DNA of 64,000 nt from positions 54,501 to 118,500 of the forward strand of contig JAFLKN010000022.1 of assembly GCA_019163175.1 (NCBI GenBank), written 5' to 3'. Shown piece after piece: positions 1-64,000 of this stretch. This DNA is from Prolixibacteraceae bacterium (GTDB lineage: Bacteria > Bacteroidota > Bacteroidia > Bacteroidales > Prolixibacteraceae). The notes beneath the pieces are model-generated. The model saw only the letters and a program-made list of their open reading frames with translations. It was not told the DNA's origin and made no database searches. Position 1 is the stretch's first letter; each line of letters opens with the position of its first letter. A program made the translations under genes and the position numbers.

Positions 1-89
1 ATCGTATGATACTGATTTTGCATGCCGCACAATTAGTACACGTTTCATTGTAGTTTTGTTTTGATGGCTAAATTACGAAATTAAAAGTT

Positions 90-2432
90 TCAATTTCTGT
101 TGCTGTTTTCAGTCGAATTCAGGATCGAAAATATACGTTTGAGCGTATTCCCATGTTCATCGGTTAAGGTGATGAGGTGCTGGCCAACTCCCGGGTTCAA
201 TGGTTTCTGGTGAATGTAGCTTGTTGTGCCGATGTATTGATTGTCGAGGTGCCAGAATATTTTTACCGAAGCTTCGCGGTGAGCGACTTCAAAAACTACA
301 TTGCCGGGTTTGCCGTCAACCGAACGGGGAATGTAAATTTTATCGTTTGCTCCCGGATAAATAAAATCCATTACCTGGTAATCGTCTTTTTTTGAGATGG
401 CATTGTACGGAACTGACAAATACGATGGGTTGTATTTTTTGAAATAAAATTCCATTGCGGGAGGCAGCACAAACCATTTGGCAACACCCACATCGGCGAT
501 AGCCTGATCAGACTGATTGCCGGCAATTTTTACGGATTGGCAATACGGACATGGCTCGGTTTTCAATCCTTTTTCCTGAATAGCTACCGTTTTCCCTGCA
601 TTGCAGTTCTTTCCCATCCGATAGCCGCTGTGGCTGCAAACTTCGGCATATGTTATTTCCTTATCAGGTTGACGGTGCGGAGCTGATTCGGGAAGCAGAT
701 TAATAATATTAAAGAGTAAGGGAGCTGCTGCCGTAACTCCGGTTAAGCCGGGCCGGCCTTCGCCGTTGGAGTTTCCTGCCCAGACACCCACTACATAATC
801 AGGAGTTGTAGCAATGGCCCAGGCATCGCGGAACCCAAAACTGGTTCCGGTTTTCCAAGCAACTTGCCGCGACGATTGAAAATATTCCCATCCAGCATGT
901 CCTTCAGGCCGGTTTACTTCCATTAAAGCCTGAAAGGTAAACCAGATGGCATCAGCATCAATCCGGCTTTCTTCGGGGGTTAGCTGATTGGTTTGCCCGG
1001 AAGGAACCAGTGAAGGGGCGTTGAAGTTTTCCTTAAAATACTGATGCTGGCGGTTGAAATTATTCAGTGTACGCGACATACCGGCATAGGCTGAGCACAG
1101 TTCCCAGAGCGAAGTTTCGCCACCACCAAGGATGAGCGAAAGTCCATAATGATCGGAGCTTTTCCGGAATGAGGTAAATCCAAAGCTTTTCAGCTTGTCC
1201 ATGAAACGATCTATTCCGTAGCGCTTCAGCATATAAATGGCCGGGATATTTAACGACCAGGATAAAGCCTGCGATGCCGGTACCGCTCCATGAAAAGTGT
1301 AGTCGAAATTTTTGGGTGCATAGCCTGAAAGATAGACCGGAATATCGGGCAGCAAGGCATTGGGTAACATTTCTCCGTCAGACAGCATCGATGCATAGAG
1401 AAATGGTTTCAGGATACTGCCGGTACTTCTCGGTGAACTGATCATGTCAACCTGATTGTTGCAATCGATTAAATTGTTGGCAGGTGAGTTACCAATGTAA
1501 GCCCGAACCTGATTGCTTTTTACATCAATCACGATAGCTGAAGCATTGAAAATATGCTGTGAGGCCAGCAAACTGCTTTGTTCTTTGACCAGTTCTTTAA
1601 CTTGTTGCTGTAGCTCATAGTTGATACCGGTCGTAATCAGTTCTCCGGGATTTGATTTTTTAAGTCGTTCGGTCAGGTGAAACGAATGGTCGGGCAGCGC
1701 AAATGGTTTCTCCGGAATGGCTTCTTCAATAGCCAATTCACAGTCCAGCGAATCGATTATTTTGCGGTCTAAAAGCTTTGTAAGCAATTTGTCGCGCTTG
1801 GCTTTCAGTTTTTGGTCGTTGTTCCCCGGGAAAATAAGTGACGGTGCATTGGGTAAAACGGCCAGCGTTGCGGCTTCGGCCCACGATAATCGTGTAGCGC
1901 TGTGCCCGAAATAACGCCAGCAGGCTGCATCAATACCCACCATATTTCCGCCAAACGGAGCATTGGTGGCATACAATGAAAGAATACTTTTTTTGCTGTA
2001 CAGCAACTCCAGTTTCAGTGCCGAAAAAACCTCCACCAATTTATTGCTTATCGTCCTGCTTTTACCGTTTCCGGCCATACGAGCCACCTGCATGGTGATG
2101 GTACTTCCGCCACTCACCACTCTTTTAGCCCTCAGGTTTTGCATAACAGCCCGGCCTATAGCAAACAGATTTACTCCCGGATGATACCGGAAATACTGAT
2201 CTTCGAACTCGATCAGGCAGGTTTTAAATTTATCCGGAACCGTATCATTTGAAGGGAATCGCCATTGCCCGTCAGTAGCAATACGGGCGCCAAGCAGCTG
2301 CCCGTCAGCAGCCAATACTACTGTTGAGCAGGGTTTGTTAAAGCCGGGCAGAGGCGCCGCTAAAATAAGAATCAGCAGCAGGGCCAGTAAAGCCAATAAG
2401 ATGCGAATCAGGTATTTTTTATGAATCATCAA
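90..2432 (-). CDS. pbpC: Penicillin-binding protein 1C
   Basis: Bifunctional class A murein synthase of 780 aa that polymerises lipid II and cross-links stem peptides at the inner membrane. A single membrane anchor lies at about residues 8-28. The GT51 glycosyltransferase domain has the EDQYFRYHPG block with its catalytic Glu and a GGSTITMQ motif. The transpeptidase domain shows GSILKPF (SxxK), SLN (SxN) and KTGTS (KTG box). The Cys-containing C-terminal extension matches the PBP1C-specific C-terminal domain. It lies directly downstream of the alpha-2-macroglobulin gene on the same strand, 129 bp apart, the classic pbpC/yfhM pairing. All catalytic motifs are intact and the length is normal for the family. 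Confidence 0.96.
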   Translation of the reverse strand: MMIHKKYLIRILLALLALLLILILAAPLPGFNKPCSTVVLAADGQLLGARIATDGQWRFPSNDTVPDKFKTCLIEFEDQYFRYHPGVNLFAIGRAVMQNLRAKRVVSGGSTITMQVARMAGNGKSRTISNKLVEVFSALKLELLYSKKSILSLYATNAPFGGNMVGIDAACWRYFGHSATRLSWAEAATLAVLPNAPSLIFPGNNDQKLKAKRDKLLTKLLDRKIIDSLDCELAIEEAIPEKPFALPDHSFHLTERLKKSNPGELITTGINYELQQQVKELVKEQSSLLASQHIFNASAIVIDVKSNQVRAYIGNSPANNLIDCNNQVDMISSPRSTGSILKPFLYASMLSDGEMLPNALLPDIPVYLSGYAPKNFDYTFHGAVPASQALSWSLNIPAIYMLKRYGIDRFMDKLKSFGFTSFRKSSDHYGLSLILGGGETSLWELCSAYAGMSRTLNNFNRQHQYFKENFNAPSLVPSGQTNQLTPEESRIDADAIWFTFQALMEVNRPEGHAGWEYFQSSRQVAWKTGTSFGFRDAWAIATTPDYVVGVWAGNSNGEGRPGLTGVTAAAPLLFNIINLLPESAPHRQPDKEITYAEVCSHSGYRMGKNCNAGKTVAIQEKGLKTEPCPYCQSVKIAGNQSDQAIADVGVAKWFVLPPAMEFYFKKYNPSYLSVPYNAISKKDDYQVMDFIYPGANDKIYIPRSVDGKPGNVVFEVAHREASVKIFWHLDNQYIGTTSYIHQKPLNPGVGQHLITLTDEHGNTLKRIFSILNSTENSNRN

Positions 2433-2472
2433 CTTCTACAATCTTTCTATTTGCTCCTCGTGTAATTATGGG

Positions 2473-2552
2473 ATGCCGAAATAAATTCGGCATGACGCTC
2501 CGTTTTTGGTGTTTCGGTGAAAGAACGTCATTCTGAACTTGTTTCAGGATCT
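2473..2552. repeat. Intergenic palindromes between A2M and pbpC genes
   Basis: ATGCCGAA (2473-2480) and TTCGGCAT (2486-2493) form a perfect 8-bp hairpin with a 5-nt loop. About 35 bp further, 2527-2552 holds a second fold-back sequence built around CTGAA and TTCAG. From general experience both resemble palindromes dispersed between genes in Bacteroidota. Neither is followed by a T tract, so they are not clear terminators. Confidence 0.5.
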
Positions 2553-2561
2553 CAAGAATAT

Positions 2562-5500
2562 CTATTTATTCACCTCTACCCACATTCCGGGGATCACCGA
2601 CAGATACTTCTTATCGTACATGGCTTCGGTCTGGATATTTGGGAAATAGTATTTACCCAGATACGAAGCGTTCAGTATAATCAGATAAGTTTTGGCCTGT
2701 CCTTTTTTTAGATCAAAATAGGTACACACTTTATCGTCGCGGAAATCGCGGTAGTCGAACGAATCTTCATTTACGGCAGTTGTCTGGTTAAACATGCGCG
2801 TGTTCCTGATTTCCCATCCCGACGGAACCTGGAAGGTCAATGCGCATTGCGAAACATCTTCCAACGATTTGTTTTTGATTTGAACTACTGCCATAAAATC
2901 AGTTCCCTGAGTCAATTTGGTGACGTCAATCGGAGTTTTGTCCTTGCCAATAAATTTGACCGTAGTTTCCAGATTCCGGTCAGTTTTAACCGACTGTCCG
3001 GACTTGGGGATTCCTTCGGTGAAGTAATTCACAAACACGGTGCCCGACGAAGTGTTTTTGATCGAGATTTGCTGTTCTTCAGGCAAGTCGGTTGATAAGG
3101 CGGTGCTGAAAAGTGTGGAAGTTTTAAAGGTCTCGTTTACCTTTTTGTTGAGCGACATGGTGTACGATAAGCCTTTCTGATCCGTATTCATCTTTTCCAT
3201 GGTTTTGCTCACCGCAATCAGTGCAAAGGCGGTCGTTTGCGTGTTCATCCATTCACCACTGTTCAAACTTTTTGCAATTTGATCGTAAAGCGTAAACATG
3301 TTGTTCTGATCGTTCAGCCTGACCATGGCCAACAGTAACATGGCTCGGTCGCGGGTTTGGTCGCCATAAGTGTAGCCATTGAAATTTTCCGTTGGATTGA
3401 TGTTTCGCATGTCAACCAGTTCATAGGCAGCCTCGGGTCGTCCGGCTTCAGCATAGGCAGCAGCCAAAAACCAGCGTCCGGCAATTGGCATATTTTGATC
3501 TTCGCGCAAACGGTTCATGGCACTGAAACTTGGTTTGTCGGCCAGAGCCAGCGTGTATAAGCGGTAAGCCTGTACCACTTTCTGATAGGGCAGATTTCCC
3601 TTCCAGTCGGATGCTATACGAGCCTGATAGGTGATCCAGCTTTTTTTCATTTGTGGCGAAATGGTGAAGCCTTTCAATTCGGCCTCGCTGAAGAAATGAC
3701 CGGCGTAATTGGTCAGCCATTCGTCGTTCGCCGCGCTCCCCGGCCAGAAACCAAAAGAACCATCCGTATTCTGGTGCTGTTTAAGCTTCGAAATTCCGGC
3801 CTGAATGTTAAACGCGATTTGCCTTTTTTGTTCCTGATCCAATTCCTGAATTCCGGAGAGGAAAAGTTGCGGAAATACCGATGAAATGGTTTGCTCTGTG
3901 CATCCGTGCGGGTATTCGATCAGGTAATTGATTCTTGAACTCAGGTTAACCGAAGGCAGTCCGCTAACCGTTACAATGGCTTTGTTACTGCCTTTGGTGC
4001 CGAACGGGACAAGCGCATAACTGGCTTCCTCGCCCGCATTGAGGATTTTGGTTACACTTTTTGAGATCGGCAATTCTTTCGATTTTACCGGAATATTTAT
4101 TTCGTATTTGGTCGATTCGTTGCCCGATGTGGCCGTGAATGTAATGGTTCCAAATCCGGGCAATTCCGAAGTTTTTATCCTGAATTCAACTCCTTTTTCG
4201 CCAATTTCGCTGAAATTCAGGCTTGTTTCTTTAGCCGACAAAATGCTGAAATGCTCCGAACAGTCCATTTTAATGCGCACATTTTTTAGGGAAGCTTCCT
4301 GTGCAAAAACCGAGACCGGTATGGTTATTTCTTCGTTGAACCCAAGGCTTCTCGGGGCAACAGGCAGCAACATCAACGGACTTTTCACTGCACTTGTTTT
4401 TTCAGTACTTCCGTACGAACCTTCATTTCCGGCAATAATCATGGTTCGAACCGATCCGGAATAGGCCGGAATATCGAGCGTGTGTTTGCGGGTCTGACCT
4501 TTTTCGAGGTGGAAAGGCCCGGCAAAGCGAACAACCGGTTTAAACCGGTTTGCCTTGTTTTTCGACGGATCGACCGGATTCATGTCGCCACCAATGGCAA
4601 ATAACTTTTCAATTCGTCCGCCAAAAGCACCAAGCACATCGTCGAACAAATCCCATGTTTTTACGCCCAATGCTTCACGCTGATAAATACCTATCCACGG
4701 GTCAGGAGTGGCAAATCCGGTCAGGTCGAGCAAACCTTCGTCAACCATAGCAATGGTGTAATTCATGGCTTTTCCGTTTTTCTCGCCAACTGTCAGGCTG
4801 ATTTGTTTTTCGGGACGGAACTCGGCAGGTATCTGCAAAACAGGGAACAATCTTGATCCCGGATTTTCAACAGGCACCGGAATTACGCCATACATGCGGA
4901 TAGGGTTGTCGTTGTTCCGCTGTCCGAAAGGCTGCAGCAGACTGATGTGTACATAGGCACAGGGCGCCATAGCTTCGGTCGCTTTTATTTTCAGGTTGTT
5001 GTTTCCTGAATCGGTATCGATCCAGAATTTATCGATTACCGTTGTTCCGTTTTCGATGGTAATCAAAGCCCGTCCTTTGTCGGGAGCCGGGAAACTGATG
5101 TGAATGTTCTCACCTGTGGTGTACTTCTTTTTATCCGCAGTAAAGCTTAGCATGGTAGCCTGATTGGAGGCGTGATCTTCGTAATAATAATCGGGTTTGT
5201 TGTAAACGGTCTGGCTGCTGGTGTGGCCCGAGGACGATTGAACAACAACCATATAGCGGCCCCATTTCAATTTATTGAATTCACTGTTGAGCGTAATGGG
5301 TTTGCCGTTGACTTCCACCGTTTTTGAAACAACGAGATTCGCATTGCTGCGCGAAATGTAGCTGCCGATATTCTGGTCAGACGATTCCCACCACCAACGC
5401 CATTCCATCTTGTAAATCATTAGCTGAAACTCGTCGGAAACCGCTTGCCCCAATGGATTAACCGCAACCAGTTTAATTGGTGAGTTGTCTTCCACTTTTA

Positions 5501-8105
5501 TGTATTCGCTGTTTTCGCTGGCCCGGGCAATAAAGAGTCCGGCATATTTCGGGAATGGCGAGTATTTTCGGGTAAACTGGCGGATGCTGGCATCACCTCC
5601 GGGTTCGAAAACACGAACGGTAAAATCGGCACTCAGCATTCCGGGCGCATCGCTTATTTTCCCGAATTGAAGCGGACAGGGCAAAGTTCCGTTGGCATCC
5701 GAAGCTTTGTCGACCAGTGTTTTGGTCTCGTATTTAAACGACTTGGTGGCATCGTCGAAACAGTACAGCGGATAATCTTCGAATTTGGTTTGACCAGCCC
5801 GTAAACTAAGTTCCACCACGGTGCGCAATCCCGGAGCCTTAATTCCGGTCAGCCAGTTCGATTCCACCTGCGCTGTCGAAAACAGATCTTCACTTCTGAT
5901 CAGCTCGTCTTTGCTAGTAAAATTGATTTTTAGCCGGTTGGGTTTTATGGTTTCTATGCGCAGCGGTTTGCTGAATTCAGCCCCTCCAATGGAAACCAGA
6001 ACTTTCCAAATACCGGTTTCGGCATCAGGAGAAGTGGCGGTACGGAAAGTGAGTAAGCGCTTTTTATCGAGATTTTGCAACTGCTCCTGAAGGATTTGCC
6101 CTTTGGGATTCATCAGCTTGAAAATAACCGGGTGTTTATCGGGCAGGGAGGAATAGCGGTCGTCAATAAATACCGAAGTGTAAATGGAATCTCCGGGTCG
6201 CCAAACGCCACGTTCAGCATAAATAAAAGCTTTAATTCCGGCCTGAATTTTCTCTCCGGCCACGTCAAACTGACTCAGCGATAACGTATTTGAATCGTTT
6301 AATTTCAGATATGATTTTTGATCGTTCTGTTCGGCAACCAGCATAAATGGCTTTTGAGATACAGGAATAGTGCAAAATCCCTGCTCGTCAGATACGCCGG
6401 TTCCGATGCTCTGAAGCTGATAATTAAAAACTTCCATTTTCACGCCTTTCATCGGCATGGCCGTTTGAATGTCGGAACAAGCCACCACAATTTCGTCGGC
6501 AACACCTTTCTTCACGGTAAGGCCGATGTTGCTCACCAGAATATTCCGGCGGATGTTTCGGTCGCTGGTGTAATAAGCCCGCGAGCATGGATTGTCGCGC
6601 AATTGCCAGTCATAATACCGGTCGTTGTAGTCGTTTTGCCAGGTGTCCGGATTTTCCCAGTAATCCTTTTCGTTTTCCACGGCATGATTGCTGTCGTAAG
6701 TTTCAGCTTCTTTTTTGTCGGGACTTTCGCCACAGGAATAAACCGAATACGCTTTTTGCATCCCGATTTCCACTTCGTAAATGGCTCCTTTTTCAATACT
6801 AATGTGCTTGGAAAGATCGATGGAGAACGCATTCCATTTGTTGAAATTCACAAATTCGCTGCTCACCAAATCAATTCGTTTGCTGTAAACCAGTCTGCCG
6901 ACATGTTTCAAATCCCAGGTGTCGTCGAGCGATGAATTTTGAAGGAAGCGGACCATGTTCGAAGGGAAAACTTTTACAATCCGTAGGTCAACAGCTTTCA
7001 GGTTAACCGATTCGAATGGAAAAATAACGGCGCCATTGTCGGGCATAATTACACCCCGTCCGGGCAATCGGAGAGCAGGTTTCAACAATTTGAAATCTAT
7101 TTCGAGGCTGTAGCTCTGCGGTAACTTTGTCCCCGCCTGATTTTTAATACTTCCATCAATGGCAAGGTTGTACACACCGGCCAAACGCTCGCTTAGGTAA
7201 AGGGTTATCCGGTTGCCTTCCACCCCGAGTTCCATCGGTGTATTCACTCTCAATTCAATCAATCCTTCCAAATCCTGCAAACTGTTTATCGGATCAGAAA
7301 AAATGAGTTTTACCTGCTGCTCCGGCTGATGAATGACCGTTGAGCTGATCAGTTTGAAATCGTTGGCTGCTGGTATCTCGATTTTTGTTTTGCCTTTTTC
7401 TTTTACGTCAACAGCTTTCCCGTTCCAACTGAGTTCTACGGTCGAAGCTTTGTCTTTTCGACGAATATCCATGACCGAAAAGAGGTGGCGGTTTTCATTT
7501 CCCGAATGATCCCACTGTACCGATAAATCTCTTCCGTCTTGTTCCGCTTCAATAATTTGCTCAACCTCTTCGGGTTTTAGCGGCACCGAAGCGAGGATTT
7601 CGCCTTGCAGCAGATACGGACTGTTTGGTTCCGACGAGCTTGTTTTCAGGCCATCGACCGAAACAGTGAAATTGCGTTTCAGGGTAAAGGCATTAAACGT
7701 TAAAACCTCGTATTTCGTAGGAAGATCGATCACATTTTTCAGTCGGAAAGTAATTTTATACTCGGTTCCTTCATCCAGATTTTCGGTTGGTTTAAACGCA
7801 AATATTCCGTCGCTGTAAGTGCACTCACCTTTTACCGATGGTTCAGTTTCAAAAAGCTTGCTGAGGTCGATGCCTGCCTTTTTATTTTCTATGGTATTCG
7901 CAACGGCTGTTGTTAGTTTGACCCGAAACGACGAATTGACCGGAATGATTCCGCTGGTGTATTCTTCGATGTATGTGCTGAATCCCGCATCAATTTCCAG
8001 GATGTGGACCACCTGGCCTGAAGGTTTGTTTTGCTGCCTGCATGAGGCGAAACAACAAAGGAATAATACGCCAATAATAAGCTGAAGGGTGGTCCTTGTT
8101 TTCAT
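2562..8105 (-). CDS. Alpha-2-macroglobulin family lipoprotein (bacterial protease trap)
   Basis: An 1847-aa envelope protein predicted to trap proteases that breach the outer membrane. The N-terminus is a lipoprotein signal ending in FASC, so the mature Cys would be lipidated. A run of MG-type beta domains fills the first two thirds. The thioester motif GCTEQ lies near residue 1400, inside the alpha-helical thioester domain that starts YPHGCTEQ. The motif is intact, so this is the thioester-active class rather than the class lacking it. Co-orientation with pbpC supports the known model in which A2M guards while PBP1C repairs the wall. The start at 8105 gives a clean signal peptide. Confidence 0.94.
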   Translation of the reverse strand: MKTRTTLQLIIGVLFLCCFASCRQQNKPSGQVVHILEIDAGFSTYIEEYTSGIIPVNSSFRVKLTTAVANTIENKKAGIDLSKLFETEPSVKGECTYSDGIFAFKPTENLDEGTEYKITFRLKNVIDLPTKYEVLTFNAFTLKRNFTVSVDGLKTSSSEPNSPYLLQGEILASVPLKPEEVEQIIEAEQDGRDLSVQWDHSGNENRHLFSVMDIRRKDKASTVELSWNGKAVDVKEKGKTKIEIPAANDFKLISSTVIHQPEQQVKLIFSDPINSLQDLEGLIELRVNTPMELGVEGNRITLYLSERLAGVYNLAIDGSIKNQAGTKLPQSYSLEIDFKLLKPALRLPGRGVIMPDNGAVIFPFESVNLKAVDLRIVKVFPSNMVRFLQNSSLDDTWDLKHVGRLVYSKRIDLVSSEFVNFNKWNAFSIDLSKHISIEKGAIYEVEIGMQKAYSVYSCGESPDKKEAETYDSNHAVENEKDYWENPDTWQNDYNDRYYDWQLRDNPCSRAYYTSDRNIRRNILVSNIGLTVKKGVADEIVVACSDIQTAMPMKGVKMEVFNYQLQSIGTGVSDEQGFCTIPVSQKPFMLVAEQNDQKSYLKLNDSNTLSLSQFDVAGEKIQAGIKAFIYAERGVWRPGDSIYTSVFIDDRYSSLPDKHPVIFKLMNPKGQILQEQLQNLDKKRLLTFRTATSPDAETGIWKVLVSIGGAEFSKPLRIETIKPNRLKINFTSKDELIRSEDLFSTAQVESNWLTGIKAPGLRTVVELSLRAGQTKFEDYPLYCFDDATKSFKYETKTLVDKASDANGTLPCPLQFGKISDAPGMLSADFTVRVFEPGGDASIRQFTRKYSPFPKYAGLFIARASENSEYIKVEDNSPIKLVAVNPLGQAVSDEFQLMIYKMEWRWWWESSDQNIGSYISRSNANLVVSKTVEVNGKPITLNSEFNKLKWGRYMVVVQSSSGHTSSQTVYNKPDYYYEDHASNQATMLSFTADKKKYTTGENIHISFPAPDKGRALITIENGTTVIDKFWIDTDSGNNNLKIKATEAMAPCAYVHISLLQPFGQRNNDNPIRMYGVIPVPVENPGSRLFPVLQIPAEFRPEKQISLTVGEKNGKAMNYTIAMVDEGLLDLTGFATPDPWIGIYQREALGVKTWDLFDDVLGAFGGRIEKLFAIGGDMNPVDPSKNKANRFKPVVRFAGPFHLEKGQTRKHTLDIPAYSGSVRTMIIAGNEGSYGSTEKTSAVKSPLMLLPVAPRSLGFNEEITIPVSVFAQEASLKNVRIKMDCSEHFSILSAKETSLNFSEIGEKGVEFRIKTSELPGFGTITFTATSGNESTKYEINIPVKSKELPISKSVTKILNAGEEASYALVPFGTKGSNKAIVTVSGLPSVNLSSRINYLIEYPHGCTEQTISSVFPQLFLSGIQELDQEQKRQIAFNIQAGISKLKQHQNTDGSFGFWPGSAANDEWLTNYAGHFFSEAELKGFTISPQMKKSWITYQARIASDWKGNLPYQKVVQAYRLYTLALADKPSFSAMNRLREDQNMPIAGRWFLAAAYAEAGRPEAAYELVDMRNINPTENFNGYTYGDQTRDRAMLLLAMVRLNDQNNMFTLYDQIAKSLNSGEWMNTQTTAFALIAVSKTMEKMNTDQKGLSYTMSLNKKVNETFKTSTLFSTALSTDLPEEQQISIKNTSSGTVFVNYFTEGIPKSGQSVKTDRNLETTVKFIGKDKTPIDVTKLTQGTDFMAVVQIKNKSLEDVSQCALTFQVPSGWEIRNTRMFNQTTAVNEDSFDYRDFRDDKVCTYFDLKKGQAKTYLIILNASYLGKYYFPNIQTEAMYDKKYLSVIPGMWVEVNK

Positions 8106-8255
8106 GGAAATTTGGATTTTATATTTTATATAAAGTTAGATATTCGTTCGGAATAAATTGTAAAATTGTAGAACGAAAAATATCTCCATTGACATATCTT
8201 TCACATAAAAAATATGTGTTGTGCCTGATGAGGTAGGGGAGTTTAATATTATAGA

Positions 8256-8765
8256 ATGAAACGAATTGGATTGTTGTCGGATACGCATGGAACCTTGAGT
8301 ACACGGATATTTAAGTTTTTTGAACCGGTTGACGAAATATGGCATGCCGGCGACATTGGCAATGCCGAAACGGCCGATCGGCTTTCGGCTTTTAAACCCT
8401 TGCGGGCTGTTTACGGCAATATCGACGACCATATTTTACGACGTATGTTTCCGGCCGATAACCGTTTTTTTTGCGAAGAGGTAGATGTTTTAATTACGCA
8501 TATTGGCGGGTATCCGGGCAGGTATGAAGCCCGTGTGCGAAACCAGTTTAAAGTAAAGGCGCCGCAGCTTTTTATTTGTGGCCATTCGCATATCCTGAAA
8601 GTTATTTTCGATCCGAAATATCACATGCTGCACATCAATCCCGGTGCGGCCGGAAACAAAGGGTTTCACCAGGTTTGCACCGCTGTTCGGTTTGTGATTG
8701 ACGGAAAAAATATTAAAGACCTGGAAGTGCTGGAATTCGAGCGAACGGCGTTTCACGAAGCCTGA
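8256..8765 (+). CDS. Metallophosphoesterase, YfcE/MJ0936 type
   Basis: A small 169-aa calcineurin-like phosphodiesterase, probably cytoplasmic and dinuclear-metal dependent. All family motifs are visible in order: SDTHG (DxH), HAGDI (GD), GNIDD (GNxD), ITHIG and GHSH. The length fits the single-domain YfcE/MJ0936 group. It is divergently transcribed from the A2M gene with a 150-bp shared promoter region. The natural substrate of this group is not settled, so no gene symbol is given. Confidence 0.92.
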   Translation: MKRIGLLSDTHGTLSTRIFKFFEPVDEIWHAGDIGNAETADRLSAFKPLRAVYGNIDDHILRRMFPADNRFFCEEVDVLITHIGGYPGRYEARVRNQFKVKAPQLFICGHSHILKVIFDPKYHMLHINPGAAGNKGFHQVCTAVRFVIDGKNIKDLEVLEFERTAFHEA

Positions 8766-8893
8766 TTAAAAGCAAAAAAGCCTGTGCTAAAAATATGCTC
8801 AATACAAAGATAAGCTCAAAAAAGTAGTTTATATTTACCACTATTTACAAGTTATTGCCAATTATAAGTGCGACACGACAGATACAGTTGACA

Positions 8894-9430
8894 ATGAGGA
8901 AACAAAAAAATAGCAAAACGAGTATTGGAGGATTTATCTTTTTAGGACTTATACTCTTAACAGTTTTGAGTGTTTTTACAATTGAGCAATATCGTAAATA
9001 TGGAGAGAGAAAAGCTTTAAAATATGGCATTGAAACAACTTGTACCATCACAGAGATTCATAATATTAAAACAGAGCTTGTTAGATATTGCTATAAAGTA
9101 AATGGGAGAGATTATTATTCGGACAAAGCGACACCCTTTAGCAGTATTATCCCAGGAGAAAAATTTTACCTGAGATATCTTAAAGAGAGTCCCAATATTA
9201 ATATGATTCAATTTGATAAGCCAATGTTGACGGACATAGAATCAATTAAGATTAAAGGCAGGATATTGAGAATAAGAAAGAACAATGAAGCAGTATTTGA
9301 TTACAAATATCAAGCTAAAATCTATGAAAGGTGGCAATTACTTAGACAGAGCCATTTCCTAGCAATTAATGATTCTGTTGAAATTGCAATTCATAAAGAC
9401 AAACCAGAAATTGGAATTATTAGATATTGA
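8894..9430 (+). CDS. Hypothetical membrane-anchored protein, first cassette gene
   Basis: About 178 aa from the ATG at 8894 (MRKQKNSKTS); an in-frame ATG at 8855 would add 13 residues ahead of a basic stretch and is less likely. One hydrophobic segment (FIFLGLILLTVLSVFTI) follows the basic N-terminus, so the remainder is probably periplasmic. The rest is mixed beta-like sequence I do not recognise. The gene is visibly AT-rich compared with the neighbouring phosphoesterase and is followed directly by the first copy of the cassette repeat. Function unknown. Confidence 0.6.
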   Translation: MRKQKNSKTSIGGFIFLGLILLTVLSVFTIEQYRKYGERKALKYGIETTCTITEIHNIKTELVRYCYKVNGRDYYSDKATPFSSIIPGEKFYLRYLKESPNINMIQFDKPMLTDIESIKIKGRILRIRKNNEAVFDYKYQAKIYERWQLLRQSHFLAINDSVEIAIHKDKPEIGIIRY

Positions 9431-9446
9431 AAATAAATAACTCGGC

Positions 9447-9598
9447 CATAACTTCAGCTACCCGTCAAGCACGGCAGCGGTGGTTTTCGGTGGGTATCTT
9501 TCCGCTCGGCTCCGGTTAACCGGGCTTGACAGGAATCGAAGATCGGCGATAGCCAAATCGCCCGCAATCGGCTTTTGAATATAGCTTTCTAGGTTAGC
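9447..9598 (+). repeat. Cassette-type fold-back repeat, copy 1
   Basis: About 152 bp starting CATAACTTCAGCTAC and ending TAGGTTAGC. It shares blocks with copies 2 and 3: GGCAGCGGTGGTTTTCGGTGG, ATCTTTCCGCT, CTTGACAGGAATCGAAGATC, and GATAGCCAAATCG. The ends are imperfectly complementary (AAC...AGCTA against TAGCT...GTT), so the strand can fold into a long imperfect hairpin, the layout expected of an integron attC site. It lies between two unrelated plus-strand genes. Confidence 0.75.
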
Positions 9599-9636
9599 AG
9601 CAATTTTCACAATCCAATCAAAATATACACAACAAA

Positions 9637-10260
9637 ATGAAATATATTTTCCAAAGGCTGACATTGATAATATTTGTGGTTATAATAAGAATATTTGATG
9701 TAAATGCTCAAAAACAAGAAGGACTTGAAATAGGAACGAATATAGGTATAAGTCAGGCAGGGGTAGTTGCACCAGGAGAAGATAACACTGAAACTAGAGT
9801 AACCTATAACATTGGTGTATCTGGTGAATACTATTTCTCTGATAGATGGGGCGCTAAGTTGAAAGTAATTTGGGATAACAAAGGTTATTCTAACGGTACA
9901 ATTATAGACAAGAACGCAAATAAGATAACAACTGATATTAATCTGAATTATATTACTATTCCATTAATGGCAAATTGGCATTTTAGTAAGCATAGGAGAT
10001 GGTATTTAGGCTTTGGTCCTTATCTGGGACTATTAACCAGTGCAAAAGATTCAGAATTACATGAGGATATAAAAAATCAAATGAACGGTTCCGATTATGG
10101 TTATGTGTTCTGCATTGGGTACAAATATGAAATAACTAATAACACGAAACTATTTCTTGAATGTGATGGTCAATATGGTATTAAAAATATAATAGCTGGA
10201 AACTATAGGGTTTGGAATACCAGAGGTGCCTATAATATTGGGGTGTTGATTGATTTATAG
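9637..10260 (+). CDS. Outer-membrane beta-barrel protein (PorT-like family), second cassette gene
   Basis: A 207-aa protein with a signal peptide ending NAQKQE. Its body alternates polar and aromatic residues in strands ending in Tyr/Trp, for example GVSGEYYFSDRWGAKLKVIW and YITIPLMANWHF, and it finishes on a hydrophobic strand (GAYNIGVLIDL), as outer-membrane barrels do. The size and pattern fit the small 8-stranded barrel families common in Bacteroidota. The start is only 38 bp after copy 1 of the repeat and the stop is about 38 bp before copy 2, so it fills its cassette. Ligand or partner unknown. Confidence 0.75.
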   Translation: MKYIFQRLTLIIFVVIIRIFDVNAQKQEGLEIGTNIGISQAGVVAPGEDNTETRVTYNIGVSGEYYFSDRWGAKLKVIWDNKGYSNGTIIDKNANKITTDINLNYITIPLMANWHFSKHRRWYLGFGPYLGLLTSAKDSELHEDIKNQMNGSDYGYVFCIGYKYEITNNTKLFLECDGQYGIKNIIAGNYRVWNTRGAYNIGVLIDL

Positions 10261-10297
10261 TTTAATATTATTAGACAAAATACAACAATGAACTGTT

Positions 10298-10445
10298 GCT
10301 AACTTCAGCTACCCTCAAAGTCGGCAGTAGTGGTTTTCGGTGGGCATCATTCCGCCCAAGCTGCTTTTCGGCTTGTCAGGAATCGAAGATCGGCAATAGC
10401 CAAATCGTCCACAATCGGCAACTGTATTTAGCTTCCTGGCTTAGC
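10298..10445 (+). repeat. Cassette-type fold-back repeat, copy 2
   Basis: A 148-bp copy beginning TTGCTAACTTCAGCTACC and ending AGCTTCCTGGCTTAGC. The terminal inverted pair GCTAA...AGCTA / TAGCT...TTAGC is clearest here. The internal blocks match copy 1 closely over the whole length. It is immediately followed by a promoter-like box and the Fic gene. Confidence 0.78.
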
Positions 10446-10496
10446 GGTTATTGTAAGATAACACAGCTGATTGCAAGTGCAAAATATAAATTATCC

Positions 10497-10504
10497 TACC
10501 TTTG
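10497..10504 (+). promoter_or_regulatory. Promoter -7 box for the Fic gene
   Basis: TACCTTTG matches the Bacteroidota -7 consensus TAnnTTTG exactly. A TTG at 10471-10473 lies 23 bp upstream, slightly long for the -33 element. The box lies between the end of repeat copy 2 and the ATG at 10548, so this cassette would carry its own promoter. Confidence 0.5.
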
Positions 10505-10547
10505 GATTAAAGATTTTTAAGTTGCAGTTTAGGTAACATTCAAAACT

Positions 10548-11429
10548 ATGAGTAATACAAAAATATCCATACGTTTCTTTGACGACCGCGAAGTGCGAGC
10601 CGTTTGGGATGAAGAAAACTCCAAGTGGTGGTTTTCGGTGTTGGATATTGTAGCTTTGCTTACCGACCAAGACGACTACACGAAAACGCGCAACTACTGG
10701 AAATACCTTAAAGCCAAATTGAGAAAAGAAAAAAGCGAGTTGGTTAGTGCCACTACCCAACTGAAACTTTTAGCAAGTGACGGAAAACGATATTTAACGG
10801 ATATGTTGGATTACGCCGGCATTATTGCCTTAGGCAAAGAATTTCCCGGCAAAAAGGCAAACCGATTTATTGAATGGTTTACATACAGCGATGAAAGCAT
10901 AGACGGAAAAAGCAAAACAAAAGCCTATGCCTTGTTTGAAAGCACTTTTGTCAGCAGCATAGAAGTTGGCACAACCAAAGGTTTGCAACAAATACACGCT
11001 TATTTGTTTGGCGGATTGTATGATTTTGCGGGACAAATCAGACAAAAAAATATTTCAAAAGGTGGTTTCCAATTTGCTGTATCGCGCTTTTTAGGCGACA
11101 CATTAAAGCAAATAGAAGCAATGCCCGAAACTACATTTGACGAAATCGTAAACAAATATGTAGAAATGAACATTGCACACCCTTTTATGGAAGGCAATGG
11201 CAGAAGCGCCCGGATATGGCTGGATTTGATATTAAAAAAGCGCCTCAAAAAATGCGTTGATTGGAGTAAAATAAGCAAGCGGGATTACATGAACGCAATG
11301 ATGCTCAGTCCAACCCAAAGTAGTGTTCTAAAAACGCTTTTAGAAAAAGCACTTACCATCAAAATAAGCGATCGCGAAATGTTTATGAAAGGGATAGACT
11401 ACTCCTATTACTATGAAGAAAATGACTAA
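10548..11429 (+). CDS. BRO-N / Fic domain fusion protein, third cassette gene
   Basis: A 293-aa protein with two parts. Residues ~1-115 resemble the BRO-N/phage antirepressor-like domain ([21 protein letters not shown]). Residues ~125-290 are a Fic domain with the canonical motif [12 protein letters not shown] near residue 211, including the catalytic His and the anion-binding GNGR, plus the upstream [17 protein letters not shown] helix. Fic enzymes transfer AMP or other nucleotide-derived groups to protein hydroxyls. The segment VSSIEVG just before the Fic core may be a degenerate inhibitory-helix motif, since it lacks the standard [S/T]xxxE[G/N] form. No antitoxin gene is adjacent. BRO-N fused to Fic is known in putative virulence or toxin proteins. 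Confidence 0.88.
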
Positions 11430-11460
11430 TCAAAAACGGCAAAATCGAAAACAACGAATC

Positions 11461-11589
11461 GCTAACATCAGCTAACTTCAAAGCTCGGCAGCAGTGGTTT
11501 TCTGTGGGCATCTTTCCGCTCAGGCTGTTTTTCGCCTTGACAGGAAATCGCCCACAATCCGACACAGCATATACCTAACTGCCTGCAGT
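11461..11589 (+). repeat. Cassette-type fold-back repeat, copy 3 (shorter)
   Basis: About 129 bp beginning CGCTAACATCAGCTAAC. It keeps CGGCAGCAGTGGTTTTC, GTGGGCATCTTTCCGCTC and TTGACAGGAA, and then lacks the ~20-bp block GAAGATCGGCAATAGCCAAA of the other copies. The right end (CATATACCTAACTGCC) is diverged, so the exact boundary is uncertain. It separates the Fic gene from the nucleoside-hydrolase-like gene. Confidence 0.7.
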
Positions 11590-11622
11590 AACACTAATAC
11601 ACTGAAATTAAAAAAAAGGACT

Positions 11623-12588
11623 ATGGAATTTAAAATAACTAATATGAATAATCTGCGAATTGAGCCCTTATTCAAGAAGTCTGTCCTAATGTGTTTGTTT
11701 TTATTAAGCCAGATAAATTATTCATTTTCTCAATTACCTCTTTGGCAAGGCAAGGGGCGAATAGTCATAAGTTCTGATGGAAATGAACATGATCATGATG
11801 ATTGGGCGGCAACACCTTTATCGTTGGCTATCATTGCAGCCAAGGGTTTGCAGAATAAGTTAACTGTTTACATTTATTCCGATCATATATGGGGAAGTAA
11901 TTATGAACATCCTGGAGTTGACGGTGTAAAGCCCTATGATCAAATGAAAGAGAGTGCAATTAATGGTGGCAGAATGTTTTGGTTTAAACAAACCAAATTT
12001 ATATGTGCGGTTGACAATCCCGAAATTGCGTATGAGGCTTTGCAAATGGAAATTGATAAATCGGATTCAGAAAATCCACTTTTCATCATTGCTGCTGGTC
12101 CTGTTCAGGTAATTGGTGAGTCAATTTCAAAAGCGAATAAAGACAAAAGGAAATTTGTTACTGTAATCTCTACCATAAATTGCTGGAATGATACGCATGC
12201 GGACAATCCTTATCCATGGGAAAATCATTCAGGATGGACAATGGCTGAAATTATTCAACATTTTTCAAATCCTGAAGGTGGCGATCTGAAAGTTATCTCC
12301 ATTCAAAATCAAAATCCTTGTCTAATGCGAAACTGGAAAGAATATGAATGGTTGATGACCGCTCCTGAACGCAATAATGAATACTACAGAAATGGTAGTT
12401 GGGCATGGCTGTTCAACAGGATTTGTATGAGCATAAAACCAGTATCAGGAGTTGAAAATTATTATGCTGTAGATCCATCTGACGCTGGCAAAGTTGTATA
12501 TCTATTTACAGGGATTGAGAATACTAGCCCTCAATTGTGTTACGAAATAATGCGAAAACCTCCTCTTAAAGCAAGTATGAATAAATAG
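11623..12588 (+). CDS. Secreted nucleoside-hydrolase-like protein, fourth cassette gene
   Basis: A 321-aa protein from the ATG at 11623, which follows an AAAGGA ribosome-binding-like sequence; the longer reading frame back to 11494 would run through repeat copy 3 and is rejected. A hydrophobic signal segment (SVLMCLFLLSQINYSFSQ) implies export. The motif SSDGNEHDHDDW resembles the DxDxxxDD Ca-binding start of inosine-uridine nucleoside hydrolases, and IIAAGPVQVIGESI matches their second alpha/beta block. Catalytic details beyond the Asp cluster cannot be confirmed by eye. It may act on nucleosides or glycosides in the periplasm. Confidence 0.65.
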   Translation: MEFKITNMNNLRIEPLFKKSVLMCLFLLSQINYSFSQLPLWQGKGRIVISSDGNEHDHDDWAATPLSLAIIAAKGLQNKLTVYIYSDHIWGSNYEHPGVDGVKPYDQMKESAINGGRMFWFKQTKFICAVDNPEIAYEALQMEIDKSDSENPLFIIAAGPVQVIGESISKANKDKRKFVTVISTINCWNDTHADNPYPWENHSGWTMAEIIQHFSNPEGGDLKVISIQNQNPCLMRNWKEYEWLMTAPERNNEYYRNGSWAWLFNRICMSIKPVSGVENYYAVDPSDAGKVVYLFTGIENTSPQLCYEIMRKPPLKASMNK

Positions 12589-12871
12589 GAGAGGCGTTCT
12601 GACTGCGCGCATAAATAAAAGTGTATTCTGGGTTGCCCGAAGAATAAAAACATGCAGCAAAAGTCTGTCACGCGCGAAAATTATGCAGTTCAACAATCCG
12701 CCCTAATTATAAACGCTATCAATTCACTAAAACCCACAGCCATTTGGATGGCTGCAATACCTATTCGCACCACCGATTCCTGAAATCGGCTTTAACCAAT
12801 CCGATAATGATCATGGCTGTCAGGGTTAAAATTGAATTAATAAATATTTACTAAATAAAAATATATATTTA
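12589..12871. other. Intergenic region after the cassette genes
   Basis: No ORF is convincing here. Two perfect hairpins are visible: CAGCCAT/ATGGCTG at 12737-12754 and CCGATT/AATCGG at 12773-12789. A further imperfect inverted pair (ACTGCGCGCATAA near 12600 and TTATGCAGT near 12680) could be a diverged end element of the last cassette, but it shares no sequence with the three repeat copies. Confidence 0.4.
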
Positions 12872-12902
12872 TTGATATTCGATAAATATTTATTTATATT
12901 TG
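12841..12902 (+). promoter_or_regulatory. Promoter with twin palindromic operator candidates for the DUF2975/XRE operon
   Basis: TTG at 12872-12874 and TATATTTG at 12895-12902 are separated by 20 bp, a very good Bacteroidota promoter. The palindrome TAAATATTTA occurs at 12841-12850 and again at 12883-12892, exactly 42 bp apart (four helical turns). The second copy lies between the -33 and -7 elements. The downstream operon encodes an XRE regulator, so autorepression is a natural inference. Confidence 0.55.
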
Positions 12903-12928
12903 CAGAATAAATTTTAACTTTAAACAAC

Positions 12929-13465
12929 ATGTCAAAAAGAAACAACTTTGTATTTATAGCCCTGCATATTGTTGCCTGGCTTATCTTCGTTGGCTTGTGC
13001 ATTGAAGCCGGAGCCTTAATAGTCAATTTTATTTTCAGTCTCTTCAAACCTGAAATTGTCCACAACCTATATCAAAAGTTGGACTTAAGTCAAATGTATA
13101 ATCTTAACAAATGGGTATTTTTCAGTATGTATAGTTTTATCCTGTTCATCTCTATTTTGAAGGCATGCCTATTCTATGTTGTCATTATGCTTTTACTCAA
13201 ACTTGATTTGACAAAACCATTCAGTAGCTATGTTGCCGGTCGGATCAAAACACTAAGCTACTACACCCTATCCATCGGGCTCATCAGTTACTTTGCCCGG
13301 GAAACCGCCAAAAGTATCCAGCATTATGGATTTGAAACCGATGTCCTAAACCAGTTTTGGGCCGACAGTCAGGCATGGATTTTAATGGCAGCTGTAATCT
13401 ATGTCATTGCGACTATTTTTTCAAGAGGAGTCGAACTCCAAAACGAAAACGATTTAACCGTTTAA
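12929..13465 (+). CDS. DUF2975 integral membrane protein
   Basis: A 178-aa protein with four predicted membrane segments (about residues 10-38, 60-88, 105-125 and 147-165). Layout and length match DUF2975, a family almost always followed by a small YozG-type XRE regulator, as here with a 3-bp gap. The molecular role of the family is unknown; the pairing suggests a membrane protein that signals to or is controlled by the regulator. Confidence 0.85.
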   Translation: MSKRNNFVFIALHIVAWLIFVGLCIEAGALIVNFIFSLFKPEIVHNLYQKLDLSQMYNLNKWVFFSMYSFILFISILKACLFYVVIMLLLKLDLTKPFSSYVAGRIKTLSYYTLSIGLISYFARETAKSIQHYGFETDVLNQFWADSQAWILMAAVIYVIATIFSRGVELQNENDLTV

Positions 13466-13468
13466 GCC

Positions 13469-13672
13469 ATGCCAATAATCGTAAATCTTGATGTGATGAT
13501 GGCTAAACGGAAAATGTCGTTGAATGAACTTTCCGAAAAAGTTGACCTGACGCTTTCCAATCTATCCATATTAAAAACCGGAAAGGCCAAGGCCATTCGG
13601 TTCAGTACGCTCGAAGCTATTTGCAAAGTTCTGGATTGCCAACCTGGCGATATATTGGAATTCACCAAATAA
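13469..13672 (+). CDS. Small XRE-family regulator, YozG type
   Basis: A 67-aa helix-turn-helix DNA-binding protein. The HTH core runs MSLNELSEKVDLTLSNLSIL, followed by the family tail FSTLEAICKVLDCQPGDILE. It starts 3 bp after the DUF2975 stop, so the two are surely co-translated. The likely target is its own promoter, where twin TAAATATTTA sites are present. Confidence 0.92.
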   Translation: MPIIVNLDVMMAKRKMSLNELSEKVDLTLSNLSILKTGKAKAIRFSTLEAICKVLDCQPGDILEFTK

Positions 13673-13777
13673 ATTTTGACTGAAACGCTGCACTTTTCAG
13701 AAGTATTCTGCCGGTTCCAAGCTGTCGGTTCTCAACATTTTAAGCTCCTGTCTGTTTTGAAATGAAAAGTAAATGCC

Positions 13778-14368
13778 ATGAAACAAATTCTTTTCATTTT
13801 AATCTTTTTCGGAATGACAAACATAACGAGCGCAGGGCAAACAGAAACTGCCACTTTTGGAGGAGGTTGCTTTTGGTGTACCGAAGCCATTTTTAAGAGC
13901 CTGAAAGGCGTTGATACCGTAGAGTCGGGTTATTCGGGTGGTAAGTTAAAGAACCCAACTTACAAGGAAGTTTGCACGGGTGAAACGGGTCATGCCGAAG
14001 TAATTCAGATTACCTTCGATCCGGCCGTGATCAGTTTTCGCGAATTGCTTGAAGTATTCTGGGAAACACACGATCCGACTACCCTAAATCAGCAGGGAGC
14101 CGACCGCGGAACACAATACCGTTCCGTAGTTTTTTATCACTCGTTGCAGCAAAAAGAGGAGGCCGAAAAATACAAGACTGAACTCAACAAGGAAAACGTA
14201 TTTGGCAAACCGGTGGTAACCGAGATTTCGGCTTTCGACAAGTTTTATAAAGCCGAAAACTACCATCAGGATTACTTTGCGAACAATTCTACGCAAGGCT
14301 ATTGCCAGTTCGTAATTGTTCCCAAATTGCAGAAGTTCCGAAAGATTTTTAAGGATAAACTTAAATAA
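13778..14368 (+). CDS. msrA: Exported peptide-methionine (S)-S-oxide reductase
   Basis: A 196-aa MsrA that reduces methionine-S-sulfoxide in oxidised proteins. The catalytic GCFWC motif is present (Cys31, with Cys34), followed by the family blocks YSGG, GHAEVIQITFDP, FWETHDPTTLNQQGADRGTQYRS and YHQDYF. An N-terminal signal peptide (about residues 1-20) points to the periplasm, so it is an envelope repair enzyme. The late Cys in GYCQF could resolve the sulfenic acid. A YciI-like secreted protein follows after 7 bp. Confidence 0.97.
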   Translation: MKQILFILIFFGMTNITSAGQTETATFGGGCFWCTEAIFKSLKGVDTVESGYSGGKLKNPTYKEVCTGETGHAEVIQITFDPAVISFRELLEVFWETHDPTTLNQQGADRGTQYRSVVFYHSLQQKEEAEKYKTELNKENVFGKPVVTEISAFDKFYKAENYHQDYFANNSTQGYCQFVIVPKLQKFRKIFKDKLK

Positions 14369-14375
14369 CCAGACT

Positions 14376-14780
14376 ATGATTTACCGCATTTTATTTGTTT
14401 GTCTGCTGTTGGTTTCATTCAGCACTGAAGTGTTTTCGCAGCGAGAGTTCAAGATGACAGAAGGCGATACAACTTATGTGATGAAACGGTATGTTTTTAT
14501 GTTGCTGAACGAGGGCCCAAAACGCGACCACGATTCGGTTACGGTAGCCAAAATTCAGGAAGGACACATGAAACACCTCAACGAAATGGCTAAAACCGGT
14601 AAGTTGGCCATTGCCGGTCCTTTCGAAAATGGTGGCAAACACCGCGGAATCCTGATTTTTGATGTCGATTCCATTTCGCAGGCTATCCGCATGGAATCTA
14701 CCGATCCGGCAGTTGTGTCGGGCCGTCTCGAAATGCAGGCCATCTATTGGTGGGCCGCCAAAGGAAGTAAATTGCCGTAA
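14376..14780 (+). CDS. Secreted YciI-like domain protein
   Basis: A 134-aa protein from the ATG at 14376, chosen because it gives a clean signal peptide (ILFVCLLLVSFSTEVFS). The body has the ferredoxin-like YciI fold pattern: HMKHLNEMAKTGKLAIAGPF, GGKHRGILIFDV and a C-terminal AIYWWAA strand. It starts 7 bp after msrA, so the two are probably co-transcribed. The role of exported YciI-like proteins is unknown. Confidence 0.8.
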   Translation: MIYRILFVCLLLVSFSTEVFSQREFKMTEGDTTYVMKRYVFMLLNEGPKRDHDSVTVAKIQEGHMKHLNEMAKTGKLAIAGPFENGGKHRGILIFDVDSISQAIRMESTDPAVVSGRLEMQAIYWWAAKGSKLP

Positions 14781-14798
14781 TAGTTTCCGATCAGCCAA

Positions 14799-14827
14799 TT
14801 GCAATTTGGATTGAAGTTGTATCTTCG
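14799..14827 (+). promoter_or_regulatory. Promoter candidate for the GH2 mannosidase
   Basis: TTG at 14799-14801 and TATCTTCG at 14820-14827 are spaced 18 bp apart and match the TTG / TAnnTTTG pattern with one mismatch in the -7 box. The start codon follows at 14857. Confidence 0.4.
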
Positions 14828-14856
14828 TGTTGCTCAAAAACTAACCAATTCGCAAC

Positions 14857-17124
14857 ATGAAACCAAGCCTTGTCTTTATTGCATTGCTTCTTGCAATTAC
14901 CGCCTTTTCAGGCAGCACACAAAAACAAACCTTCCTGAAATGGGAGCTGGGTTATTCCAAATCAGCATCAGAAACTCCTTCAAAATGGATTCCGGCTACT
15001 GTTCCCGGAGCCGTTCAGCTTGATATTGCCAAAGCCGATAAGTACGAACCGTTTTATTATGCCGAACACTGGAAGGACTATCTTTGGATGGAGGACCAGT
15101 TTTATACCTACCGAACCAAATTTGATGCACCTGAAAAAGCAACAGGAGAGTCTGTTTTCTTCGTTTCGAAAGGAATCGATTATGAATTTAAGGTTTTCCT
15201 GAACGGGGCGGAAATCTGGCATCAGGAGGGCATGTTTACACCGGTTAACCTGAATTTGTCGGACAAACTGAAGCCAACAAATGAATTGAAGGTTCTGGTT
15301 TATCCGGTTCCGAAGAAGCACCCTTTACCTGCCGACCGATCGCAAGCCGCGAATGTGGCCAAACCGGCTGTGAGCTACGGCTGGGACTGGCATCCGCGCC
15401 TGGTTCCGCTCGGAATCTGGGACGAAACGTACCTCGAAATCCGGCAGGCCAGCCATGTCGATGATTTTCACATGAACTACGCACTGAACAAAGATTTTTC
15501 TGAAGCTGAAATTGATCTTCAGATTTCAGGGCAAAATCTGAAAACACAAGCTTTCCGGTGGACACTTCAGGACAAGGAAGGCAAAGAAGTGCTCCGCTCA
15601 GATGGAAAAACGCAGCTTACATTAACCAAACCCAAACTTTGGTGGACGCATGACCATGGCGAACCGTATTTATACACGTCCACGCTGCAACTTTTAAATG
15701 ATCAGGGGCAAGCATTTCAGACACTTGTTTCAAAAATAGGTTTCCGCCGGGTGAAATTGGTGATGAACGAAGGCGCATGGGGCGATCCCGAGGGTTTTCC
15801 AAAAAGTCGCAGTGTTCCGCCGGCTCAACTGGAAATTAACGGGCGAAAAATTTTCTGCAAAGGAACCAACTGGGTTAATCCTGAAATTTTCCCCGGAATA
15901 ATGAACCGCGAACGCTACAACCAATTGCTCAGTCTGGCCGTGGAAGCCAATTTTAACATTCTGCGGGTGTGGGGTGGGGGAATTGTGAACAAAGAATCGT
16001 TCTTCGAATTGTGCGACGAAAAAGGAATTCTGGTTTGGCAGGAATTTCCACTGGCCTGCAACAATTATCCCGATGATGCACATTACTTGTCCATACTGAA
16101 ACAGGAATCAGCGTCCATCATTAACCGGGTGAAAAAACATCCGTCGCTGGCATTTTGGTCAGGCGGAAACGAACTTTTTAACTCGTGGAGTGGCATGACA
16201 GATCAATCCTTGCCCCTGCGCTTGCTCAATCGCCAATGTCTCGAGCTCGATCCGAACAGTCCGTTTATTCCAACTTCTCCATTGATGGGAATGGCGCATG
16301 GAAACTACGTGTTCCGAGATTTGCAGACCAAAGAAGAAGTATTCAGCAGCATGGCCCGCGCCCGATATACCGCTTATACCGAATTTGGAATGCCTGCACC
16401 TGCCTCGGTCGAAGTGCTGAAAACCATTATCCCGAAAGAAGAATTGTGGCCACCTAAACCCGGAACTTCATGGGAAAGTCACCATGCCTACAAAGCCTGG
16501 GTTGGCAATACTTGGTTGTGTCAGGATATTATTGAAGATTATTTTGGTGTTTCCAATTCGCTCGAAGAACTGGTTGCCAACGGACAACTGATGCAGGGCG
16601 AAGGTTACAAATGTATTTACGAAGAAGCGCGCCGACAGAAACCATACTGTGCTATGGCCATAAACTGGTGCTACGACGAGCCCTGGCCAACGGCGGCAAA
16701 TAACAGCCTACTTAGCTATCCGGCCATTCCGAAACCCGGATTTTATGCGGTAAAAAATGCTTGTCGCCCGGTTTTGGCCAGCGCCAAATTCTCGAAATTT
16801 AAATGGACTGAAGGAGAAACATTCTTTGCTGACATCTGGATGTTGAGCGATTTGCCTAAAGATGTTTCTGCTGGAAAAGTGACGATAAAAATCCGGACCG
16901 GAACTTCAGAAATGACGCTTCTTAATTGGGAATTCAACGCCATGAAAGCCAACACAAACCAAAGCGGTCCAACTGTCAGGTGCAAACTGCCAGCATGGAA
17001 AACCGACCGTTTTAAAGTGATTCTGGAAGTGGAAGGACATCCTGAATACAAGTCGGAATATACCCTGGCTTATCAACCCCGCTCGGTTGAACGGGTGCGA
17101 ACAACCCCGGTGATGAATCAATAG
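14857..17124 (+). CDS. Beta-mannosidase-like glycoside hydrolase, family 2
   Basis: A 755-aa exported enzyme with a signal peptide at residues 1-20. The N-terminal jelly-roll begins WIPATVPGAVQLDI; an immunoglobulin-like domain and the TIM barrel follow. The barrel carries FCKGTNWVNPEIFP, ILRVWGGGIVNKESFFELCDEKGILVWQEFP and the acid/base Glu in SGGNELFN (about residue 440). TEFGMPAPAS (Glu about residue 509) is the probable nucleophile. The length is at the short end for beta-mannosidases, with a reduced C-terminal region. It probably trims beta-mannosides in the periplasm. A strong terminator hairpin follows. Confidence 0.9.
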   Translation: MKPSLVFIALLLAITAFSGSTQKQTFLKWELGYSKSASETPSKWIPATVPGAVQLDIAKADKYEPFYYAEHWKDYLWMEDQFYTYRTKFDAPEKATGESVFFVSKGIDYEFKVFLNGAEIWHQEGMFTPVNLNLSDKLKPTNELKVLVYPVPKKHPLPADRSQAANVAKPAVSYGWDWHPRLVPLGIWDETYLEIRQASHVDDFHMNYALNKDFSEAEIDLQISGQNLKTQAFRWTLQDKEGKEVLRSDGKTQLTLTKPKLWWTHDHGEPYLYTSTLQLLNDQGQAFQTLVSKIGFRRVKLVMNEGAWGDPEGFPKSRSVPPAQLEINGRKIFCKGTNWVNPEIFPGIMNRERYNQLLSLAVEANFNILRVWGGGIVNKESFFELCDEKGILVWQEFPLACNNYPDDAHYLSILKQESASIINRVKKHPSLAFWSGGNELFNSWSGMTDQSLPLRLLNRQCLELDPNSPFIPTSPLMGMAHGNYVFRDLQTKEEVFSSMARARYTAYTEFGMPAPASVEVLKTIIPKEELWPPKPGTSWESHHAYKAWVGNTWLCQDIIEDYFGVSNSLEELVANGQLMQGEGYKCIYEEARRQKPYCAMAINWCYDEPWPTAANNSLLSYPAIPKPGFYAVKNACRPVLASAKFSKFKWTEGETFFADIWMLSDLPKDVSAGKVTIKIRTGTSEMTLLNWEFNAMKANTNQSGPTVRCKLPAWKTDRFKVILEVEGHPEYKSEYTLAYQPRSVERVRTTPVMNQ

Positions 17125-17135
17125 ATGAATTGCTC

Positions 17136-17176
17136 ATAAAATGATCCGATGAACTTCAATCATCGGATCATTTTAT
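17136..17176 (+). terminator. Terminator hairpin after the GH2 gene
   Basis: A perfect 17-bp stem (17136-17152 with 17160-17176) around the 7-nt loop ACTTCAA, ending in a TTTTA-rich arm. It starts 12 bp after the GH2 stop codon. The symmetry would also let it act on the other strand. Confidence 0.8.
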
Positions 17177-17213
17177 TTGTAAACGGATTTATCGGGTTAT
17201 TGGCAATCAATAG

Positions 17214-17333
17214 CCGTAGCCTTCAGGCTACGGTAGAAATGGGTATAAAACAAGGGCTTTAGCCCTAATTGACAAATGTTTATGGCTAAAGCCAACGATA
17301 AATATCAATTTGTCCAACGGCATAAATGCCGTT
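17214..17333. repeat. REP-like cluster of four short palindromes
   Basis: Four hairpins in 120 bp: CCGTAGCC/GGCTACGG (17214-17233), GGGCT/AGCCC (17254-17265), TGGCT/AGCCA (17283-17294) and AACGGCAT/ATGCCGTT (17316-17333), each with a 2- to 4-nt loop. The dense spacing of mini-palindromes is typical of extragenic repeats mobilised by REP-associated tyrosine transposases, none of which is in the window. Confidence 0.6.
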
Positions 17334-17376
17334 GCTAATGAAAGAATACCAATAACCATTAGTTCCGAAAAAGAAA

Positions 17377-17384
17377 TATATTTG
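17377..17384 (+). promoter_or_regulatory. Promoter -7 box for the L,D-transpeptidase gene
   Basis: TATATTTG is an exact TAnnTTTG match, 34 bp ahead of the TTG start codon at 17418. It also supports that late start, since an in-frame stop at 17388-17390 blocks anything further upstream. No clear -33 TTG was found. Confidence 0.45.
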
Positions 17385-17417
17385 GTCTGAGAAATTACTT
17401 TAAACATCTATCGAACT

Positions 17418-18146
17418 TTGAGAATAATCTTCTGCATCCTGATAGTCAATTTTTGTCTGTTTACTGCGTCTGCAGGCAAGAAAGGACAAGCTTCTCCGGA
17501 GTCAAAAGCGCTTCGGATGGTGAAGAAAAATGCCGCTTTACTCGACGGTACCAGCCAATTGCTGGTCGTTTTTAATGAAGCGTCCGGGCAAGATTTGGCT
17601 GTATTGGTGCCTATGGAGAAAAGGAATGGAAAATGGCAGGCGATTGCGCCACCTATGCAGGCTGGTATCGGACGAAAAGGATTTGCTGCACCCGACGCCA
17701 AACGCGAAGGTGATAACCATTCACCAACGGGTTGCTTCGAACTGGGGCAATTGTTTTGCTACGCTAAAAATGTGGATACACGAGTACCTTTTATTCAAAC
17801 TACCCCGGAAGACAAATGGATAGACGACCCCAGTTCGTCCGACTACAACCAGTACATTCGCGGAACTACCCAGGCAAAATCTTACGAAAGACTGCTGCTG
17901 AAAGGAAACGATTACCGCTATTGTATGGTAATTGAGTACAATACGTATCCGGTTGTGAAAGGAAATGGAAGTGCCATCTTTTTACATTTAAGCGAGTTCG
18001 ACACCATCAATTCTTCATCTGGCTGCGTGGTACTGCTTCAGAAGGACATGGAAAAGTTGCTGAAATGGATGAATCCGGAATCAAATCCTTCCATATTGAT
18101 GGGAACCGAAAAGGTACTGATGGCCGGCTTGAAGAAGCTGAAATAA
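17418..18146 (+). CDS. L,D-transpeptidase (YkuD-fold) family protein
   Basis: A 242-aa exported protein with a TTG start immediately followed by a signal peptide (IIFCILIVNFCLFTASAG); no ATG is available in frame upstream. The catalytic domain shows GDNHSPTGCFELG, then FLHLSEF and SSSGCVVL, giving the His-x12-Cys spacing of L,D-transpeptidases with Cys as nucleophile. It probably forms 3-3 cross-links or attaches molecules to peptidoglycan. There is no peptidoglycan-binding domain, so it is the compact YafK-like form. Confidence 0.85.
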   Translation: MRIIFCILIVNFCLFTASAGKKGQASPESKALRMVKKNAALLDGTSQLLVVFNEASGQDLAVLVPMEKRNGKWQAIAPPMQAGIGRKGFAAPDAKREGDNHSPTGCFELGQLFCYAKNVDTRVPFIQTTPEDKWIDDPSSSDYNQYIRGTTQAKSYERLLLKGNDYRYCMVIEYNTYPVVKGNGSAIFLHLSEFDTINSSSGCVVLLQKDMEKLLKWMNPESNPSILMGTEKVLMAGLKKLK

Positions 18147-18206
18147 TCGGGTTTTGTTGGTTCAAAACATTTAGCAGATTCAATAATAATTATTCATTAA
18201 AATACT

Positions 18207-18214
18207 TATTTTTG
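18207..18214 (+). promoter_or_regulatory. Promoter -7 box upstream of potA
   Basis: TATTTTTG fits TAnnTTTG and lies 59 bp ahead of the potA start. A -33 TTG at the expected spacing is not apparent. Confidence 0.35.
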
Positions 18215-18272
18215 ACTTTGACTTTAGCAAAATGTAACCCATTAATCAACTAAACGATCATTTTATCAATTC

Positions 18273-19655
18273 ATGCATCAAAAGACTGATATCATAACTG
18301 TAGAGCAATTGTCGCATGCTTTTGGCGATAAAACTGTTCTTCAGGACATTAATTTATCCATCGGTAAAGGTGAATTCGTAACTATTCTTGGGCCATCGGG
18401 TTGCGGAAAAACAACGCTGATGCGACTGATCGGTGGTTTTCTGAAAGCTTCGGATGGGAAGATAACCATTGCAGGTTTGGATATGACACAGACTCCGCCT
18501 CACCTGCGGCCAGTCAATACGGTTTTTCAGCGCTACGCACTTTTCCCTCACCTCAATGTTTTCGAGAACATAGCCTTTGGACTTCAACTGAAAAAACTTC
18601 CGAAAGACGAAATTAAAAAGCAGGTAAAACGGGTACTTAAAATCGTGACCATGACCGATTATGAGGAACGCGATGTGGATTCACTTTCAGGAGGACAGCA
18701 GCAGCGTGTAGCCATTGCCCGTGCCATTGTGAACAGACCGGAGGTTTTACTGCTCGACGAACCATTGGCGGCTCTCGACCTGAAAATGCGCAAGGACATG
18801 CAGATGGAAATTAAGGCGATGCACAAAAAGCTGGGAATTAGTTTTCTGTATGTCACACACGATCAGGAGGAAGCCCTTACCTTGAGCGACCGGATTGTGG
18901 TGATGAGCGAAGGAAAAATTCAGCAGGTGGGAACACCCATAGAAATATACAATGAACCGGCCAATGCCTTTGTGGCCGACTTTATTGGTGAAAGCAACAT
19001 CCTGAACGGTGTGATGCTTGAAGATGAGCTGGTGGAGTTTGCCGGGCATCAGTTTGAATGCGTAGACAAGGGTTTTGCTCCGAACGAGCCGGTTGATGTG
19101 GTGGTTCGGCCCGAGGATATTTACATTTTCGAATTGTCGGATGCAGCGCAGTTTACCGGACAGGTGACTTCCAGTATTTTCAAGGGAGTGCATTACGAAA
19201 TGATGGTGACAACGCCTGAAGGTTACGAATTTCTTATTCAGGATTACCATTGTTTCGAGGTGGGAAAAACAGTTGGTATGCTGGTGAAGCCGCTCGACAT
19301 TCAGGTGATGAAAAAAGAACGGGTTTGCAATACGTTTGAAGGCACTGTTGTCGACAAAACACATGTTCGTTTTCTGGGAACGACCTTTGAATGTGCCGAT
19401 ACGAAAGGTTTAGCCAATGGCGCTGAAGTCATGGTGAACGTTGAATTCGGAAATATCAACCTTCAGGATAACCAGGAAGACGGAATGCTGAGTGGTGTGG
19501 TTAGTTTTATTCTGTACAAGGGAAACCATTATCACCTGACCATTTCGACAGCCAATAACGAGAGTATTTTTGCCGACACCCACGATGTTTGGGATGATGG
19601 CGACCGGGTTGGAATCAACATTTCGGCCAAATCGATTCAAATTGAAGCGATTTAA
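18273..19655 (+). CDS. potA: Spermidine/putrescine ABC transporter ATP-binding protein
   Basis: A 460-aa ATPase that powers polyamine uptake. The nucleotide-binding domain has Walker [10 protein letters not shown] (residues 40-48), signature LSGGQQQR and Walker [12 protein letters not shown]. It is about 90 residues longer than a typical PotA because the C-terminal TOBE-like region is duplicated: each half repeats an F-x-FEC-x-D ... GxVxSxxxKGxHY pattern. It heads the potABCD cluster and is separated from potB by a repeat-bearing gap. Confidence 0.95.
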
Positions 19656-19660
19656 TAGTA

Positions 19661-19733
19661 CCCCTAAATCCCCTAAAGGGGACTTTTGAGGCCTACAGCG
19701 TTGCAGCTAGCCCCCTTCAGGGGGTTGGGGGTG
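19661..19733. repeat. Intergenic palindromes between potA and potB
   Basis: Two G/C-rich hairpins, CCCC-TAAA-GGGG (19670-19681) and CCCCC-TTCA-GGGGG (19711-19724), lie inside a CCCCTAAATCCCCTAAAGGG / CAGGGGGTTGGGGGTGAC composite. From experience this kind of element is dispersed through Bacteroidota genomes. It could attenuate potA read-through. Confidence 0.55.
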
Positions 19734-19772
19734 ACAAAAATAAAAGTGGTATTTTAAAAATTCAGAAATATA

Positions 19773-20573
19773 GTGCAACGAAAAGTTTTGACATTTTTAG
19801 GGCGGAGAAGGAACTGGACGATACCTTACGTGCTTTTCCTAGCCTTTTTTGTGCTTGTACCGATGGCGCTCATTGTGTTTTATGCCTTCACCAATGCCGA
19901 AGGTTCGTTTACTTTCGCCAATATTCAAAAGTTCTGGATTCATCCCGAAGCCATGAATACCTTTCTGTATTCGGTTGTTGTGGCTTTAATCACTACTTTT
20001 TTGTGTATTCTGATTGGTTATCCGGCCGCCTATATTCTGAGTAAAATGGAAGCAAGAAGGGCCAAACTGCTGGTCATCCTTTTTATTCTTCCGATGTGGA
20101 TCAACTTTCTGATCCGCACGCTCGCGACCGTCGCCTTGTTCGATTTTTTCAAGATACCGCTGGGCGAAGGTGCACTGCTGTTTGGGATGGTGTACAATTT
20201 TCTGCCGTTTATGATTTACCCGATTTACAACATTCTGCAAAAAACTGATCAAAGTTTAATTGAGGCCGCTCAGGATTTGGGTGCCAACCCAAGACAGGTG
20301 TTTCTGAAAACCGTTTTTCCACTTTCCATTCCCGGAATTGCCAGTGGAATCATCATGGTTTTTATGCCCGTAATTTCAACTTTTGCCATTGCCGAACTGC
20401 TTACCATCAACAACATCAAGCTGTTCGGAACCACCCTTCAGGAAAATATTTACAACGGAACATGGAACTACGGAGCAGCATTGTCGCTGCTGATGCTTTT
20501 GCTGATTGGCCTTACAGCTATGCTTAACCGGGGTGGAAATTCGAAAGCTGCAGAGGAGGGCAACCTGATATGA
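19773..20573 (+). CDS. potB: Spermidine/putrescine ABC transporter permease
   Basis: A 266-aa inner-membrane permease with about six membrane segments. The EAA loop is visible as LIEAAQDLGANPRQVFLKTVFPLSIPGI. The start is a GTG at 19773, giving MQRKVLTFLGRRRNW with basic residues before the first helix. Its stop overlaps the potC start by 4 bp (ATGA), so the two permeases are translationally coupled. Confidence 0.95.
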   Translation: MQRKVLTFLGRRRNWTIPYVLFLAFFVLVPMALIVFYAFTNAEGSFTFANIQKFWIHPEAMNTFLYSVVVALITTFLCILIGYPAAYILSKMEARRAKLLVILFILPMWINFLIRTLATVALFDFFKIPLGEGALLFGMVYNFLPFMIYPIYNILQKTDQSLIEAAQDLGANPRQVFLKTVFPLSIPGIASGIIMVFMPVISTFAIAELLTINNIKLFGTTLQENIYNGTWNYGAALSLLMLLLIGLTAMLNRGGNSKAAEEGNLI

Positions 20574-21358
20574 TCAAACGAATCCTGTCAGGCTCATACC
20601 TCGGTATTTTGCTGCTCATGCTTTATGCGCCCATCCTTATAATTATCATTTTCTCGTTTACCGAAGCCAAAGTGCTGGGCAACTGGACCGGCTTTTCGTT
20701 AAAACTGTACGCCTCCATTTTTCATGGGGGAGTTCACCACTCGCTCACCAATGCGCTGTGGAATACGCTCATCATTGGTTTAATCGCCGCCGCTGCATCA
20801 ACAGTATTGGGCACGATGGCCGCCATTGGCATTTACAACCTGATGCCTCGCTCGCAAAAAGCCATGCAAATGGTGAACACGATACCGATTCTGAATCCCG
20901 ATATTATAACCGCCATTTCGCTGTTCCTGCTGTTTGTTAGTCTGGGCATTTCGCAGGGCTACACCACAGTTATTTTGGCGCACATCACTTTTTGTACCCC
21001 GTATGTGGTGCTGAGTGTTTTGCCGCGTCTGCGCCGCATGAATCCGAACCTGTACGAAGCAGCGCTCGATCTGGGTGCCACACCATTTTTGGCAGTCCGT
21101 AAAATTTTGCTTCCGGAGCTTAAACCTGGGATGATCAGCGGTTTTATTCTGGCGTTCACGCTATCGATCGACGATTTTGTGGTGACTTTGTTTACCATAG
21201 GAAACGAGGGACTTGAAACCCTATCGACCTATATTTATGCTGATGCCCGAAAAGGAGGATTGACGCCCGAACTTCGGCCACTTTCAGCTATTATTTTTAT
21301 ATTGGTTCTGGTTCTGTTGCTGGTTATCAATCAACGGGCCGCAAAAAAGAAATTGTAA
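20570..21358 (+). CDS. potC: Spermidine/putrescine ABC transporter permease
   Basis: A 262-aa second permease with six predicted helices. The EAA motif reads LYEAALDLGATPFLAVRKILLPELKPGM and SIDDFVVTLFT matches the PotC C-terminal helix. It is coupled to potB by the ATGA overlap. A 331-bp repeat-rich gap separates it from potD. Confidence 0.95.
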   Translation: MIKRILSGSYLGILLLMLYAPILIIIIFSFTEAKVLGNWTGFSLKLYASIFHGGVHHSLTNALWNTLIIGLIAAAASTVLGTMAAIGIYNLMPRSQKAMQMVNTIPILNPDIITAISLFLLFVSLGISQGYTTVILAHITFCTPYVVLSVLPRLRRMNPNLYEAALDLGATPFLAVRKILLPELKPGMISGFILAFTLSIDDFVVTLFTIGNEGLETLSTYIYADARKGGLTPELRPLSAIIFILVLVLLLVINQRAAKKKL

Positions 21359-21374
21359 ATCAAAAATATAGTAT

Positions 21375-21640
21375 CAAATAAAAAGTCCTGAATATGGATG
21401 AATCAATGGAGACGGACGACCTTGTCCGGTGAGCCGAAAAACAAGTGAAGACGGCGTTAAAAAATCTTTTCTGTTTGATCCCGGTGAAACCGGGAGAGTT
21501 TAAAAGATTTTAGCCGTCAAGCGTAAGTTTTTCGAGTGAAGCGGACGAAGCCTTGACTTTTTTTGATTCCTTTTTTGTGTCAAGACAAAAAAGGGATTGG
21601 GGACAGGGGCAAAGCCCCGGATTTTGAAATGAAACAGTTT
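21375..21640. repeat. Structured multi-hairpin element between potC and potD
   Basis: A ~265-bp gene-free element with nested inverted repeats. The central ~70-nt hairpin pairs GACGGC (21450) with GCCGTC (21513), AAAATCTTTT (21461) with AAAAGATTTT (21502), and TCCCGGT (21479) with ACCGGGA (21489). Flanking hairpins include CTTGT/ACAAG (21421/21441), CCTTTTTTG/CAAAAAAGG (near 21570-21595) and GGGGC-AAA-GCCCC near 21610. It could be a dispersed repeat or a structured RNA in the pot transcript. Confidence 0.6.
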
Positions 21641-21689
21641 TTATTCCATACAATACGCATTCTATAACCAAAATATTAATACTACTTCA

Positions 21690-22925
21690 ATGAGAACATC
21701 AACAAAAACAAAATTCATGCGGACCCTGGTTGTTCTTTTACTTCTGGTCACCGGGATTTCCATCTTCAATTCGTGCAAACAGAGCGATGATTCGCGGAAA
21801 AAAGTTCTGAAAATTTACAACTGGGCCGATTATATCGACGAAGGTTTGCTGACCGAATTTCCGAAGTGGTACAAAGAACAGACCGGCGAAGATGTGAAAA
21901 TTGTATATCAGGTTTTTGACATGCCTGAAATCATGTACACCAAAGTGGCTATGGGAAAGGAAGATTTCGATCTGGCCTGTCCAACTCAGTACCTCGTTGA
22001 AAAAATGCTCAAAAATGATTTGCTGTTGCCCATCGACCGCAATTTTGGAAAGACCGAAAATTACCTCGGCAACATTTCTCCTTTCCTGCGCGAACGAATG
22101 GATGCCTTCAGCATTGCGGGCAAAAAAGCTGAAGATTACACGGTTCCTTATATGTGGGGAACTTCGGGCATTTTGTACAATACCGAAAAGGTGACCAAAG
22201 AAGAGGTTCAATCGTGGACTTGTTTATGGGATCCGAAATACAAAGGAAGAATTTTGATGAAAGATCATTACTGGGATGTGTACAACATGGCCGCAACAGT
22301 AGGTTTTTATTCTGAAATTACTTCAGGAAAACGTACCCGCTACGATGTTTCGAACGACCATGCCGATGCGGACATTGCTATGGTGGAGAGCCAGTTGAAA
22401 ACGTTGCGCCCGAACCTGGCTGGCTGGGAAGCCGATTTTGGAAAAGAAATGATGACCAAAGGCGAAGTCTGGCTGAATTATGCCTGGGGTGGCGATGCCG
22501 TTTGGGCTATCGACGAAGCTTCGAAAGTTGGTGTTTCGCTGGCTTACGAGGTGCCAAAAGAAGGCAGCAACATTTGGTTTGACGGATGGATCATTCCGAA
22601 ATATGCACGCAATGTAAAAGCGGCCAGTTATTTCCTGAATTACCTGTGCCAGTCGAAAATGGCTTTGCGCAACATGGATGTAAGTGGTTTTTGCAGCGCA
22701 GTGGCCACTCCCGAAATTATTGCAGCGCAATCCGATTCAACGCTTACCGAAACCGTTAACCTGAATTACTTTTTCGGTCCGGGCAACGGCAAATTGCACA
22801 TCGATCCGGTTCAATATCCCGACAGCAGCGTAGTGAGCCGCTGTGTACTGCTTCACGATTTCCTCGACAAAAACGACAAGGTGCTCGAAATGTGGAGCCG
22901 CGTAAGAGGTAATAATGTAAATTAG
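21690..22925 (+). CDS. potD: Spermidine/putrescine-binding lipoprotein
   Basis: A 411-aa extracytoplasmic binding protein. The signal ends at NSC, so it is a lipoprotein, as expected in a Bacteroidota inner-membrane system. The PotD/PotF hallmark LKIYNWADYIDEGLL opens the mature protein, and YMWGTSGILYNTEKV, GEVWLNYAWGGDAVWAI and EGSNIWFDGWIIPKYA are the characteristic ligand-site blocks. It is slightly longer than E. coli PotD. Confidence 0.95.
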   Translation: MRTSTKTKFMRTLVVLLLLVTGISIFNSCKQSDDSRKKVLKIYNWADYIDEGLLTEFPKWYKEQTGEDVKIVYQVFDMPEIMYTKVAMGKEDFDLACPTQYLVEKMLKNDLLLPIDRNFGKTENYLGNISPFLRERMDAFSIAGKKAEDYTVPYMWGTSGILYNTEKVTKEEVQSWTCLWDPKYKGRILMKDHYWDVYNMAATVGFYSEITSGKRTRYDVSNDHADADIAMVESQLKTLRPNLAGWEADFGKEMMTKGEVWLNYAWGGDAVWAIDEASKVGVSLAYEVPKEGSNIWFDGWIIPKYARNVKAASYFLNYLCQSKMALRNMDVSGFCSAVATPEIIAAQSDSTLTETVNLNYFFGPGNGKLHIDPVQYPDSSVVSRCVLLHDFLDKNDKVLEMWSRVRGNNVN

Positions 22926-22977
22926 GAAATATCGTTTTTTTATACATTTTGGGTATATTTTGTTCTGCCTCGAATAG

Positions 22978-23062
22978 TAAAATTTAAAAATACAATTGTA
23001 TTTTTAAATTTTATATTTAATTTTACAATTGTATATCTGAAATATCACTATCTTATTTCAGA
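22978..23062. promoter_or_regulatory. Perfect palindrome and second inverted repeat upstream of the DUF4143 ATPase
   Basis: 22978-23013 is a perfect 36-bp palindrome centred on TACAATTGTA. The same 10-mer recurs at 23024-23033. Then TCTGAAATA (23036-23044) and TATTTCAGA (23054-23062) form a separate inverted repeat ending 15 bp before the ATG at 23078. The stack could be a terminator for potD, an operator, or the edge of an acquired segment. Confidence 0.5.
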
Positions 23063-23077
23063 TTAAGACTGATAAAA

Positions 23078-24391
23078 ATGCAAAGATTAATTACAACAAA
23101 ACTTATACAGTGGAAAAATAGTTCTGTTCGCAAGCCACTAATAATCAGAGGTGCACGCCAGACGGGAAAATCGTTTACGATTACTGAGTTTGGGAATTCT
23201 AATTTTGAAGGGACTACTCATATCATCAACTTTGAAAAGAGGCTGGACTGGCATTCTGTTTTTGAGCTAAATTTCGATATTACCCGAATTTTAAGTGATT
23301 TGGAAATTCTCTTGGGAAAATCAATAGTTGCAGGCAAAGATTTGCTATTCTTTGATGAGATTCAGGAATGTCCCAAAGCAATTACTTCGCTTCGGTACTT
23401 TTATGAACAAGCTCCTGATTTACACATAATTGCTGCTGGATCGTTACTTGAATTCGCACTTGGTAATATTCCTTTCCCTGTGGGGCGAATTCAATTATTG
23501 AATATGTACCCTATGAATTTTCAGGAATTTTTGATGGCGACCGGAAATGAACCAGCAGCCAAACTCATCAGCCAACCACCCAAAGAAGCTTCTGAAAGTG
23601 TGCATAACATGTTGATTGGCGAGCTGAAAAAATATTTTATTGTCGGTGGAATGCCGGAATGCGTTAAGAGTTTCGCGAATTCCCAAAAATTGACCGATGT
23701 TTTTGAAATTCAGAACAACTTAATGGCCACTTTTCGACAAGACTTTTTGAAATACACACCAAAAGTTGATATTGACTGTTTAAATGCTGTTCTAAATGCT
23801 GTTCCAAAACGTATTGGACAACAAATTAAATATGCCGGTTTGGCCGAAGATTATTCGAACCCAACGATAAAAAAAGCATTTGAATTATTGGAAACAGCGC
23901 GAATATTCCGAAAAGTTAAGGCTGCTTCTCCGGCAGGAATCCCGATGGAATCTTCTTCTTCAGATAAAAAATTCAAGGCCGTTATGCTTGACGTTGGTTT
24001 ACTAAGTTCGCTTTTGGGTATTTCGCGTTCGCCTGACTATCTAAAAACAACATTGCTTTCATTTGCGCAGGGAGCTATTGCTGAACAATTTGCGGGCCAG
24101 GAAATTCTCGCGGCAACGGATGCCAACTTATTTTATTGGTCGAGAGAAGCCAAAAGCAGTAATGCTGAAACTGATTATCTGTTGGAAAAAGAAGGTAAAA
24201 TTATTCCGGTTGAAGTAAAAAGTGGGAAAGGTGGCAGCCTTAAAAGTCTTCATCTTTTATTAGAAACATACCCGAATGTGGAAGAGGCTTTTGTTTTCTC
24301 GGATTCGAAATATGGAAAGATTGAAGCAGAAAAAATAACTTATATTCCTCTTTTCTACATCGCTTCAGCAGTTGCAAACAAAACAGTTTAG
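23078..24391 (+). CDS. AAA ATPase with DUF4143 domain
   Basis: A 437-aa ATPase of the archaeal/bacterial AAA-14 plus DUF4143 type. Walker A is GARQTGKS (residues 25-32), Walker B LLFFDEIQE, sensor-like IIAAGSLLEFAL. The C-terminal half ends in a nuclease-fold-like strand IIPVEVKSGKGGSLKSL, as in the family. These proteins are abundant, often horizontally moved, and of unknown function. It is more AT-rich than potD and preceded by strong palindromes, which fits acquisition. Confidence 0.92.
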   Translation: MQRLITTKLIQWKNSSVRKPLIIRGARQTGKSFTITEFGNSNFEGTTHIINFEKRLDWHSVFELNFDITRILSDLEILLGKSIVAGKDLLFFDEIQECPKAITSLRYFYEQAPDLHIIAAGSLLEFALGNIPFPVGRIQLLNMYPMNFQEFLMATGNEPAAKLISQPPKEASESVHNMLIGELKKYFIVGGMPECVKSFANSQKLTDVFEIQNNLMATFRQDFLKYTPKVDIDCLNAVLNAVPKRIGQQIKYAGLAEDYSNPTIKKAFELLETARIFRKVKAASPAGIPMESSSSDKKFKAVMLDVGLLSSLLGISRSPDYLKTTLLSFAQGAIAEQFAGQEILAATDANLFYWSREAKSSNAETDYLLEKEGKIIPVEVKSGKGGSLKSLHLLLETYPNVEEAFVFSDSKYGKIEAEKITYIPLFYIASAVANKTV

Positions 24392-24421
24392 CACCTCCCG
24401 CTTCATAGAAGAACAGAATAT

Positions 24422-24919
24422 ATGGAAAAAAGACCCCGAATTAAAATTGAACGCACGTCGCTGGATAAAGTGGTCGATCTGGCTGGTTGGCTTGTGCTTG
24501 CAGGCCTTTGGCTTATGATTTTACTGAATTATGCCGATTTACCCGAAACCATTCCAACGCATTTTGATGCCGCCGGAAAAGCCGACGATTATGGAAGTAA
24601 ATCTACCATTTTTATGCTGCCGGTTATAGCCACCATACTTTATGCCGGAATGACGCGCTTAAACTTGTTTCCTCACATTTTCAACTTCCCAACAAAGATA
24701 ACGACTGAAAATGCTTTGGGGCAATACACCAACTCCACGCAAATGATGCGCTATGTGAAACTGGTTATTGTGTTTCTGTTTACCATCATTGTTTTTAAAA
24801 CCATGCAAACAGCGACCGGAAAATCTGACGGACTGGGTATCTGGTTTTTACCCCTGGTTTTGGTACTTGCTTTAGCCCCGTTTGTAGTCTATCTGCTCAG
24901 GTTTTACCGGGCAAAGTAA
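24422..24919 (+). CDS. DUF1648 domain membrane protein
   Basis: A 165-aa protein with four hydrophobic segments. The segment MILLNYADLPETIPTHFDAAGKADDYGSKSTIFMLPVI is the diagnostic DUF1648 signature (PETIPTHFDxxGxxD). Basic residues (EKRPRIKIERT) precede the first helix. It is followed by a good terminator, so it is probably the last gene of its transcript. Function of the family is unknown; some members sit with SdpI-type immunity proteins. Confidence 0.85.
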   Translation: MEKRPRIKIERTSLDKVVDLAGWLVLAGLWLMILLNYADLPETIPTHFDAAGKADDYGSKSTIFMLPVIATILYAGMTRLNLFPHIFNFPTKITTENALGQYTNSTQMMRYVKLVIVFLFTIIVFKTMQTATGKSDGLGIWFLPLVLVLALAPFVVYLLRFYRAK

Positions 24920-24939
24920 TTGCTTCCTGAAAAGCCAGA

Positions 24940-24977
24940 AAAATGCTCCGGTAACTGCAAAGTTGTCGGAGCATTTT
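24940..24977 (+). terminator. Terminator after the DUF1648 gene
   Basis: AAAATGCTCCG (24940-24950) pairs perfectly with CGGAGCATTTT (24967-24977), with an inner AACT/AGTT stem in the loop and a T-rich arm. It lies 20 bp after the stop codon. Confidence 0.8.
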
Positions 24978-25032
24978 GTTTAAACCCGGAAATCTTTTGT
25001 AAAATATAGACTGCCTAAACATAGAAATAGTT

Positions 25033-25040
25033 TATATTTG
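25033..25040 (+). promoter_or_regulatory. Promoter -7 box for the helicase gene
   Basis: TATATTTG matches TAnnTTTG and would start a leader of about 115 nt before the ATG at 25164. No -33 TTG is found at the usual spacing. Confidence 0.4.
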
Positions 25041-25163
25041 AGAGACGATTTGGTATTTAAAAAGTACTAAGTCTTTGGTGATATTTTCTTGTTAGGTGCA
25101 TTCAAATAACGACGACAACCCTCGAAATAACAACGATAGAAATTCAAATTTGACGACAACAAT

Positions 25164-27719
25164 ATGCCTCTAAAACAAGAACTGATATACATTGACGGGA
25201 ACAACAAAACCGATGATATTGTTTCTTGCCGTTTCATTGGGGTGGGTTTCAACAAAGACAAATATTCTATCAAATATAAAAGCAATAATACAGAATATCT
25301 TTATAGCGCAAACAAAGTAAAAATCGTAAAATCAGCTATTAATAGCGAAAAATCTAACAATCTCTTTCAATATCTGAACCATATTGCCGACACTGTCGGG
25401 CTAACAACCGATGAAGGGAAAAATATACTTGCTGACAGCTACTCAAAAATCACATTCATTCCCGAATATTCCATACTTGCAAATTTTCTTAACAGGGTAC
25501 AGCCAACAGCAAATAATTTTAGTAACCCGATTGAAATATTTCCGTTTGGGTTCAATATAAGTCAAAAAAAGGCAGTAAATAAGGCGTTTCTTTCGCCTTT
25601 GAGTGTAATCGAAGGACCTCCGGGAACAGGCAAAACACAGACAATTCTGAACATTATCGCCAACGCCGTAATGAACGGACAAAGCGTTGCCGTTGTATCG
25701 AGCAACAACTCTGCAACAAAAAATGTCTATGAAAAATTGCAAAAGAACGGAATTGAGTTTATTGCCGCTTTACTTGGAAATTCCACCAACAAAAAAGAAT
25801 TTATTGATTCTCAAACAGATATTCCCGATTTGTCACAATTCAATTTGTCGGGCAAAGAAAAATCAAACATAAAACACACCTGCGAAAACCTTTTTAGTCA
25901 ACTTTCAGAATATCTTCTACAAAAGAACGAATTGGCATTACTAAAACAAGAACTCGACTGTTTGACAACAGAATACAAGCATTTTCAAGATGAAAATAAA
26001 ATAGAAAATGATATTGATTTTTTGAAAAATACAACGGCTGACCGTTTACTTGCTCTTTGGGTTACCATTGAAAACCAAGCATTAACTAACAAAAAACTAA
26101 CTTGGTGGGGAAAATTACTAAATAGGTTCAGATATGGAAAAAAAGAAAGAACCTTATTTGACATTCCTGCTGAAAAAGCGATACTTAATTGTCAATCAAA
26201 TTATTATCCAATAAAGATCGAAGAACTGAAAAACCGGCTAAATGCATTAGAGATTTCTCTCAATCGTTTTTCTTTCGACAACAAGATGAAAGAATACAGC
26301 CAACTTTCAATGCAACTTTTTAAATCGGAACTTTACAAAAAATACAATCGCAACAAACGAGAAAAATATGAAATTACACAATTGCGTTCAAATTCGAAAA
26401 AATTTCTAAACGATTACCCTGTTATTATGAGTACAACTTATTCATTACGAAGAAGTTTGTCTGAAGAAATAACTTATGATTTTGTAATTATTGACGAATC
26501 TTCGCAGGTCGATTTGGCAACAGGCGCACTTGCACTTTCTTGTGCCAAACGAGCCGTGATTGTTGGAGACTTAAAACAACTTCCGAATGTAGTTGATGAC
26601 AGAATGAAAGAAAAAACCGATGCCGTTTTTGATAATTTTTCCATTCCTGAACCATATCGCTATTCTAATCATAGTTTGCTTGCCTCGGTTATGGAAATTT
26701 TTCCATACATTCCCAAAACACTTTTGAGAGAACATTATCGTTGTCATCCGAAAATTATTGAATTTTGCAATCAGAAATTCTATGACAATCAACTTATTAT
26801 ACTCACAGAGTCTAAAAGCGAACGGGAACCATTGATGGTTTACAAAACAACGGCGGGCAATCACGCTCGCCAGAAAACGAATCAACGACAAATTGATATG
26901 ATTATCAACGAGATTATTCCAAACGAAAAACTCGAAGGCATTGATTTCGGCATTGTTACTCCTTATCGAAATCAGACAAACGCTTTGCAACAAGCATTTA
27001 GTAGCACACAAATCAAAGCCGACACAGTTGATAAATTCCAAGGTAGAGAGAACGAAGTCATTATTCTTTCGACTGTTGATAATGAAATTTCAGAATTTAC
27101 CGACAACCCTAATCGCTTAAATGTGGCTATTTCGAGAGCAATCAAACAACTTATTGTGGTTGTGAACGGTAATGACAGCGATAAAGACAGCAACATTGCT
27201 GACTTAATCCGTTACATTAACTACAACAACTTTTCTGTAAAAGAAAGCAAATTACGTTCAGTTTTCGATTATTTGTACAAAGGTTACGAACAAAAACGTG
27301 CTGAAATAATATCAAAAAGTGGCAATAAATCTGACTTTGACAGCGAAAATTTAATGTACGTATTAATTTCAAACACACTCAAACAGGACAAATTCTCAAA
27401 ATACGATGTAGCTATACACTTTCCTCTACGCAATGTTATTAGAGATTTTTCCAAGCTTACAGAAGAAGAACAAAAATACGCACGACACTGCAACACACAT
27501 TTGGACTTTTTAATTTACAACACGCTTGGTAAAAATCCGATACTTGCAATTGAAGTTGATGGGTTTGAGTATCACAAAGCAGGAACAGAACAATCTGAGC
27601 GAGATAAGAAGAAAGATAGGATTTTAGCAAAATACGATTTGCCATTACTTCGTTTCTCCACAATAGGTAGCGGCGAAAAGCAAAAATTGATGGACAAATT
27701 GACAGAAATAACAACATAA
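25164..27719 (+). CDS. UPF1-like SF1 helicase fused to a C-terminal nuclease-like domain
   Basis: An 851-aa protein. Residues ~150-690 are an SF1 DNA/RNA helicase: Walker A GPPGTGKTQT, VSSNNSATKNV, VIIDESSQ, VGDLKQLPNV, REHYRCHPKIIEF, VTPYRNQ, TVDKFQGRENEVIILST and NRLNVAISRA. A long helical insertion (residues ~215-400) follows motif Ia. Residues ~730-851 resemble DUF2726/PD-(D/E)xK nucleases: DFLIYN...ILAIEVDGFEYH...RDKKKDRIL...LPLLRFST. The ATG at 25164 is the only good start, because an in-frame stop lies at 25137. Visibly AT-rich. Helicase-nuclease fusions of this form are common in phage-defence islands, which is my inference for its role. Confidence 0.85.
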   Translation: MPLKQELIYIDGNNKTDDIVSCRFIGVGFNKDKYSIKYKSNNTEYLYSANKVKIVKSAINSEKSNNLFQYLNHIADTVGLTTDEGKNILADSYSKITFIPEYSILANFLNRVQPTANNFSNPIEIFPFGFNISQKKAVNKAFLSPLSVIEGPPGTGKTQTILNIIANAVMNGQSVAVVSSNNSATKNVYEKLQKNGIEFIAALLGNSTNKKEFIDSQTDIPDLSQFNLSGKEKSNIKHTCENLFSQLSEYLLQKNELALLKQELDCLTTEYKHFQDENKIENDIDFLKNTTADRLLALWVTIENQALTNKKLTWWGKLLNRFRYGKKERTLFDIPAEKAILNCQSNYYPIKIEELKNRLNALEISLNRFSFDNKMKEYSQLSMQLFKSELYKKYNRNKREKYEITQLRSNSKKFLNDYPVIMSTTYSLRRSLSEEITYDFVIIDESSQVDLATGALALSCAKRAVIVGDLKQLPNVVDDRMKEKTDAVFDNFSIPEPYRYSNHSLLASVMEIFPYIPKTLLREHYRCHPKIIEFCNQKFYDNQLIILTESKSEREPLMVYKTTAGNHARQKTNQRQIDMIINEIIPNEKLEGIDFGIVTPYRNQTNALQQAFSSTQIKADTVDKFQGRENEVIILSTVDNEISEFTDNPNRLNVAISRAIKQLIVVVNGNDSDKDSNIADLIRYINYNNFSVKESKLRSVFDYLYKGYEQKRAEIISKSGNKSDFDSENLMYVLISNTLKQDKFSKYDVAIHFPLRNVIRDFSKLTEEEQKYARHCNTHLDFLIYNTLGKNPILAIEVDGFEYHKAGTEQSERDKKKDRILAKYDLPLLRFSTIGSGEKQKLMDKLTEITT

Positions 27720-27739
27720 CAACAACTTGACTGCCCATA

Positions 27740-28185
27740 ATCGAGTAGACGGCTCCGCCAGTAGTTAGCTGACGGAGTGCACACTTCGGCAAGCTCAGTA
27801 ACCACCTCTCACACTGCAAATTACTCCCTAATTGCGTACGATTCTCGTACACAGCGGCCTACCGATACATCAGGATGGAGCAATTTTCTCGTAATACGTT
27901 AGCAAAGCCTCGTAACCTCTTTTCCGCAATCGTTCCAAGGTAATGGTAGTAACCAAAATAGGACTTTGGGCTGTTGCCCATCCTCCCATTCGGATTCTGC
28001 TCCACTGAAAAGCATATTCAGGATCAACACCCTTTGAATCAGGTCTTTCCTTTTCCGTTCGAGTTTCTTCTCCCGATACCTATCGGGACCAAATGCAGTA
28101 CCTCAGCCGGTTTCGCAGCCATCCGTCCAATTCCTTAAGTTTGTCGTGAATACTTGCCATTCGGAAGTAATTGAGCCAACCTTGA
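27740..28185 (-). mobile_element. Degraded 3' end of a group II intron
   Basis: On the minus strand the maturase C-terminus is followed by recognisable intron RNA parts: a domain V-like helix (GTACGA/TCGTAC, 27836-27850) followed by GTGTGAGAGG, a domain VI-like hairpin (CTCCGTCAG/CTGGCGGAG, 27753-27777), and the typical 3' end CTACTCGAT at 27740-27748. Extra bases interrupt the domain V region, and a CTTCGGCAAGCTCAG element (27784-27798) lies between V and VI. The 5' part of the intron and most of the reverse transcriptase are missing. Confidence 0.75.
27870..28181 (-). pseudogene. Group II intron reverse transcriptase/maturase, C-terminal remnant
   Basis: Translation of the minus strand gives GWLNYFRMASIHDKLKELDG, WLRNRLRYCIW, then KKLERKRKDLIQ, then GVDPEYAFQWSRIRMGGWA and LERLRKRGYEALLTYYEK up to a stop at 27870. 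This is the maturase domain X tail. The three pieces are in different frames. The first break coincides with TCCCGATACCTATCGGGA (28071-28088), which introduces a stop; the second is a single-base change near 28033. Everything upstream of about 28181 is lost, so it cannot be functional. Confidence 0.8.
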
Positions 28186-28250
28186 GGAATTATGAGTTTA
28201 TAAATATGATTTTAAAGGCGACTTTACAAGGACTTCCCAATATGCTCATA

Positions 28251-28292
28251 AAAATAAAAAAGTCAGGGCTTCACTCCAGTGAAACCCTGACT
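28251..28292 (-). terminator. Terminator of the GH97-araD-araB operon
   Basis: On the minus strand a 14-bp stem (28292-28279 with 28274-28261, one G-T pair) with a 4-nt loop is followed by TTTTTATTTT (28260-28251). It starts about 26 bp after the araB stop codon and is a textbook intrinsic terminator. Confidence 0.88.
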
Positions 28293-28317
28293 AAAGACTG
28301 TTGAAAATGCTAGATTC

Positions 28318-29991
28318 TTATTTCAATCCGAACTCAATGACTTTACCTAATGCCACATACTTTTCGTACAGTTTGGCATAGCGGGCAACATTGGCTGGTA
28401 TTGGTGTATATGTTTTTTCGAAACCTCCACCCATTTTTTTCTGAGCTTCAGAAATATTCGGATAAACTCCGGCAACCACCGCGGCAGCCATTGCTGTACC
28501 TAAAGCACAAGCTTGTTCCGAACGGGCAACTTTAATTGGCATATTCAGCACATCGCATACAATTTGCATTACAAATGGCGATTTTTTGGCCACACCACCC
28601 AAGGCAATTACCCCATCGATACGTACGCCTTCGCTAATAAAACGATCGACAATAGCTTTGGAACCAAAAGCTGTAGCCTCCACTAAAGCGCGGAAAATAC
28701 GCGGAGCATCCGATCCCAGGTTCAGGCCTGAAATGACACCTTTCAGGTTTTGGTTGGCATCCGGAGTGCGGCGACCATTCATCCAGTCGAGGGCCACAAT
28801 GCTGGTTTCTTCCAGCGGAATTTGTTCGGCAGCTTTGGTCAGTTCAGGAATGATCTTCGATGAAATTTCGTTGATCATTTTTACTTTGGTGTCTTCGTCA
28901 ATCAGGGCGCTGCTGGCAATAATCTGCTCAGCAGGCCAGACCAGTACATTTTTAAACCAGGCATAAATGTCGCCAAAAGCCGATTGTCCGGCTTCCATGC
29001 CCAACATGCCGGGAACGATGGAACCATCCACCTGTCCGCAAATACCGCTGATCAGTTTGTCGCCCACTTCATCCATGGGGGCAATCAGCATGTCGCAGGT
29101 TGAAGTTCCCATCACCTTGCTCAGGTAATACGGTTCAATTTCTGCACCTACAGCACCAAGGTGTGCGTCAAATGCACCAACACCTACTTTTACATTCGAT
29201 GGTAAACCCAGTTTGGCAGCCCATTCCGGAGTCAAATGTCCGGCAGAAATGTCGCAGGTAAAAGTTTCTTTAAACAGACGATCTTTCAGTCCGCTCAACA
29301 GCGGATCAAGTTTTACCAGAAAATCTTCGGTGGGTAATCCGTTAAAAGCCTCGTGCCACATGGCTTTGTGACCAGCGGCACAACGCGAACGTTTCAGTGT
29401 TTTAGGGTTGGTATTTCCGGTGAGGATGGCCGGAATCCAGTCGCAATGTTCTACCCACGAATAAGCTGCACGGTAAACTCCGGCATCTTCGCGGATCACA
29501 TGTAACAATTTGGCCCAAAACCATTCCGAAGAATAAATTCCTCCTTCAAATTTGGTAAAATCGACATTCCACTCTTTTGAAAGTTCATTGATTTCGTCGG
29601 CTTCTTTTACGCCGGTATGGTCTTTCCAAAGCACAAACATGGCATTGGGGTTTTCCTCAAAGCCGGGAGTTAACGATAGCGGGGTGCCTTTTTCGTCAAC
29701 GGCGATGGGAGTGGAACCGGTGGTGTCGATAGAGATGCCGACCACATTTTCAGCAACTCCTGCCGGAGCCAGTTTCAGCGCTTCAACAATGGTGTATTCC
29801 ATCCCTTCCAGGTAATCTTTCGGGTGCTGGCGAAACTGATTGTTGGGGGCATCGCAATATAGCTGCTTTTTCCAGCGCGGATACTCAAAAACTACGCTGG
29901 CTACTTCTTCACCGTTTGCGGTGTTTACAATTAACGAACGAACAGAATCGGTACCGTAATCCAGTCCGATCGTGTATTTTGCCTGTGTCAT
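28318..29991 (-). CDS. araB: Ribulokinase
   Basis: A 557-aa FGGY-family kinase that phosphorylates L-ribulose in arabinose catabolism. The N-terminus has the phosphate-binding GLDYGTDSVRSLIV, then YPRWKKQLYCDAPNNQFRQHPKDYLEG, typical of AraB. SIDTTGSTPIAVDEKGTPL, VMGTSTCDMLIAP and DWMNGRRTPDANQNLKG follow, and GGVAKKSPFVMQI is the C-terminal FGGY block. Length is normal. It is the last gene of the operon, downstream of araD. Confidence 0.96.
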   Translation of the reverse strand: MTQAKYTIGLDYGTDSVRSLIVNTANGEEVASVVFEYPRWKKQLYCDAPNNQFRQHPKDYLEGMEYTIVEALKLAPAGVAENVVGISIDTTGSTPIAVDEKGTPLSLTPGFEENPNAMFVLWKDHTGVKEADEINELSKEWNVDFTKFEGGIYSSEWFWAKLLHVIREDAGVYRAAYSWVEHCDWIPAILTGNTNPKTLKRSRCAAGHKAMWHEAFNGLPTEDFLVKLDPLLSGLKDRLFKETFTCDISAGHLTPEWAAKLGLPSNVKVGVGAFDAHLGAVGAEIEPYYLSKVMGTSTCDMLIAPMDEVGDKLISGICGQVDGSIVPGMLGMEAGQSAFGDIYAWFKNVLVWPAEQIIASSALIDEDTKVKMINEISSKIIPELTKAAEQIPLEETSIVALDWMNGRRTPDANQNLKGVISGLNLGSDAPRIFRALVEATAFGSKAIVDRFISEGVRIDGVIALGGVAKKSPFVMQIVCDVLNMPIKVARSEQACALGTAMAAAVVAGVYPNISEAQKKMGGGFEKTYTPIPANVARYAKLYEKYVALGKVIEFGLK

Positions 29992-30039
29992 GATAATATG
30001 GTTAAAAGTTTAATGTCTAAAGTTTAAAGAGTGGTTCCA

Positions 30040-30118
30040 AATTCCAAGTTCCAAATTTCAAGTATGCCCAAGAACAAGACTTAACTTGAAACTTGAAACT
30101 TGAAACTTTGAAGCTGAA
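30040..30118. repeat. Low-complexity CTTGAAA/TTCCAAG linker between araB and araD
   Basis: Short imperfect tandem units (ACTTGAAACTTGAAACTTGA and TTCCAAGTTCCAAATTTCAA) fill the gap. Similar AAGTTTCAAGTT tracts occur at 30821-30845 and 53081-53100. They carry no coding potential. Confidence 0.45.
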
Positions 30119-30119
30119 A

Positions 30120-30809
30120 CTATTTTTTCTGCCCATAATACGCATTCTTACCGTGTTTTCGGAGGAAATGTTTGTCGAGCAGTACCTGATCCATTTTCGT
30201 TTCAGGATTGAGAACGAAACTCCGAAAAGCCATTTTGGCGACTTCTTCCAGCACCACAGCATTGTGAACGGCATCATCGGCATTCTTTCCCCAACTGAAA
30301 GGCGCATGGTTGTTAACCAACACTCCGGGAATCATATCGGCATCCAGTCCTTTGAAGCATTCTATGATGACCTTTCCGGTTTCCAGTTCGTATTCACCCT
30401 TGATTTCAGCATCAGTCATTTTGCGGGTACATGGAATTTCACCATAGAAATAATCGGCATGGGTGGTTCCAATAGCCGGAATTCCTTTTCCAGCCTGAGC
30501 CCAGCTTGTTGCCCATTCGGAATGGGTATGCACAATTCCACCAATATTCAGGAAATTTCGGTAAAGTTCCAAATGAGTTGGCGCATCGCTCGACGGTTTG
30601 AGTGTTCCTTCCACCACTTTCCCTTCCAGATCGAGCACAACCATATCTGATGGGCTCATCACATCATACGAAACACCGCTGGGTTTAATCACCACCAAAC
30701 CCGATGCACGATCGATTCCGCTCACATTTCCCCAGGTAAAAATTACCAATCCGTGTTTGACCAAATCGAGATTGGCTTTGCAAACATCTTCTTTTAATTG
30801 TTCGAGCAT
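30120..30809 (-). CDS. araD: L-ribulose-5-phosphate 4-epimerase
   Basis: A 229-aa class II aldolase-family enzyme converting L-ribulose-5-P to D-xylulose-5-P. Motifs: [21 protein letters not shown], [23 protein letters not shown], the zinc-binding [30 protein letters not shown] and the late [12 protein letters not shown]. The length is standard. It lies between GH97 and araB in one minus-strand operon; araA is not in the window. Confidence 0.96.
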
Positions 30810-30852
30810 ATCTGATAAAGTTTCAAGTTCAAATTTTCAAGTTCCATGTTCG

Positions 30853-30915
30853 GCTCCCTTCGACTGCATCGCGCTCAGGGAGCGGCACTCCGGTCTTCTG
30901 TCTCCGGTCTTCTGA
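30853..30915. repeat. Dispersed palindrome and direct repeat upstream of araD
   Basis: GCTCCCT (30853-30859) pairs with AGGGAGC (30877-30883), enclosing TTCGACTGCATCGCGCTC. It is followed by tandem TCCGGTCTTCTG units and TTCTGACTTCTGACT. Both look like common intergenic repeat debris of Bacteroidota. Confidence 0.45.
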
Positions 30916-30923
30916 CTTCTGAC

Positions 30924-32861
30924 TTATTTCACCGGTTCCAGCCAGGCAGCAAAACCACCGCCGGGAGCCATCCTGATTTTTATAACATCGCCCTTTTCAA
31001 CGGTTTTCGAGCTTCGAATCACTTTTTCAGCGTCAATGGCGGCATCAGGAGCATCTTCGAAAGCTACCATTTTATATTTTCCGGCATCCAGAAAGTCAAG
31101 TTTAATTTCCAGTGCGCGGGTTTCGCTGTTGGTCATCGAACCAATAAACCATTCATTTCCTGAACGTCGCGCTGAAGTGATGTATTCACCAATTTGTCCG
31201 TTTACTATTTTGGTGTCGTCCCACATGGTTTTCACTTTCTTCAGGAATTCAACGCCGGTTTGGCCTTTGTAATTGTCCGGATGATCGCAGGCCACCATAA
31301 ACGGACTGTCGTACACCACAAACTGAGCCAGTTGCATGGCGCGTGTTCCCAAAACCTGTGCCGGAGTTCCGTTCTTGAATTTTTCAGGAGTACGGTTCAG
31401 GAATCCCCCCGGAGTGAAATCCATCGGACCAGCCAACATGCGGGTAAAGGGCAAAGTGGTCAGGTGTTCAGGAGTTACCCGAAGAGACCATTTGTTGTAT
31501 TCGTTGCCCATAACTCCTTCGCGGGTAACCAAATTTGGATACGTGCGGCGGAATCCGTCGGGTTTATAAGCTCCATGAAAATCAACCATCAAATGGTGAG
31601 CTGCAGCGGTTTTAACAATTCGTGCATACCAGTTTACCATTTGCTGATCGTCGCTGTCCATAAAATCGATTTTAACACCAGCAATTCCCCAGCTTTCGTA
31701 AGTAGCACAGGCCTTGTCCCAATCAGAGCGGTCAACGTCGGTATTGTAAAGCCAAACCCAGCATTTCACATTTTTACTTTTTGCATAAGCCAGAATTCCA
31801 GGCATGTCGAGCTGAGGTGCGATCTTGGTTATATCAGCTTCAGGTTTATTAAATGGTCCGTACCATTGCCAGTCGATTAACTGATAAGGCCAGCCCATTT
31901 CAGAGGCCAGATCGATATATTTTTTGAGCGTTTCATTGTCCATTTTCACTTCGCCACTCCACCAATGATCCCAGGCACACATGCCCGGCTTAATCCACGA
32001 TGGATCAGCAATAGCGCAAGGTTCATTCAGGTTCATTACCAGTTCCGATTCAAGTAATCTTCCCGGCGCATCGCCCAGCATAATTACCCGCCATGGTGTT
32101 TTATGCGGAAACTTAAAACGGACTTTATCGCCATTATCCGGTTGTTTCGGAAGTGGTGAAAGACTGGAACGGACTGAAAATCCAGTAGAAGAGTGGTTGC
32201 TTTTCAGATACATTCCGGCATAATTGGTGATATTGGCTTCAGTAATTGCCGCATAACAGTTGTCGGCTACTTTTACGGTCATGGGCAGGCCAATTATCAT
32301 CTGATCTTTTATGCCCGAAAGTTTCCGTTTGAAATATTCGTTTTCCTGCGATGAGCGGTATGAGTCATGATTGGCAGCCCAGCAATCGTGATCGGCAGTA
32401 AAATTAAATTCCACATTCTCATCTGCCAGAGCGTATTCATGGTTATTGTCGGGTCCGATAAACTCTGTCCGGAAAGCGACGCCATCGTCATAAGCGCGAA
32501 ACACGAGGTTGATCTGGCGGTGCGGAAATTTCTTCTCCTTCATCCCCATGGTAAATTCCCGGCAGTGGTTTAAAATACTCGCCTTCCGCTTTAAAACCGG
32601 AGTCCAGGTTTCATTAATTTCCTTGGCCGAAGATTTCAGAATTTCCATATCGAAACCCAGAGGAGGAGCCTGTTTAAATTCAAAACTGATTTCAGAATCA
32701 ACTAGAACGGGTTTCCCCTGAAAAAACACACTGTAGGTTATTTTGCTGCCTACATCAATTTTGGCTTCAACGATAGATTGGGGCGACATGACTGAAAATT
32801 GAGCTAGGCTTACACCCCAAAGGCTCAGAAAATATAGTACAGTTAGAGTAAATCGTTTCAT
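30924..32861 (-). CDS. Glycoside hydrolase family 97 (alpha-galactosidase/arabinosidase-like)
   Basis: A 645-aa exported enzyme with a signal peptide at residues 1-20. The N-terminal beta-sandwich (SPQSIVEAKIDVGSKITYSVFFQGKPVL) and the barrel (IDWQWYGPF, CWVWLYNT, GIAGVKIDFMDSDDQ, VDFHGAYKPDGFRRTYPNL, TREGVMGNEYNKW) are GH97. The Asp in KIDFMDSDDQ occupies the nucleophile position of retaining GH97 members, which act on alpha-galactosides or beta-L-arabinopyranosides. Being first in an operon with araD and araB, an arabinose-releasing role is an attractive inference. It also requires calcium in characterised homologues. Confidence 0.9.
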   Translation of the reverse strand: MKRFTLTVLYFLSLWGVSLAQFSVMSPQSIVEAKIDVGSKITYSVFFQGKPVLVDSEISFEFKQAPPLGFDMEILKSSAKEINETWTPVLKRKASILNHCREFTMGMKEKKFPHRQINLVFRAYDDGVAFRTEFIGPDNNHEYALADENVEFNFTADHDCWAANHDSYRSSQENEYFKRKLSGIKDQMIIGLPMTVKVADNCYAAITEANITNYAGMYLKSNHSSTGFSVRSSLSPLPKQPDNGDKVRFKFPHKTPWRVIMLGDAPGRLLESELVMNLNEPCAIADPSWIKPGMCAWDHWWSGEVKMDNETLKKYIDLASEMGWPYQLIDWQWYGPFNKPEADITKIAPQLDMPGILAYAKSKNVKCWVWLYNTDVDRSDWDKACATYESWGIAGVKIDFMDSDDQQMVNWYARIVKTAAAHHLMVDFHGAYKPDGFRRTYPNLVTREGVMGNEYNKWSLRVTPEHLTTLPFTRMLAGPMDFTPGGFLNRTPEKFKNGTPAQVLGTRAMQLAQFVVYDSPFMVACDHPDNYKGQTGVEFLKKVKTMWDDTKIVNGQIGEYITSARRSGNEWFIGSMTNSETRALEIKLDFLDAGKYKMVAFEDAPDAAIDAEKVIRSSKTVEKGDVIKIRMAPGGGFAAWLEPVK

Positions 32862-33179
32862 TTTTGATCGCTTAAGTTTAGTTTAAGAACGTATTTAGTT
32901 TAGGTTTTTTGTTGAATTTTTGAATAAAACGTAAAATTAACACTTATCTTTATATCTCAAAATTCAATTGTCCTTACAGGCCTTTGCTTTTGGAACTTCT
33001 TTTTTATACCGAAAATTCAGAAATTCTTTCAAAAGCAAGACCACCGAAAAATAACTGCTGAATTTAGGCCATTTATATCAATTTCGGTGATCGGCTTGCC
33101 AATATTTAATTTCAGTTTGGGCAAACATTCTGCTTAGGATAAACGTTAAAATATGTCGTAAAACACATTATTAGTTATC
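32862..33179. promoter_or_regulatory. Divergent intergenic region between GH97 operon and NDH-2
   Basis: 318 bp with no ORF. Two direct copies of TTTAGTTTA (32877-32885 and 32894-32902), 17 bp apart, sit just upstream of the GH97 start and could be a regulator site. No exact TAnnTTTG box was found on either strand. No terminator is expected or seen, because the flanking genes diverge. Confidence 0.35.
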
Positions 33180-34472
33180 ATGCCAGTAAATATACCAGAA
33201 ACAGCCAGCAAAAGAATCGTAATTATCGGAGCAGGATTTGCAGGTCTTAAATTAGCCAAAAACCTTATCGGATCAGGATATCAGATCGTTATCATCGATA
33301 AAAATAACTATCACCAGTTTCAGCCGTTATTTTACCAGGTTGCCAGTGCAGGCATCGAACCCAGCTCAATTCTTTTTCCGCTCCGGAAAATATTTCAGAA
33401 GCAAAAAGATGTTTACGTGCGGGTTGCCGAAGTGTATTCGATTGATGCGGATAAAAAGGAAATTCTAACCAGTCTGGACACCGTTTGGTACGATTATCTG
33501 GTCATTGCTTCCGGAGTTAATTCCAATTTCTTTGGAATGAAAAATATGGAAGAATTTGCCTTGCCCATGAAATCTGTTTCTGAGGCAATGTCGCTCCGTA
33601 ACAAATTACTGCAGCGCTTCGAAAAGGCTGTTACTTTGCGCGATCAGAACGAGCGGAAATCTCTGCTTAATGTGATTGTGGTAGGTGGTGGACCAACCGG
33701 AGTTGAATTGGCTGGAGCTATTGCCGAAATGAAAAAGTTTGTCCTTCCGAAAGATTATCCGGATCTGAATTTTGATGCCATGCAGATTAGTTTAGTTGAA
33801 GGTTCACCGGCAGTGTTGGGTGGAATGTCGAAACATGCTTCGGAAAAGGCTTTATTTTACCTGAAACGCTTGGGCATTAATGTAATGCTGAATGCAAAAG
33901 TTACTGATTACGATGGACAGGTTTTGAGTTTTGCGGATGGGGAGCAAATTAAAACCAATACGGTAATCTGGGCGGCTGGTATCAGCGGTGTTCTTCCCGA
34001 AGGTATTCCTGCAGAGGTTGTAGGACGCGGTAAACGCATTATTGTGGATGAATTTAATCAAATCAGTGGACTGCCGGATGTATTTGCCCTTGGCGATGTT
34101 TCCATCATGTCAACAACAGATTACCCTAACGGACACCCACAGGTTGCGCAGGTTGCCATTCAGCAGGGATTAAATCTTGCCTGGAATCTTTTGTCGATGA
34201 GGCATCAGGGAAAACTCAGGCCTTTCAAATACGTTGATCGCGGATCGATGGCAACGATTGGCCGTAACCGTGCAGTCGCCGACTTAAGCTATCTGAAATT
34301 CAGCGGATTTATAGCCTGGCTTACATGGATGTTTGTACACCTTATGGCTATTGTGGGCGTTAAAAACCGACTGCTAATTTTTGTCAACTGGATGTGGAAC
34401 TACATGACTTATGACCAATCGCTTCGGTTGATTTTATGGGCTGCCAAACGAAAATCCGGGCCACTGGATTAA
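33180..34472 (+). CDS. ndh: Type II NADH dehydrogenase (NDH-2)
   Basis: A 430-aa membrane-associated flavoprotein that oxidises NADH and reduces quinone without pumping protons. The FAD-binding Rossmann motif is IIGAGFAGLKLAKNL and the NADH-binding one VVGGGPTGVELAGAIAEM. FQPLFYQVASAG and DVFALGDV match the family's FAD contacts. The C-terminal amphipathic/hydrophobic part (FIAWLTWMFVHLMAIVG) anchors the enzyme to the membrane. Length is normal. Confidence 0.94.
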   Translation: MPVNIPETASKRIVIIGAGFAGLKLAKNLIGSGYQIVIIDKNNYHQFQPLFYQVASAGIEPSSILFPLRKIFQKQKDVYVRVAEVYSIDADKKEILTSLDTVWYDYLVIASGVNSNFFGMKNMEEFALPMKSVSEAMSLRNKLLQRFEKAVTLRDQNERKSLLNVIVVGGGPTGVELAGAIAEMKKFVLPKDYPDLNFDAMQISLVEGSPAVLGGMSKHASEKALFYLKRLGINVMLNAKVTDYDGQVLSFADGEQIKTNTVIWAAGISGVLPEGIPAEVVGRGKRIIVDEFNQISGLPDVFALGDVSIMSTTDYPNGHPQVAQVAIQQGLNLAWNLLSMRHQGKLRPFKYVDRGSMATIGRNRAVADLSYLKFSGFIAWLTWMFVHLMAIVGVKNRLLIFVNWMWNYMTYDQSLRLILWAAKRKSGPLD

Positions 34473-34684
34473 TCACAGATTATAGTGTTTTAGCCGTTAA
34501 TCATTTTGCCATCTTTGCTTCTCAGCCTCGATTGGATCTTCTATTTCTTCCCTGCCCGGAAAATTTCTTACTAGCAGAATAAAAGATAAGTGTATAAAAC
34601 ACAATTTTAATTTCGGTGTTTTTTGTTTTACTGAAACAAGTATATTTACCTATCCAATTCTAAAACTAAAATTCACCAACTGTT

Positions 34685-35827
34685 ATGAAGAAATTAATCG
34701 GTTTACTGGTTATTGCCGGAATGATCGCTTCCTGTTCGGCACCCAAAAAAGAGTTTACTCCCTCGTATTCGAAAGCTGATTTCGAAAAGGAAGTGAATGG
34801 AAAGAAAACCACCTTATTTACCCTAAAAAATGAAGGTGGAATCATTGTTACTTTAACCAACTATGGAGCTAAAATTGTTTCCGTATTTGCTCCTGATAAA
34901 ACTGGTGCTCTGGAAGATGTTACCTTGGGATATAATTCAATTGACGGCTATGTGGCCGGTGATGCCGGACAAGGTGCCGTTGTTGGACCATACGCCAACC
35001 GTATCGCCAATGCCCAATTCGAAATTGATGGTCAGGTTTATCAGTTGCCTCAAAATAACATGCAAGCCTGTTTGCATTCCGGAACTGAAAGCTTTTACCG
35101 CCAGGTTTACGATGCCAAAGAAATTCAGACAGCCGACGGACCTGCGGTGGAAATGACCTTAACCAGTGCTGATGGCCAATGGGGCTTTCCGGGCAATAAA
35201 AACGTAAAAGTGACTTATACTTTGACCAAAGACAACGGTTTGAAAATCGACTATGAGGCAACAACCGATAAATCGTGCTTTTTCAATTTAACCAATCACG
35301 TTTATTTTAACCTGAAAGGTGAAGGAATGGGCGATATTCTTGATCATGTTTTGGTGGTTGATGCTAATTTCTCCACTGCGGTAGCCGATTCACAACTGAT
35401 TCCAACCGGCGAGATTGCTGACATTCGCGGAACTGCAATGGATTTTACTACTCCCCATACTGTTGGCGAACGTATCGAGGACCCAATGCCGCAATTGCGT
35501 ATGGGTGGCGGATACGACCACAACTACATTCTGAATAAAGATCAGAACGGCAATGAAATGACTTTTTGTGCAAGTTTATACGAACCGGTATCGGGTCGTT
35601 TTATGGAATGCTTCACTACAGAGCCTGCAGTTCAACTATACACCGGAAATTTCCTGAAAGGTAACATCATCGGAAAACGTGGAAAACCTTACAATTACCG
35701 CAATGGTATTTGCCTTGAAACTCAGCATTATCCCGATTCACCCCACCATCCAAATTTCCCGAATACCTTGCTCAAACCTGGTGAAACACTGAAATCAACA
35801 ACGATTTACAAATTCTCTGTAAAGTAG
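34685..35827 (+). CDS. galM: Aldose 1-epimerase (mutarotase) lipoprotein
   Basis: A 380-aa exported galactose mutarotase with a lipoprotein signal ending MIASC. Family blocks are NYGAKIVSVFAPDK, GPYANRIANAQFEIDGQVYQL, FFNLTNHVYFNL with the catalytic His, and CLETQHYPDSPHHPNFP with the catalytic Glu. Periplasmic mutarotases like this work with outer-membrane sugar uptake, which fits the nearby GH97 and ara genes. It is followed by a terminator. Confidence 0.95.
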   Translation: MKKLIGLLVIAGMIASCSAPKKEFTPSYSKADFEKEVNGKKTTLFTLKNEGGIIVTLTNYGAKIVSVFAPDKTGALEDVTLGYNSIDGYVAGDAGQGAVVGPYANRIANAQFEIDGQVYQLPQNNMQACLHSGTESFYRQVYDAKEIQTADGPAVEMTLTSADGQWGFPGNKNVKVTYTLTKDNGLKIDYEATTDKSCFFNLTNHVYFNLKGEGMGDILDHVLVVDANFSTAVADSQLIPTGEIADIRGTAMDFTTPHTVGERIEDPMPQLRMGGGYDHNYILNKDQNGNEMTFCASLYEPVSGRFMECFTTEPAVQLYTGNFLKGNIIGKRGKPYNYRNGICLETQHYPDSPHHPNFPNTLLKPGETLKSTTIYKFSVK

Positions 35828-35864
35828 TAAGTTGGACGGTTACTCCATTTTAAAATATAATCTG

Positions 35865-35895
35865 AATCCCGGTTGGCTATGCCTCCGGGATTTTT
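35865..35895 (+). terminator. Terminator after galM
   Basis: AATCCCGG (35865-35872) pairs with CCGGGATT (35885-35892), with inner GG/CC pairs, and runs into TTTTT. It also lies just beyond the stop codon of the convergent PLP enzyme gene. Confidence 0.8.
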
Positions 35896-35900
35896 CATTC

Positions 35901-37130
35901 CTATCCCAGAGCCTGTTCAATATCAGCAATCAGGTCTTCAGCACCTTCAATGCCTACAGAAAGTCGCATCATGGTTGGTCGGATTCCCATTTCCTGACGA
36001 TCGGCCTCTGTGAATTCGTGGTAAATTGTGGAATACGGGTGAATAATCAGCGATTTGTTATCGTTGAGGTTAGTCGCACGGCGAATAATCTGCAGCCGAT
36101 TCATAAACCGGAAACATTCTTCCTGGCTTCCCAGGTCAAATGTCATCACTGATCCGGGTATTCCGTTGAATTGCTTTACGGCCAAGTCATAATATGCCGT
36201 ACCTTTTAGTCCGGGATAATCTACCCGTGTAACTTTCGGGTTCTGTTGGAAATATTCGCCCAGTTTCATGCAATTCTGGTAGCAACGTTCCACACGAAGT
36301 TCCAGAATGTCTAGGCCGGCAATCATGTAATTGGCTGTATGCGCTGTCATAGGCATGCCAAAATTCCGGTAATAGTTTTTTCGGAGTCGGGCGATAAAAG
36401 CATCTTTCCCAAATTTCTGAGCAAAAGCCTTGCAGTTTGGATTTTTGTTCCAGTCATAAATCCCATTGTCAATAATCATTCCGCCAAAAGAAGTTGCTCC
36501 ACCTGAAATAAATTTGGTGGTTGACATCACTTCCACATGGATGCCCAAGGCTTTTGAACTGAAGACCGATGGGGGAGTGATGGTGCTATCGACAATAAGC
36601 AAAATGTCGTGATTGTTTGCCAATTCCGCAATTTGGCTAATGTCAGATATTTCAAGTTGAGGATTAGTCACGGTTTCGAAATAAATGGCGCGGGTATTTT
36701 TATCGATCAAGGGTTCAATCAGTTCAAGCTTTGTCGTGTCAATAAATCGGGTTTCGATGCCGTAGGCCGAAAGACTTTGCTCAAAAAGTGAAAGTGTATG
36801 TCCAAAAAGATTCTTGCCTGAAATGATGTTGTCTCCCTGCTTGCAGATGGCCAGCATAGTTGCCGAAATAGCAGCCATTCCTGAAGTTAAGGCCAAAACC
36901 TGATGAGCGCCGGTCAATGCTTTCATTTTAGCCTCAAAGTACTCAACAGTTGGATTACTGGTACGTGAATACACATGAGCAGGTAATTCGCCACGGAAAT
37001 TGGCCGCAATATCCTCAGCCGAAGCAAAATCGAAAGCCACCGATTCGTAAATCGGCATGGCCAATGCATTGTGCGGATCTTTTTTCGGAAAAGGTATATT
37101 TAGCGATCTGGTTGTAAAGCTTTTCATCAT
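35901..37130 (-). CDS. Cys/Met metabolism PLP-dependent enzyme (O-acetylhomoserine sulfhydrylase or methionine gamma-lyase type)
   Basis: A 409-aa fold-type I PLP enzyme of trans-sulfuration. The PLP-binding Lys lies in STTKFISGGATSFGG (about residue 205). YSRTSNPTVEYFEAKMKALTGA, ALTSGMAAISA, YFETVTNPQLEI and the C-terminal RATNLNDNKSLIIHPYSTIY are the family blocks. The choice between O-acetylhomoserine sulfhydrylase and a lyase cannot be made by eye, so no symbol is given. It is monocistronic by position. Confidence 0.92.
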   Translation of the reverse strand: MMKSFTTRSLNIPFPKKDPHNALAMPIYESVAFDFASAEDIAANFRGELPAHVYSRTSNPTVEYFEAKMKALTGAHQVLALTSGMAAISATMLAICKQGDNIISGKNLFGHTLSLFEQSLSAYGIETRFIDTTKLELIEPLIDKNTRAIYFETVTNPQLEISDISQIAELANNHDILLIVDSTITPPSVFSSKALGIHVEVMSTTKFISGGATSFGGMIIDNGIYDWNKNPNCKAFAQKFGKDAFIARLRKNYYRNFGMPMTAHTANYMIAGLDILELRVERCYQNCMKLGEYFQQNPKVTRVDYPGLKGTAYYDLAVKQFNGIPGSVMTFDLGSQEECFRFMNRLQIIRRATNLNDNKSLIIHPYSTIYHEFTEADRQEMGIRPTMMRLSVGIEGAEDLIADIEQALG

Positions 37131-37304
37131 AAATTTTTTTAACTTGATTGTATAAGCACAAAACTAAACACTTATCAAGCCGTTTGGTTTGTTCGTCGTA
37201 TGTTGAGTCAGCAAATTTGGTAATTATTTCAGAAAACCATTGCTGTCCGTATTTCAAATTCAATCGGGCGCTGAAACCATCCATTATTTTTATCTTTGAG
37301 GCAA

Positions 37305-37357
37305 ATCAGTCGCAATGTCCAGTCGCAGTTGCGAGTGAAAACTGCGACTGAACACTG
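37305..37357. repeat. AGTCGCAGTT hairpin upstream of the DUF4159 gene
   Basis: CAGTCGCAGTT (37320-37330) and AACTGCGACTG (37340-37350) form a perfect 11-bp stem, nested inside an ATCAGT/ACTGAT outer pair (37305 and 37352). It ends about 20 bp before the start codon at 37377 and may be a dispersed repeat or a translation-control hairpin. Confidence 0.5.
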
Positions 37358-37376
37358 ATCACTTTTTTTGCCTGAA

Positions 37377-38030
37377 ATGAGAAAGCTTGGATTGATACTA
37401 TTGATTTTTCTGCCGGTGATGGTTTTTTCGCAGACCACCTCCGTAAAAATTGCACTTTTAAAATATGGCGGTGGTGGCGACTGGTATTCCAATCCCACAT
37501 CGGTGCCCAACCTGATTGCTTTTTGCAACGACAACCTGAAAACAAACATTGATCCGGAACCCGGAACAGTTGAACCCGGAAGTGTTGAGCTATTCAACTA
37601 TGCATACGTGGATTTAACCGGACACGGCAATGTGTTTTTCTCTGACTCGGAGGCCGCTAATCTGCGCACTTATCTCGAATCAGGCGGTTTTTTGCATATC
37701 AGCGACAATTACGGGATCGATCAATTTATCCGTCGCGAAATGAAAAAGGTTTTTCCTGAACTTGATTTTGTAGAATTGCCCAACGATCACCCGATTTACA
37801 ATCAGAAATACCGTTTCCCCGAGGGGCTGCCCAAAATTCACGAACACGATAAAAAACCTGCTCAGGGATTTAGCCTGATTTACAAAGGACGACTTGTATG
37901 TTTTTATACCTATGAAAGCGACTTGGGCGATGGATGGGAAGACCGATCGGTGCATAACGATCCTGAAGATGTCCGTCAGAAAGCATTGCAGATGGGAGCC
38001 AACATCATCTCGTTTGTGTTTAATCAATAA
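37377..38030 (+). CDS. DUF4159 domain exported protein
   Basis: About 217 aa from the ATG at 37377, preferred over 37368 because it gives the compact signal MRKLGLILLIFLPVMVFSQ. The body matches DUF4159, a glutamine-amidotransferase-like Rossmann fold found in Bacteroidota: VKIALLKYGGGGDWY, YVDLTGHGNVFFSDSEAANLRTYLESGGFLHISDNYG and HPIYNQKYRFPEGLPKIHEHD. Catalytic Cys is not evident. It is followed after 6 bp by the flavoprotein gene, so they are co-transcribed. Function unknown. Confidence 0.88.
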   Translation: MRKLGLILLIFLPVMVFSQTTSVKIALLKYGGGGDWYSNPTSVPNLIAFCNDNLKTNIDPEPGTVEPGSVELFNYAYVDLTGHGNVFFSDSEAANLRTYLESGGFLHISDNYGIDQFIRREMKKVFPELDFVELPNDHPIYNQKYRFPEGLPKIHEHDKKPAQGFSLIYKGRLVCFYTYESDLGDGWEDRSVHNDPEDVRQKALQMGANIISFVFNQ

Positions 38031-38036
38031 GTATTT

Positions 38037-38612
38037 ATGAAAGTTATAGGAATTAACGGAAGTCCGCGCCGGGAAGGCAATACCAGTTTGCTGATTAAAA
38101 GCATTTTTGCAGAATTGGAAAAGGAAGGTATCGAAACCGAGTTTATTCAATTGGGCGGTAAACTGGTGCATGGTTGCACGGCCTGCGGAAAATGTCGTGA
38201 AATAAAGGATGGTCGCTGCCACATTAAAAACGATTTGCTCAACGAAATAATTGCCAAAATGGTGGAGGCTGATGGGATAATCCTGGGTTCGCCGGTTTAT
38301 TTTGCCGACATTACCACCGAAATGAAAGCGCTGATTGATGTTTCGGGCTATGTGACCCGCGGAAACGGACATTTGCTTCGCCGGAAAGTAGGCGCGGCTG
38401 TAATTGTTGAACGGCGTGGAGGCGCCTTGCATGCTTTCGAAACAATCAATAACTTTTTCCTGATTAACCAGATGATTGTTCCTGGGTCGAGTTACTGGAA
38501 TTTTGCTTTTGGCGGCAAACCCGGCGATGTACTGAACGACGAAGAAGGCATGCAAACTATGCGAACCTTGGGCGAAAATATGGCCTGGCTGATGAAGAAG
38601 CTGGAGGTGTAA
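38037..38612 (+). CDS. NAD(P)H-dependent FMN reductase with iron-sulfur flavoprotein Cys motif
   Basis: A 191-aa flavodoxin-fold protein. The FMN phosphate loop is INGSPRREGNTSLLI, and ILGSPVYFADITTEMKALIDVSGY lines the isoalloxazine site. HGCTACGKCREIKDGRC gives the spacing Cys-x2-Cys-x2-Cys-x7-Cys, which matches the compact [4Fe-4S] motif of iron-sulfur flavoproteins. It therefore may transfer electrons rather than act as a simple azoreductase. Confidence 0.88.
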   Translation: MKVIGINGSPRREGNTSLLIKSIFAELEKEGIETEFIQLGGKLVHGCTACGKCREIKDGRCHIKNDLLNEIIAKMVEADGIILGSPVYFADITTEMKALIDVSGYVTRGNGHLLRRKVGAAVIVERRGGALHAFETINNFFLINQMIVPGSSYWNFAFGGKPGDVLNDEEGMQTMRTLGENMAWLMKKLEV

Positions 38613-38639
38613 GGATCCTTTTAACGGTTATATTTCAAT

Positions 38640-39434
38640 TTATTTCACTCTTTCCTTCAATCGTTCAAACCTCAAACTATCCTTTGCCTCTGCCTTCGGG
38701 ACATCTTTATTTTTGATGTGTTTTATTATTTCTTCAGCGCGTTCTTTTGATTCGGGATGGGTGCTGATCCAGTAGATTTGGCTTGGTAAATGTTTGGTTT
38801 GATCGGCCAGCCGGTAAAGGAAATTGGCAAAGGGTTCAGGATTGATTCCTGCTTTTTCGAGGTAATCTACAGCAGTAAGGTCGGCTTCGGTTTCCAGACT
38901 GCGGTCATAGGCAGTTGACGACAAATGTTTGATCGCTTCTTTTATCATTTCAGCATTCCCGTTTCCGGTTGTCATCGAAATCAATACCGACAAACCAATT
39001 TCTTTAATCAGTTTATTCATTACATGGTTCTTTTCCATGTGTGCCAGTTCGTGACCAATTACACCGTACAATTCGGCTTCATTTTCACAGGCAGCAATCA
39101 ATCCCGAATAAATTACCAAATGGTTGTTTGGCAGTGCAAAGGCATTAATCTCGTCTTTCCGGAGCAAGTGGAGTTTTACTTTTTTCCGGTCAATTGTATT
39201 GGCCGTACAAATGCGGGTGAGCATAGAATCAACCGGCGAAACAATAGAATCTGAACTTATTTCGGTTTCCGAGCTTTTCAGCATCTTCCAGAATAAATCA
39301 CCAATTTTTTCTTCGGTATTTTGGGTAACTTGCTCAATATTGAAAAGCTTCATCCAGTCGACCTTCGATAATCCGAGCCAAACGGCCAAAATTAGCGCTA
39401 CCGAGATTATAAGTTCTATGAGTATTTTTTTCAT
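38640..39434 (-). CDS. M48 family zinc metallopeptidase
   Basis: A 264-aa membrane-anchored protease (hydrophobic residues 5-24, domain outside). The zinc-binding HELAH is at residues 128-132 and the third ligand lies in RSLETEADLTAVDYLEKAGI. The size and LPNNHLVIYSGL block fit the short Oma1/LoiP-like group, which degrades damaged envelope proteins. Immediately upstream lies a small ORF (39439-39525) that links it to the DUF4870 gene, so it is probably the last gene of the TM2-DUF2752-DUF4870 operon. Confidence 0.92.
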   Translation of the reverse strand: MKKILIELIISVALILAVWLGLSKVDWMKLFNIEQVTQNTEEKIGDLFWKMLKSSETEISSDSIVSPVDSMLTRICTANTIDRKKVKLHLLRKDEINAFALPNNHLVIYSGLIAACENEAELYGVIGHELAHMEKNHVMNKLIKEIGLSVLISMTTGNGNAEMIKEAIKHLSSTAYDRSLETEADLTAVDYLEKAGINPEPFANFLYRLADQTKHLPSQIYWISTHPESKERAEEIIKHIKNKDVPKAEAKDSLRFERLKERVK

Positions 39435-39438
39435 GTGT

Positions 39439-39525
39439 TTATAATTTGCTTTTTAACTGCCACATGGAACTCACCATGTTAATTATCATGCTGTTAACCA
39501 ATGTTTTTGATATGGCTCGTTTCAT
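39439..39525 (-). promoter_or_regulatory. Conserved leader with 28-codon MKRA small ORF before the M48 protease
   Basis: The ATG at 39525 overlaps the TGA of the DUF4870 gene (ATGA), reads MKRAISKTLVNSMIINMVSS and onward for 28 codons, and stops 4 bp before the protease ATG. Two parts match the leader of the TolC gene at 55256-55351: GCTCGTTTCAT (39515-39525) is identical and the 32-bp block 39441-39472 matches at 27 positions, both at the same distance from the downstream start codon. Confidence 0.5.
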
Positions 39526-39956
39526 CGATCTTTGCAGATTAAATGAGTTAAACCACCAATTACCCACCATTCAATATGTTTCCCCTTACGGGTAGCCACA
39601 GCTGTATAAATGGTGCCGATAAATTCGGTGAGGTTGAAAACAAAAATGGTGACGATGTAGGCAATATAGTTGTTGGTAATATTTTCAGGAGTAAAGATGA
39701 TGGAGATGGTCCACCAGAAGCCTACACTGTTAAAGGGTAACAAGAATAATTGTGACAACAAGGCCTGTATGCAATGCCACCTGACAAAATAAGTTCCTTT
39801 CAGGTTTCCGATATAAAATATGGAGGTGGCGATGAGGTTAATGATGGGCAAAGGTAATCCGCCCATAATGGCAATCAGCGACATGACGTAGCTGTTCGAG
39901 GCCTTTTCCAGTTCGTGTTCGTCGGGCTGGTAATGAAAATTTGAGGTGGCTATCAT
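39522..39956 (-). CDS. DUF4870-like membrane protein
   Basis: About 144 aa starting at the ATG at 39956, which overlaps the stop of the DUF2752 gene as ATGA; the longer frame to 40022 is therefore rejected. Three to four hydrophobic helices are visible (IAIMGGLPLPIINLIATSIFY, FVRWHCIQALLSQLFLLPF, YIAYIVTIFVFNL). The RWHCIQA segment resembles the FHxxQA core of DUF4870. Function unknown; commonly found with TM2 and DUF2752 genes. Confidence 0.8.
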   Translation of the reverse strand: MIATSNFHYQPDEHELEKASNSYVMSLIAIMGGLPLPIINLIATSIFYIGNLKGTYFVRWHCIQALLSQLFLLPFNSVGFWWTISIIFTPENITNNYIAYIVTIFVFNLTEFIGTIYTAVATRKGKHIEWWVIGGLTHLICKDR

Positions 39957-40363
39957 AGACCTTTGGCAATGTTCCAAATCCAATTCAGAAGCACGAGCAG
40001 GATAGCCGGGATGGCAATCCATTTTCGTTTCAGAACAAGTTCGGTACGGTTATAAAAATTGTACAGCGTGCTTTTCCGACTCAGAACATCGTAGATAATC
40101 CAAACCGGAAAAACAAGTAAAATGAATGTAAGAATTATTCCAAAAGGATTCCAGAGCAATGCTCCGGTAAAATCGCCTTTCAGAATTGACAGGACAGACC
40201 TTGTTGAACCACAAGAAGGGCAGGGTATACCTGTGACACGCTTAACCAAACATACACCGGGTTCCATAGATAAAGATACATTTCGGTGGTAAGTTAGCAT
40301 CAGCCAGATATACCCTGCTGCACAAGCCGTTGACAAGAGTACATACAACTTGTTTCTGCCCAT
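39953..40363 (-). CDS. DUF2752 membrane protein
   Basis: A 136-aa protein with about three membrane helices. The diagnostic CPSCGSTRSVL block lies between helices 1 and 2, preceded by VKRVTGIP, followed by LKGDFTGALLWNPFGI. It starts 6 bp after the TM2 gene and overlaps the next gene by 4 bp. Function unknown. Confidence 0.9.
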   Translation of the reverse strand: MGRNKLYVLLSTACAAGYIWLMLTYHRNVSLSMEPGVCLVKRVTGIPCPSCGSTRSVLSILKGDFTGALLWNPFGIILTFILLVFPVWIIYDVLSRKSTLYNFYNRTELVLKRKWIAIPAILLVLLNWIWNIAKGL

Positions 40364-40369
40364 ATAGGA

Positions 40370-40708
40370 TTAATAAAGAAGTTGCTGGATTTTCTGCATG
40401 TTTTTTTCGCGGGTTGCACCCATAATCAGGAACCAGTCGATAATTGCCCAAATACCTAAGCCACCGCATGTCAGAAGTTTACCTATACCCATACCGGTAT
40501 CTCCAATAAGAAAACGATCGATTCCTAAAGTACCGGCGAGTAAGGATACGATTAAACTTACGGTTGGGTCTTTCAATTGAACGGTTGAAATCATAGCCCA
40601 TTTCGAATCTTCCAGAGCAATCAGTCGTTCACGGATTCCGTTGATCTGATAACTTTCAAAATACTTGGCATTGGTCATGATGAACATGTCGACTTTCTGT
40701 GCTTCCAT
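40370..40708 (-). CDS. TM2 domain membrane protein
   Basis: A 112-aa protein: a soluble N-terminal ~50 residues followed by the TM2 domain, two helices joined by a short loop (SLIVSLLAGTLGIDRFLIGD, IGKLLTCGGLGIWAIIDWFLIM) with the family's GxDRFxxG...G..K..T.GG.G.W...D pattern. It heads the operon TM2-DUF2752-DUF4870-small ORF-M48. The precise role of bacterial TM2 proteins is unknown. Confidence 0.92.
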   Translation of the reverse strand: MEAQKVDMFIMTNAKYFESYQINGIRERLIALEDSKWAMISTVQLKDPTVSLIVSLLAGTLGIDRFLIGDTGMGIGKLLTCGGLGIWAIIDWFLIMGATREKNMQKIQQLLY

Positions 40709-40835
40709 AAAGTTAGTTTGTGTTTGTTGTCCCTACTCTTAAGGCTTTTCGGCAGCTCCCCGTTTGATAGGTGGTTTCAGGATTCCACTTTTTGCCTTAC
40801 TGAAATTCAGGCAAATTATTTGTTTATCATAGTCG

Positions 40836-40853
40836 CAAGTTAAACTATTTTGT
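40836..40853. repeat. 18-bp direct repeat, copy A
   Basis: CAAGTTAAACTATTTTGT, identical to 41540-41557. It lies 128 bp upstream of the TM2 operon start, on the far side of the hypothetical gene. Confidence 0.55.
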
Positions 40854-40899
40854 TCGAAAAATTGCTATCCTTTTTTGAATTTATTTAACATGTAGCCTA

Positions 40900-41505
40900 T
40901 TAAAAGAATCGCTCACTGGCTCTGATAATATTTTCAATTAGTTTCTCTCCCAGGTTAAAAAAGCAATCCACATCTTCTTTCCGACTGATCCATTGATTGG
41001 TTTCCAGCCCGATAACCTGTTGGCCTTTTAATTCGCTGATGACAGAAATGTAATTGTGTTGAATAATCAGTTTCAGTGGCTTGATCTGTTTCTCGATCTC
41101 CATAAAAAGATGAGCTTCTTTTTCGCTGAGCAAAACCTGGAAATTCCATTGTTTTGAAGCGCTGAGGGTAAAGTTGCTGTCGATGATACCAATGTCGGTT
41201 TTGCGTTTGTTGAATACCAAGATATTATCTGACCAATGTTTCCGGGATAGTTCCAATTCCATTTCCGGTTTCAGTCGAATTGCACAAAATATTCCGGCGA
41301 ATGTTTGCGATGAACCTAATTTTGCCCCATACGAATCGAACGTACAGAAAGTCAGGTTTCCCTTTTTAATGGTAATGTATTTGGTATTCAGGAATGGATC
41401 ATTGGGTGAAAGCAAAAGTCGTTTTTCGTCCAGATGAGTTTCGCATGCCAATCCGTTTTCTTTCGCGTATTTCAGTAGTTGGTTAAAAGGGTTGGGTTCG
41501 TCCAT
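40900..41505 (-). CDS. Hypothetical cytoplasmic protein
   Basis: A 201-aa protein without signal peptide or membrane segment. It starts MDEPNPFNQLLKYAKENGL and is a mix of short strands and helices with no motif I recognise. Its reading frame is intact and its codon use looks like that of its neighbours. It is flanked by two copies of an 18-bp repeat (40836 and 41540). I cannot assign a function. Confidence 0.65.
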   Translation of the reverse strand: MDEPNPFNQLLKYAKENGLACETHLDEKRLLLSPNDPFLNTKYITIKKGNLTFCTFDSYGAKLGSSQTFAGIFCAIRLKPEMELELSRKHWSDNILVFNKRKTDIGIIDSNFTLSASKQWNFQVLLSEKEAHLFMEIEKQIKPLKLIIQHNYISVISELKGQQVIGLETNQWISRKEDVDCFFNLGEKLIENIIRASERFF

Positions 41506-41539
41506 AGATTTTTGTATTTTACTTTCAATTTACATGCTC

Positions 41540-41557
41540 CAAGTTAAACTATTTTGT
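41540..41557. repeat. 18-bp direct repeat, copy B
   Basis: Second exact copy of CAAGTTAAACTATTTTGT, 35 bp upstream of the hypothetical gene start. The first ten bases recur at 41569-41578. Confidence 0.55.
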
Positions 41558-41719
41558 CCTAACAATTGCAAGTTAAACCAATGTTTATAAGTAGTTCAAT
41601 TCTTATTTAGGCAGAATTTCGTTTGTTAGCAATATTGTTTTTATTCTTTCAAAAAGTTCTTTTGTTATCTGTTTTGGTTATAAATTGACAGGCTTATTCG
41701 GTAAATCATTTTAGATCAT

Positions 41720-41727
41720 TATTTTTG
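41720..41727 (+). promoter_or_regulatory. Promoter -7 box for the chorismate mutase-like gene
   Basis: TATTTTTG fits TAnnTTTG and lies only 16 bp before the ATG at 41744, so the transcript would have a very short leader. No good -33 element is seen. Confidence 0.4.
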
Positions 41728-41743
41728 CGCCAAATTGAGGAAT

Positions 41744-42052
41744 ATGAAAGAAGCCAAAGCATGTGAGAATATTCACGAGATACGAGAATGTATTGACGAG
41801 ATTGATGAACAGATTCTTGTCTCTTTTGGGAAACGGATGGAATACGTAAAGGAGATTGTGAAATTTAAAACCGATGCTGACGGAATTGTAGCCCGCGACC
41901 GGCAATTGCAGTTGCTTCAAAAACGCAGGGAATGGGCTGTTGAATCAGGACTTGATCCGGATTTGTTTGAGGCAATGTATAAAATGCTTATCAACTGGAA
42001 TGTGCAAAAGGAAATGGAAATATTCAGGAACAAGGAAAACGCAAAAAATTAA
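41744..42052 (+). CDS. Chorismate mutase / isochorismate-pyruvate lyase-like protein (PchB type)
   Basis: About 102 aa from the ATG at 41744 (the frame also opens at a TTG at 41735, but the ATG has a GAGGA upstream). This is an all-helical AroQ-fold protein: the Arg of IRECIDEID, the Arg of KRMEYV and the Lys of EIVKFK fit active-site positions. The second half, RRWA-like REWAVESGLDP...MYKMLINWNVQKEME, resembles PchB more than EcCM. It could rearrange chorismate or split isochorismate. An aldolase gene follows 21 bp downstream. Confidence 0.8.
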   Translation: MKEAKACENIHEIRECIDEIDEQILVSFGKRMEYVKEIVKFKTDADGIVARDRQLQLLQKRREWAVESGLDPDLFEAMYKMLINWNVQKEMEIFRNKENAKN

Positions 42053-42073
42053 ACTCAATAAAAATAGTTCGAA

Positions 42074-43024
42074 ATGTATAAAGCAGATATTAAAGTTCTC
42101 GATTGCACCGTCCGCGATGGTGGTTTGATGAACAAATGGCAGTTTAGCGACGAATTTGTAAAAGGCGTGTACGATGCCTGCGTTGAAGCTGGTGTCGATT
42201 ACATGGAAATTGGCTACAAAAGCAGTGAAAAAGCATTTAGCCGTAAGGAAGTTGGCCCCTGGAAATTCTGTGCAGAAAGTGATTTGCGGCGGATTGTAGG
42301 GAATAATGATACCAAATTGAAATTGTCAGCCCTGGCCGATATCGGGCGAATTGATTTTGATGACATCCCGAATGCTGCCGACAGTGTTATCGATATGATG
42401 CGCATTGCCTGTTATGTGCATCAAATGGATAAGGCCGTTGAACTGGCGCATCATTGCATGGATAAAGGTTACGAAACAAGTATTAACCTGATGGCCGTTT
42501 CGAAAGTAAACGAACGCGATCTGGATGAAGCATTGATGGATTGCGCCAAATCGCGCGTTCCGATCATCTATTTGGTTGATAGTTTTGGAAGCATGTATTG
42601 CGAAACAACCCAACATCTCCTGAAAAAATACCAGGAAGCCTTACCCGGAAAAGAAATTGGGATTCATGCACACAATAACATGCAACTTGCCATGTCGAAT
42701 ACCATTACTGCTTTGATGGGCGGTGCGACTTATCTGGATGCAACTTTGCTCGGAATGGGGCGAGGTGCGGGCAATTGTCCTGTCGAGATTTTGATTGCTT
42801 TCCTGAAAAACCCCAAATACCGCTTGTTACCTTTATTGAAAGCCATTCAGGAACAAGTACTCCCATGGAACCGGAAAATTGATTGGGGATACCATGTTCC
42901 TTACCTGATTACCGGAGCTTTAAACGAACATCCGCGATCGGCAATGGCTTGGATGGACTCGGAACGGAAAGACGATTTTGTGTCGTTTATGAAAGAACTA
43001 CACGATTACGAATTACTGGAGTAA
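42074..43024 (+). CDS. DRE-TIM aldolase (HMG-CoA lyase/4-hydroxy-2-oxovalerate aldolase-like)
   Basis: A 316-aa TIM-barrel enzyme. LDCTVRDGGLMNKWQFSDEFV is the divalent-metal and catalytic-Arg motif (DxTxRDG) of the DRE-TIM superfamily. VDSFGSMYCETTQHLL and IGIHAHNNMQLAMSNTITALMGGATYLDATLLGMGRGAGNCPVEIL carry the metal-binding HxHNN and GxGRGAGN motifs. It lacks the C-terminal communication domain of HOA aldolases. Pairing with the PchB-like gene implies an aromatic/keto-acid pathway. The substrate is unknown. Confidence 0.85.
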   Translation: MYKADIKVLDCTVRDGGLMNKWQFSDEFVKGVYDACVEAGVDYMEIGYKSSEKAFSRKEVGPWKFCAESDLRRIVGNNDTKLKLSALADIGRIDFDDIPNAADSVIDMMRIACYVHQMDKAVELAHHCMDKGYETSINLMAVSKVNERDLDEALMDCAKSRVPIIYLVDSFGSMYCETTQHLLKKYQEALPGKEIGIHAHNNMQLAMSNTITALMGGATYLDATLLGMGRGAGNCPVEILIAFLKNPKYRLLPLLKAIQEQVLPWNRKIDWGYHVPYLITGALNEHPRSAMAWMDSERKDDFVSFMKELHDYELLE

Positions 43025-43048
43025 AACTTAAATTAAAAGTATAGATAG

Positions 43049-43077
43049 AAAAGAGGGCAGAAGTGTCCTCTTTTTTT
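43049..43077 (+). terminator. Terminator after the aldolase gene
   Basis: AAAAGAGGGC (43049-43058) pairs with GTCCTCTTTT (43065-43074, one G-T pair) and continues into a T7 tract. It also separates this operon from the convergent TonB receptor gene that ends at 43079. Confidence 0.85.
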
Positions 43078-43078
43078 A

Positions 43079-45700
43079 TTAGAAAACGATTTTCAGGAAT
43101 ACAGTGGGCGTGAAGGGAACAGCATTCGAATAGATGCGTATGTCACCCAATTCAGGCGTTAGCTGAATGTTTTTAAAGTTGGAATACTTCAGGTTTTGCG
43201 TATCGAACAGGTTCATAACAGAGAATCCAAGTTCGCCGGTAAACCGTTTGGGCGTATACCGATAAGTCACGGCTGCATCAACCCGGTTGTACGATACATT
43301 GTTGTTGACTTCGTTTTTATAAATCTGTCGCAAAACTTCCAATCCCGAGCCATACACGTAGTTGGCCGACAGGTAAAACTTGCCGATATTGAATAATGCA
43401 GCCAGTTTAAATTCATGCTGCTGATGTTGCGGCGCCAGCCTATAGGCCGGCAAGGCCATGTTTTTTTGCGCGAAACGCTCAAGCGCCTTACTTAAGGTAT
43501 AAGAAGCCCAAACTGAGTGTTTTCGGAAATCTTTTTTTGCGTAAAAATCAATTCCATAGGTTTTAGAATCACCAAAGTAAGGGTAATACCCATCACTTCG
43601 GGACTCATGATTAAAACGTGGTTCGAATACCCGTTGAGTTAAATTCCGGGTTAACCGGTAGTAAGTTTCAACGTTTATGGTCAGGTTGTTTTTAAAATAA
43701 TTTATACCACCAGCCAGATGTTGTGCATTTAAAACAGGAATTTTCTTATTGCTGGTAATCCAGAGGTAGGAGTAGTTCTGATCCTTGTCAACATTGGCAA
43801 TCTTGTACATAAACTGGTTGTAAAGTCCCCACGATGCATTCAGCTTGATCTGCTCGTTAAATTTATATGTGGCGCTTAACCGGGGTTCAAAAAATAGTTT
43901 CGGATTGCTTGTAACCATATTTATGCGCGCTCCTGCCTTTAGTACCAATCGCTTGCCAATGGGCAAATTGTCGTGTATATAAGCATAAAACCTGTTGTTC
44001 TTGTATCGACTTAAGGTGTCGATAGATAGCGTATCGAGCAAATTGGCTGTAGTGTTTATCTGCGACTCATTGTTGAAAAAGCCAGCGCCAAATTCAAGCT
44101 GATTTCCATTGAGCAGATTCAGAATATTGTCAACACGAAATGAGTTTTCTAAAGCCTTATTGCTGGTGTTGAACAGGTCTTTATTGTAAACAACTTCGGT
44201 TTTAGTGTTCGACGAATTAACTTCTTCCGACAACTGTCTGGAGAAATCAGAATGTGAAAAGACAAATTTTGAAACAAGCTTATTATTCCATGTCTTATTG
44301 AAGAATGCTGATATTCCGCGCTGAGTATTATCCTCCTCGTTTAGCAGATTTATAGCGAGTGGAGTAATAATGGTTTTGCCATTTTTTTTCATTTCACGCG
44401 TGGTAGTGGCATCAGCTGATAAACTAAATAAATCGCTTCCACCATACATGCTAACGTAAAACTGGTCACCATTATCAAAGTTCCAGGTGTATTTTAGGTT
44501 CAAATCCCTAAACAGGTAATCGTTCGGGTAAACATTCATATCGAACTGTACATTCCGGATTTGTGCCGATTTATTGTCATTTTTTGGTAGTGGACGTATT
44601 GGTGCGAAGATGTTAAAATCTTCGGAGCTGAACAGATCATAGTAGGTTTGGCGGTAGGCCAGCAGCAACGACGATTTTTTAAATAGAGGTATTTCAACCA
44701 TTCCGTTCAATGTGGTAGGGTTCACATTCAGGCTGAAAACAGGTTTCTGTGTGTTCCCGTTTTTTCCGGTAATGTTTACAATTCCACCAACCCGATTGCC
44801 ATATTTAGCTTCGTAACCGCCTTTGAGAATTTCAATATTTTTGACCAGAAAAGGATTGATCGCGCTAATGTTGTCATTGTAATTTTTCAATCCGAAAAGT
44901 GTAAATTCATCAAATGTTACCTGATTCTGGCCTTCCGAACTTCCCCACATCAGCAAATCGCCCGATTGTTCACCGGCCGCCTGAATTCCGGGCATTAACC
45001 GAATCAGGTTAAATACCGAGTTGTCACCTTGTCCGGGCAGAAAACGTGCAATATTTGGATTGATGGTTATTTTCCCGGTCTTCTCTCCAATCATAGTTGA
45101 TTTCTCTATGGGGTTATTCTGAATAAGAACTTCAGGAATATCCAGAGTAGAAGGGACCAGCTCAAATTGGTGGCTGATTCCGGCAAAAAGCAGGGTGTCG
45201 CAGATGTAGTATCCTAAATGCGAAATGCGGACGTGAAAAGAACTGTCCGCAGAAGCTGTATAATTAAAGGATCCCGTCACATCCGCGACCATCGGATGGT
45301 TGTTGATCAGGATATTCGAAAAAGGGAGTGGTTCGAAAGAGCCAGCCTCCACCACCTGGCCGGTTAGTCGTTTCTGATCCTTGCCCGGGACTCCTTTTAG
45401 TTTCTTTTTATCGGGAATGATAATGTAAACTTCTCCCGTTTTTTTGATTTGAAAAGGCAAATCTTTTAGGAGATAGCGCACCGCATCGTCTTTCGTATTA
45501 AAGACTTTTGAGACGGTAATTTTATATTGTGATAGTTGGTTGTCGCTGTACGAAAACTGAAAATTATACTGATCGCGCAATTGAACTAAAACCACATTAA
45601 GTGGCTGGTTATTCGCATCAACCTTTATAATTTTGTTTTGTGCAGATGCCGTGAGGGTAAGCCACGCAAACAGAAATAATATGGAAATTCTTTTGATCAT
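43079..45700 (-). CDS. TonB-dependent outer-membrane receptor with N-terminal STN signalling domain
   Basis: An 873-aa outer-membrane transporter. After the signal peptide (residues 1-20) comes an STN (secretin/TonB short N-terminal) domain (IKVDANNQPLNVVLVQLRDQYNFQFSYSDNQL), then a carboxypeptidase-regulatory-like beta domain, the plug (ILKGGYEAKYGNRVGGIVNITGKNG) and a C-terminal barrel ending VFLKIVF. STN domains signal to FecR-type anti-sigma factors, encoded immediately upstream with a 4-bp overlap. Substrate unknown; no SusD partner is adjacent, so it need not be a glycan system. Confidence 0.92.
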   Translation of the reverse strand: MIKRISILFLFAWLTLTASAQNKIIKVDANNQPLNVVLVQLRDQYNFQFSYSDNQLSQYKITVSKVFNTKDDAVRYLLKDLPFQIKKTGEVYIIIPDKKKLKGVPGKDQKRLTGQVVEAGSFEPLPFSNILINNHPMVADVTGSFNYTASADSSFHVRISHLGYYICDTLLFAGISHQFELVPSTLDIPEVLIQNNPIEKSTMIGEKTGKITINPNIARFLPGQGDNSVFNLIRLMPGIQAAGEQSGDLLMWGSSEGQNQVTFDEFTLFGLKNYNDNISAINPFLVKNIEILKGGYEAKYGNRVGGIVNITGKNGNTQKPVFSLNVNPTTLNGMVEIPLFKKSSLLLAYRQTYYDLFSSEDFNIFAPIRPLPKNDNKSAQIRNVQFDMNVYPNDYLFRDLNLKYTWNFDNGDQFYVSMYGGSDLFSLSADATTTREMKKNGKTIITPLAINLLNEEDNTQRGISAFFNKTWNNKLVSKFVFSHSDFSRQLSEEVNSSNTKTEVVYNKDLFNTSNKALENSFRVDNILNLLNGNQLEFGAGFFNNESQINTTANLLDTLSIDTLSRYKNNRFYAYIHDNLPIGKRLVLKAGARINMVTSNPKLFFEPRLSATYKFNEQIKLNASWGLYNQFMYKIANVDKDQNYSYLWITSNKKIPVLNAQHLAGGINYFKNNLTINVETYYRLTRNLTQRVFEPRFNHESRSDGYYPYFGDSKTYGIDFYAKKDFRKHSVWASYTLSKALERFAQKNMALPAYRLAPQHQQHEFKLAALFNIGKFYLSANYVYGSGLEVLRQIYKNEVNNNVSYNRVDAAVTYRYTPKRFTGELGFSVMNLFDTQNLKYSNFKNIQLTPELGDIRIYSNAVPFTPTVFLKIVF

Positions 45701-46569
45701 TCCTCTTCGCGGGTAATAAGATATTCACCAGATGAATTGCGTACATATTTTAGTCCGAGAGCAGGGCAAACGTAACTCAAGGTTTCTTCAATACTTTGAT
45801 CTTTGGTGAAGTTCCCGGTGTAAAGTGAATAATTATCGGGTTGTGCATTTATTTTCACACCATATTGGCGTTCAATTTCGTGAAACACCTGCAGAACTGG
45901 CGATGCGGTAAACAAAAATATGTTTTTACGCCAAGATATTTCGGGGAAAGTTTCAATGTCGACCAATACATTGATTTTGCCGTTGGACTGAATTTCGGCT
46001 TTGCTGTTTGGTTTTAGAATGGCTTCGAAACCTGTTCTGGATTTTACTTTCACGCTTCCGGTTATACAGGTTACTTTGTATATTTCAGCACGCGAGAAAA
46101 TATTAAAGCTTGTACCCAAAACCTGAGTAATTCCTTTCGAAGAGTTAACTGTAAATTTCTTTCCTTTTTCAACTTCAAAAAATCCTTCACCTTCCAGTTT
46201 CACAATGCGCTGAATCTTCCACCAATAGGGGAAATAAGTTAATTTACTTTGCGCGTTCAGATTTACTTTGGAATGATCAGGTAGTTCTGCAGCTAAATGT
46301 TGGCCGGCGACGGTCTCAACTGTAACAGAATAAAAACGAAGGAAGCTTCCGAGTGAAAACAAAACAATGATACTTGCAGCAACAGCCCATTTTGATCGTG
46401 TAAAATTAAGAATCAGGGAACGACCTTTCGGTTGCGCGTCAATGCGTGCTTCGAGCTTGGCCCAAACATCGGCCTCGCTTTTTTTCCAAAGGAATTTTCC
46501 TCCTGAAAAAAATGCTTTGCTTTGTCGGTCAGCAGCACTGTGGTCGATATGTTCCTTATTTGGTTTCAC
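45697..46569 (-). CDS. FecR-family anti-sigma factor
   Basis: A 290-aa inner-membrane regulator. Residues 1-60 are cytoplasmic and bind sigma; a membrane helix lies at ~58-76 (WAVAASIIVLFSLGSFLRFY); the periplasmic FecR domain has LPDHSKVNLNAQSKLTY and LEGEGFFEVEKGKKFTVNSSKG with VLGTSFNI. A DUF4974 tail (LQVFHEIERQYGVKI) ends the protein. It overlaps the sigma gene by 14 bp and the receptor gene by 4 bp, so the three are co-translated. Confidence 0.95.
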   Translation of the reverse strand: MKPNKEHIDHSAADRQSKAFFSGGKFLWKKSEADVWAKLEARIDAQPKGRSLILNFTRSKWAVAASIIVLFSLGSFLRFYSVTVETVAGQHLAAELPDHSKVNLNAQSKLTYFPYWWKIQRIVKLEGEGFFEVEKGKKFTVNSSKGITQVLGTSFNIFSRAEIYKVTCITGSVKVKSRTGFEAILKPNSKAEIQSNGKINVLVDIETFPEISWRKNIFLFTASPVLQVFHEIERQYGVKINAQPDNYSLYTGNFTKDQSIEETLSYVCPALGLKYVRNSSGEYLITREEE

Positions 46570-47119
46570 TTGTTGTTTTTGTGTTGATCCGGTTCAAACG
46601 GTAACCCAGCATGAATAAAATGAAGCCTGATATTTTGTCTTTTAAATGTAATTTCAGGTGATCGAGCGCCTGACTCATTCGTTTTTCAATGGCTTTTACG
46701 CTTAATCCCAGTTGATCGGCTATCTCTCTGTATTTCAATTCATCAATCCGATTCATCAGGAATACGGTCCGTTGTTTTTCCGGCATTGTTTTTAGAGCTG
46801 TTTCATAGGCATTTTTCAACTCCTGAAAGTTTAATTCGTCTTCAGGAGTAAGGCTTTTATTGTTGGGTTGAAATGTGTCGAAAAAATTAAATACAACCTT
46901 TTCTTTTCGGTAGTGAGAGATAAACAGATCGTTGGCAATTTTGAAGAGCAAACCTTTCACGGTTTTAGAGTCAATCGTCATTTGTTTTTCCCATATCCGC
47001 ATGAAGGTATCCTGAGCAATGTCGGTAGCAATTTCTTCATCGCCTGACCTGTAAAGCACATATCTCCTGACGTCCTCAAAATAGGTTTCGAATACTGATC
47101 TGAACTCTTCTTTCTTCAA
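46556..47119 (-). CDS. ECF RNA polymerase sigma factor (FecI-like)
   Basis: A 187-aa group 4 sigma factor. Region 2 is VRRYVLYRSGDEEIATDIAQDTFMRIWEK; region 4 is LKTMPEKQRTVFLMNRIDELKYREIADQLGLSVKAIEKRMSQAL. A -7-like box (TATCTTTG, minus strand, 47151-47144) lies 25 bp upstream. It presumably is released by FecR when the receptor binds ligand and activates this operon. Confidence 0.95.
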   Translation of the reverse strand: MKKEEFRSVFETYFEDVRRYVLYRSGDEEIATDIAQDTFMRIWEKQMTIDSKTVKGLLFKIANDLFISHYRKEKVVFNFFDTFQPNNKSLTPEDELNFQELKNAYETALKTMPEKQRTVFLMNRIDELKYREIADQLGLSVKAIEKRMSQALDHLKLHLKDKISGFILFMLGYRLNRINTKTTSETK

Positions 47120-47178
47120 TTTTCCTCAAATTTTCATCTGCTCCAAAGATAGATGAAAAAGTATATGATTTTAAAAGA

Positions 47179-47197
47179 GAGCCACGCATAGCGGCTC
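47179..47197 (-). terminator. Hairpin after the DYGDG lipoprotein gene
   Basis: GAGCC (47179-47183) and GGCTC (47193-47197), with inner CGC/GCG pairs, form a hairpin followed on the minus strand by TCTCTTTT. It lies between the lipoprotein stop and the sigma-factor promoter and would insulate the two units. Confidence 0.5.
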
Positions 47198-47218
47198 CCT
47201 TATAAAAATTATAATTAT

Positions 47219-48169
47219 CTATTTACCTTTTCCGTGTCCTGGCCCTTTATGTATCCCTTCGGTTTTTGCCTTGGGCATCTTTCCTTTTAATTCGATCTCA
47301 ACCGTAGTTCCATCGGTGGTAAGGTTGGCTAAATTGTCGCATTCTCCATCGCCATAATCCAATGTGGCAATAACAGAACCATTTTGGCTGTATTCTACAA
47401 TTCCCTGAACATGATGACGGCAATCGCCCAATTTAATGAGTGGTTCGGTAATCACCCTGGCATATTTTACACCTGCAGAAGTTTCCACCTTGATTGATCC
47501 GGTAACCTGAATCATGTCATCGGCGCGTTCTTTGGGAGTGTCGATTCCTTTCAGCCATTCACGAACGTGGTTTCCAACTCTGGTAATTTTTGTTCCATCA
47601 GCAACTAACGTGAATACAACATCACTGACTGTTGTCATTTTTCGGGTAGTTGCATTATCGCCGTTAAATGTTTCGATACATTTGCCGTTAACACCAATAG
47701 AATCGATCACGCAGTTGGTATATACAATGGTTCGCGTGCTGCCATCGGTATCTTTTGCTCCTGAAATCCCGATAGTGACTTTTCCGCTGATTAGTCTTCC
47801 GTGGTTTGTTTCAATTCCATCACCGTAGTCAATCGAAATGGTAATCGGATAACCGGCAGCAGCTGTGTCAATCGAAACAATGGGTGCCTGTCCTTCTACA
47901 TAATGATTGTGTCCCTGACCAGCTAGTAAATTACCCTTTTTGCCTTTGAAATGCGCCAGCTGCCTTAGCATGTGTTCGTATTCGGCATAAAAGTCGGCTT
48001 CATAATCGGCTTCTTCCGAAACACTTTGAACTGCCACATCATTAACCGCAATGGAAGCCGACTTCAATTGGGCCGCCGTTAAATCTGAGGTAGAAACCTC
48101 ATCTGTTTTTTCGCAAGAGAAAAACGAGAAAGAAATAATAACCAATAACGTTTGAATAGTTGTTTTCAT
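47219..48169 (-). CDS. Hypothetical lipoprotein with repeated DYGDG motif
   Basis: A 316-aa protein with a lipoprotein signal ending FFSC. The mature part contains two related beta-rich halves: SIDYGDGIETNHGRLISGKVTIGIS (about residue 110-140) and ATLDYGDGECDNLANLTTDGTTVEIEL near the C-terminus. The tail is Gly/Lys/His-rich (IHKGPGHGKGK). It belongs to an uncharacterised Bacteroidota family as far as I can tell. It lies directly upstream of the sigma/FecR/receptor operon on the same strand. Confidence 0.75.
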   Translation of the reverse strand: MKTTIQTLLVIISFSFFSCEKTDEVSTSDLTAAQLKSASIAVNDVAVQSVSEEADYEADFYAEYEHMLRQLAHFKGKKGNLLAGQGHNHYVEGQAPIVSIDTAAAGYPITISIDYGDGIETNHGRLISGKVTIGISGAKDTDGSTRTIVYTNCVIDSIGVNGKCIETFNGDNATTRKMTTVSDVVFTLVADGTKITRVGNHVREWLKGIDTPKERADDMIQVTGSIKVETSAGVKYARVITEPLIKLGDCRHHVQGIVEYSQNGSVIATLDYGDGECDNLANLTTDGTTVEIELKGKMPKAKTEGIHKGPGHGKGK

Positions 48170-48300
48170 GTGATTCTTAAATTTGATGGATTAAACATTG
48201 AATTTTAATCTATATCCGAAAGACAAGGTTTTTACCCTACTTTTTCAGAAACAAATTTTAACAAATCGATAAAAAATAATTTTATCAGGTAGCCGGAACA

Positions 48301-48346
48301 AAACAAAAACGCCGGAAAAGTCAGGTAATTCCTGAACTTTCCGGCG
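48301..48346 (-). terminator. Terminator after the MFS transporter gene
   Basis: On the minus strand CGCCGGAAA/TTTCCGGCG (48346-48338 with 48318-48310), with an inner CAGG/CCTG stem, is followed by GTTTTTGTTTTG. It lies about 22 bp beyond the stop codon. Confidence 0.85.
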
Positions 48347-48367
48347 ATATGACTGGAGTAATTTATT

Positions 48368-50230
48368 TTACTCCTCTTTTTTCTTGATGCCGAATTCGGG
48401 TTTTATTTTCACAAAGAAAACAGGTATCATCCCCGGAATCATACAAAGTATAACCCAAACAAAGAAATGCTGATAGCCTATAATTTCCTGCAACCAGCCG
48501 GAGAACATACCCGGTAACATCATACCCAAGGCCATAAATCCGGTTGCAATAGCAAAATGAGCAGTTTTGTGTTCACCTTCGGCAATGTAAATCATATATA
48601 ACATGTAAGCGGTAAAGCCAAATCCGTAGCTCAATTGTTCGATGACCACACAAAGTCCGATAATCCATTGGCTTTCGGGCTGTGCATACGACATGTAAAC
48701 ATAGGCCAGGTGAGGAATGTTAATTGCCAGAGCCATTACCCAAATCCAATATTTTAATCCTTTCTTAGCAGCGGCTATTCCTCCCAGTATTCCTCCGGCA
48801 GTAAGTGCAAGTATTCCAAATGTACCATAGAGAAGTCCAACATCGCCGGTGGTAAGCCCCAGTCCGCCCAGTTGTCTTGAGTCGAGCATAAACGGTGAAG
48901 CCATTTTAATAATTTGCGATTCGCCCAACCGGTAAAGCAGCAGGAAGGAAATGATCAGTCCAATATCTTTTCTCCGGAAAAACGAGCCGAAAGTCATAAA
49001 GAATTCTTTGAACAGGTTTTGATGTTCGCCAACTTGCTTATCAGAAGCAGGGCGTGGCAGAATGAAGCGGTGATAAATCGAGAACAAAATGAACATCACA
49101 ACCAGAATGATGAAGGTGATGCTCCATGCCAGATGAATGTTTCCGGATATTCCTTTAAATACAGCTTCGGTAGGTCGGGTCAGTTTTTGGTCGCATTGAA
49201 AAAGCAGGTAGGCTGGTTTTTCGTAATTTGTTGCATTAAACATGAGGCGTTCACCTTCCAGTAAACGAAGGCTTTTATCTCCGCCTTTGAAATCGAAGTT
49301 CATCACCAATTCTTCATTCTTTTCGGGTTTCGAACTCAATTTTACGGCTACAACGCTAACATTACCTGTTGGGGTTTTACCATCAATTACCGGTTTCTTA
49401 ACTCCAAAATATTCCTTCAGAAATTCTTTTAGAGGTATAGAAATATATTTCGACCACCAGGAAACCTCTTTAGCCAAAGCAACCTGATTCAGCACAAATC
49501 CATTCTCCAGATTGTATGTCGAAACAACTTTCCGAATCGAGTCCAGTTGATGAGTCGGAATATTTTTGGTTGATAATTCGGCTTTCTGTGGAAAAACAGC
49601 AAAATAGCTATCTCCGCTGTTGGTTTCCACATTTTGTGGAACTTCAGGAAGTGTAATTTCCTTTGCAAACGAAGGGCTTGCCATTGCAGTAATTTCAATA
49701 GGCGGCAGACCTGTGGACGTTTCGAAAAAACCCGCCAGAATAATCAGAAAACCCTGGCCGGTAATCATGGCAATGCGATAAAACGTACTGCGGATACCTA
49801 CAAAATAAGCTTGCTGGTGTTCGTTGAGACCCAGCATGTAAAAACCATCGGCAGCAATGTCGTGTGTGGCCGAACTGAAAGCCAGCAGCCACATAAATAT
49901 GAGTGTAGCTTTGAAAAAGATGGGTAGCGGTATGGATAGCGCAATGCCGCCCAGTGCAGCACCAATAATCATTTGCATGATTACAATCCACCAGCGTTTG
50001 GTTTTTAGCAAATCTACAATCGGGCTCCAAAGTGGTTTTATTACCCAGGGCAAATACAACCAGCCCGTGTATAGTGCAATGTCGGCATTCGAAATCCCCA
50101 GTTTTTTGAACATGATAACTGATACGGTCATCACTACCACGTAGGGAATGCCTTCAGCAAAATACAGCGTTGGAATCCATGCCCAGGGATTGCGCTGTTT
50201 TGGAGCAGGGGGGGGCGTGTTATTCGTCAT
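48368..50230 (-). CDS. MFS transporter, AmpG-like (muropeptide/sugar permease)
   Basis: A 620-aa, roughly 12-helix permease. WIPTLYFAEGIPYVVVMTVSVIMFKKLGISNADIALYTGWLYLPWVIKPLWSPIVDLLKTKRWWIV is AmpG-like. A soluble insertion of about 170 residues (roughly 195-365) between helices 6 and 7 makes it longer than E. coli AmpG (about 490 aa). It is the last gene behind GNAT, SpoIID and alpha/beta hydrolase genes. Muropeptide import for wall recycling is an inference from family and context. Confidence 0.82.
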   Translation of the reverse strand: MTNNTPPPAPKQRNPWAWIPTLYFAEGIPYVVVMTVSVIMFKKLGISNADIALYTGWLYLPWVIKPLWSPIVDLLKTKRWWIVIMQMIIGAALGGIALSIPLPIFFKATLIFMWLLAFSSATHDIAADGFYMLGLNEHQQAYFVGIRSTFYRIAMITGQGFLIILAGFFETSTGLPPIEITAMASPSFAKEITLPEVPQNVETNSGDSYFAVFPQKAELSTKNIPTHQLDSIRKVVSTYNLENGFVLNQVALAKEVSWWSKYISIPLKEFLKEYFGVKKPVIDGKTPTGNVSVVAVKLSSKPEKNEELVMNFDFKGGDKSLRLLEGERLMFNATNYEKPAYLLFQCDQKLTRPTEAVFKGISGNIHLAWSITFIILVVMFILFSIYHRFILPRPASDKQVGEHQNLFKEFFMTFGSFFRRKDIGLIISFLLLYRLGESQIIKMASPFMLDSRQLGGLGLTTGDVGLLYGTFGILALTAGGILGGIAAAKKGLKYWIWVMALAINIPHLAYVYMSYAQPESQWIIGLCVVIEQLSYGFGFTAYMLYMIYIAEGEHKTAHFAIATGFMALGMMLPGMFSGWLQEIIGYQHFFVWVILCMIPGMIPVFFVKIKPEFGIKKKEE

Positions 50231-50263
50231 TGGTTGTTGTTTAATGATTAGCTAGTTTGATGT

Positions 50264-51733
50264 TTATTCATACTTGGTCTGAAATAAAATCCAGTTGGTT
50301 ATTATTTCGAGCGCTTTTGGTGAAAATGTTTGTTCAAGCTTCAATGATTCTTTAATGGTTCCTTTTTCGCATTCCTGAAAAGAATGATTGAGTCCTTCCA
50401 ACTCGATGATCTGGAAATTTTTATTGCCAGCCTTCACTAGAGCTTGTTTAATAGCTTCCTGATTTTCTTTTGATGGTACCTGCCGATCCAGGCTTCCTCC
50501 AATTGACAAAACAGGACAAGTCACTTTTTCAAAATAATCAAAAGGATTAGCAGTAAGGTTGAACAGAGTGTGAGGACTGGTCTTCATAGAAATAACAGTC
50601 ATATAAAAATTTTCTACGTTAATTTTTTTCAACTGATCGTTATCTAACGAACCGAAATGATTCCTCATGAAACTGTCTTTAAATTTCATGAGTGAATCCG
50701 CCATTGCTTTTGAATCCAAATTTAAATTCATCATTTCGTACAATTTTTGATTGGCTTGTTGCGCTTCGTCGTATTGTATTTGGTTCAGTACACCATCTTC
50801 CAAACTTAACTGGATTTGCTTTTCAAAAACATCACGCATTTTAAGTCCGGGACTAGCCAGCAGAACAATGAATTTGAAATCATCGCTTTGGCTGGCTGCC
50901 ATGGCCGACACCATTCCTCCTTCGCTGTGTCCAATTAGTCCAATTTCATTGCTGATGATTTCGTTGCGGGTAGTCAGATACTCTTTCCATGCCAGCAAAT
51001 CACATGAAAGTTCAAGTGGGGTTGATTTATAGAAGTTTCCTGTCGATTTTCCAATTCCTCTGCTGTCATAGCGAAGTACACCGATTCCATGTCGGGTTAA
51101 ATAATCAGCAACCACTAAAGTTGATTTATGGTGATTCCCATCGCTATCCCTGGTTGTTGGCAAGCTTCCAGATTGAAAAATCACCACAGGATATTTTCCT
51201 TTTTCATTCGGCAAAGTAAGGGTTCCTGCCAAAATGGTGCTGTCTTTTGGATTTCGGCAAACAACATTCTCCCAATAATAAGGGAATGGTCTTTTCGGTT
51301 CTTGTGGACGATAGATTGGAACACTATCACGAAACAAAGTTACTGGAAACACTTTGTCGTCCAGGGTCAGTTCTCCGTTTAGCTGGTTTTTGTTCGCTGC
51401 CAATGATCCTGTAAATTTTGCATCGTAGTAGATTTTGGTTTTCTTAGGTTGATATAATTCTCTTTTTCTGATATTCTCGTTCCTAGTTTTCAATCTTTCT
51501 TTTGATACTTTCAAATTAAGGTCATATCCATTGAAAGAAGTATCTTCAATTGTAAGGTAAGTAGGCTCAATCAATACAGCAAATACTCTACTTGGTTTCT
51601 GGTTTATAACGATTAATTCAATATTTAAGGTAGTATCTGATGATTCAAAACGACCTTTCCAATTTCCTTTAAAATCTTGAGAAAAGGAAATGTCTGGGAG
51701 AATTAGTAGGAATAGAAACAGGTAATATTTCAT
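50264..51733 (-). CDS. Exported alpha/beta hydrolase
   Basis: A 489-aa protein with a signal peptide (residues 1-18). After a beta-rich N-terminal domain, the hydrolase core has VIFQSGSLPTTRDSDGN, VLRYDSRGIGKSTG, the nucleophile elbow GHSEGG (near residue 268), the acid in SIGGSLDRQVP and the late His in LEGLNHSFQ. It lies 33 bp upstream of the MFS gene and 10 bp downstream of spoIID, in one operon. The N-terminal domain matches exported acyl-hydrolases of Bacteroidota; the substrate is unknown. Confidence 0.88.
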   Translation of the reverse strand: MKYYLFLFLLILPDISFSQDFKGNWKGRFESSDTTLNIELIVINQKPSRVFAVLIEPTYLTIEDTSFNGYDLNLKVSKERLKTRNENIRKRELYQPKKTKIYYDAKFTGSLAANKNQLNGELTLDDKVFPVTLFRDSVPIYRPQEPKRPFPYYWENVVCRNPKDSTILAGTLTLPNEKGKYPVVIFQSGSLPTTRDSDGNHHKSTLVVADYLTRHGIGVLRYDSRGIGKSTGNFYKSTPLELSCDLLAWKEYLTTRNEIISNEIGLIGHSEGGMVSAMAASQSDDFKFIVLLASPGLKMRDVFEKQIQLSLEDGVLNQIQYDEAQQANQKLYEMMNLNLDSKAMADSLMKFKDSFMRNHFGSLDNDQLKKINVENFYMTVISMKTSPHTLFNLTANPFDYFEKVTCPVLSIGGSLDRQVPSKENQEAIKQALVKAGNKNFQIIELEGLNHSFQECEKGTIKESLKLEQTFSPKALEIITNWILFQTKYE

Positions 51734-51742
51734 ATTCTAGTT

Positions 51743-53074
51743 TTAATATTCTTTCGAAATCATTGCCCCCCTGAAATAATGCAGCAAAATTTCGTCGTAT
51801 TTGTAGCCTTTGGCACCCATCATGGCAGCACCAATCTGGCAAAGGCCAACTCCGTGGCCCCAACCGGCACCGGTTAGCACAAACTCGCCGGGAATACCGT
51901 CTGTAATATTTAATTTATCCACCACAAATGCCGAACTATATAAATGTGACTCGGATAAGGTTTTGCGGATTTCCAGCTCTTTGCCGATGGACAGTGTCAA
52001 TTTGGTTCCCACGATTTTCAGCTTTTTCAGTCGGCCCGATTTGCCAAGCTCAACTGGAATAAGATCGACAATCGCTCCAAAATCTTTTCCTGATTTTCGT
52101 GCGATCAGTTCGGCCAGATCGGCTTGCTGACAAGTCAGACTCCATCGGTAAAAGTCTTGCGTTTCCTGATCGTAATCGTTCAAAACCTGAGAAAGAACCT
52201 CTTTGTCGCGGGTGTTGCAAAATGCTTCAGGCGCATTTCTGATCCATTTGTCTGCAGCAGCTTCATTGGTCAAATCGGTGTCAAAACCTTCCGGAGTGTT
52301 CGGATTATCGATTATGGCTTGTAAGTACGAATGAACTTCGGGCTCCCAAACGTTTTCAAAAGTTTCTGAAATTCCGCCACAGCTTTTTGAAAAACGGGCA
52401 TCGCAAACATTTTCACCATCCATCAGCAACATACCGCGCGTTTTGTCAATTGCTTGCTCAACCAATTCGGTCGATTGACGGGTAATTCCCTGATAGCGTT
52501 GGCAATGGTCGTCGCCACACACATCAAAATTCAGGTGATCTTCCCGGTCGTACCAGCGAATGTATTCTTCCGGAGTTTCAGAAATACTTTGATAGGTTTT
52601 TCCGGAATGCTGCAAATTTTTCCCTTTTTCTGTTTGTGCCAGCAACCACGAACGTGAAATGATGGCATGGGCTTTTAACAGCTCCAGACTGCTGGTTGCG
52701 CTCATTTCCGAAGAAATTACACTTACCAGGTAATCTTCGAGTGGTAAAATATTTATCGCTGTTAGTTTTTCATTTTCGATGATGATTTTCAGCGAACCTT
52801 TAAAGGTTTGATCTTCTTTTCGTTCCCAGTGAAAATTGATGCCAATGGTTACATCGTTTAATTCAAATGAAGCTTCATGATACCTGACTGGCTCGAAAAT
52901 GAGTTCTTCTTCGTCCGTCATTTCATCGTCGAGCCAGATTTTACCTTCGCGATAATTCACTTTGTGCAGCTTTTCAAACGGGACTCCGTTGGGTGCCAGC
53001 AGGTATTTTTCGTTCAGCCTGAAAATAATTTCTGACTGATACATGATTCCGATGCTTAATTGTGGTTCGATCAT
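51743..53074 (-). CDS. SpoIID/LytB-domain peptidoglycan lytic transglycosylase
   Basis: A 443-aa protein. Catalytic block LEDYLVSVISSEMSATSSLELLKAHAIISRSW contains the active Glu of SpoIID (SSEM). The C-terminal signature GWGHGVGLCQIGAAMMGAKGYKYDEILLHYF is complete. SpoIID cleaves glycan strands with denuded stem peptides. No signal peptide is evident from the 53074 start (MIEPQLSIG), so localisation is unclear. It is followed 10 bp later by the alpha/beta hydrolase. Confidence 0.93.
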   Translation of the reverse strand: MIEPQLSIGIMYQSEIIFRLNEKYLLAPNGVPFEKLHKVNYREGKIWLDDEMTDEEELIFEPVRYHEASFELNDVTIGINFHWERKEDQTFKGSLKIIIENEKLTAINILPLEDYLVSVISSEMSATSSLELLKAHAIISRSWLLAQTEKGKNLQHSGKTYQSISETPEEYIRWYDREDHLNFDVCGDDHCQRYQGITRQSTELVEQAIDKTRGMLLMDGENVCDARFSKSCGGISETFENVWEPEVHSYLQAIIDNPNTPEGFDTDLTNEAAADKWIRNAPEAFCNTRDKEVLSQVLNDYDQETQDFYRWSLTCQQADLAELIARKSGKDFGAIVDLIPVELGKSGRLKKLKIVGTKLTLSIGKELEIRKTLSESHLYSSAFVVDKLNITDGIPGEFVLTGAGWGHGVGLCQIGAAMMGAKGYKYDEILLHYFRGAMISKEY

Positions 53075-53131
53075 AATTTCAAGTTCAAAGTTTCAAATTC
53101 AGGCTTCGACAAGCTCAGCCACCGTCTATTA

Positions 53132-53172
53132 TTGGGGTGCTGAGTCCCCAACAACCAGCCGGGGGTTGTTGG
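53132..53172. repeat. Overlapping alternative hairpins before the GNAT stop codon
   Basis: TTGGGG/CCCCAA (53132-53151) and CCAACAACC/GGTTGTTGG (53148-53172) share 53148-53151, so only one can form at a time. A CTTCGACAAGCTCAG element lies alongside at 53104-53118. No T tract follows. Confidence 0.45.
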
Positions 53173-53694
53173 TTATAAACATAGTTCAAGTACCGGATAG
53201 ATTGGTTCGGCAAAGCCGAATCTCCGGTACAATTTTTCTCCATCTTTCGAGGTGTGCAGTGCTACTTTGCTAACTCCCCTATTACGGGCTTCATTCAGAA
53301 GTTCCTGAAGTATCATTGCAGAGATGCCTTTACGGCGGGCAAAAGGTGCGGTGTACATGTTTAGTATGTCACCTTCAAGGTACGATGATTGATTAAAATC
53401 ACCGGGAATTTTTTTCAAAACCATGGCGCCAAAGCTCAATGTTTCGCCATTCAGTTCGGCCATAAAAGCAAAAAAACTATTATTGGCCAATGCCTGAATA
53501 AAATATTGGTTCAGCTCAGTTTTTAATTGCTGCTGATATTCCACGCTTCTTTCTCCCTGCATCTCGCTGAGATAGGCCATTCGGTATGTGGTCAGAAGTT
53601 CAACTTCGTCGTTCCCGATTTTCCGGATTTGGATTTTTGAAAAATCAATCTGCATGGTGCTCCATTTCTGTTTCACGGCAAAACCGAATATCAT
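53173..53694 (-). CDS. GNAT-family N-acetyltransferase
   Basis: Up to 173 aa; a start at 53655 (MQIDFSKIQIRKIG) would give a more usual GNAT beginning and cannot be excluded. The acetyl-CoA pyrophosphate loop is ARRKGISAMILQELLNEARNRGVSKVALHTSKDG, with the final GEKLYRRFGFAE strand-helix. Acceptor unknown. It leads the SpoIID-hydrolase-MFS gene line on the minus strand. Confidence 0.9.
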   Translation of the reverse strand: MIFGFAVKQKWSTMQIDFSKIQIRKIGNDEVELLTTYRMAYLSEMQGERSVEYQQQLKTELNQYFIQALANNSFFAFMAELNGETLSFGAMVLKKIPGDFNQSSYLEGDILNMYTAPFARRKGISAMILQELLNEARNRGVSKVALHTSKDGEKLYRRFGFAEPIYPVLELCL

Positions 53695-53936
53695 TTATTT
53701 TTAAATCTGTAACTTGTCGTACCAATTTTGGAAATATAAAATTCAGTAAAACAAGCAATTCGAATTAGTTTGATAGTTGGATTTGCTCATTACTAACTTA
53801 GTAAATAATGTGGAGCCCACGAATAGTCAATCGGTCTATTTTACCGAATTGTTGTATAACAGGTAAGTTGATCGCAAAGCCATATAGATTGCATGCTGCG
53901 ATAGAAAATGAATAACCAATATCTGGGCTAATTAAA

Positions 53937-55259
53937 CTATTTCTCTGGAGTTACAGAACCTGAAAGTTGACCACTAAGCCGAAGTAATTCAATTTCAGCT
54001 GATTTGCACCTGAAAAGTGATTGCAAAAGTCGATTCTCGGCATCGAGCAATTTCTTTTGGGTTTCGCGTAGTTCGATGTCGTTCATTGCGCCGAGCTTGT
54101 ATTTTTGTTGAGAAATATCCCAATTTAATCGGGCAAACTGCATGTTTTCTTTTTCGAACCGTACCAGTCTCAGATTTGTTTGAAAGTCGTTATAAACCTG
54201 TTGCAGATTAGCTTCGATAGTCAGTTTTTGTAACTCGGCATCCTGAGCAGCCGATTCTTCTCTGATTTGGGCAACCTTCAATTTTTGATTGTTGGTAAAG
54301 CCATTAAAAATATTGTAGTTCAGGGTGAGTCCGGCAGAGAATCCCAAATTTTGGTTACTTGTGAAAATTCCAACGTCTGATTGTGATTTACTGTACGAAT
54401 AGCCTGTGTTTACACTTAAACGGGGAAGCCTTGATGTTTTTATTTCTTTGGTTGTCAAATTTGCCAGATTAATAGCACTGCGGGCTTCCTGTAAATCCGG
54501 GCTTTGCTCCTGAACTTTAGTCCAAAGTTCTTCATAAACCATAGCTTCGTTTACCGGTATGTTTTTTTCAACCAAGACCTTCGTTTTTGGATCACGGCAA
54601 AGGAGTACATTCAAATCAGAAACAGTGTTGTACAATACCGACTCTTGTTTCATGAAATTTGCACTGTCGGCATTCATGTCAACTGTAGCCTGTAAATAGG
54701 CAAGTTCGGAGCCACTTCCCAAATCAAGCCTGGCTTTTGCAAATTGCCTTCGCTGGCTCGAAATTTTGAGCGTTTCGTGGTATAAATCAAGTATTTTTTG
54801 CTGAACCGCCAGGTCAAAATAAACCCGGCTAACCTGCGATACGGTGTTTTCTACAACTCCACGCAACTGGATATTGCTTAATTGCTGCAATTCATTCAGT
54901 TTGTCTCGCTGTATAAACATATTGAGACCATCAAATATGGTCCAGCCAAGCTGTATTCCGGCACTTTGGTTGTTCGTTTTTGCATTAGGCACATCGCGTA
55001 CCCTACCATCAAAATATTCTGCATGCGAATTATTGATGGAAATTGATCGTGCACCGGTCAAATCAAGCTTTGGTAACATTCCTGCATTACCCATAGAGTT
55101 GTTAACATCGGTAATTCGGGCAGCGTTTTCGGCCAGCGAAATAGAGTAATTGTTCTGAAGAGCCAATACAATGGCATCTTTCAGTTTAAGGGTGTCTTGT
55201 GCAAAAGACATCATTCCCTGAACGATGAGGAAGATGATTGTTATGATTCGAATTTTCAT
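53937..55259 (-). CDS. TolC-family outer-membrane efflux channel
   Basis: A 440-aa protein with a signal peptide (residues 1-20). Two long coiled-coil/barrel repeats (SLAENAARITDVNNSMGNAGMLPKLDLTG; LNYNIFNGFTNNQKLKVAQ) are typical of TolC-like channels, and the short beta-barrel pattern ends with RLSGQLSG. It is the last gene of adaptor-RND-channel. Its start codon overlaps the stop of a small upstream ORF (55256-55351) inside a conserved leader. Confidence 0.94.
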   Translation of the reverse strand: MKIRIITIIFLIVQGMMSFAQDTLKLKDAIVLALQNNYSISLAENAARITDVNNSMGNAGMLPKLDLTGARSISINNSHAEYFDGRVRDVPNAKTNNQSAGIQLGWTIFDGLNMFIQRDKLNELQQLSNIQLRGVVENTVSQVSRVYFDLAVQQKILDLYHETLKISSQRRQFAKARLDLGSGSELAYLQATVDMNADSANFMKQESVLYNTVSDLNVLLCRDPKTKVLVEKNIPVNEAMVYEELWTKVQEQSPDLQEARSAINLANLTTKEIKTSRLPRLSVNTGYSYSKSQSDVGIFTSNQNLGFSAGLTLNYNIFNGFTNNQKLKVAQIREESAAQDAELQKLTIEANLQQVYNDFQTNLRLVRFEKENMQFARLNWDISQQKYKLGAMNDIELRETQKKLLDAENRLLQSLFRCKSAEIELLRLSGQLSGSVTPEK

Positions 55260-55351
55260 ACGTGAATAATTTGTTTTTTAATTGTCTTATGGAACTCGCA
55301 TGTAGACATTCTCATATTCTTGGATGTAAGTAATTTACATGCTCGTTTCAT
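55256..55351 (-). promoter_or_regulatory. Conserved leader with 31-codon MKRA small ORF before TolC
   Basis: ATG at 55351 reads MKRACKLLTSKNMRMSTCEF and on for 31 codons; its TGA overlaps the TolC ATG (ATGA at 55256-55259). GCTCGTTTCAT (55341-55351) and the 32-bp block 55266-55297 are shared with the leader of the M48 gene at 39439-39525, 81-82 bp and 7 bp from the downstream start codon in both cases. Confidence 0.5.
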
Positions 55352-55432
55352 AGACTATTTAATTGTGGCGCACTAGCGGCACCAGTATTTTTTCAACATT
55401 AAATTTAAAGCCAAAGAATTTACAGATAATTT

Positions 55433-58400
55433 TTACTCTTCATTTAGCTTATCTTCCAATTCTGGTGCAAGCGTATGTTTTTTTCCAATTGCTGAAAAGT
55501 AAGTATAAAGTGCAGGAATCACATATAAGGTTAGAACCAAAGCAAACATCAGTCCGCCAATGATCACAATTCCCATCGAAACCCGGCTTTTTGCTCCGGC
55601 ACCTAATGCCAGGGCAATGGGTAATGCACCCAGAACGGTTGCCAAACTTGTCATTAAAATAGGCCTGAAACGTTGTGTTGAAGCCTCCAGCGCAGCATTT
55701 ATCAGGCTTGCACCGGCTTCCTTTTTCTGATTTGCAAACTCCACGATCAGAATACCGTTTTTGGTCACAATTCCAATTAGCATGATCATTCCAATCTGAC
55801 TGAAGATATTGACTGTTTGTCCAAAAAGAATTAGCGAAATTAATGCTCCGGCTACTGCGAGTGGAACGGTAAACATGATCACCATCGGATCGCGGAAACT
55901 TTCGAATTGAGCGGCCAGGATCAGATAAATAAGAACCAAAGCCAGTGCAAAAGCAAAAAGCAGTGTATTTGAACTTTCAGCAAAATCACGTGATGGACCC
56001 GAGAGACTGGTTGAGTAAGTGTCGTCCAGAACTTCGGCTGCAATGCGGTTCATGGCTTCGATACTTTGGCCCAATGTATATCCGCTGGCAGGGTTGGCCG
56101 AAACGGTTGCCGACACATACCGGTTGAAACGGTACAATTGTGGCAGACTCGAATTGTATTTTACCTGAACAAGATTATCCACCTGAACCAGTTCGCCTCT
56201 GCGGTTTCGAACATACACCGAACTAAGATCGAATGGGTCGTCACGGAACGAGCGGTCAGCCTGTCCGATAACCTGGTATTGTTTGCCATTAAATATATAA
56301 TAACCCATTCGTTGTCCGCTGAAGAACAATTGCAAGGTTTCAGCAATGTCGCGGATGGTTACACCCAGGGTTCTGGCACGTTCACGGTCAATTTGAATGG
56401 TCATCTCGGGTTTATTAAACTTCAGGTTGAGGTCAACTACCTGAAAAGCCGGATCTGCCTGTGCTTTCTCCATAAATTCAGGCAGGACTGTTTTGAGTTT
56501 TTCCAAGGTCGGAGCCTGAATTACATATTGTACCGGCATCCCACTGCTTCGGCCTACCTGGATGGTTTGTTCCTGACTAACAATGGTGCGTGCAAAAGTC
56601 ATTTTTCGGGTAATTCCAGTAAGCATGTCGGCTATTTCCGATTGTGTTCGGGTGCGTTCGTTGGGCTCAGTAAGCGTGATCCGAACAAACCCGGAATTCG
56701 TTGAGCCAGAACCTCCAAAACCGGGCGAAGTCAGACTCATGAACGAATATTTTTCAGGAATGGTATCAACAATAGCCGTAAGTACCTTCATGTATTCGTC
56801 CATCCTCTCGTAGGAAACTCCTTCAGGGGCAGTTACATTAACCATCACACGGCTTTTATCCTGCATTGGTGCCAGTTCTGATGGAATCATTGGCCAAAGA
56901 ACAAAAATGAGCGAAATTGAAATCCCCATGATTACGAAGGCTAGCCAGCGGAGTTTCAGGAAACGCTGGAGCGATCGGTTGTACATGGAGATAAGTGCCA
57001 CGAAAAATTTCTCGGTATAGTTGTAGAAGCTGCTGTGGTGATCGCTGTGGCGAAGCCAGTGGGCACTCATCATTGGAGTGAGTGTTAGCGAAACGAAGGC
57101 CGAAATGATAACTGAACCTGCCATAACAATAGCAAACTCGCGGAATAATTTTCCGGTAAATCCTTCAAGAAAAATAATTGGGAGAAAAACAGCAGCAAGG
57201 GTAATCGTGGTTGAAAGAATTGCAAAGAATATTTCCTTGGAACCGATCATCCCGGCTTCCATTGGATCCATGCCTTTTTCTATCTTGCTGTAAATATTTT
57301 CGAGTACCACAATGGCATCGTCAACAACTAACCCAGTGGCAAGCACAATGCTCAAAAGTGTGAGTATGTTGATGGTATAGCCTGCCAGATACATCAGGAA
57401 AAAGGTCCCGATAAGCGAAATAGGAATTGCAAAAACGGGGATAAGCGTGGTTCTCCATTCGCGCAGGAAAAGGAAGATTACCATTACCACCAGTAAAAAC
57501 GAAATCAGGATAGTTTCTTCTACTTCAGTAATTGCATTCCTGATGGTCATCGTGGTGTCAGACATGATACCGAGTTTGACATCTTCCGGCAAATCTTTTT
57601 GAATTTGCACGAGTCTCACTTTTAATTCATCGACAATTGAAATATGGTTGGCACCAGGTTGTGGGGAAATTGCCAAACCACACATGGGTATGCCGCCTTC
57701 ACCACGCATGATCGATTTTTCGTTTTCGGCTGCGAGCACCGCATTCCCGATATCTCGGAATTTTACCAATGTTCCGGCTGATTCTTTGACGATCATGTTA
57801 TTGAATTCTTCGGCAGTTGTCATTCTTCCAAGTGTCCTGACCGAAAGTTCTGTACCATAACCCTCAATACGGCCGGTTGGCAGTTCAACATTTTCGCGGT
57901 TCAATGCGTCGCGTACATCGAGTGGGGTAAGTTTGTATCCTGCCAGTTTTATAGGGTCGATGTATAGTTTTATTGAATATCTTTTTTCACCGTAAATCCT
58001 TATTTCACTCACGCCCGGAATGGTCTGAAGTCTCTCTTTCAGCACATTATTTGCAATTTCCGATAATTGTAGCAGGTCGCGTTTATCGCTCTGCACGGTC
58101 ATCACATAAATCGGGTTTGAATCGGCATCCGATTTTACTACGATAGGTGGATCAACATCTGGGGGCAGGCTTCGCCGGGCACGCGAAACACGGTCGCGAA
58201 CATCGTTGGCTGCGGCTTCCATTTCAACACCGATCTCAAATTCAACGGTAATACTGCTGCTACCATCGCGCGATGAGGAAGTGAGGGTGCGAATGCCGGC
58301 AATCCCGTTGATGCTTTCTTCGAGTGGTTCGGTAATCTGGCTTTCAATTACATCGGCATTAGCGCCTGGATAGGAGGTGCTAACGCTTACTGTTGGCGGA

Positions 58401-58522
58401 TCGACGCTGGGATATTCGCGAACTCCTAAAAAATTGTATCCGATGATTCCAAACAGTACGACAAGTATTGAAAGCACCATTGCCAGTACCGGGCGTTTTA
58501 TAAATATTCCTGAAAAGTTCAT
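55433..58522 (-). CDS. RND multidrug efflux permease (AcrB/MexF class)
   Basis: A 1029-aa HAE1 pump. It begins MNFSGIFIKRPVLAMVLS with the family's phenylalanine/FIxRP start; the proton-relay pair Asp-Asp is in GLVVDDAIVVLENIY (near residue 401). Periplasmic porter domains and 12 helices are present; the C-terminal half repeats the first. It lies 62 bp downstream of the adaptor gene. Bacteroidota RND pumps of this type export detergents, dyes and antibiotics; the substrate here is unknown. Confidence 0.96.
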   Translation of the reverse strand: MNFSGIFIKRPVLAMVLSILVVLFGIIGYNFLGVREYPSVDPPTVSVSTSYPGANADVIESQITEPLEESINGIAGIRTLTSSSRDGSSSITVEFEIGVEMEAAANDVRDRVSRARRSLPPDVDPPIVVKSDADSNPIYVMTVQSDKRDLLQLSEIANNVLKERLQTIPGVSEIRIYGEKRYSIKLYIDPIKLAGYKLTPLDVRDALNRENVELPTGRIEGYGTELSVRTLGRMTTAEEFNNMIVKESAGTLVKFRDIGNAVLAAENEKSIMRGEGGIPMCGLAISPQPGANHISIVDELKVRLVQIQKDLPEDVKLGIMSDTTMTIRNAITEVEETILISFLLVVMVIFLFLREWRTTLIPVFAIPISLIGTFFLMYLAGYTINILTLLSIVLATGLVVDDAIVVLENIYSKIEKGMDPMEAGMIGSKEIFFAILSTTITLAAVFLPIIFLEGFTGKLFREFAIVMAGSVIISAFVSLTLTPMMSAHWLRHSDHHSSFYNYTEKFFVALISMYNRSLQRFLKLRWLAFVIMGISISLIFVLWPMIPSELAPMQDKSRVMVNVTAPEGVSYERMDEYMKVLTAIVDTIPEKYSFMSLTSPGFGGSGSTNSGFVRITLTEPNERTRTQSEIADMLTGITRKMTFARTIVSQEQTIQVGRSSGMPVQYVIQAPTLEKLKTVLPEFMEKAQADPAFQVVDLNLKFNKPEMTIQIDRERARTLGVTIRDIAETLQLFFSGQRMGYYIFNGKQYQVIGQADRSFRDDPFDLSSVYVRNRRGELVQVDNLVQVKYNSSLPQLYRFNRYVSATVSANPASGYTLGQSIEAMNRIAAEVLDDTYSTSLSGPSRDFAESSNTLLFAFALALVLIYLILAAQFESFRDPMVIMFTVPLAVAGALISLILFGQTVNIFSQIGMIMLIGIVTKNGILIVEFANQKKEAGASLINAALEASTQRFRPILMTSLATVLGALPIALALGAGAKSRVSMGIVIIGGLMFALVLTLYVIPALYTYFSAIGKKHTLAPELEDKLNEE

Positions 58523-58584
58523 TCGATTTGCGTGTTAGTTGGCTGAATTTTAATACAGAAACTTGAAGAAGAGGTTCCTTTCGG

Positions 58585-59733
58585 CTACTTTTTTTCTATT
58601 GCAAGTTCGGGCTGATTTTCGACTTTTGTCTTTTTTACCATCACCGGAGCTCCATTGTTTAACTGTAAAAGCCCTGTAATTATAAGGCTATCGCCTACAG
58701 AAACTCCCTGAACGATTTGAATTTCATTGGCTGTCCTGATTCCGGTTGTAACTGGTACTGAAACAGCTTTTCCACTTTTGCAGACGAAAACCGAGTTGCC
58801 ATCCAGAACGGTTACTACAGCTTCAGAAGGAACTTTTATTGCTTCAGGAAATCGTTGAAGTATCATGTTTACCCGGGCAAAGGTTCCCGGATTTAATAAG
58901 TTCGCCTTGTTTGAACACAAAGCTCTTACTTTTAATGTGCGGGTTTCGGTAGTAATCGACGATTCTACGGCATATACTTTTGCCATAAATGTTGAATCTG
59001 AAGCATCAATGTCAAAACTTATTTCTAATCCGGGCTTAAGGTAACTGCTGTATTTTTCCGGAACATCAAATTCTATTTTTACAGGGTCGAGTTGCTGAAT
59101 GGTGGCAATCAAGGTGTTGCTGGCTAAATAATTGCCAACACTAACTGCCCGAAGTCCGACTTTTCCACTGAATGGAGCATAAATTTCTGTTTTTGCAATC
59201 TGAGCCTCCAACAGTTGTTTGTCGGCCTGATTGACCAGCATCAAACTTTTGGCTGCATCGTACTCGTCCTGACTAATCGCTTTTATTTCGAGTAATTTAC
59301 GTTTTTGATATTCGTCGCTGGAGAGCAAAATACCCTGTGCTTCGTTTCTTTTTAATTGTGCCTGTAAATCGCTGTCGTTCATTTTTATAAGAAGTTTCCC
59401 TTTTTGGACAGAGACACCTTCTTCAAACAATATTTTCACAATTCTTCCGGAGATTTCAGGGCGGATTTCGTCTTTTTCGTTTGCCATTATTGTTCCGGTG
59501 CTTGAAACAGTATTCAAAAGTAACTCGGGTTGGGCTACTCTAACTTCAACTGTTACCGGACCAGCTTTTCTTCCTTTTGTCGCATTGGTAGCCTGATTAT
59601 TTTTTTTGCAGGCAGAAAAGCTGAAAATGAATAGCAAGCATAGGCCGCAAAAGAATAGGGAATTGTACTTCAAAGTTGTTAGTTTGATTTTGTTTGGAAA
59701 AAGAACAAAAAAGAGGAATCTGTTGTAATACAT
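58585..59733 (-). CDS. RND efflux periplasmic adaptor (membrane fusion protein), lipoprotein
   Basis: A 382-aa HlyD-type adaptor. The lipoprotein signal ends FSFSAC. The first ~30 residues before the hydrophobic core are unusually long, so a TTG at 59673 (LKYNSLFFCGLC) may be the true start. Lipoyl half-motifs (GTIMANEKDEIRPEISGRI...EGVSVQKGKLLIKMNDSDLQAQL; IYAPFSGKVGLRAVSVGNYL) flank a short coiled-coil hairpin. It leads the adaptor-RND-TolC operon. Confidence 0.94.
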   Translation of the reverse strand: MYYNRFLFFVLFPNKIKLTTLKYNSLFFCGLCLLFIFSFSACKKNNQATNATKGRKAGPVTVEVRVAQPELLLNTVSSTGTIMANEKDEIRPEISGRIVKILFEEGVSVQKGKLLIKMNDSDLQAQLKRNEAQGILLSSDEYQKRKLLEIKAISQDEYDAAKSLMLVNQADKQLLEAQIAKTEIYAPFSGKVGLRAVSVGNYLASNTLIATIQQLDPVKIEFDVPEKYSSYLKPGLEISFDIDASDSTFMAKVYAVESSITTETRTLKVRALCSNKANLLNPGTFARVNMILQRFPEAIKVPSEAVVTVLDGNSVFVCKSGKAVSVPVTTGIRTANEIQIVQGVSVGDSLIITGLLQLNNGAPVMVKKTKVENQPELAIEKK

Positions 59734-59933
59734 ATCTTTTGTTGGTTTGGTTGTTTAAATAAATTTATTCGACAGTAATTTTGCCAAATGGTTTAACAGA
59801 ATTGTTAAAGATCGCAATAATTCAATTTGATTTGACGTTCGCTATTGAAAAAGTCTGATATTTGATTCTATAATAAACTTAACGAATATACTTTCTGTTT
59901 ATAGATAAAGTAAAACGAATCTATTTTTAAATT

Positions 59934-60323
59934 ATGATATCCTTTCTAGTGGCTGTGAAACAGCCTGTTCGAATACTCTTACTTGTTTTGTACATTGGTT
60001 TCATAGCAGCTCTATCTTTATTACCTCCACAGGATTTGCCTAAGATTCCCTTATTCTCTGGAGCCGATAAAATGATTCATTTCATGATGTATTTTATTTT
60101 TTCGATGTTATCCTGCTGGGCTTTAAAAACCGAAAAACACTATTTCAGATTACTTTTGATTGCTTTGGCCACAATAGGTTGGGGAATGTTTATGGAATTT
60201 GTCCAGATGGAAATGCATATGGGGCGTTCATTTTCCTTTTACGATATGGTCGCAAATGGTCTCGGCGTTTTTGTGGGTGTAATTATTTATGTTTTGGCTA
60301 CTTTTGAGCGTGAGCCGGATTAA
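59934..60323 (+). CDS. VanZ-like family membrane protein
   Basis: A 129-aa protein with four hydrophobic helices. ALSLLPPQDLPKIPLFSGADKMIHFMMYFIFSMLSCWAL is the VanZ signature (LSLLP...DKxxHFxxYxxL), followed by WGMFMEFVQMEMHMGRSFSFYDMVANGLGVFVG. Function of this group is largely unknown. It is divergent from the efflux operon and convergent with the type IX secreted protein gene. Confidence 0.88.
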   Translation: MISFLVAVKQPVRILLLVLYIGFIAALSLLPPQDLPKIPLFSGADKMIHFMMYFIFSMLSCWALKTEKHYFRLLLIALATIGWGMFMEFVQMEMHMGRSFSFYDMVANGLGVFVGVIIYVLATFEREPD

Positions 60324-60401
60324 AGCATCAAAAATCTTTTTCTACAGATCAAGATTGAAATAATAGAAGATCTCGCAAATTTTTTCAATAGATCAGAATG
60401 T

Positions 60402-63400
60402 TTACTCCCGAATGATTTTATAGGTTTTTGAAATGTCCTGATCAATTTTAATCAGGTAAATTCCGGGTGTAAATAGTTGCATATCAATAATTTCTTCCTG
60501 CTCCTTCGTCACAATTTTCGATAAAAGTTTCCCCGAAATGTTGTATATGCGAATTTCCTTGCTGGTTTTAGGTGTTTGACTAAACTTGATATACACCTTT
60601 CCTTTTGTGGGATTTGGATAAATCTTTACCTCACTATCATCTACTTTGGGATTCAGACCAGTAGAAATTTTCACTTCGACCTTAAATTTACTCGTTGCTA
60701 CTTTCCCGTTAGAATTGGCTGCAATTGAAAGTTCAGCCAAACCGGTGTTTTCAGTTGAGAATGTTAATGTTAGAATTGATCCGGCTATTTTTGTTGTTAC
60801 AACCTTATTGTTGGTATTTAAGCTTGTACTGAAAATTAGCAGGTCTCCAGTATCATCGTCGGTAAATACGTTTTTCAAATCAATATTTATACTGGGTGCT
60901 CTTTTATCGACCGAGATATTCTTGATTGAGTCCTTCACATAAGGAAGGTCATCAGTATTGATAACTGAAATGGGAATTGTTTCTGAAGATACAAGTTTAC
61001 CATCAGTAAGTGTTAATGTAAATGGATTGCTGCCAACGTTTTGATTGGTAAAAGTGCCTGATAAAACTGCCGATGAATTTGTTTTTTTTGTCAGTTTCAG
61101 GAATCCTGGTAAGTTCGCAATCGAAAAACTAATCGGATCATTATCAATGTCACTTGCTTCAAGTGTAAACTCGAATGGTTCGTCTTCGATTGCGCTGAAT
61201 GTTTTGACCGAGGTAAAGACCGGTGCTTTGTTGACTTGATTAACGGTGACTACAACCTGATCAATTGACGAATTAACAGTTCCGTCGTTTACAACCAGGG
61301 TGAAGGTATAGTTGCTGTTAGCAGTAACTTCAGGGGCAATAAAAGTTGGTTTCGAGGTATTCCCTGAAGTTAATGTAATTCCTATCGGGGCTGTCCAGAT
61401 ATATACCAATGCATCGCCATCCGGATCACTTGACAATGAGGCATCAAGTGTTACTAAACTACCTTCATCTACCGTTTGATCTGCTCCTGCATTAATTGTT
61501 GGCACTTTGTTGTCTTGCTTCACGGTAATTATCACTTTATCGGCTACTGAATTTAGCTTTCCATCGCTAACTACTAGCGTAAATGTGTAATTTGTGTTGA
61601 CTGCAACATCAGGAGCAGTAAAGCTTGGTTTAGCACTTGAGGCCGAACTCAGAACTATTCCATCAGGCGCTGTCCAGCTGTAGGTTAAAAGATCGCCATC
61701 GGGATCAGAGGACAAAGATCCATTGAGCGTATAAACGGTATTTTCATTCACAGATTGATTCCTTCCGGCATTGGCTATTGGGGCTTTGTTTACCTGTTTA
61801 ACTGTGATTGCTACTTCATCGGTATTGGAGTCAACCGACCCATCATTTACCTTAAGTGTAAATATGAACGTTTTATCAGACTGAACCTCGGGTGCAGTAA
61901 AGCTTGGTTTTGAATTGCTTGTTGAACTGAGTGTAATCCCTTGTGGTGCTGTCCAAAAATAGGTAAGTGCATCGTTATCAGGGTCAGCAGATCCGGTTCC
62001 ATCCAAAGTAGTAATCGAGCCTTCATTTACTGTCTTGTCGATTCCGGCATTGGCTACAGGTTTTATATTTATATGCTTAACCGTGATAATAACCTGGTCA
62101 GTCGATTTTAGATTTCCATCGTTTACCTCCAACGTAAAAGTGAAGGGTGTGTCAGTCTTAACTTCAGGAGCCATAAATGTAGGCTTTTGAACGGTATTTG
62201 AACTCAAGGTAATACCTGCAGGAGCAGACCATAAGTATATTAATACATCATTGTCTGGGTCAGAAGATTCTGATCCATCAAGTGTAAACGGACTACTTTC
62301 ATTGACTAGCTGATCATCGCCGGCATCGGCAATTGGCGCTTTATTTACCTGTTTAATTGTAATGATTACCTCATCGATTGCTGAATTCAGATTTCCATCG
62401 TTTACTACTAGTGAAAAAGTGTAAGGAGTGTCAGTACTAACTTCAGGAGCCGTAAATGTTGGCTTTTGAACGGTATTCGAACTTAAAGTAATTCCATCTG
62501 GTGGAGTCCATAAATAAGTTATCGGATCAGAGTCAGGATCTGAAGATGCAGATCCATCGAGCGTAACATTAGCTTTCTCATTGGATGATTGATCTGATCC
62601 CGCATTGGCAATTGGTACTTTACTAACTTGCTTCACTGTGATTATTACCTGATCTACAGTAGAATTGAGGCTTCCATCATTTACAATTAAAGAAAAAGTA
62701 TATTGCGTATCAGCTGTGATTTCGGGAGCCGTAAAAGTCGGCTTTTGAACGGTATTGGAACTTAATGTAATTCCAATCGGTGGAGACCACAAATAGGTGA
62801 TCGGATCAGTTTCCGGATCAGAAGAAGCCGATCCATCAAGCGTAACAGTTGTACCTTCGTTTGGCGATTGATCTGGACCTGCATTTGCAATTGGCGCTTT
62901 GTTTACCTGAACAACTGTAATAACTACCTGATCTGAAGTAGAACTTACTGTTCCGTCATTTACAATCAGTGAAAAGGTATAAGTGGTGTTTGCCGTTACT
63001 TCAGGCGCGGTAAATGTAGGACTCGCTGCCGATATTGAACTAAGCGTAACTCCGGAGGGTGCTGTCCATATATAGGTTAGCGGATCAGCATCGGGATCGT
63101 TAGAAGCTATTCCGGCGAGGGTGACAAGCGCACCTTCATTTACTGTTTGATCTGTCCCTGCGTTTGCCGTTGGGGCTTTATTTCCCTGTTTTACAGTGAT
63201 TGTCACCTGGTCGGCAGACGATTCTAAAACACCATCACGAACAACTAAAGTGAACGTATAGTTCGTGTTAACCGAAACTTCGGGTGTTGTAAAAGTAGGT
63301 TTTTGTGAAGTGCTTGAGCTTAATGTAATTCCAACCGGTGGAGTCCACAGGTAAGTTAATACATCATTGTCAGGGTCGGTCGATCCGGATGCATCTAAAG

Positions 63401-64000
63401 TGAATAAACTGTTTTCATTCACAGACTGATCGATTCCGGCATTCGCAACAGGAGCTTTATTTACCTGCTTCACTGTGATGATTACCTGGTCGGCAATTGA
63501 ATTGAGATTGCCATCGTTTACTACAAGCGAAAAGCTATAAGGTGTGTCCGTTGCAACTTCAGGAGCCGTAAAAGTTGGTTTTTGAGCTGTATTCGAGCTC
63601 AATGTAATTCCGGCAGGTGGAGTCCATAAATAAGTAACTGTAGTTCCATCCGGATCAGAAGACGCCGAACCATCGAGAGTAACAGTAGCGCCTTCGTTGA
63701 GAGTTTGATCTGGTCCGGCATTGGCAACTGGCACTTTGTTTACCTGTTTCACGTTGATAACAACCTGATCAACTGCTGAACTAAGGCTTCCATCGCTAAC
63801 GACAAGCGAAAAGGTATATGGCGTATCCGTTGCAACTTCAGGTGCAGTAAACGTTGGCTTTTGAACTGTATTCGAACTTAAAGTAATTCCGGCAGGTGGA
63901 GTCCATAAATAAGTAACTGTAGTTCCATCAGGATCAGAAGATGCTGAACCATCGAGAGTAACAGTAGCGCCTTCGTTGAGAGTTTGATCTGGTCCGGCAT
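60402..64000 (-). CDS. Type IX secreted protein with tandem PKD/Ig-like repeats (5' end outside window)
   Basis: At least 1199 aa; the frame stays open to the window edge, so the start is beyond 64000 and the GTG at 63752 is not a start. It has nine complete ~93-aa repeats (NKxPxANAGxDQxVNEGxxVTLDGSASSDPDxDxxTYLWTxPxGITLSS... pattern) plus one cut by the edge, then a cadherin-like domain. The C-terminal type IX sorting domain is KIYPNPTKGKVYIKF...IRIYNISGKLLSK...FTPGIYLIKI. Tandem repeats are ~279 bp. It is probably a large surface adhesin or glycan-associated protein. Confidence 0.92.
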   Translation of the reverse strand, partial: AGPDQTLNEGATVTLDGSASSDPDGTTVTYLWTPPAGITLSSNTVQKPTFTAPEVATDTPYTFSLVVSDGSLSSAVDQVVINVKQVNKVPVANAGPDQTLNEGATVTLDGSASSDPDGTTVTYLWTPPAGITLSSNTAQKPTFTAPEVATDTPYSFSLVVNDGNLNSIADQVIITVKQVNKAPVANAGIDQSVNENSLFTLDASGSTDPDNDVLTYLWTPPVGITLSSSTSQKPTFTTPEVSVNTNYTFTLVVRDGVLESSADQVTITVKQGNKAPTANAGTDQTVNEGALVTLAGIASNDPDADPLTYIWTAPSGVTLSSISAASPTFTAPEVTANTTYTFSLIVNDGTVSSTSDQVVITVVQVNKAPIANAGPDQSPNEGTTVTLDGSASSDPETDPITYLWSPPIGITLSSNTVQKPTFTAPEITADTQYTFSLIVNDGSLNSTVDQVIITVKQVSKVPIANAGSDQSSNEKANVTLDGSASSDPDSDPITYLWTPPDGITLSSNTVQKPTFTAPEVSTDTPYTFSLVVNDGNLNSAIDEVIITIKQVNKAPIADAGDDQLVNESSPFTLDGSESSDPDNDVLIYLWSAPAGITLSSNTVQKPTFMAPEVKTDTPFTFTLEVNDGNLKSTDQVIITVKHINIKPVANAGIDKTVNEGSITTLDGTGSADPDNDALTYFWTAPQGITLSSTSNSKPSFTAPEVQSDKTFIFTLKVNDGSVDSNTDEVAITVKQVNKAPIANAGRNQSVNENTVYTLNGSLSSDPDGDLLTYSWTAPDGIVLSSASSAKPSFTAPDVAVNTNYTFTLVVSDGKLNSVADKVIITVKQDNKVPTINAGADQTVDEGSLVTLDASLSSDPDGDALVYIWTAPIGITLTSGNTSKPTFIAPEVTANSNYTFTLVVNDGTVNSSIDQVVVTVNQVNKAPVFTSVKTFSAIEDEPFEFTLEASDIDNDPISFSIANLPGFLKLTKKTNSSAVLSGTFTNQNVGSNPFTLTLTDGKLVSSETIPISVINTDDLPYVKDSIKNISVDKRAPSINIDLKNVFTDDDTGDLLIFSTSLNTNNKVVTTKIAGSILTLTFSTENTGLAELSIAANSNGKVATSKFKVEVKISTGLNPKVDDSEVKIYPNPTKGKVYIKFSQTPKTSKEIRIYNISGKLLSKIVTKEQEEIIDMQLFTPGIYLIKIDQDISKTYKIIRE

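Follow-up and report, generated by a model that had tools for sequence, protein, structure and literature searches.

A putative integron-like cassette system of Bacteroidota with a tyrosine recombinase other than IntI

We consider it very probable that Bacteroidota carry an integron-like system that relies on a tyrosine recombinase different from IntI, which would move gene cassettes in and out by way of folded single-stranded sites at G↓TT (arrows mark boundaries or cuts). The starting point is a 64-kb window, by which we mean the whole stretch of DNA analysed here. Read from its sequence, it holds three cassettes in a partly decayed array, preceded by an orphan attI-like site (Table 1).

Table 1. 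Features of the cassette array in the 64-kb window.
Feature	Position	Strand	Description
attI-like site	8791..8850	+	Orphan, partly decayed; ends ..TTTACAA↓GTT; no recombinase gene adjoining
Cassette 1	8851..9592	+	Gene 8894-9430 by inner ATG; one hydrophobic stretch by eye; no Pfam match
attC-like site 1	9441..9595	+	Repeat match 9446-9604, E 1.9e-34
Cassette 2	9593..10439	+	Gene 9637-10260, OMP beta-barrel, Pfam PF13568
attC-like site 2	10291..10442	+	Repeat match 10299-10451; core G changed to C (CTTA)
Cassette 3	10440..11580	+	Gene 10548-11429, Bro-N and Fic, Pfam PF02498 and PF02661
attC-like site 3	11454..11583	+	Repeat match 11461-11576, model positions 4-119 of 137; shortened, right core degenerate
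Fourth gene	11623..12588	+	Within ORF 11494-12588; no repeat behind

The three same-strand repeat copies were detected with nhmmer and also without a model, and nhmmer found no fourth copy in the whole window. A preliminary description of this DNA had proposed that one repeat follows each of three unrelated plus-strand genes and that a fourth gene stands after the last copy; both statements are borne out, the first with the Pfam assignments given in Table 1. Its array limits of 8845..11600 need one correction, as the first cassette starts at 8851, behind the attI-like site. The fourth gene has no Pfam match and may be either the last cassette in truncated form or a piece of the insertion site. 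As a known RNA element for the repeats, Rfam offered only a sub-threshold snoRNA match at 12042-12093.

Each cassette start is largely complementary to the word that precedes AAC at the 3' repeat of the same cassette. For cassette 1, which starts with GTTATTGCCA, 8 of 10 positions pair with the word before AAC at 9450-9452, a value equalled by 18 of the 1225 AAC-ended words in the window. The start of cassette 2, GTTAGCAGCA, pairs at 9 of 10 positions with the word before AAC at 10301-10303, and that of cassette 3, CTTAGCGGTT, at 8 of 10 with the word before AAC at 11464-11466; in both cases, 3 of the 1225 words do equally well. The predicted fold of the second attC-like site is not a clean attC hairpin.

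The array sits between yfcE and msrA. We found yfcE in 22 genomes of the same genus and compared its neighbourhood there. In seven of them (G004, G006, G008, G012, G013, G014, and G018), msrA lies about 100-230 bp behind yfcE, and the fourth gene is missing from these seven, which makes insertion the best reading for the array and for its neighbours as far as msrA. Different sequences occupy this place in other relatives; they include an attI-like stretch in G009 and G019 and, judged by eye, in G010 and G020 too.

No relative of the candidate recombinase introduced below is encoded in the window (tblastn, 1e-5), in agreement with the earlier statement that it lacks an integrase. Three attC-like sites without a related recombinase would correspond locally to a CALIN, for which the criterion is at least two attC sites with no integrase nearby, although the sites are called attC-like here by their repeat and not by the standard attC model. 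The CALIN-like label given previously does not extend to the genome as a whole, since a full-length candidate recombinase is encoded elsewhere in it (genome G000, contig C62), and this contig ends exactly at ..CACTA↓GTT. The likely enzyme of the window array is this recombinase, which would work in trans, and the array was likely either seeded in trans or severed from its recombinase, and then decayed.

The repeat belongs to a wider family. A 161-bp query taken from the first copy matches 25 places in the own genome, clustered on a few contigs and including the three in the window. It also matches 25 of 61 genomes, the own genome included: 22 of 23 from the same genus, one from another genus of the family, and two from other families of the order. 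Among 119 copies in 27 fetched stretches, 23 stretches have at least two copies, and none of these mixes strands. In genome G012, a single contig of 5,712,279 bases, an array of 21 copies occupies about 28 kb on one strand. The G018 array of 14 copies is found at the same chromosomal place, and both arrays lie between like ORFs, three on one flank (711, 123, and 578 aa) and one on the opposite flank (683 aa). Across 88 inter-repeat intervals in 28 stretches, the longest ORF lies on the repeat strand in 76 and on the opposite strand in 8, and 4 have no ORF of at least 60 aa. With no stretch of mixed strand and with the exact duplicates described below, the cassettes are separate units in one orientation.

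Cassettes start with GTT, followed by a variable word; the reverse complement of this word tends to stand in front of AAC in the 3' repeat of the same cassette. We compared both ends in the 66 cassettes, out of 119 repeats, for which both were resolved. At positions 5-10, own ends match at 4.70 of 6 positions on average, versus 2.32 when ends are re-paired (sd 0.15, maximum 2.94 in 5000 shuffles), and compensatory pair types occur at positions 5-9 (54 distinct sites). Matching drops to the expected level at position 11 (9 of 66, expected 9.6) and returns at positions 12, 13, and 14 (46, 47, and 42 of 66, expected 29, 25, and 23). Position 11 is A in 52 of the 54 distinct sites, with C opposite in 32, and in all 32 first cassettes linked to an attI-like site. 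The integron R' core has the consensus GTTRRRY; in the core found here, GTT is followed by a variable word that is complementary to the end of the same cassette.

A comparison of 69 cassettes further revealed exact duplicates. In G012, units of 619 bp (three copies), 1253 bp (two), and 861 bp (two) are 100% identical from GTT to GTT, as is a 667-bp unit present twice in G018. On the right side, the copies have different neighbours, and identity stops 3-9 bases from the G of GTT. To the left, the G012 duplicates adjoin different repeats with 18-25 conserved bases in common; in the G018 pair, the left 150 bp are also identical between both copies. We also walked along 19 hand-picked loci from cassette to cassette. 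In Mesohalobacter halotolerans, nine consecutive cassettes each have 0 mismatches in 10 at their ends; outside this species, later steps of the walk are often due to chance, because 31 of 180 random GTT starts also find a partner with at most one mismatch within 3.5 kb.

These results bear on two explanations without a cassette system. The repeat could be a dispersed structured element of the REP or MITE type that merely lies between genes, in keeping with copies at many loci, a few of them single. This reading is highly improbable, as it accounts neither for the single strand per stretch nor for the cassette-specific end complementarity, the exact GTT-to-GTT duplicates, and the boundary at the attI-like site; we rejected it on the end complementarity, the duplicates, and the absence of mixed strands in 23 stretches. 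The preliminary description had named as contrary to its cassette reading a dispersed element in both orientations without exchange of genes, and what we found instead is one strand per stretch and duplicated cassettes in new positions. Alternatively, the repeats could be the ends of a larger transposon or of an element moved by a single-strand transposase of the IS200/IS605 type, with which hairpin ends and exact unit duplication are also compatible. There is one repeat per gene, however, and no pair; adjacent units have one site in common, and at the head of arrays stands a tyrosine recombinase followed by a conserved site, so that we regard such a transposon as exceedingly improbable.

Where array starts could be seen, they lie at a conserved site, usually ACTA↓GTT, at most about 200 bp from the stop codon of a tyrosine recombinase of about 580 aa. 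The gene points into the array, and the attI-like site is located 3' of its stop codon. Positions 8791-8850 of the window align with 60 bp 3' of the recombinase stop codon in G012. In a genus-wide search with positions 8782-8858, the same post-recombinase position was matched in G019 (contig C104, E 1.3e-6), G018 (3.2e-5), and G012 (2.0e-4). Between G012 and G018, the sequence behind the stop codon differs by one base up to ..TACTA, after which the first cassettes are unlike.

We scanned 84,980 species genomes with recombinase residues 1-400 and obtained 49 loci; the record titles all name groups or genera of Bacteroidota. Among database proteins, one bears a label outside this phylum (P0099, Minisyncoccota), and the label of P0321 is Rhizobacter, although such a gene is also found on a Ferruginibacter-titled contig (L177). 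The junction was looked at in 33 of the 49 loci, of which one (L182) was dropped as spurious. The other 16 were left out (seven whose contig does not extend past the stop codon, one second copy with the same site on the L176 contig, and eight in which no junction was seen). The 32 aligned sites, from several families, keep the blocks AAAA, TTT, GATAT, and ACTA↓GTT, and the next word is variable. At 23 loci, at least 500 bp follow the site; here the first cassette and its own partner pair without a mismatch in 10 loci and with at most one in 15, and when first-cassette pairs are swapped, the respective values are 0 and 13 of 492. Eight Flavobacterium loci have a nearly identical site followed by seven different first-cassette words, and F. 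sasangense DSM 21067 contains two such recombinase and site loci. The layout is also present in Flavobacterium, Psychroflexus, and Mesohalobacter isolates. Judged by sequence, the conserved post-recombinase site is attI-like and a putative target of cassettes.

Shorter relatives of the recombinase (328-543 aa) have the same junction at most about 130 bp past their stop codon, with 0 mismatches in L119 and L120 and one in L121, L122, and L130. The junction of L114, whose gene was available as a 172-aa open frame, also fits with 0 mismatches. The likely sites of L113 and L126 (large type) have 3 and 2 mismatches, and a confident junction was not found in L115-L118, L123, L129, L131, and L132. 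In G003, G010, G014, and G022, a shorter relative and a window-type repeat occur on the same contig and strand, with the repeat downstream.

It is conceivable that another recombinase, such as the host XerC/D, moves the cassettes and that the large recombinase is a passenger at the head of the array. In line with this, 8 of the 22 same-genus genomes with repeats have no recombinase match above 145 bits (14 have one); G024 likewise has repeats without a recombinase, and G005 has a relative of the recombinase without repeats. Such absences are weak evidence, though not void, because the assemblies are mostly in draft state and, of the 49 contigs scanned, 18 break off before the recombinase stop codon, at it, or within the next 200 bp. 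The constant placement of the stop codon within about 200 bp of the attI-like site at 32 loci of several families, and likewise in the shorter relatives, speaks against a passenger, which we therefore hold to be very unlikely.

The preliminary description had suggested looking for an IntI-like tyrosine recombinase; the candidate on contig C62 is a tyrosine recombinase that lacks the IntI-specific insertion in the catalytic domain. The best NCBIfam match of the large recombinase is the integron integrase family TIGR02249, with 234 bits against a cut-off of 265. In the own genome, nothing scores over this cut-off, and the match is broken at profile positions 177-237. Alignment to IntI4 skips residues 174-245 of the latter (72 aa), for which the recombinase has 30 aa. 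The spacing from GKGxKxR to HxLRH is 59-60 residues in the large recombinases (8 of 15 rows readable), 58 in the shorter relatives (1 of 16 readable), and 100 in IntI (3 of 5 usable). The best Foldseek match is VchIntIA (2a3v). The N-terminal part was folded alone, as a fold search with the whole model says little about it, and the three modules in its predicted structure weakly resemble XPB damage-recognition and HARP domains.

In a phylogenetic tree built with 4 of the 20 IntI loci of a phylum sample plus intI1 and with two Xer rows, large recombinases, shorter relatives, IntI, and Xer each fall on one side of a branch, and the order of these groups is not fixed. Large recombinases and IntI are joined with a support of 34, and holding large and shorter recombinases together gives an AU p of 0.49. 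The tree is thus compatible with one origin as well as with two.

The arrays might still represent a canonical integron or a CALIN remnant, with ordinary attC sites and an IntI that lost its insertion. The architecture is alike, the best family and fold matches are integron integrases, and the insertion, described in PMC8138268 as essential for integron function, is said there not to be fully conserved within the integron-like subgroup. The tree does not reject the grouping of large recombinases with IntI. Against this explanation stand the sub-cut-off and interrupted profile match, the motif spacing of 58-60 rather than 100 residues in readable rows, the separate group formed by the IntI rows, and a core other than GTTRRRY. 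With the TIGR02249 score, the insertion missing relative to IntI4, and the short spacing, we judged a canonical IntI unlikely, and the explanation as a whole very unlikely. Because the IntI insertion is only partly conserved and the fold matches are tied, our confidence in the integron-like system of another recombinase and in the broader reading given below is slightly reduced. The former, already offered as an alternative in the preliminary description, fits the data best.

Folding predictions further fit such a system. For 54 distinct sites (of 59) in the circle form, the mean is -28.5 kcal/mol for the bottom strand and -25.2 for the top, with the bottom strand lower in 46 of 54. On the bottom strand, the circle form lies below the linear form in 46 of 54 sites and equals it in 2, and at 20 sites this strand averages 3.8 sd below mononucleotide shuffles (range -7.1 to -0.3). 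Six printed examples from L071 are predicted to have a base stem, an unpaired spacer, a second stem, an extrahelical base, and a variable top. In the printed predictions from G019, the base stem is as long as 15 bp and the unpaired spacer measures 6/3 nt; a stem of 6 bp (AGCTAC/GTAGCT) comes next, with a bulged base and a top that varies. Extrahelical bases and binding of the bottom strand are described for attC in PMC3053210.

We infer recombination, the choice of strand, and the role of the N-terminal modules, and propose the following mechanism. A cassette would leave as a circle, in which its start (GTT and about 11 nt) pairs with the 3' end of its own repeat in a base stem that may reach about 15 bp. 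Of the two strands, the bottom one would fold best, aided by the conserved A at position 11, which often faces C (A.C in the top strand, G.T in the bottom strand). The recombinase would cut at G↓TT and re-insert the cassette at the attI or another site. Lacking the IntI insertion, it is predicted to recognize the folded DNA through its three N-terminal modules instead.

The cargo of the cassettes is varied. Among the matches listed for 97 cassette proteins, which cover 25 of 89 families, we found Fic (4), HigB-like Gp49 (4), HTH_3 (3), and Schlafen AlbA (2); the defence-related matches listed, from 25 of 55 families, include SoFic (3) and candidate defence families. HsdR-, HsdM-, and Abi_C-type proteins are encoded together in a G012 cassette of 7.5 kb. 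IntI scores over the cut-off in 105 of 395 genomes of the phylum; by reading of the rows, one IntI-positive genome (G097) is of the window's class, the denominator of 395 being that of the phylum sample. At least nine other rows of the class among the matches listed end at profile positions 174-184, as those of ordinary Xer would too. Bacteroidota are named among the integron-bearing phyla in a review (PMC8618304). A search of the open-licence literature, with preprints and most subscription journals outside its scope, returned no description of the system.

Integrons are the textbook example of site-specific single-gene capture. Taken together, we lean towards the view that Bacteroidia have integrons of their own, with a recombinase that lacks the IntI insertion and with HARP/XPB-like modules that would read the hairpin of folded single-stranded cassettes. 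These would represent a second molecular solution, possibly with a second origin, found not only in Prolixibacteraceae but also in cultured Flavobacterium, Psychroflexus, and Mesohalobacter, and carrying Fic, toxin-antitoxin-like, and restriction cargo. If true, there would be another way of recognizing folded DNA, parallel to the IntI insertion, and the cassette arrays of a class with one IntI-positive genome in the phylum sample would be explained. The arrays would also form a minable store of unknown genes, and one versus two origins of cassette capture would become testable in cultured strains.

Compared with known systems, the arrays share with integrons a tyrosine recombinase with an adjacent attI-like site, one-orientation arrays, the GTT junction, an attC-like predicted fold of the printed 3' sites with the bottom strand favoured, and Fic, HigB-like, and defence-like cargo. 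Unlike in integrons, the recombinase has no IntI insertion but three N-terminal modules; the attI-like site lies behind the stop codon of its gene, which is oriented towards the array; and the sites have a base stem that can reach about 15 bp, an A conserved at position 11, and a core of GTT plus a variable word. The window array resembles a CALIN in having no recombinase beside it, but retains an attI-like site and has a candidate recombinase elsewhere in the genome. In contrast to XerA, XerC, and XerD, the recombinase carries an N-terminal extension of about 290 aa and is linked to cassette arrays and an attI-like site. The nearest known likenesses of its N-terminal modules, both weak, are the XPB damage-recognition domain and the HARP domain of SMARCAL1.

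In the same-genus relative G016 (L152), the cassettes are absent and the DUF2975 and HTH_26 gene pair that adjoins the window array lies immediately behind yfcE; the pair is probably a second insertion, into the site that the array also occupies. In G012, another relative of the genus, one 7.5-kb cassette carries several genes, which encode the type I restriction proteins HsdR and HsdM, the latter with a specificity-domain match, as well as an Abi_C protein.

Coordinates of the features discussed
Feature	Locus	Position	Remark
DUF2975 + HTH_26 gene pair	window	12929-13672	adjoins array
Multi-gene cassette	L064 (G012)	about 6579-14097	'-' strand
Contig end at attI|GTT junction	G000:C62	1-138	own genome
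Second attI-like match	G000:C5	11733-11776	own genome; weak, E 0.009
Recombinase relative with repeats and intron gene	L230 (Chryseobacterium sp. SNU WT5)	8804-16801	plasmid

The own-genome contig that carries the recombinase ends exactly where the attI-like site meets GTT, and contigs end at, before or <200 bp from the recombinase stop in 18 of the 49 scanned loci. These ends suggest that the samples may have contained mixed or repetitive cassette arrangements.

Two recombinase loci of Flavobacterium sasangense DSM 21067 (L198, L200) share the same attI and differ in their first cassettes. Contig JAGVPB010000065.1 holds two recombinase copies in opposite orientation (L176, L192), with an identical first-cassette start.

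The plasmid-borne recombinase relative is followed by four near-identical repeats of ~176 bp and a group II intron gene, and this locus is possibly a mobile version.
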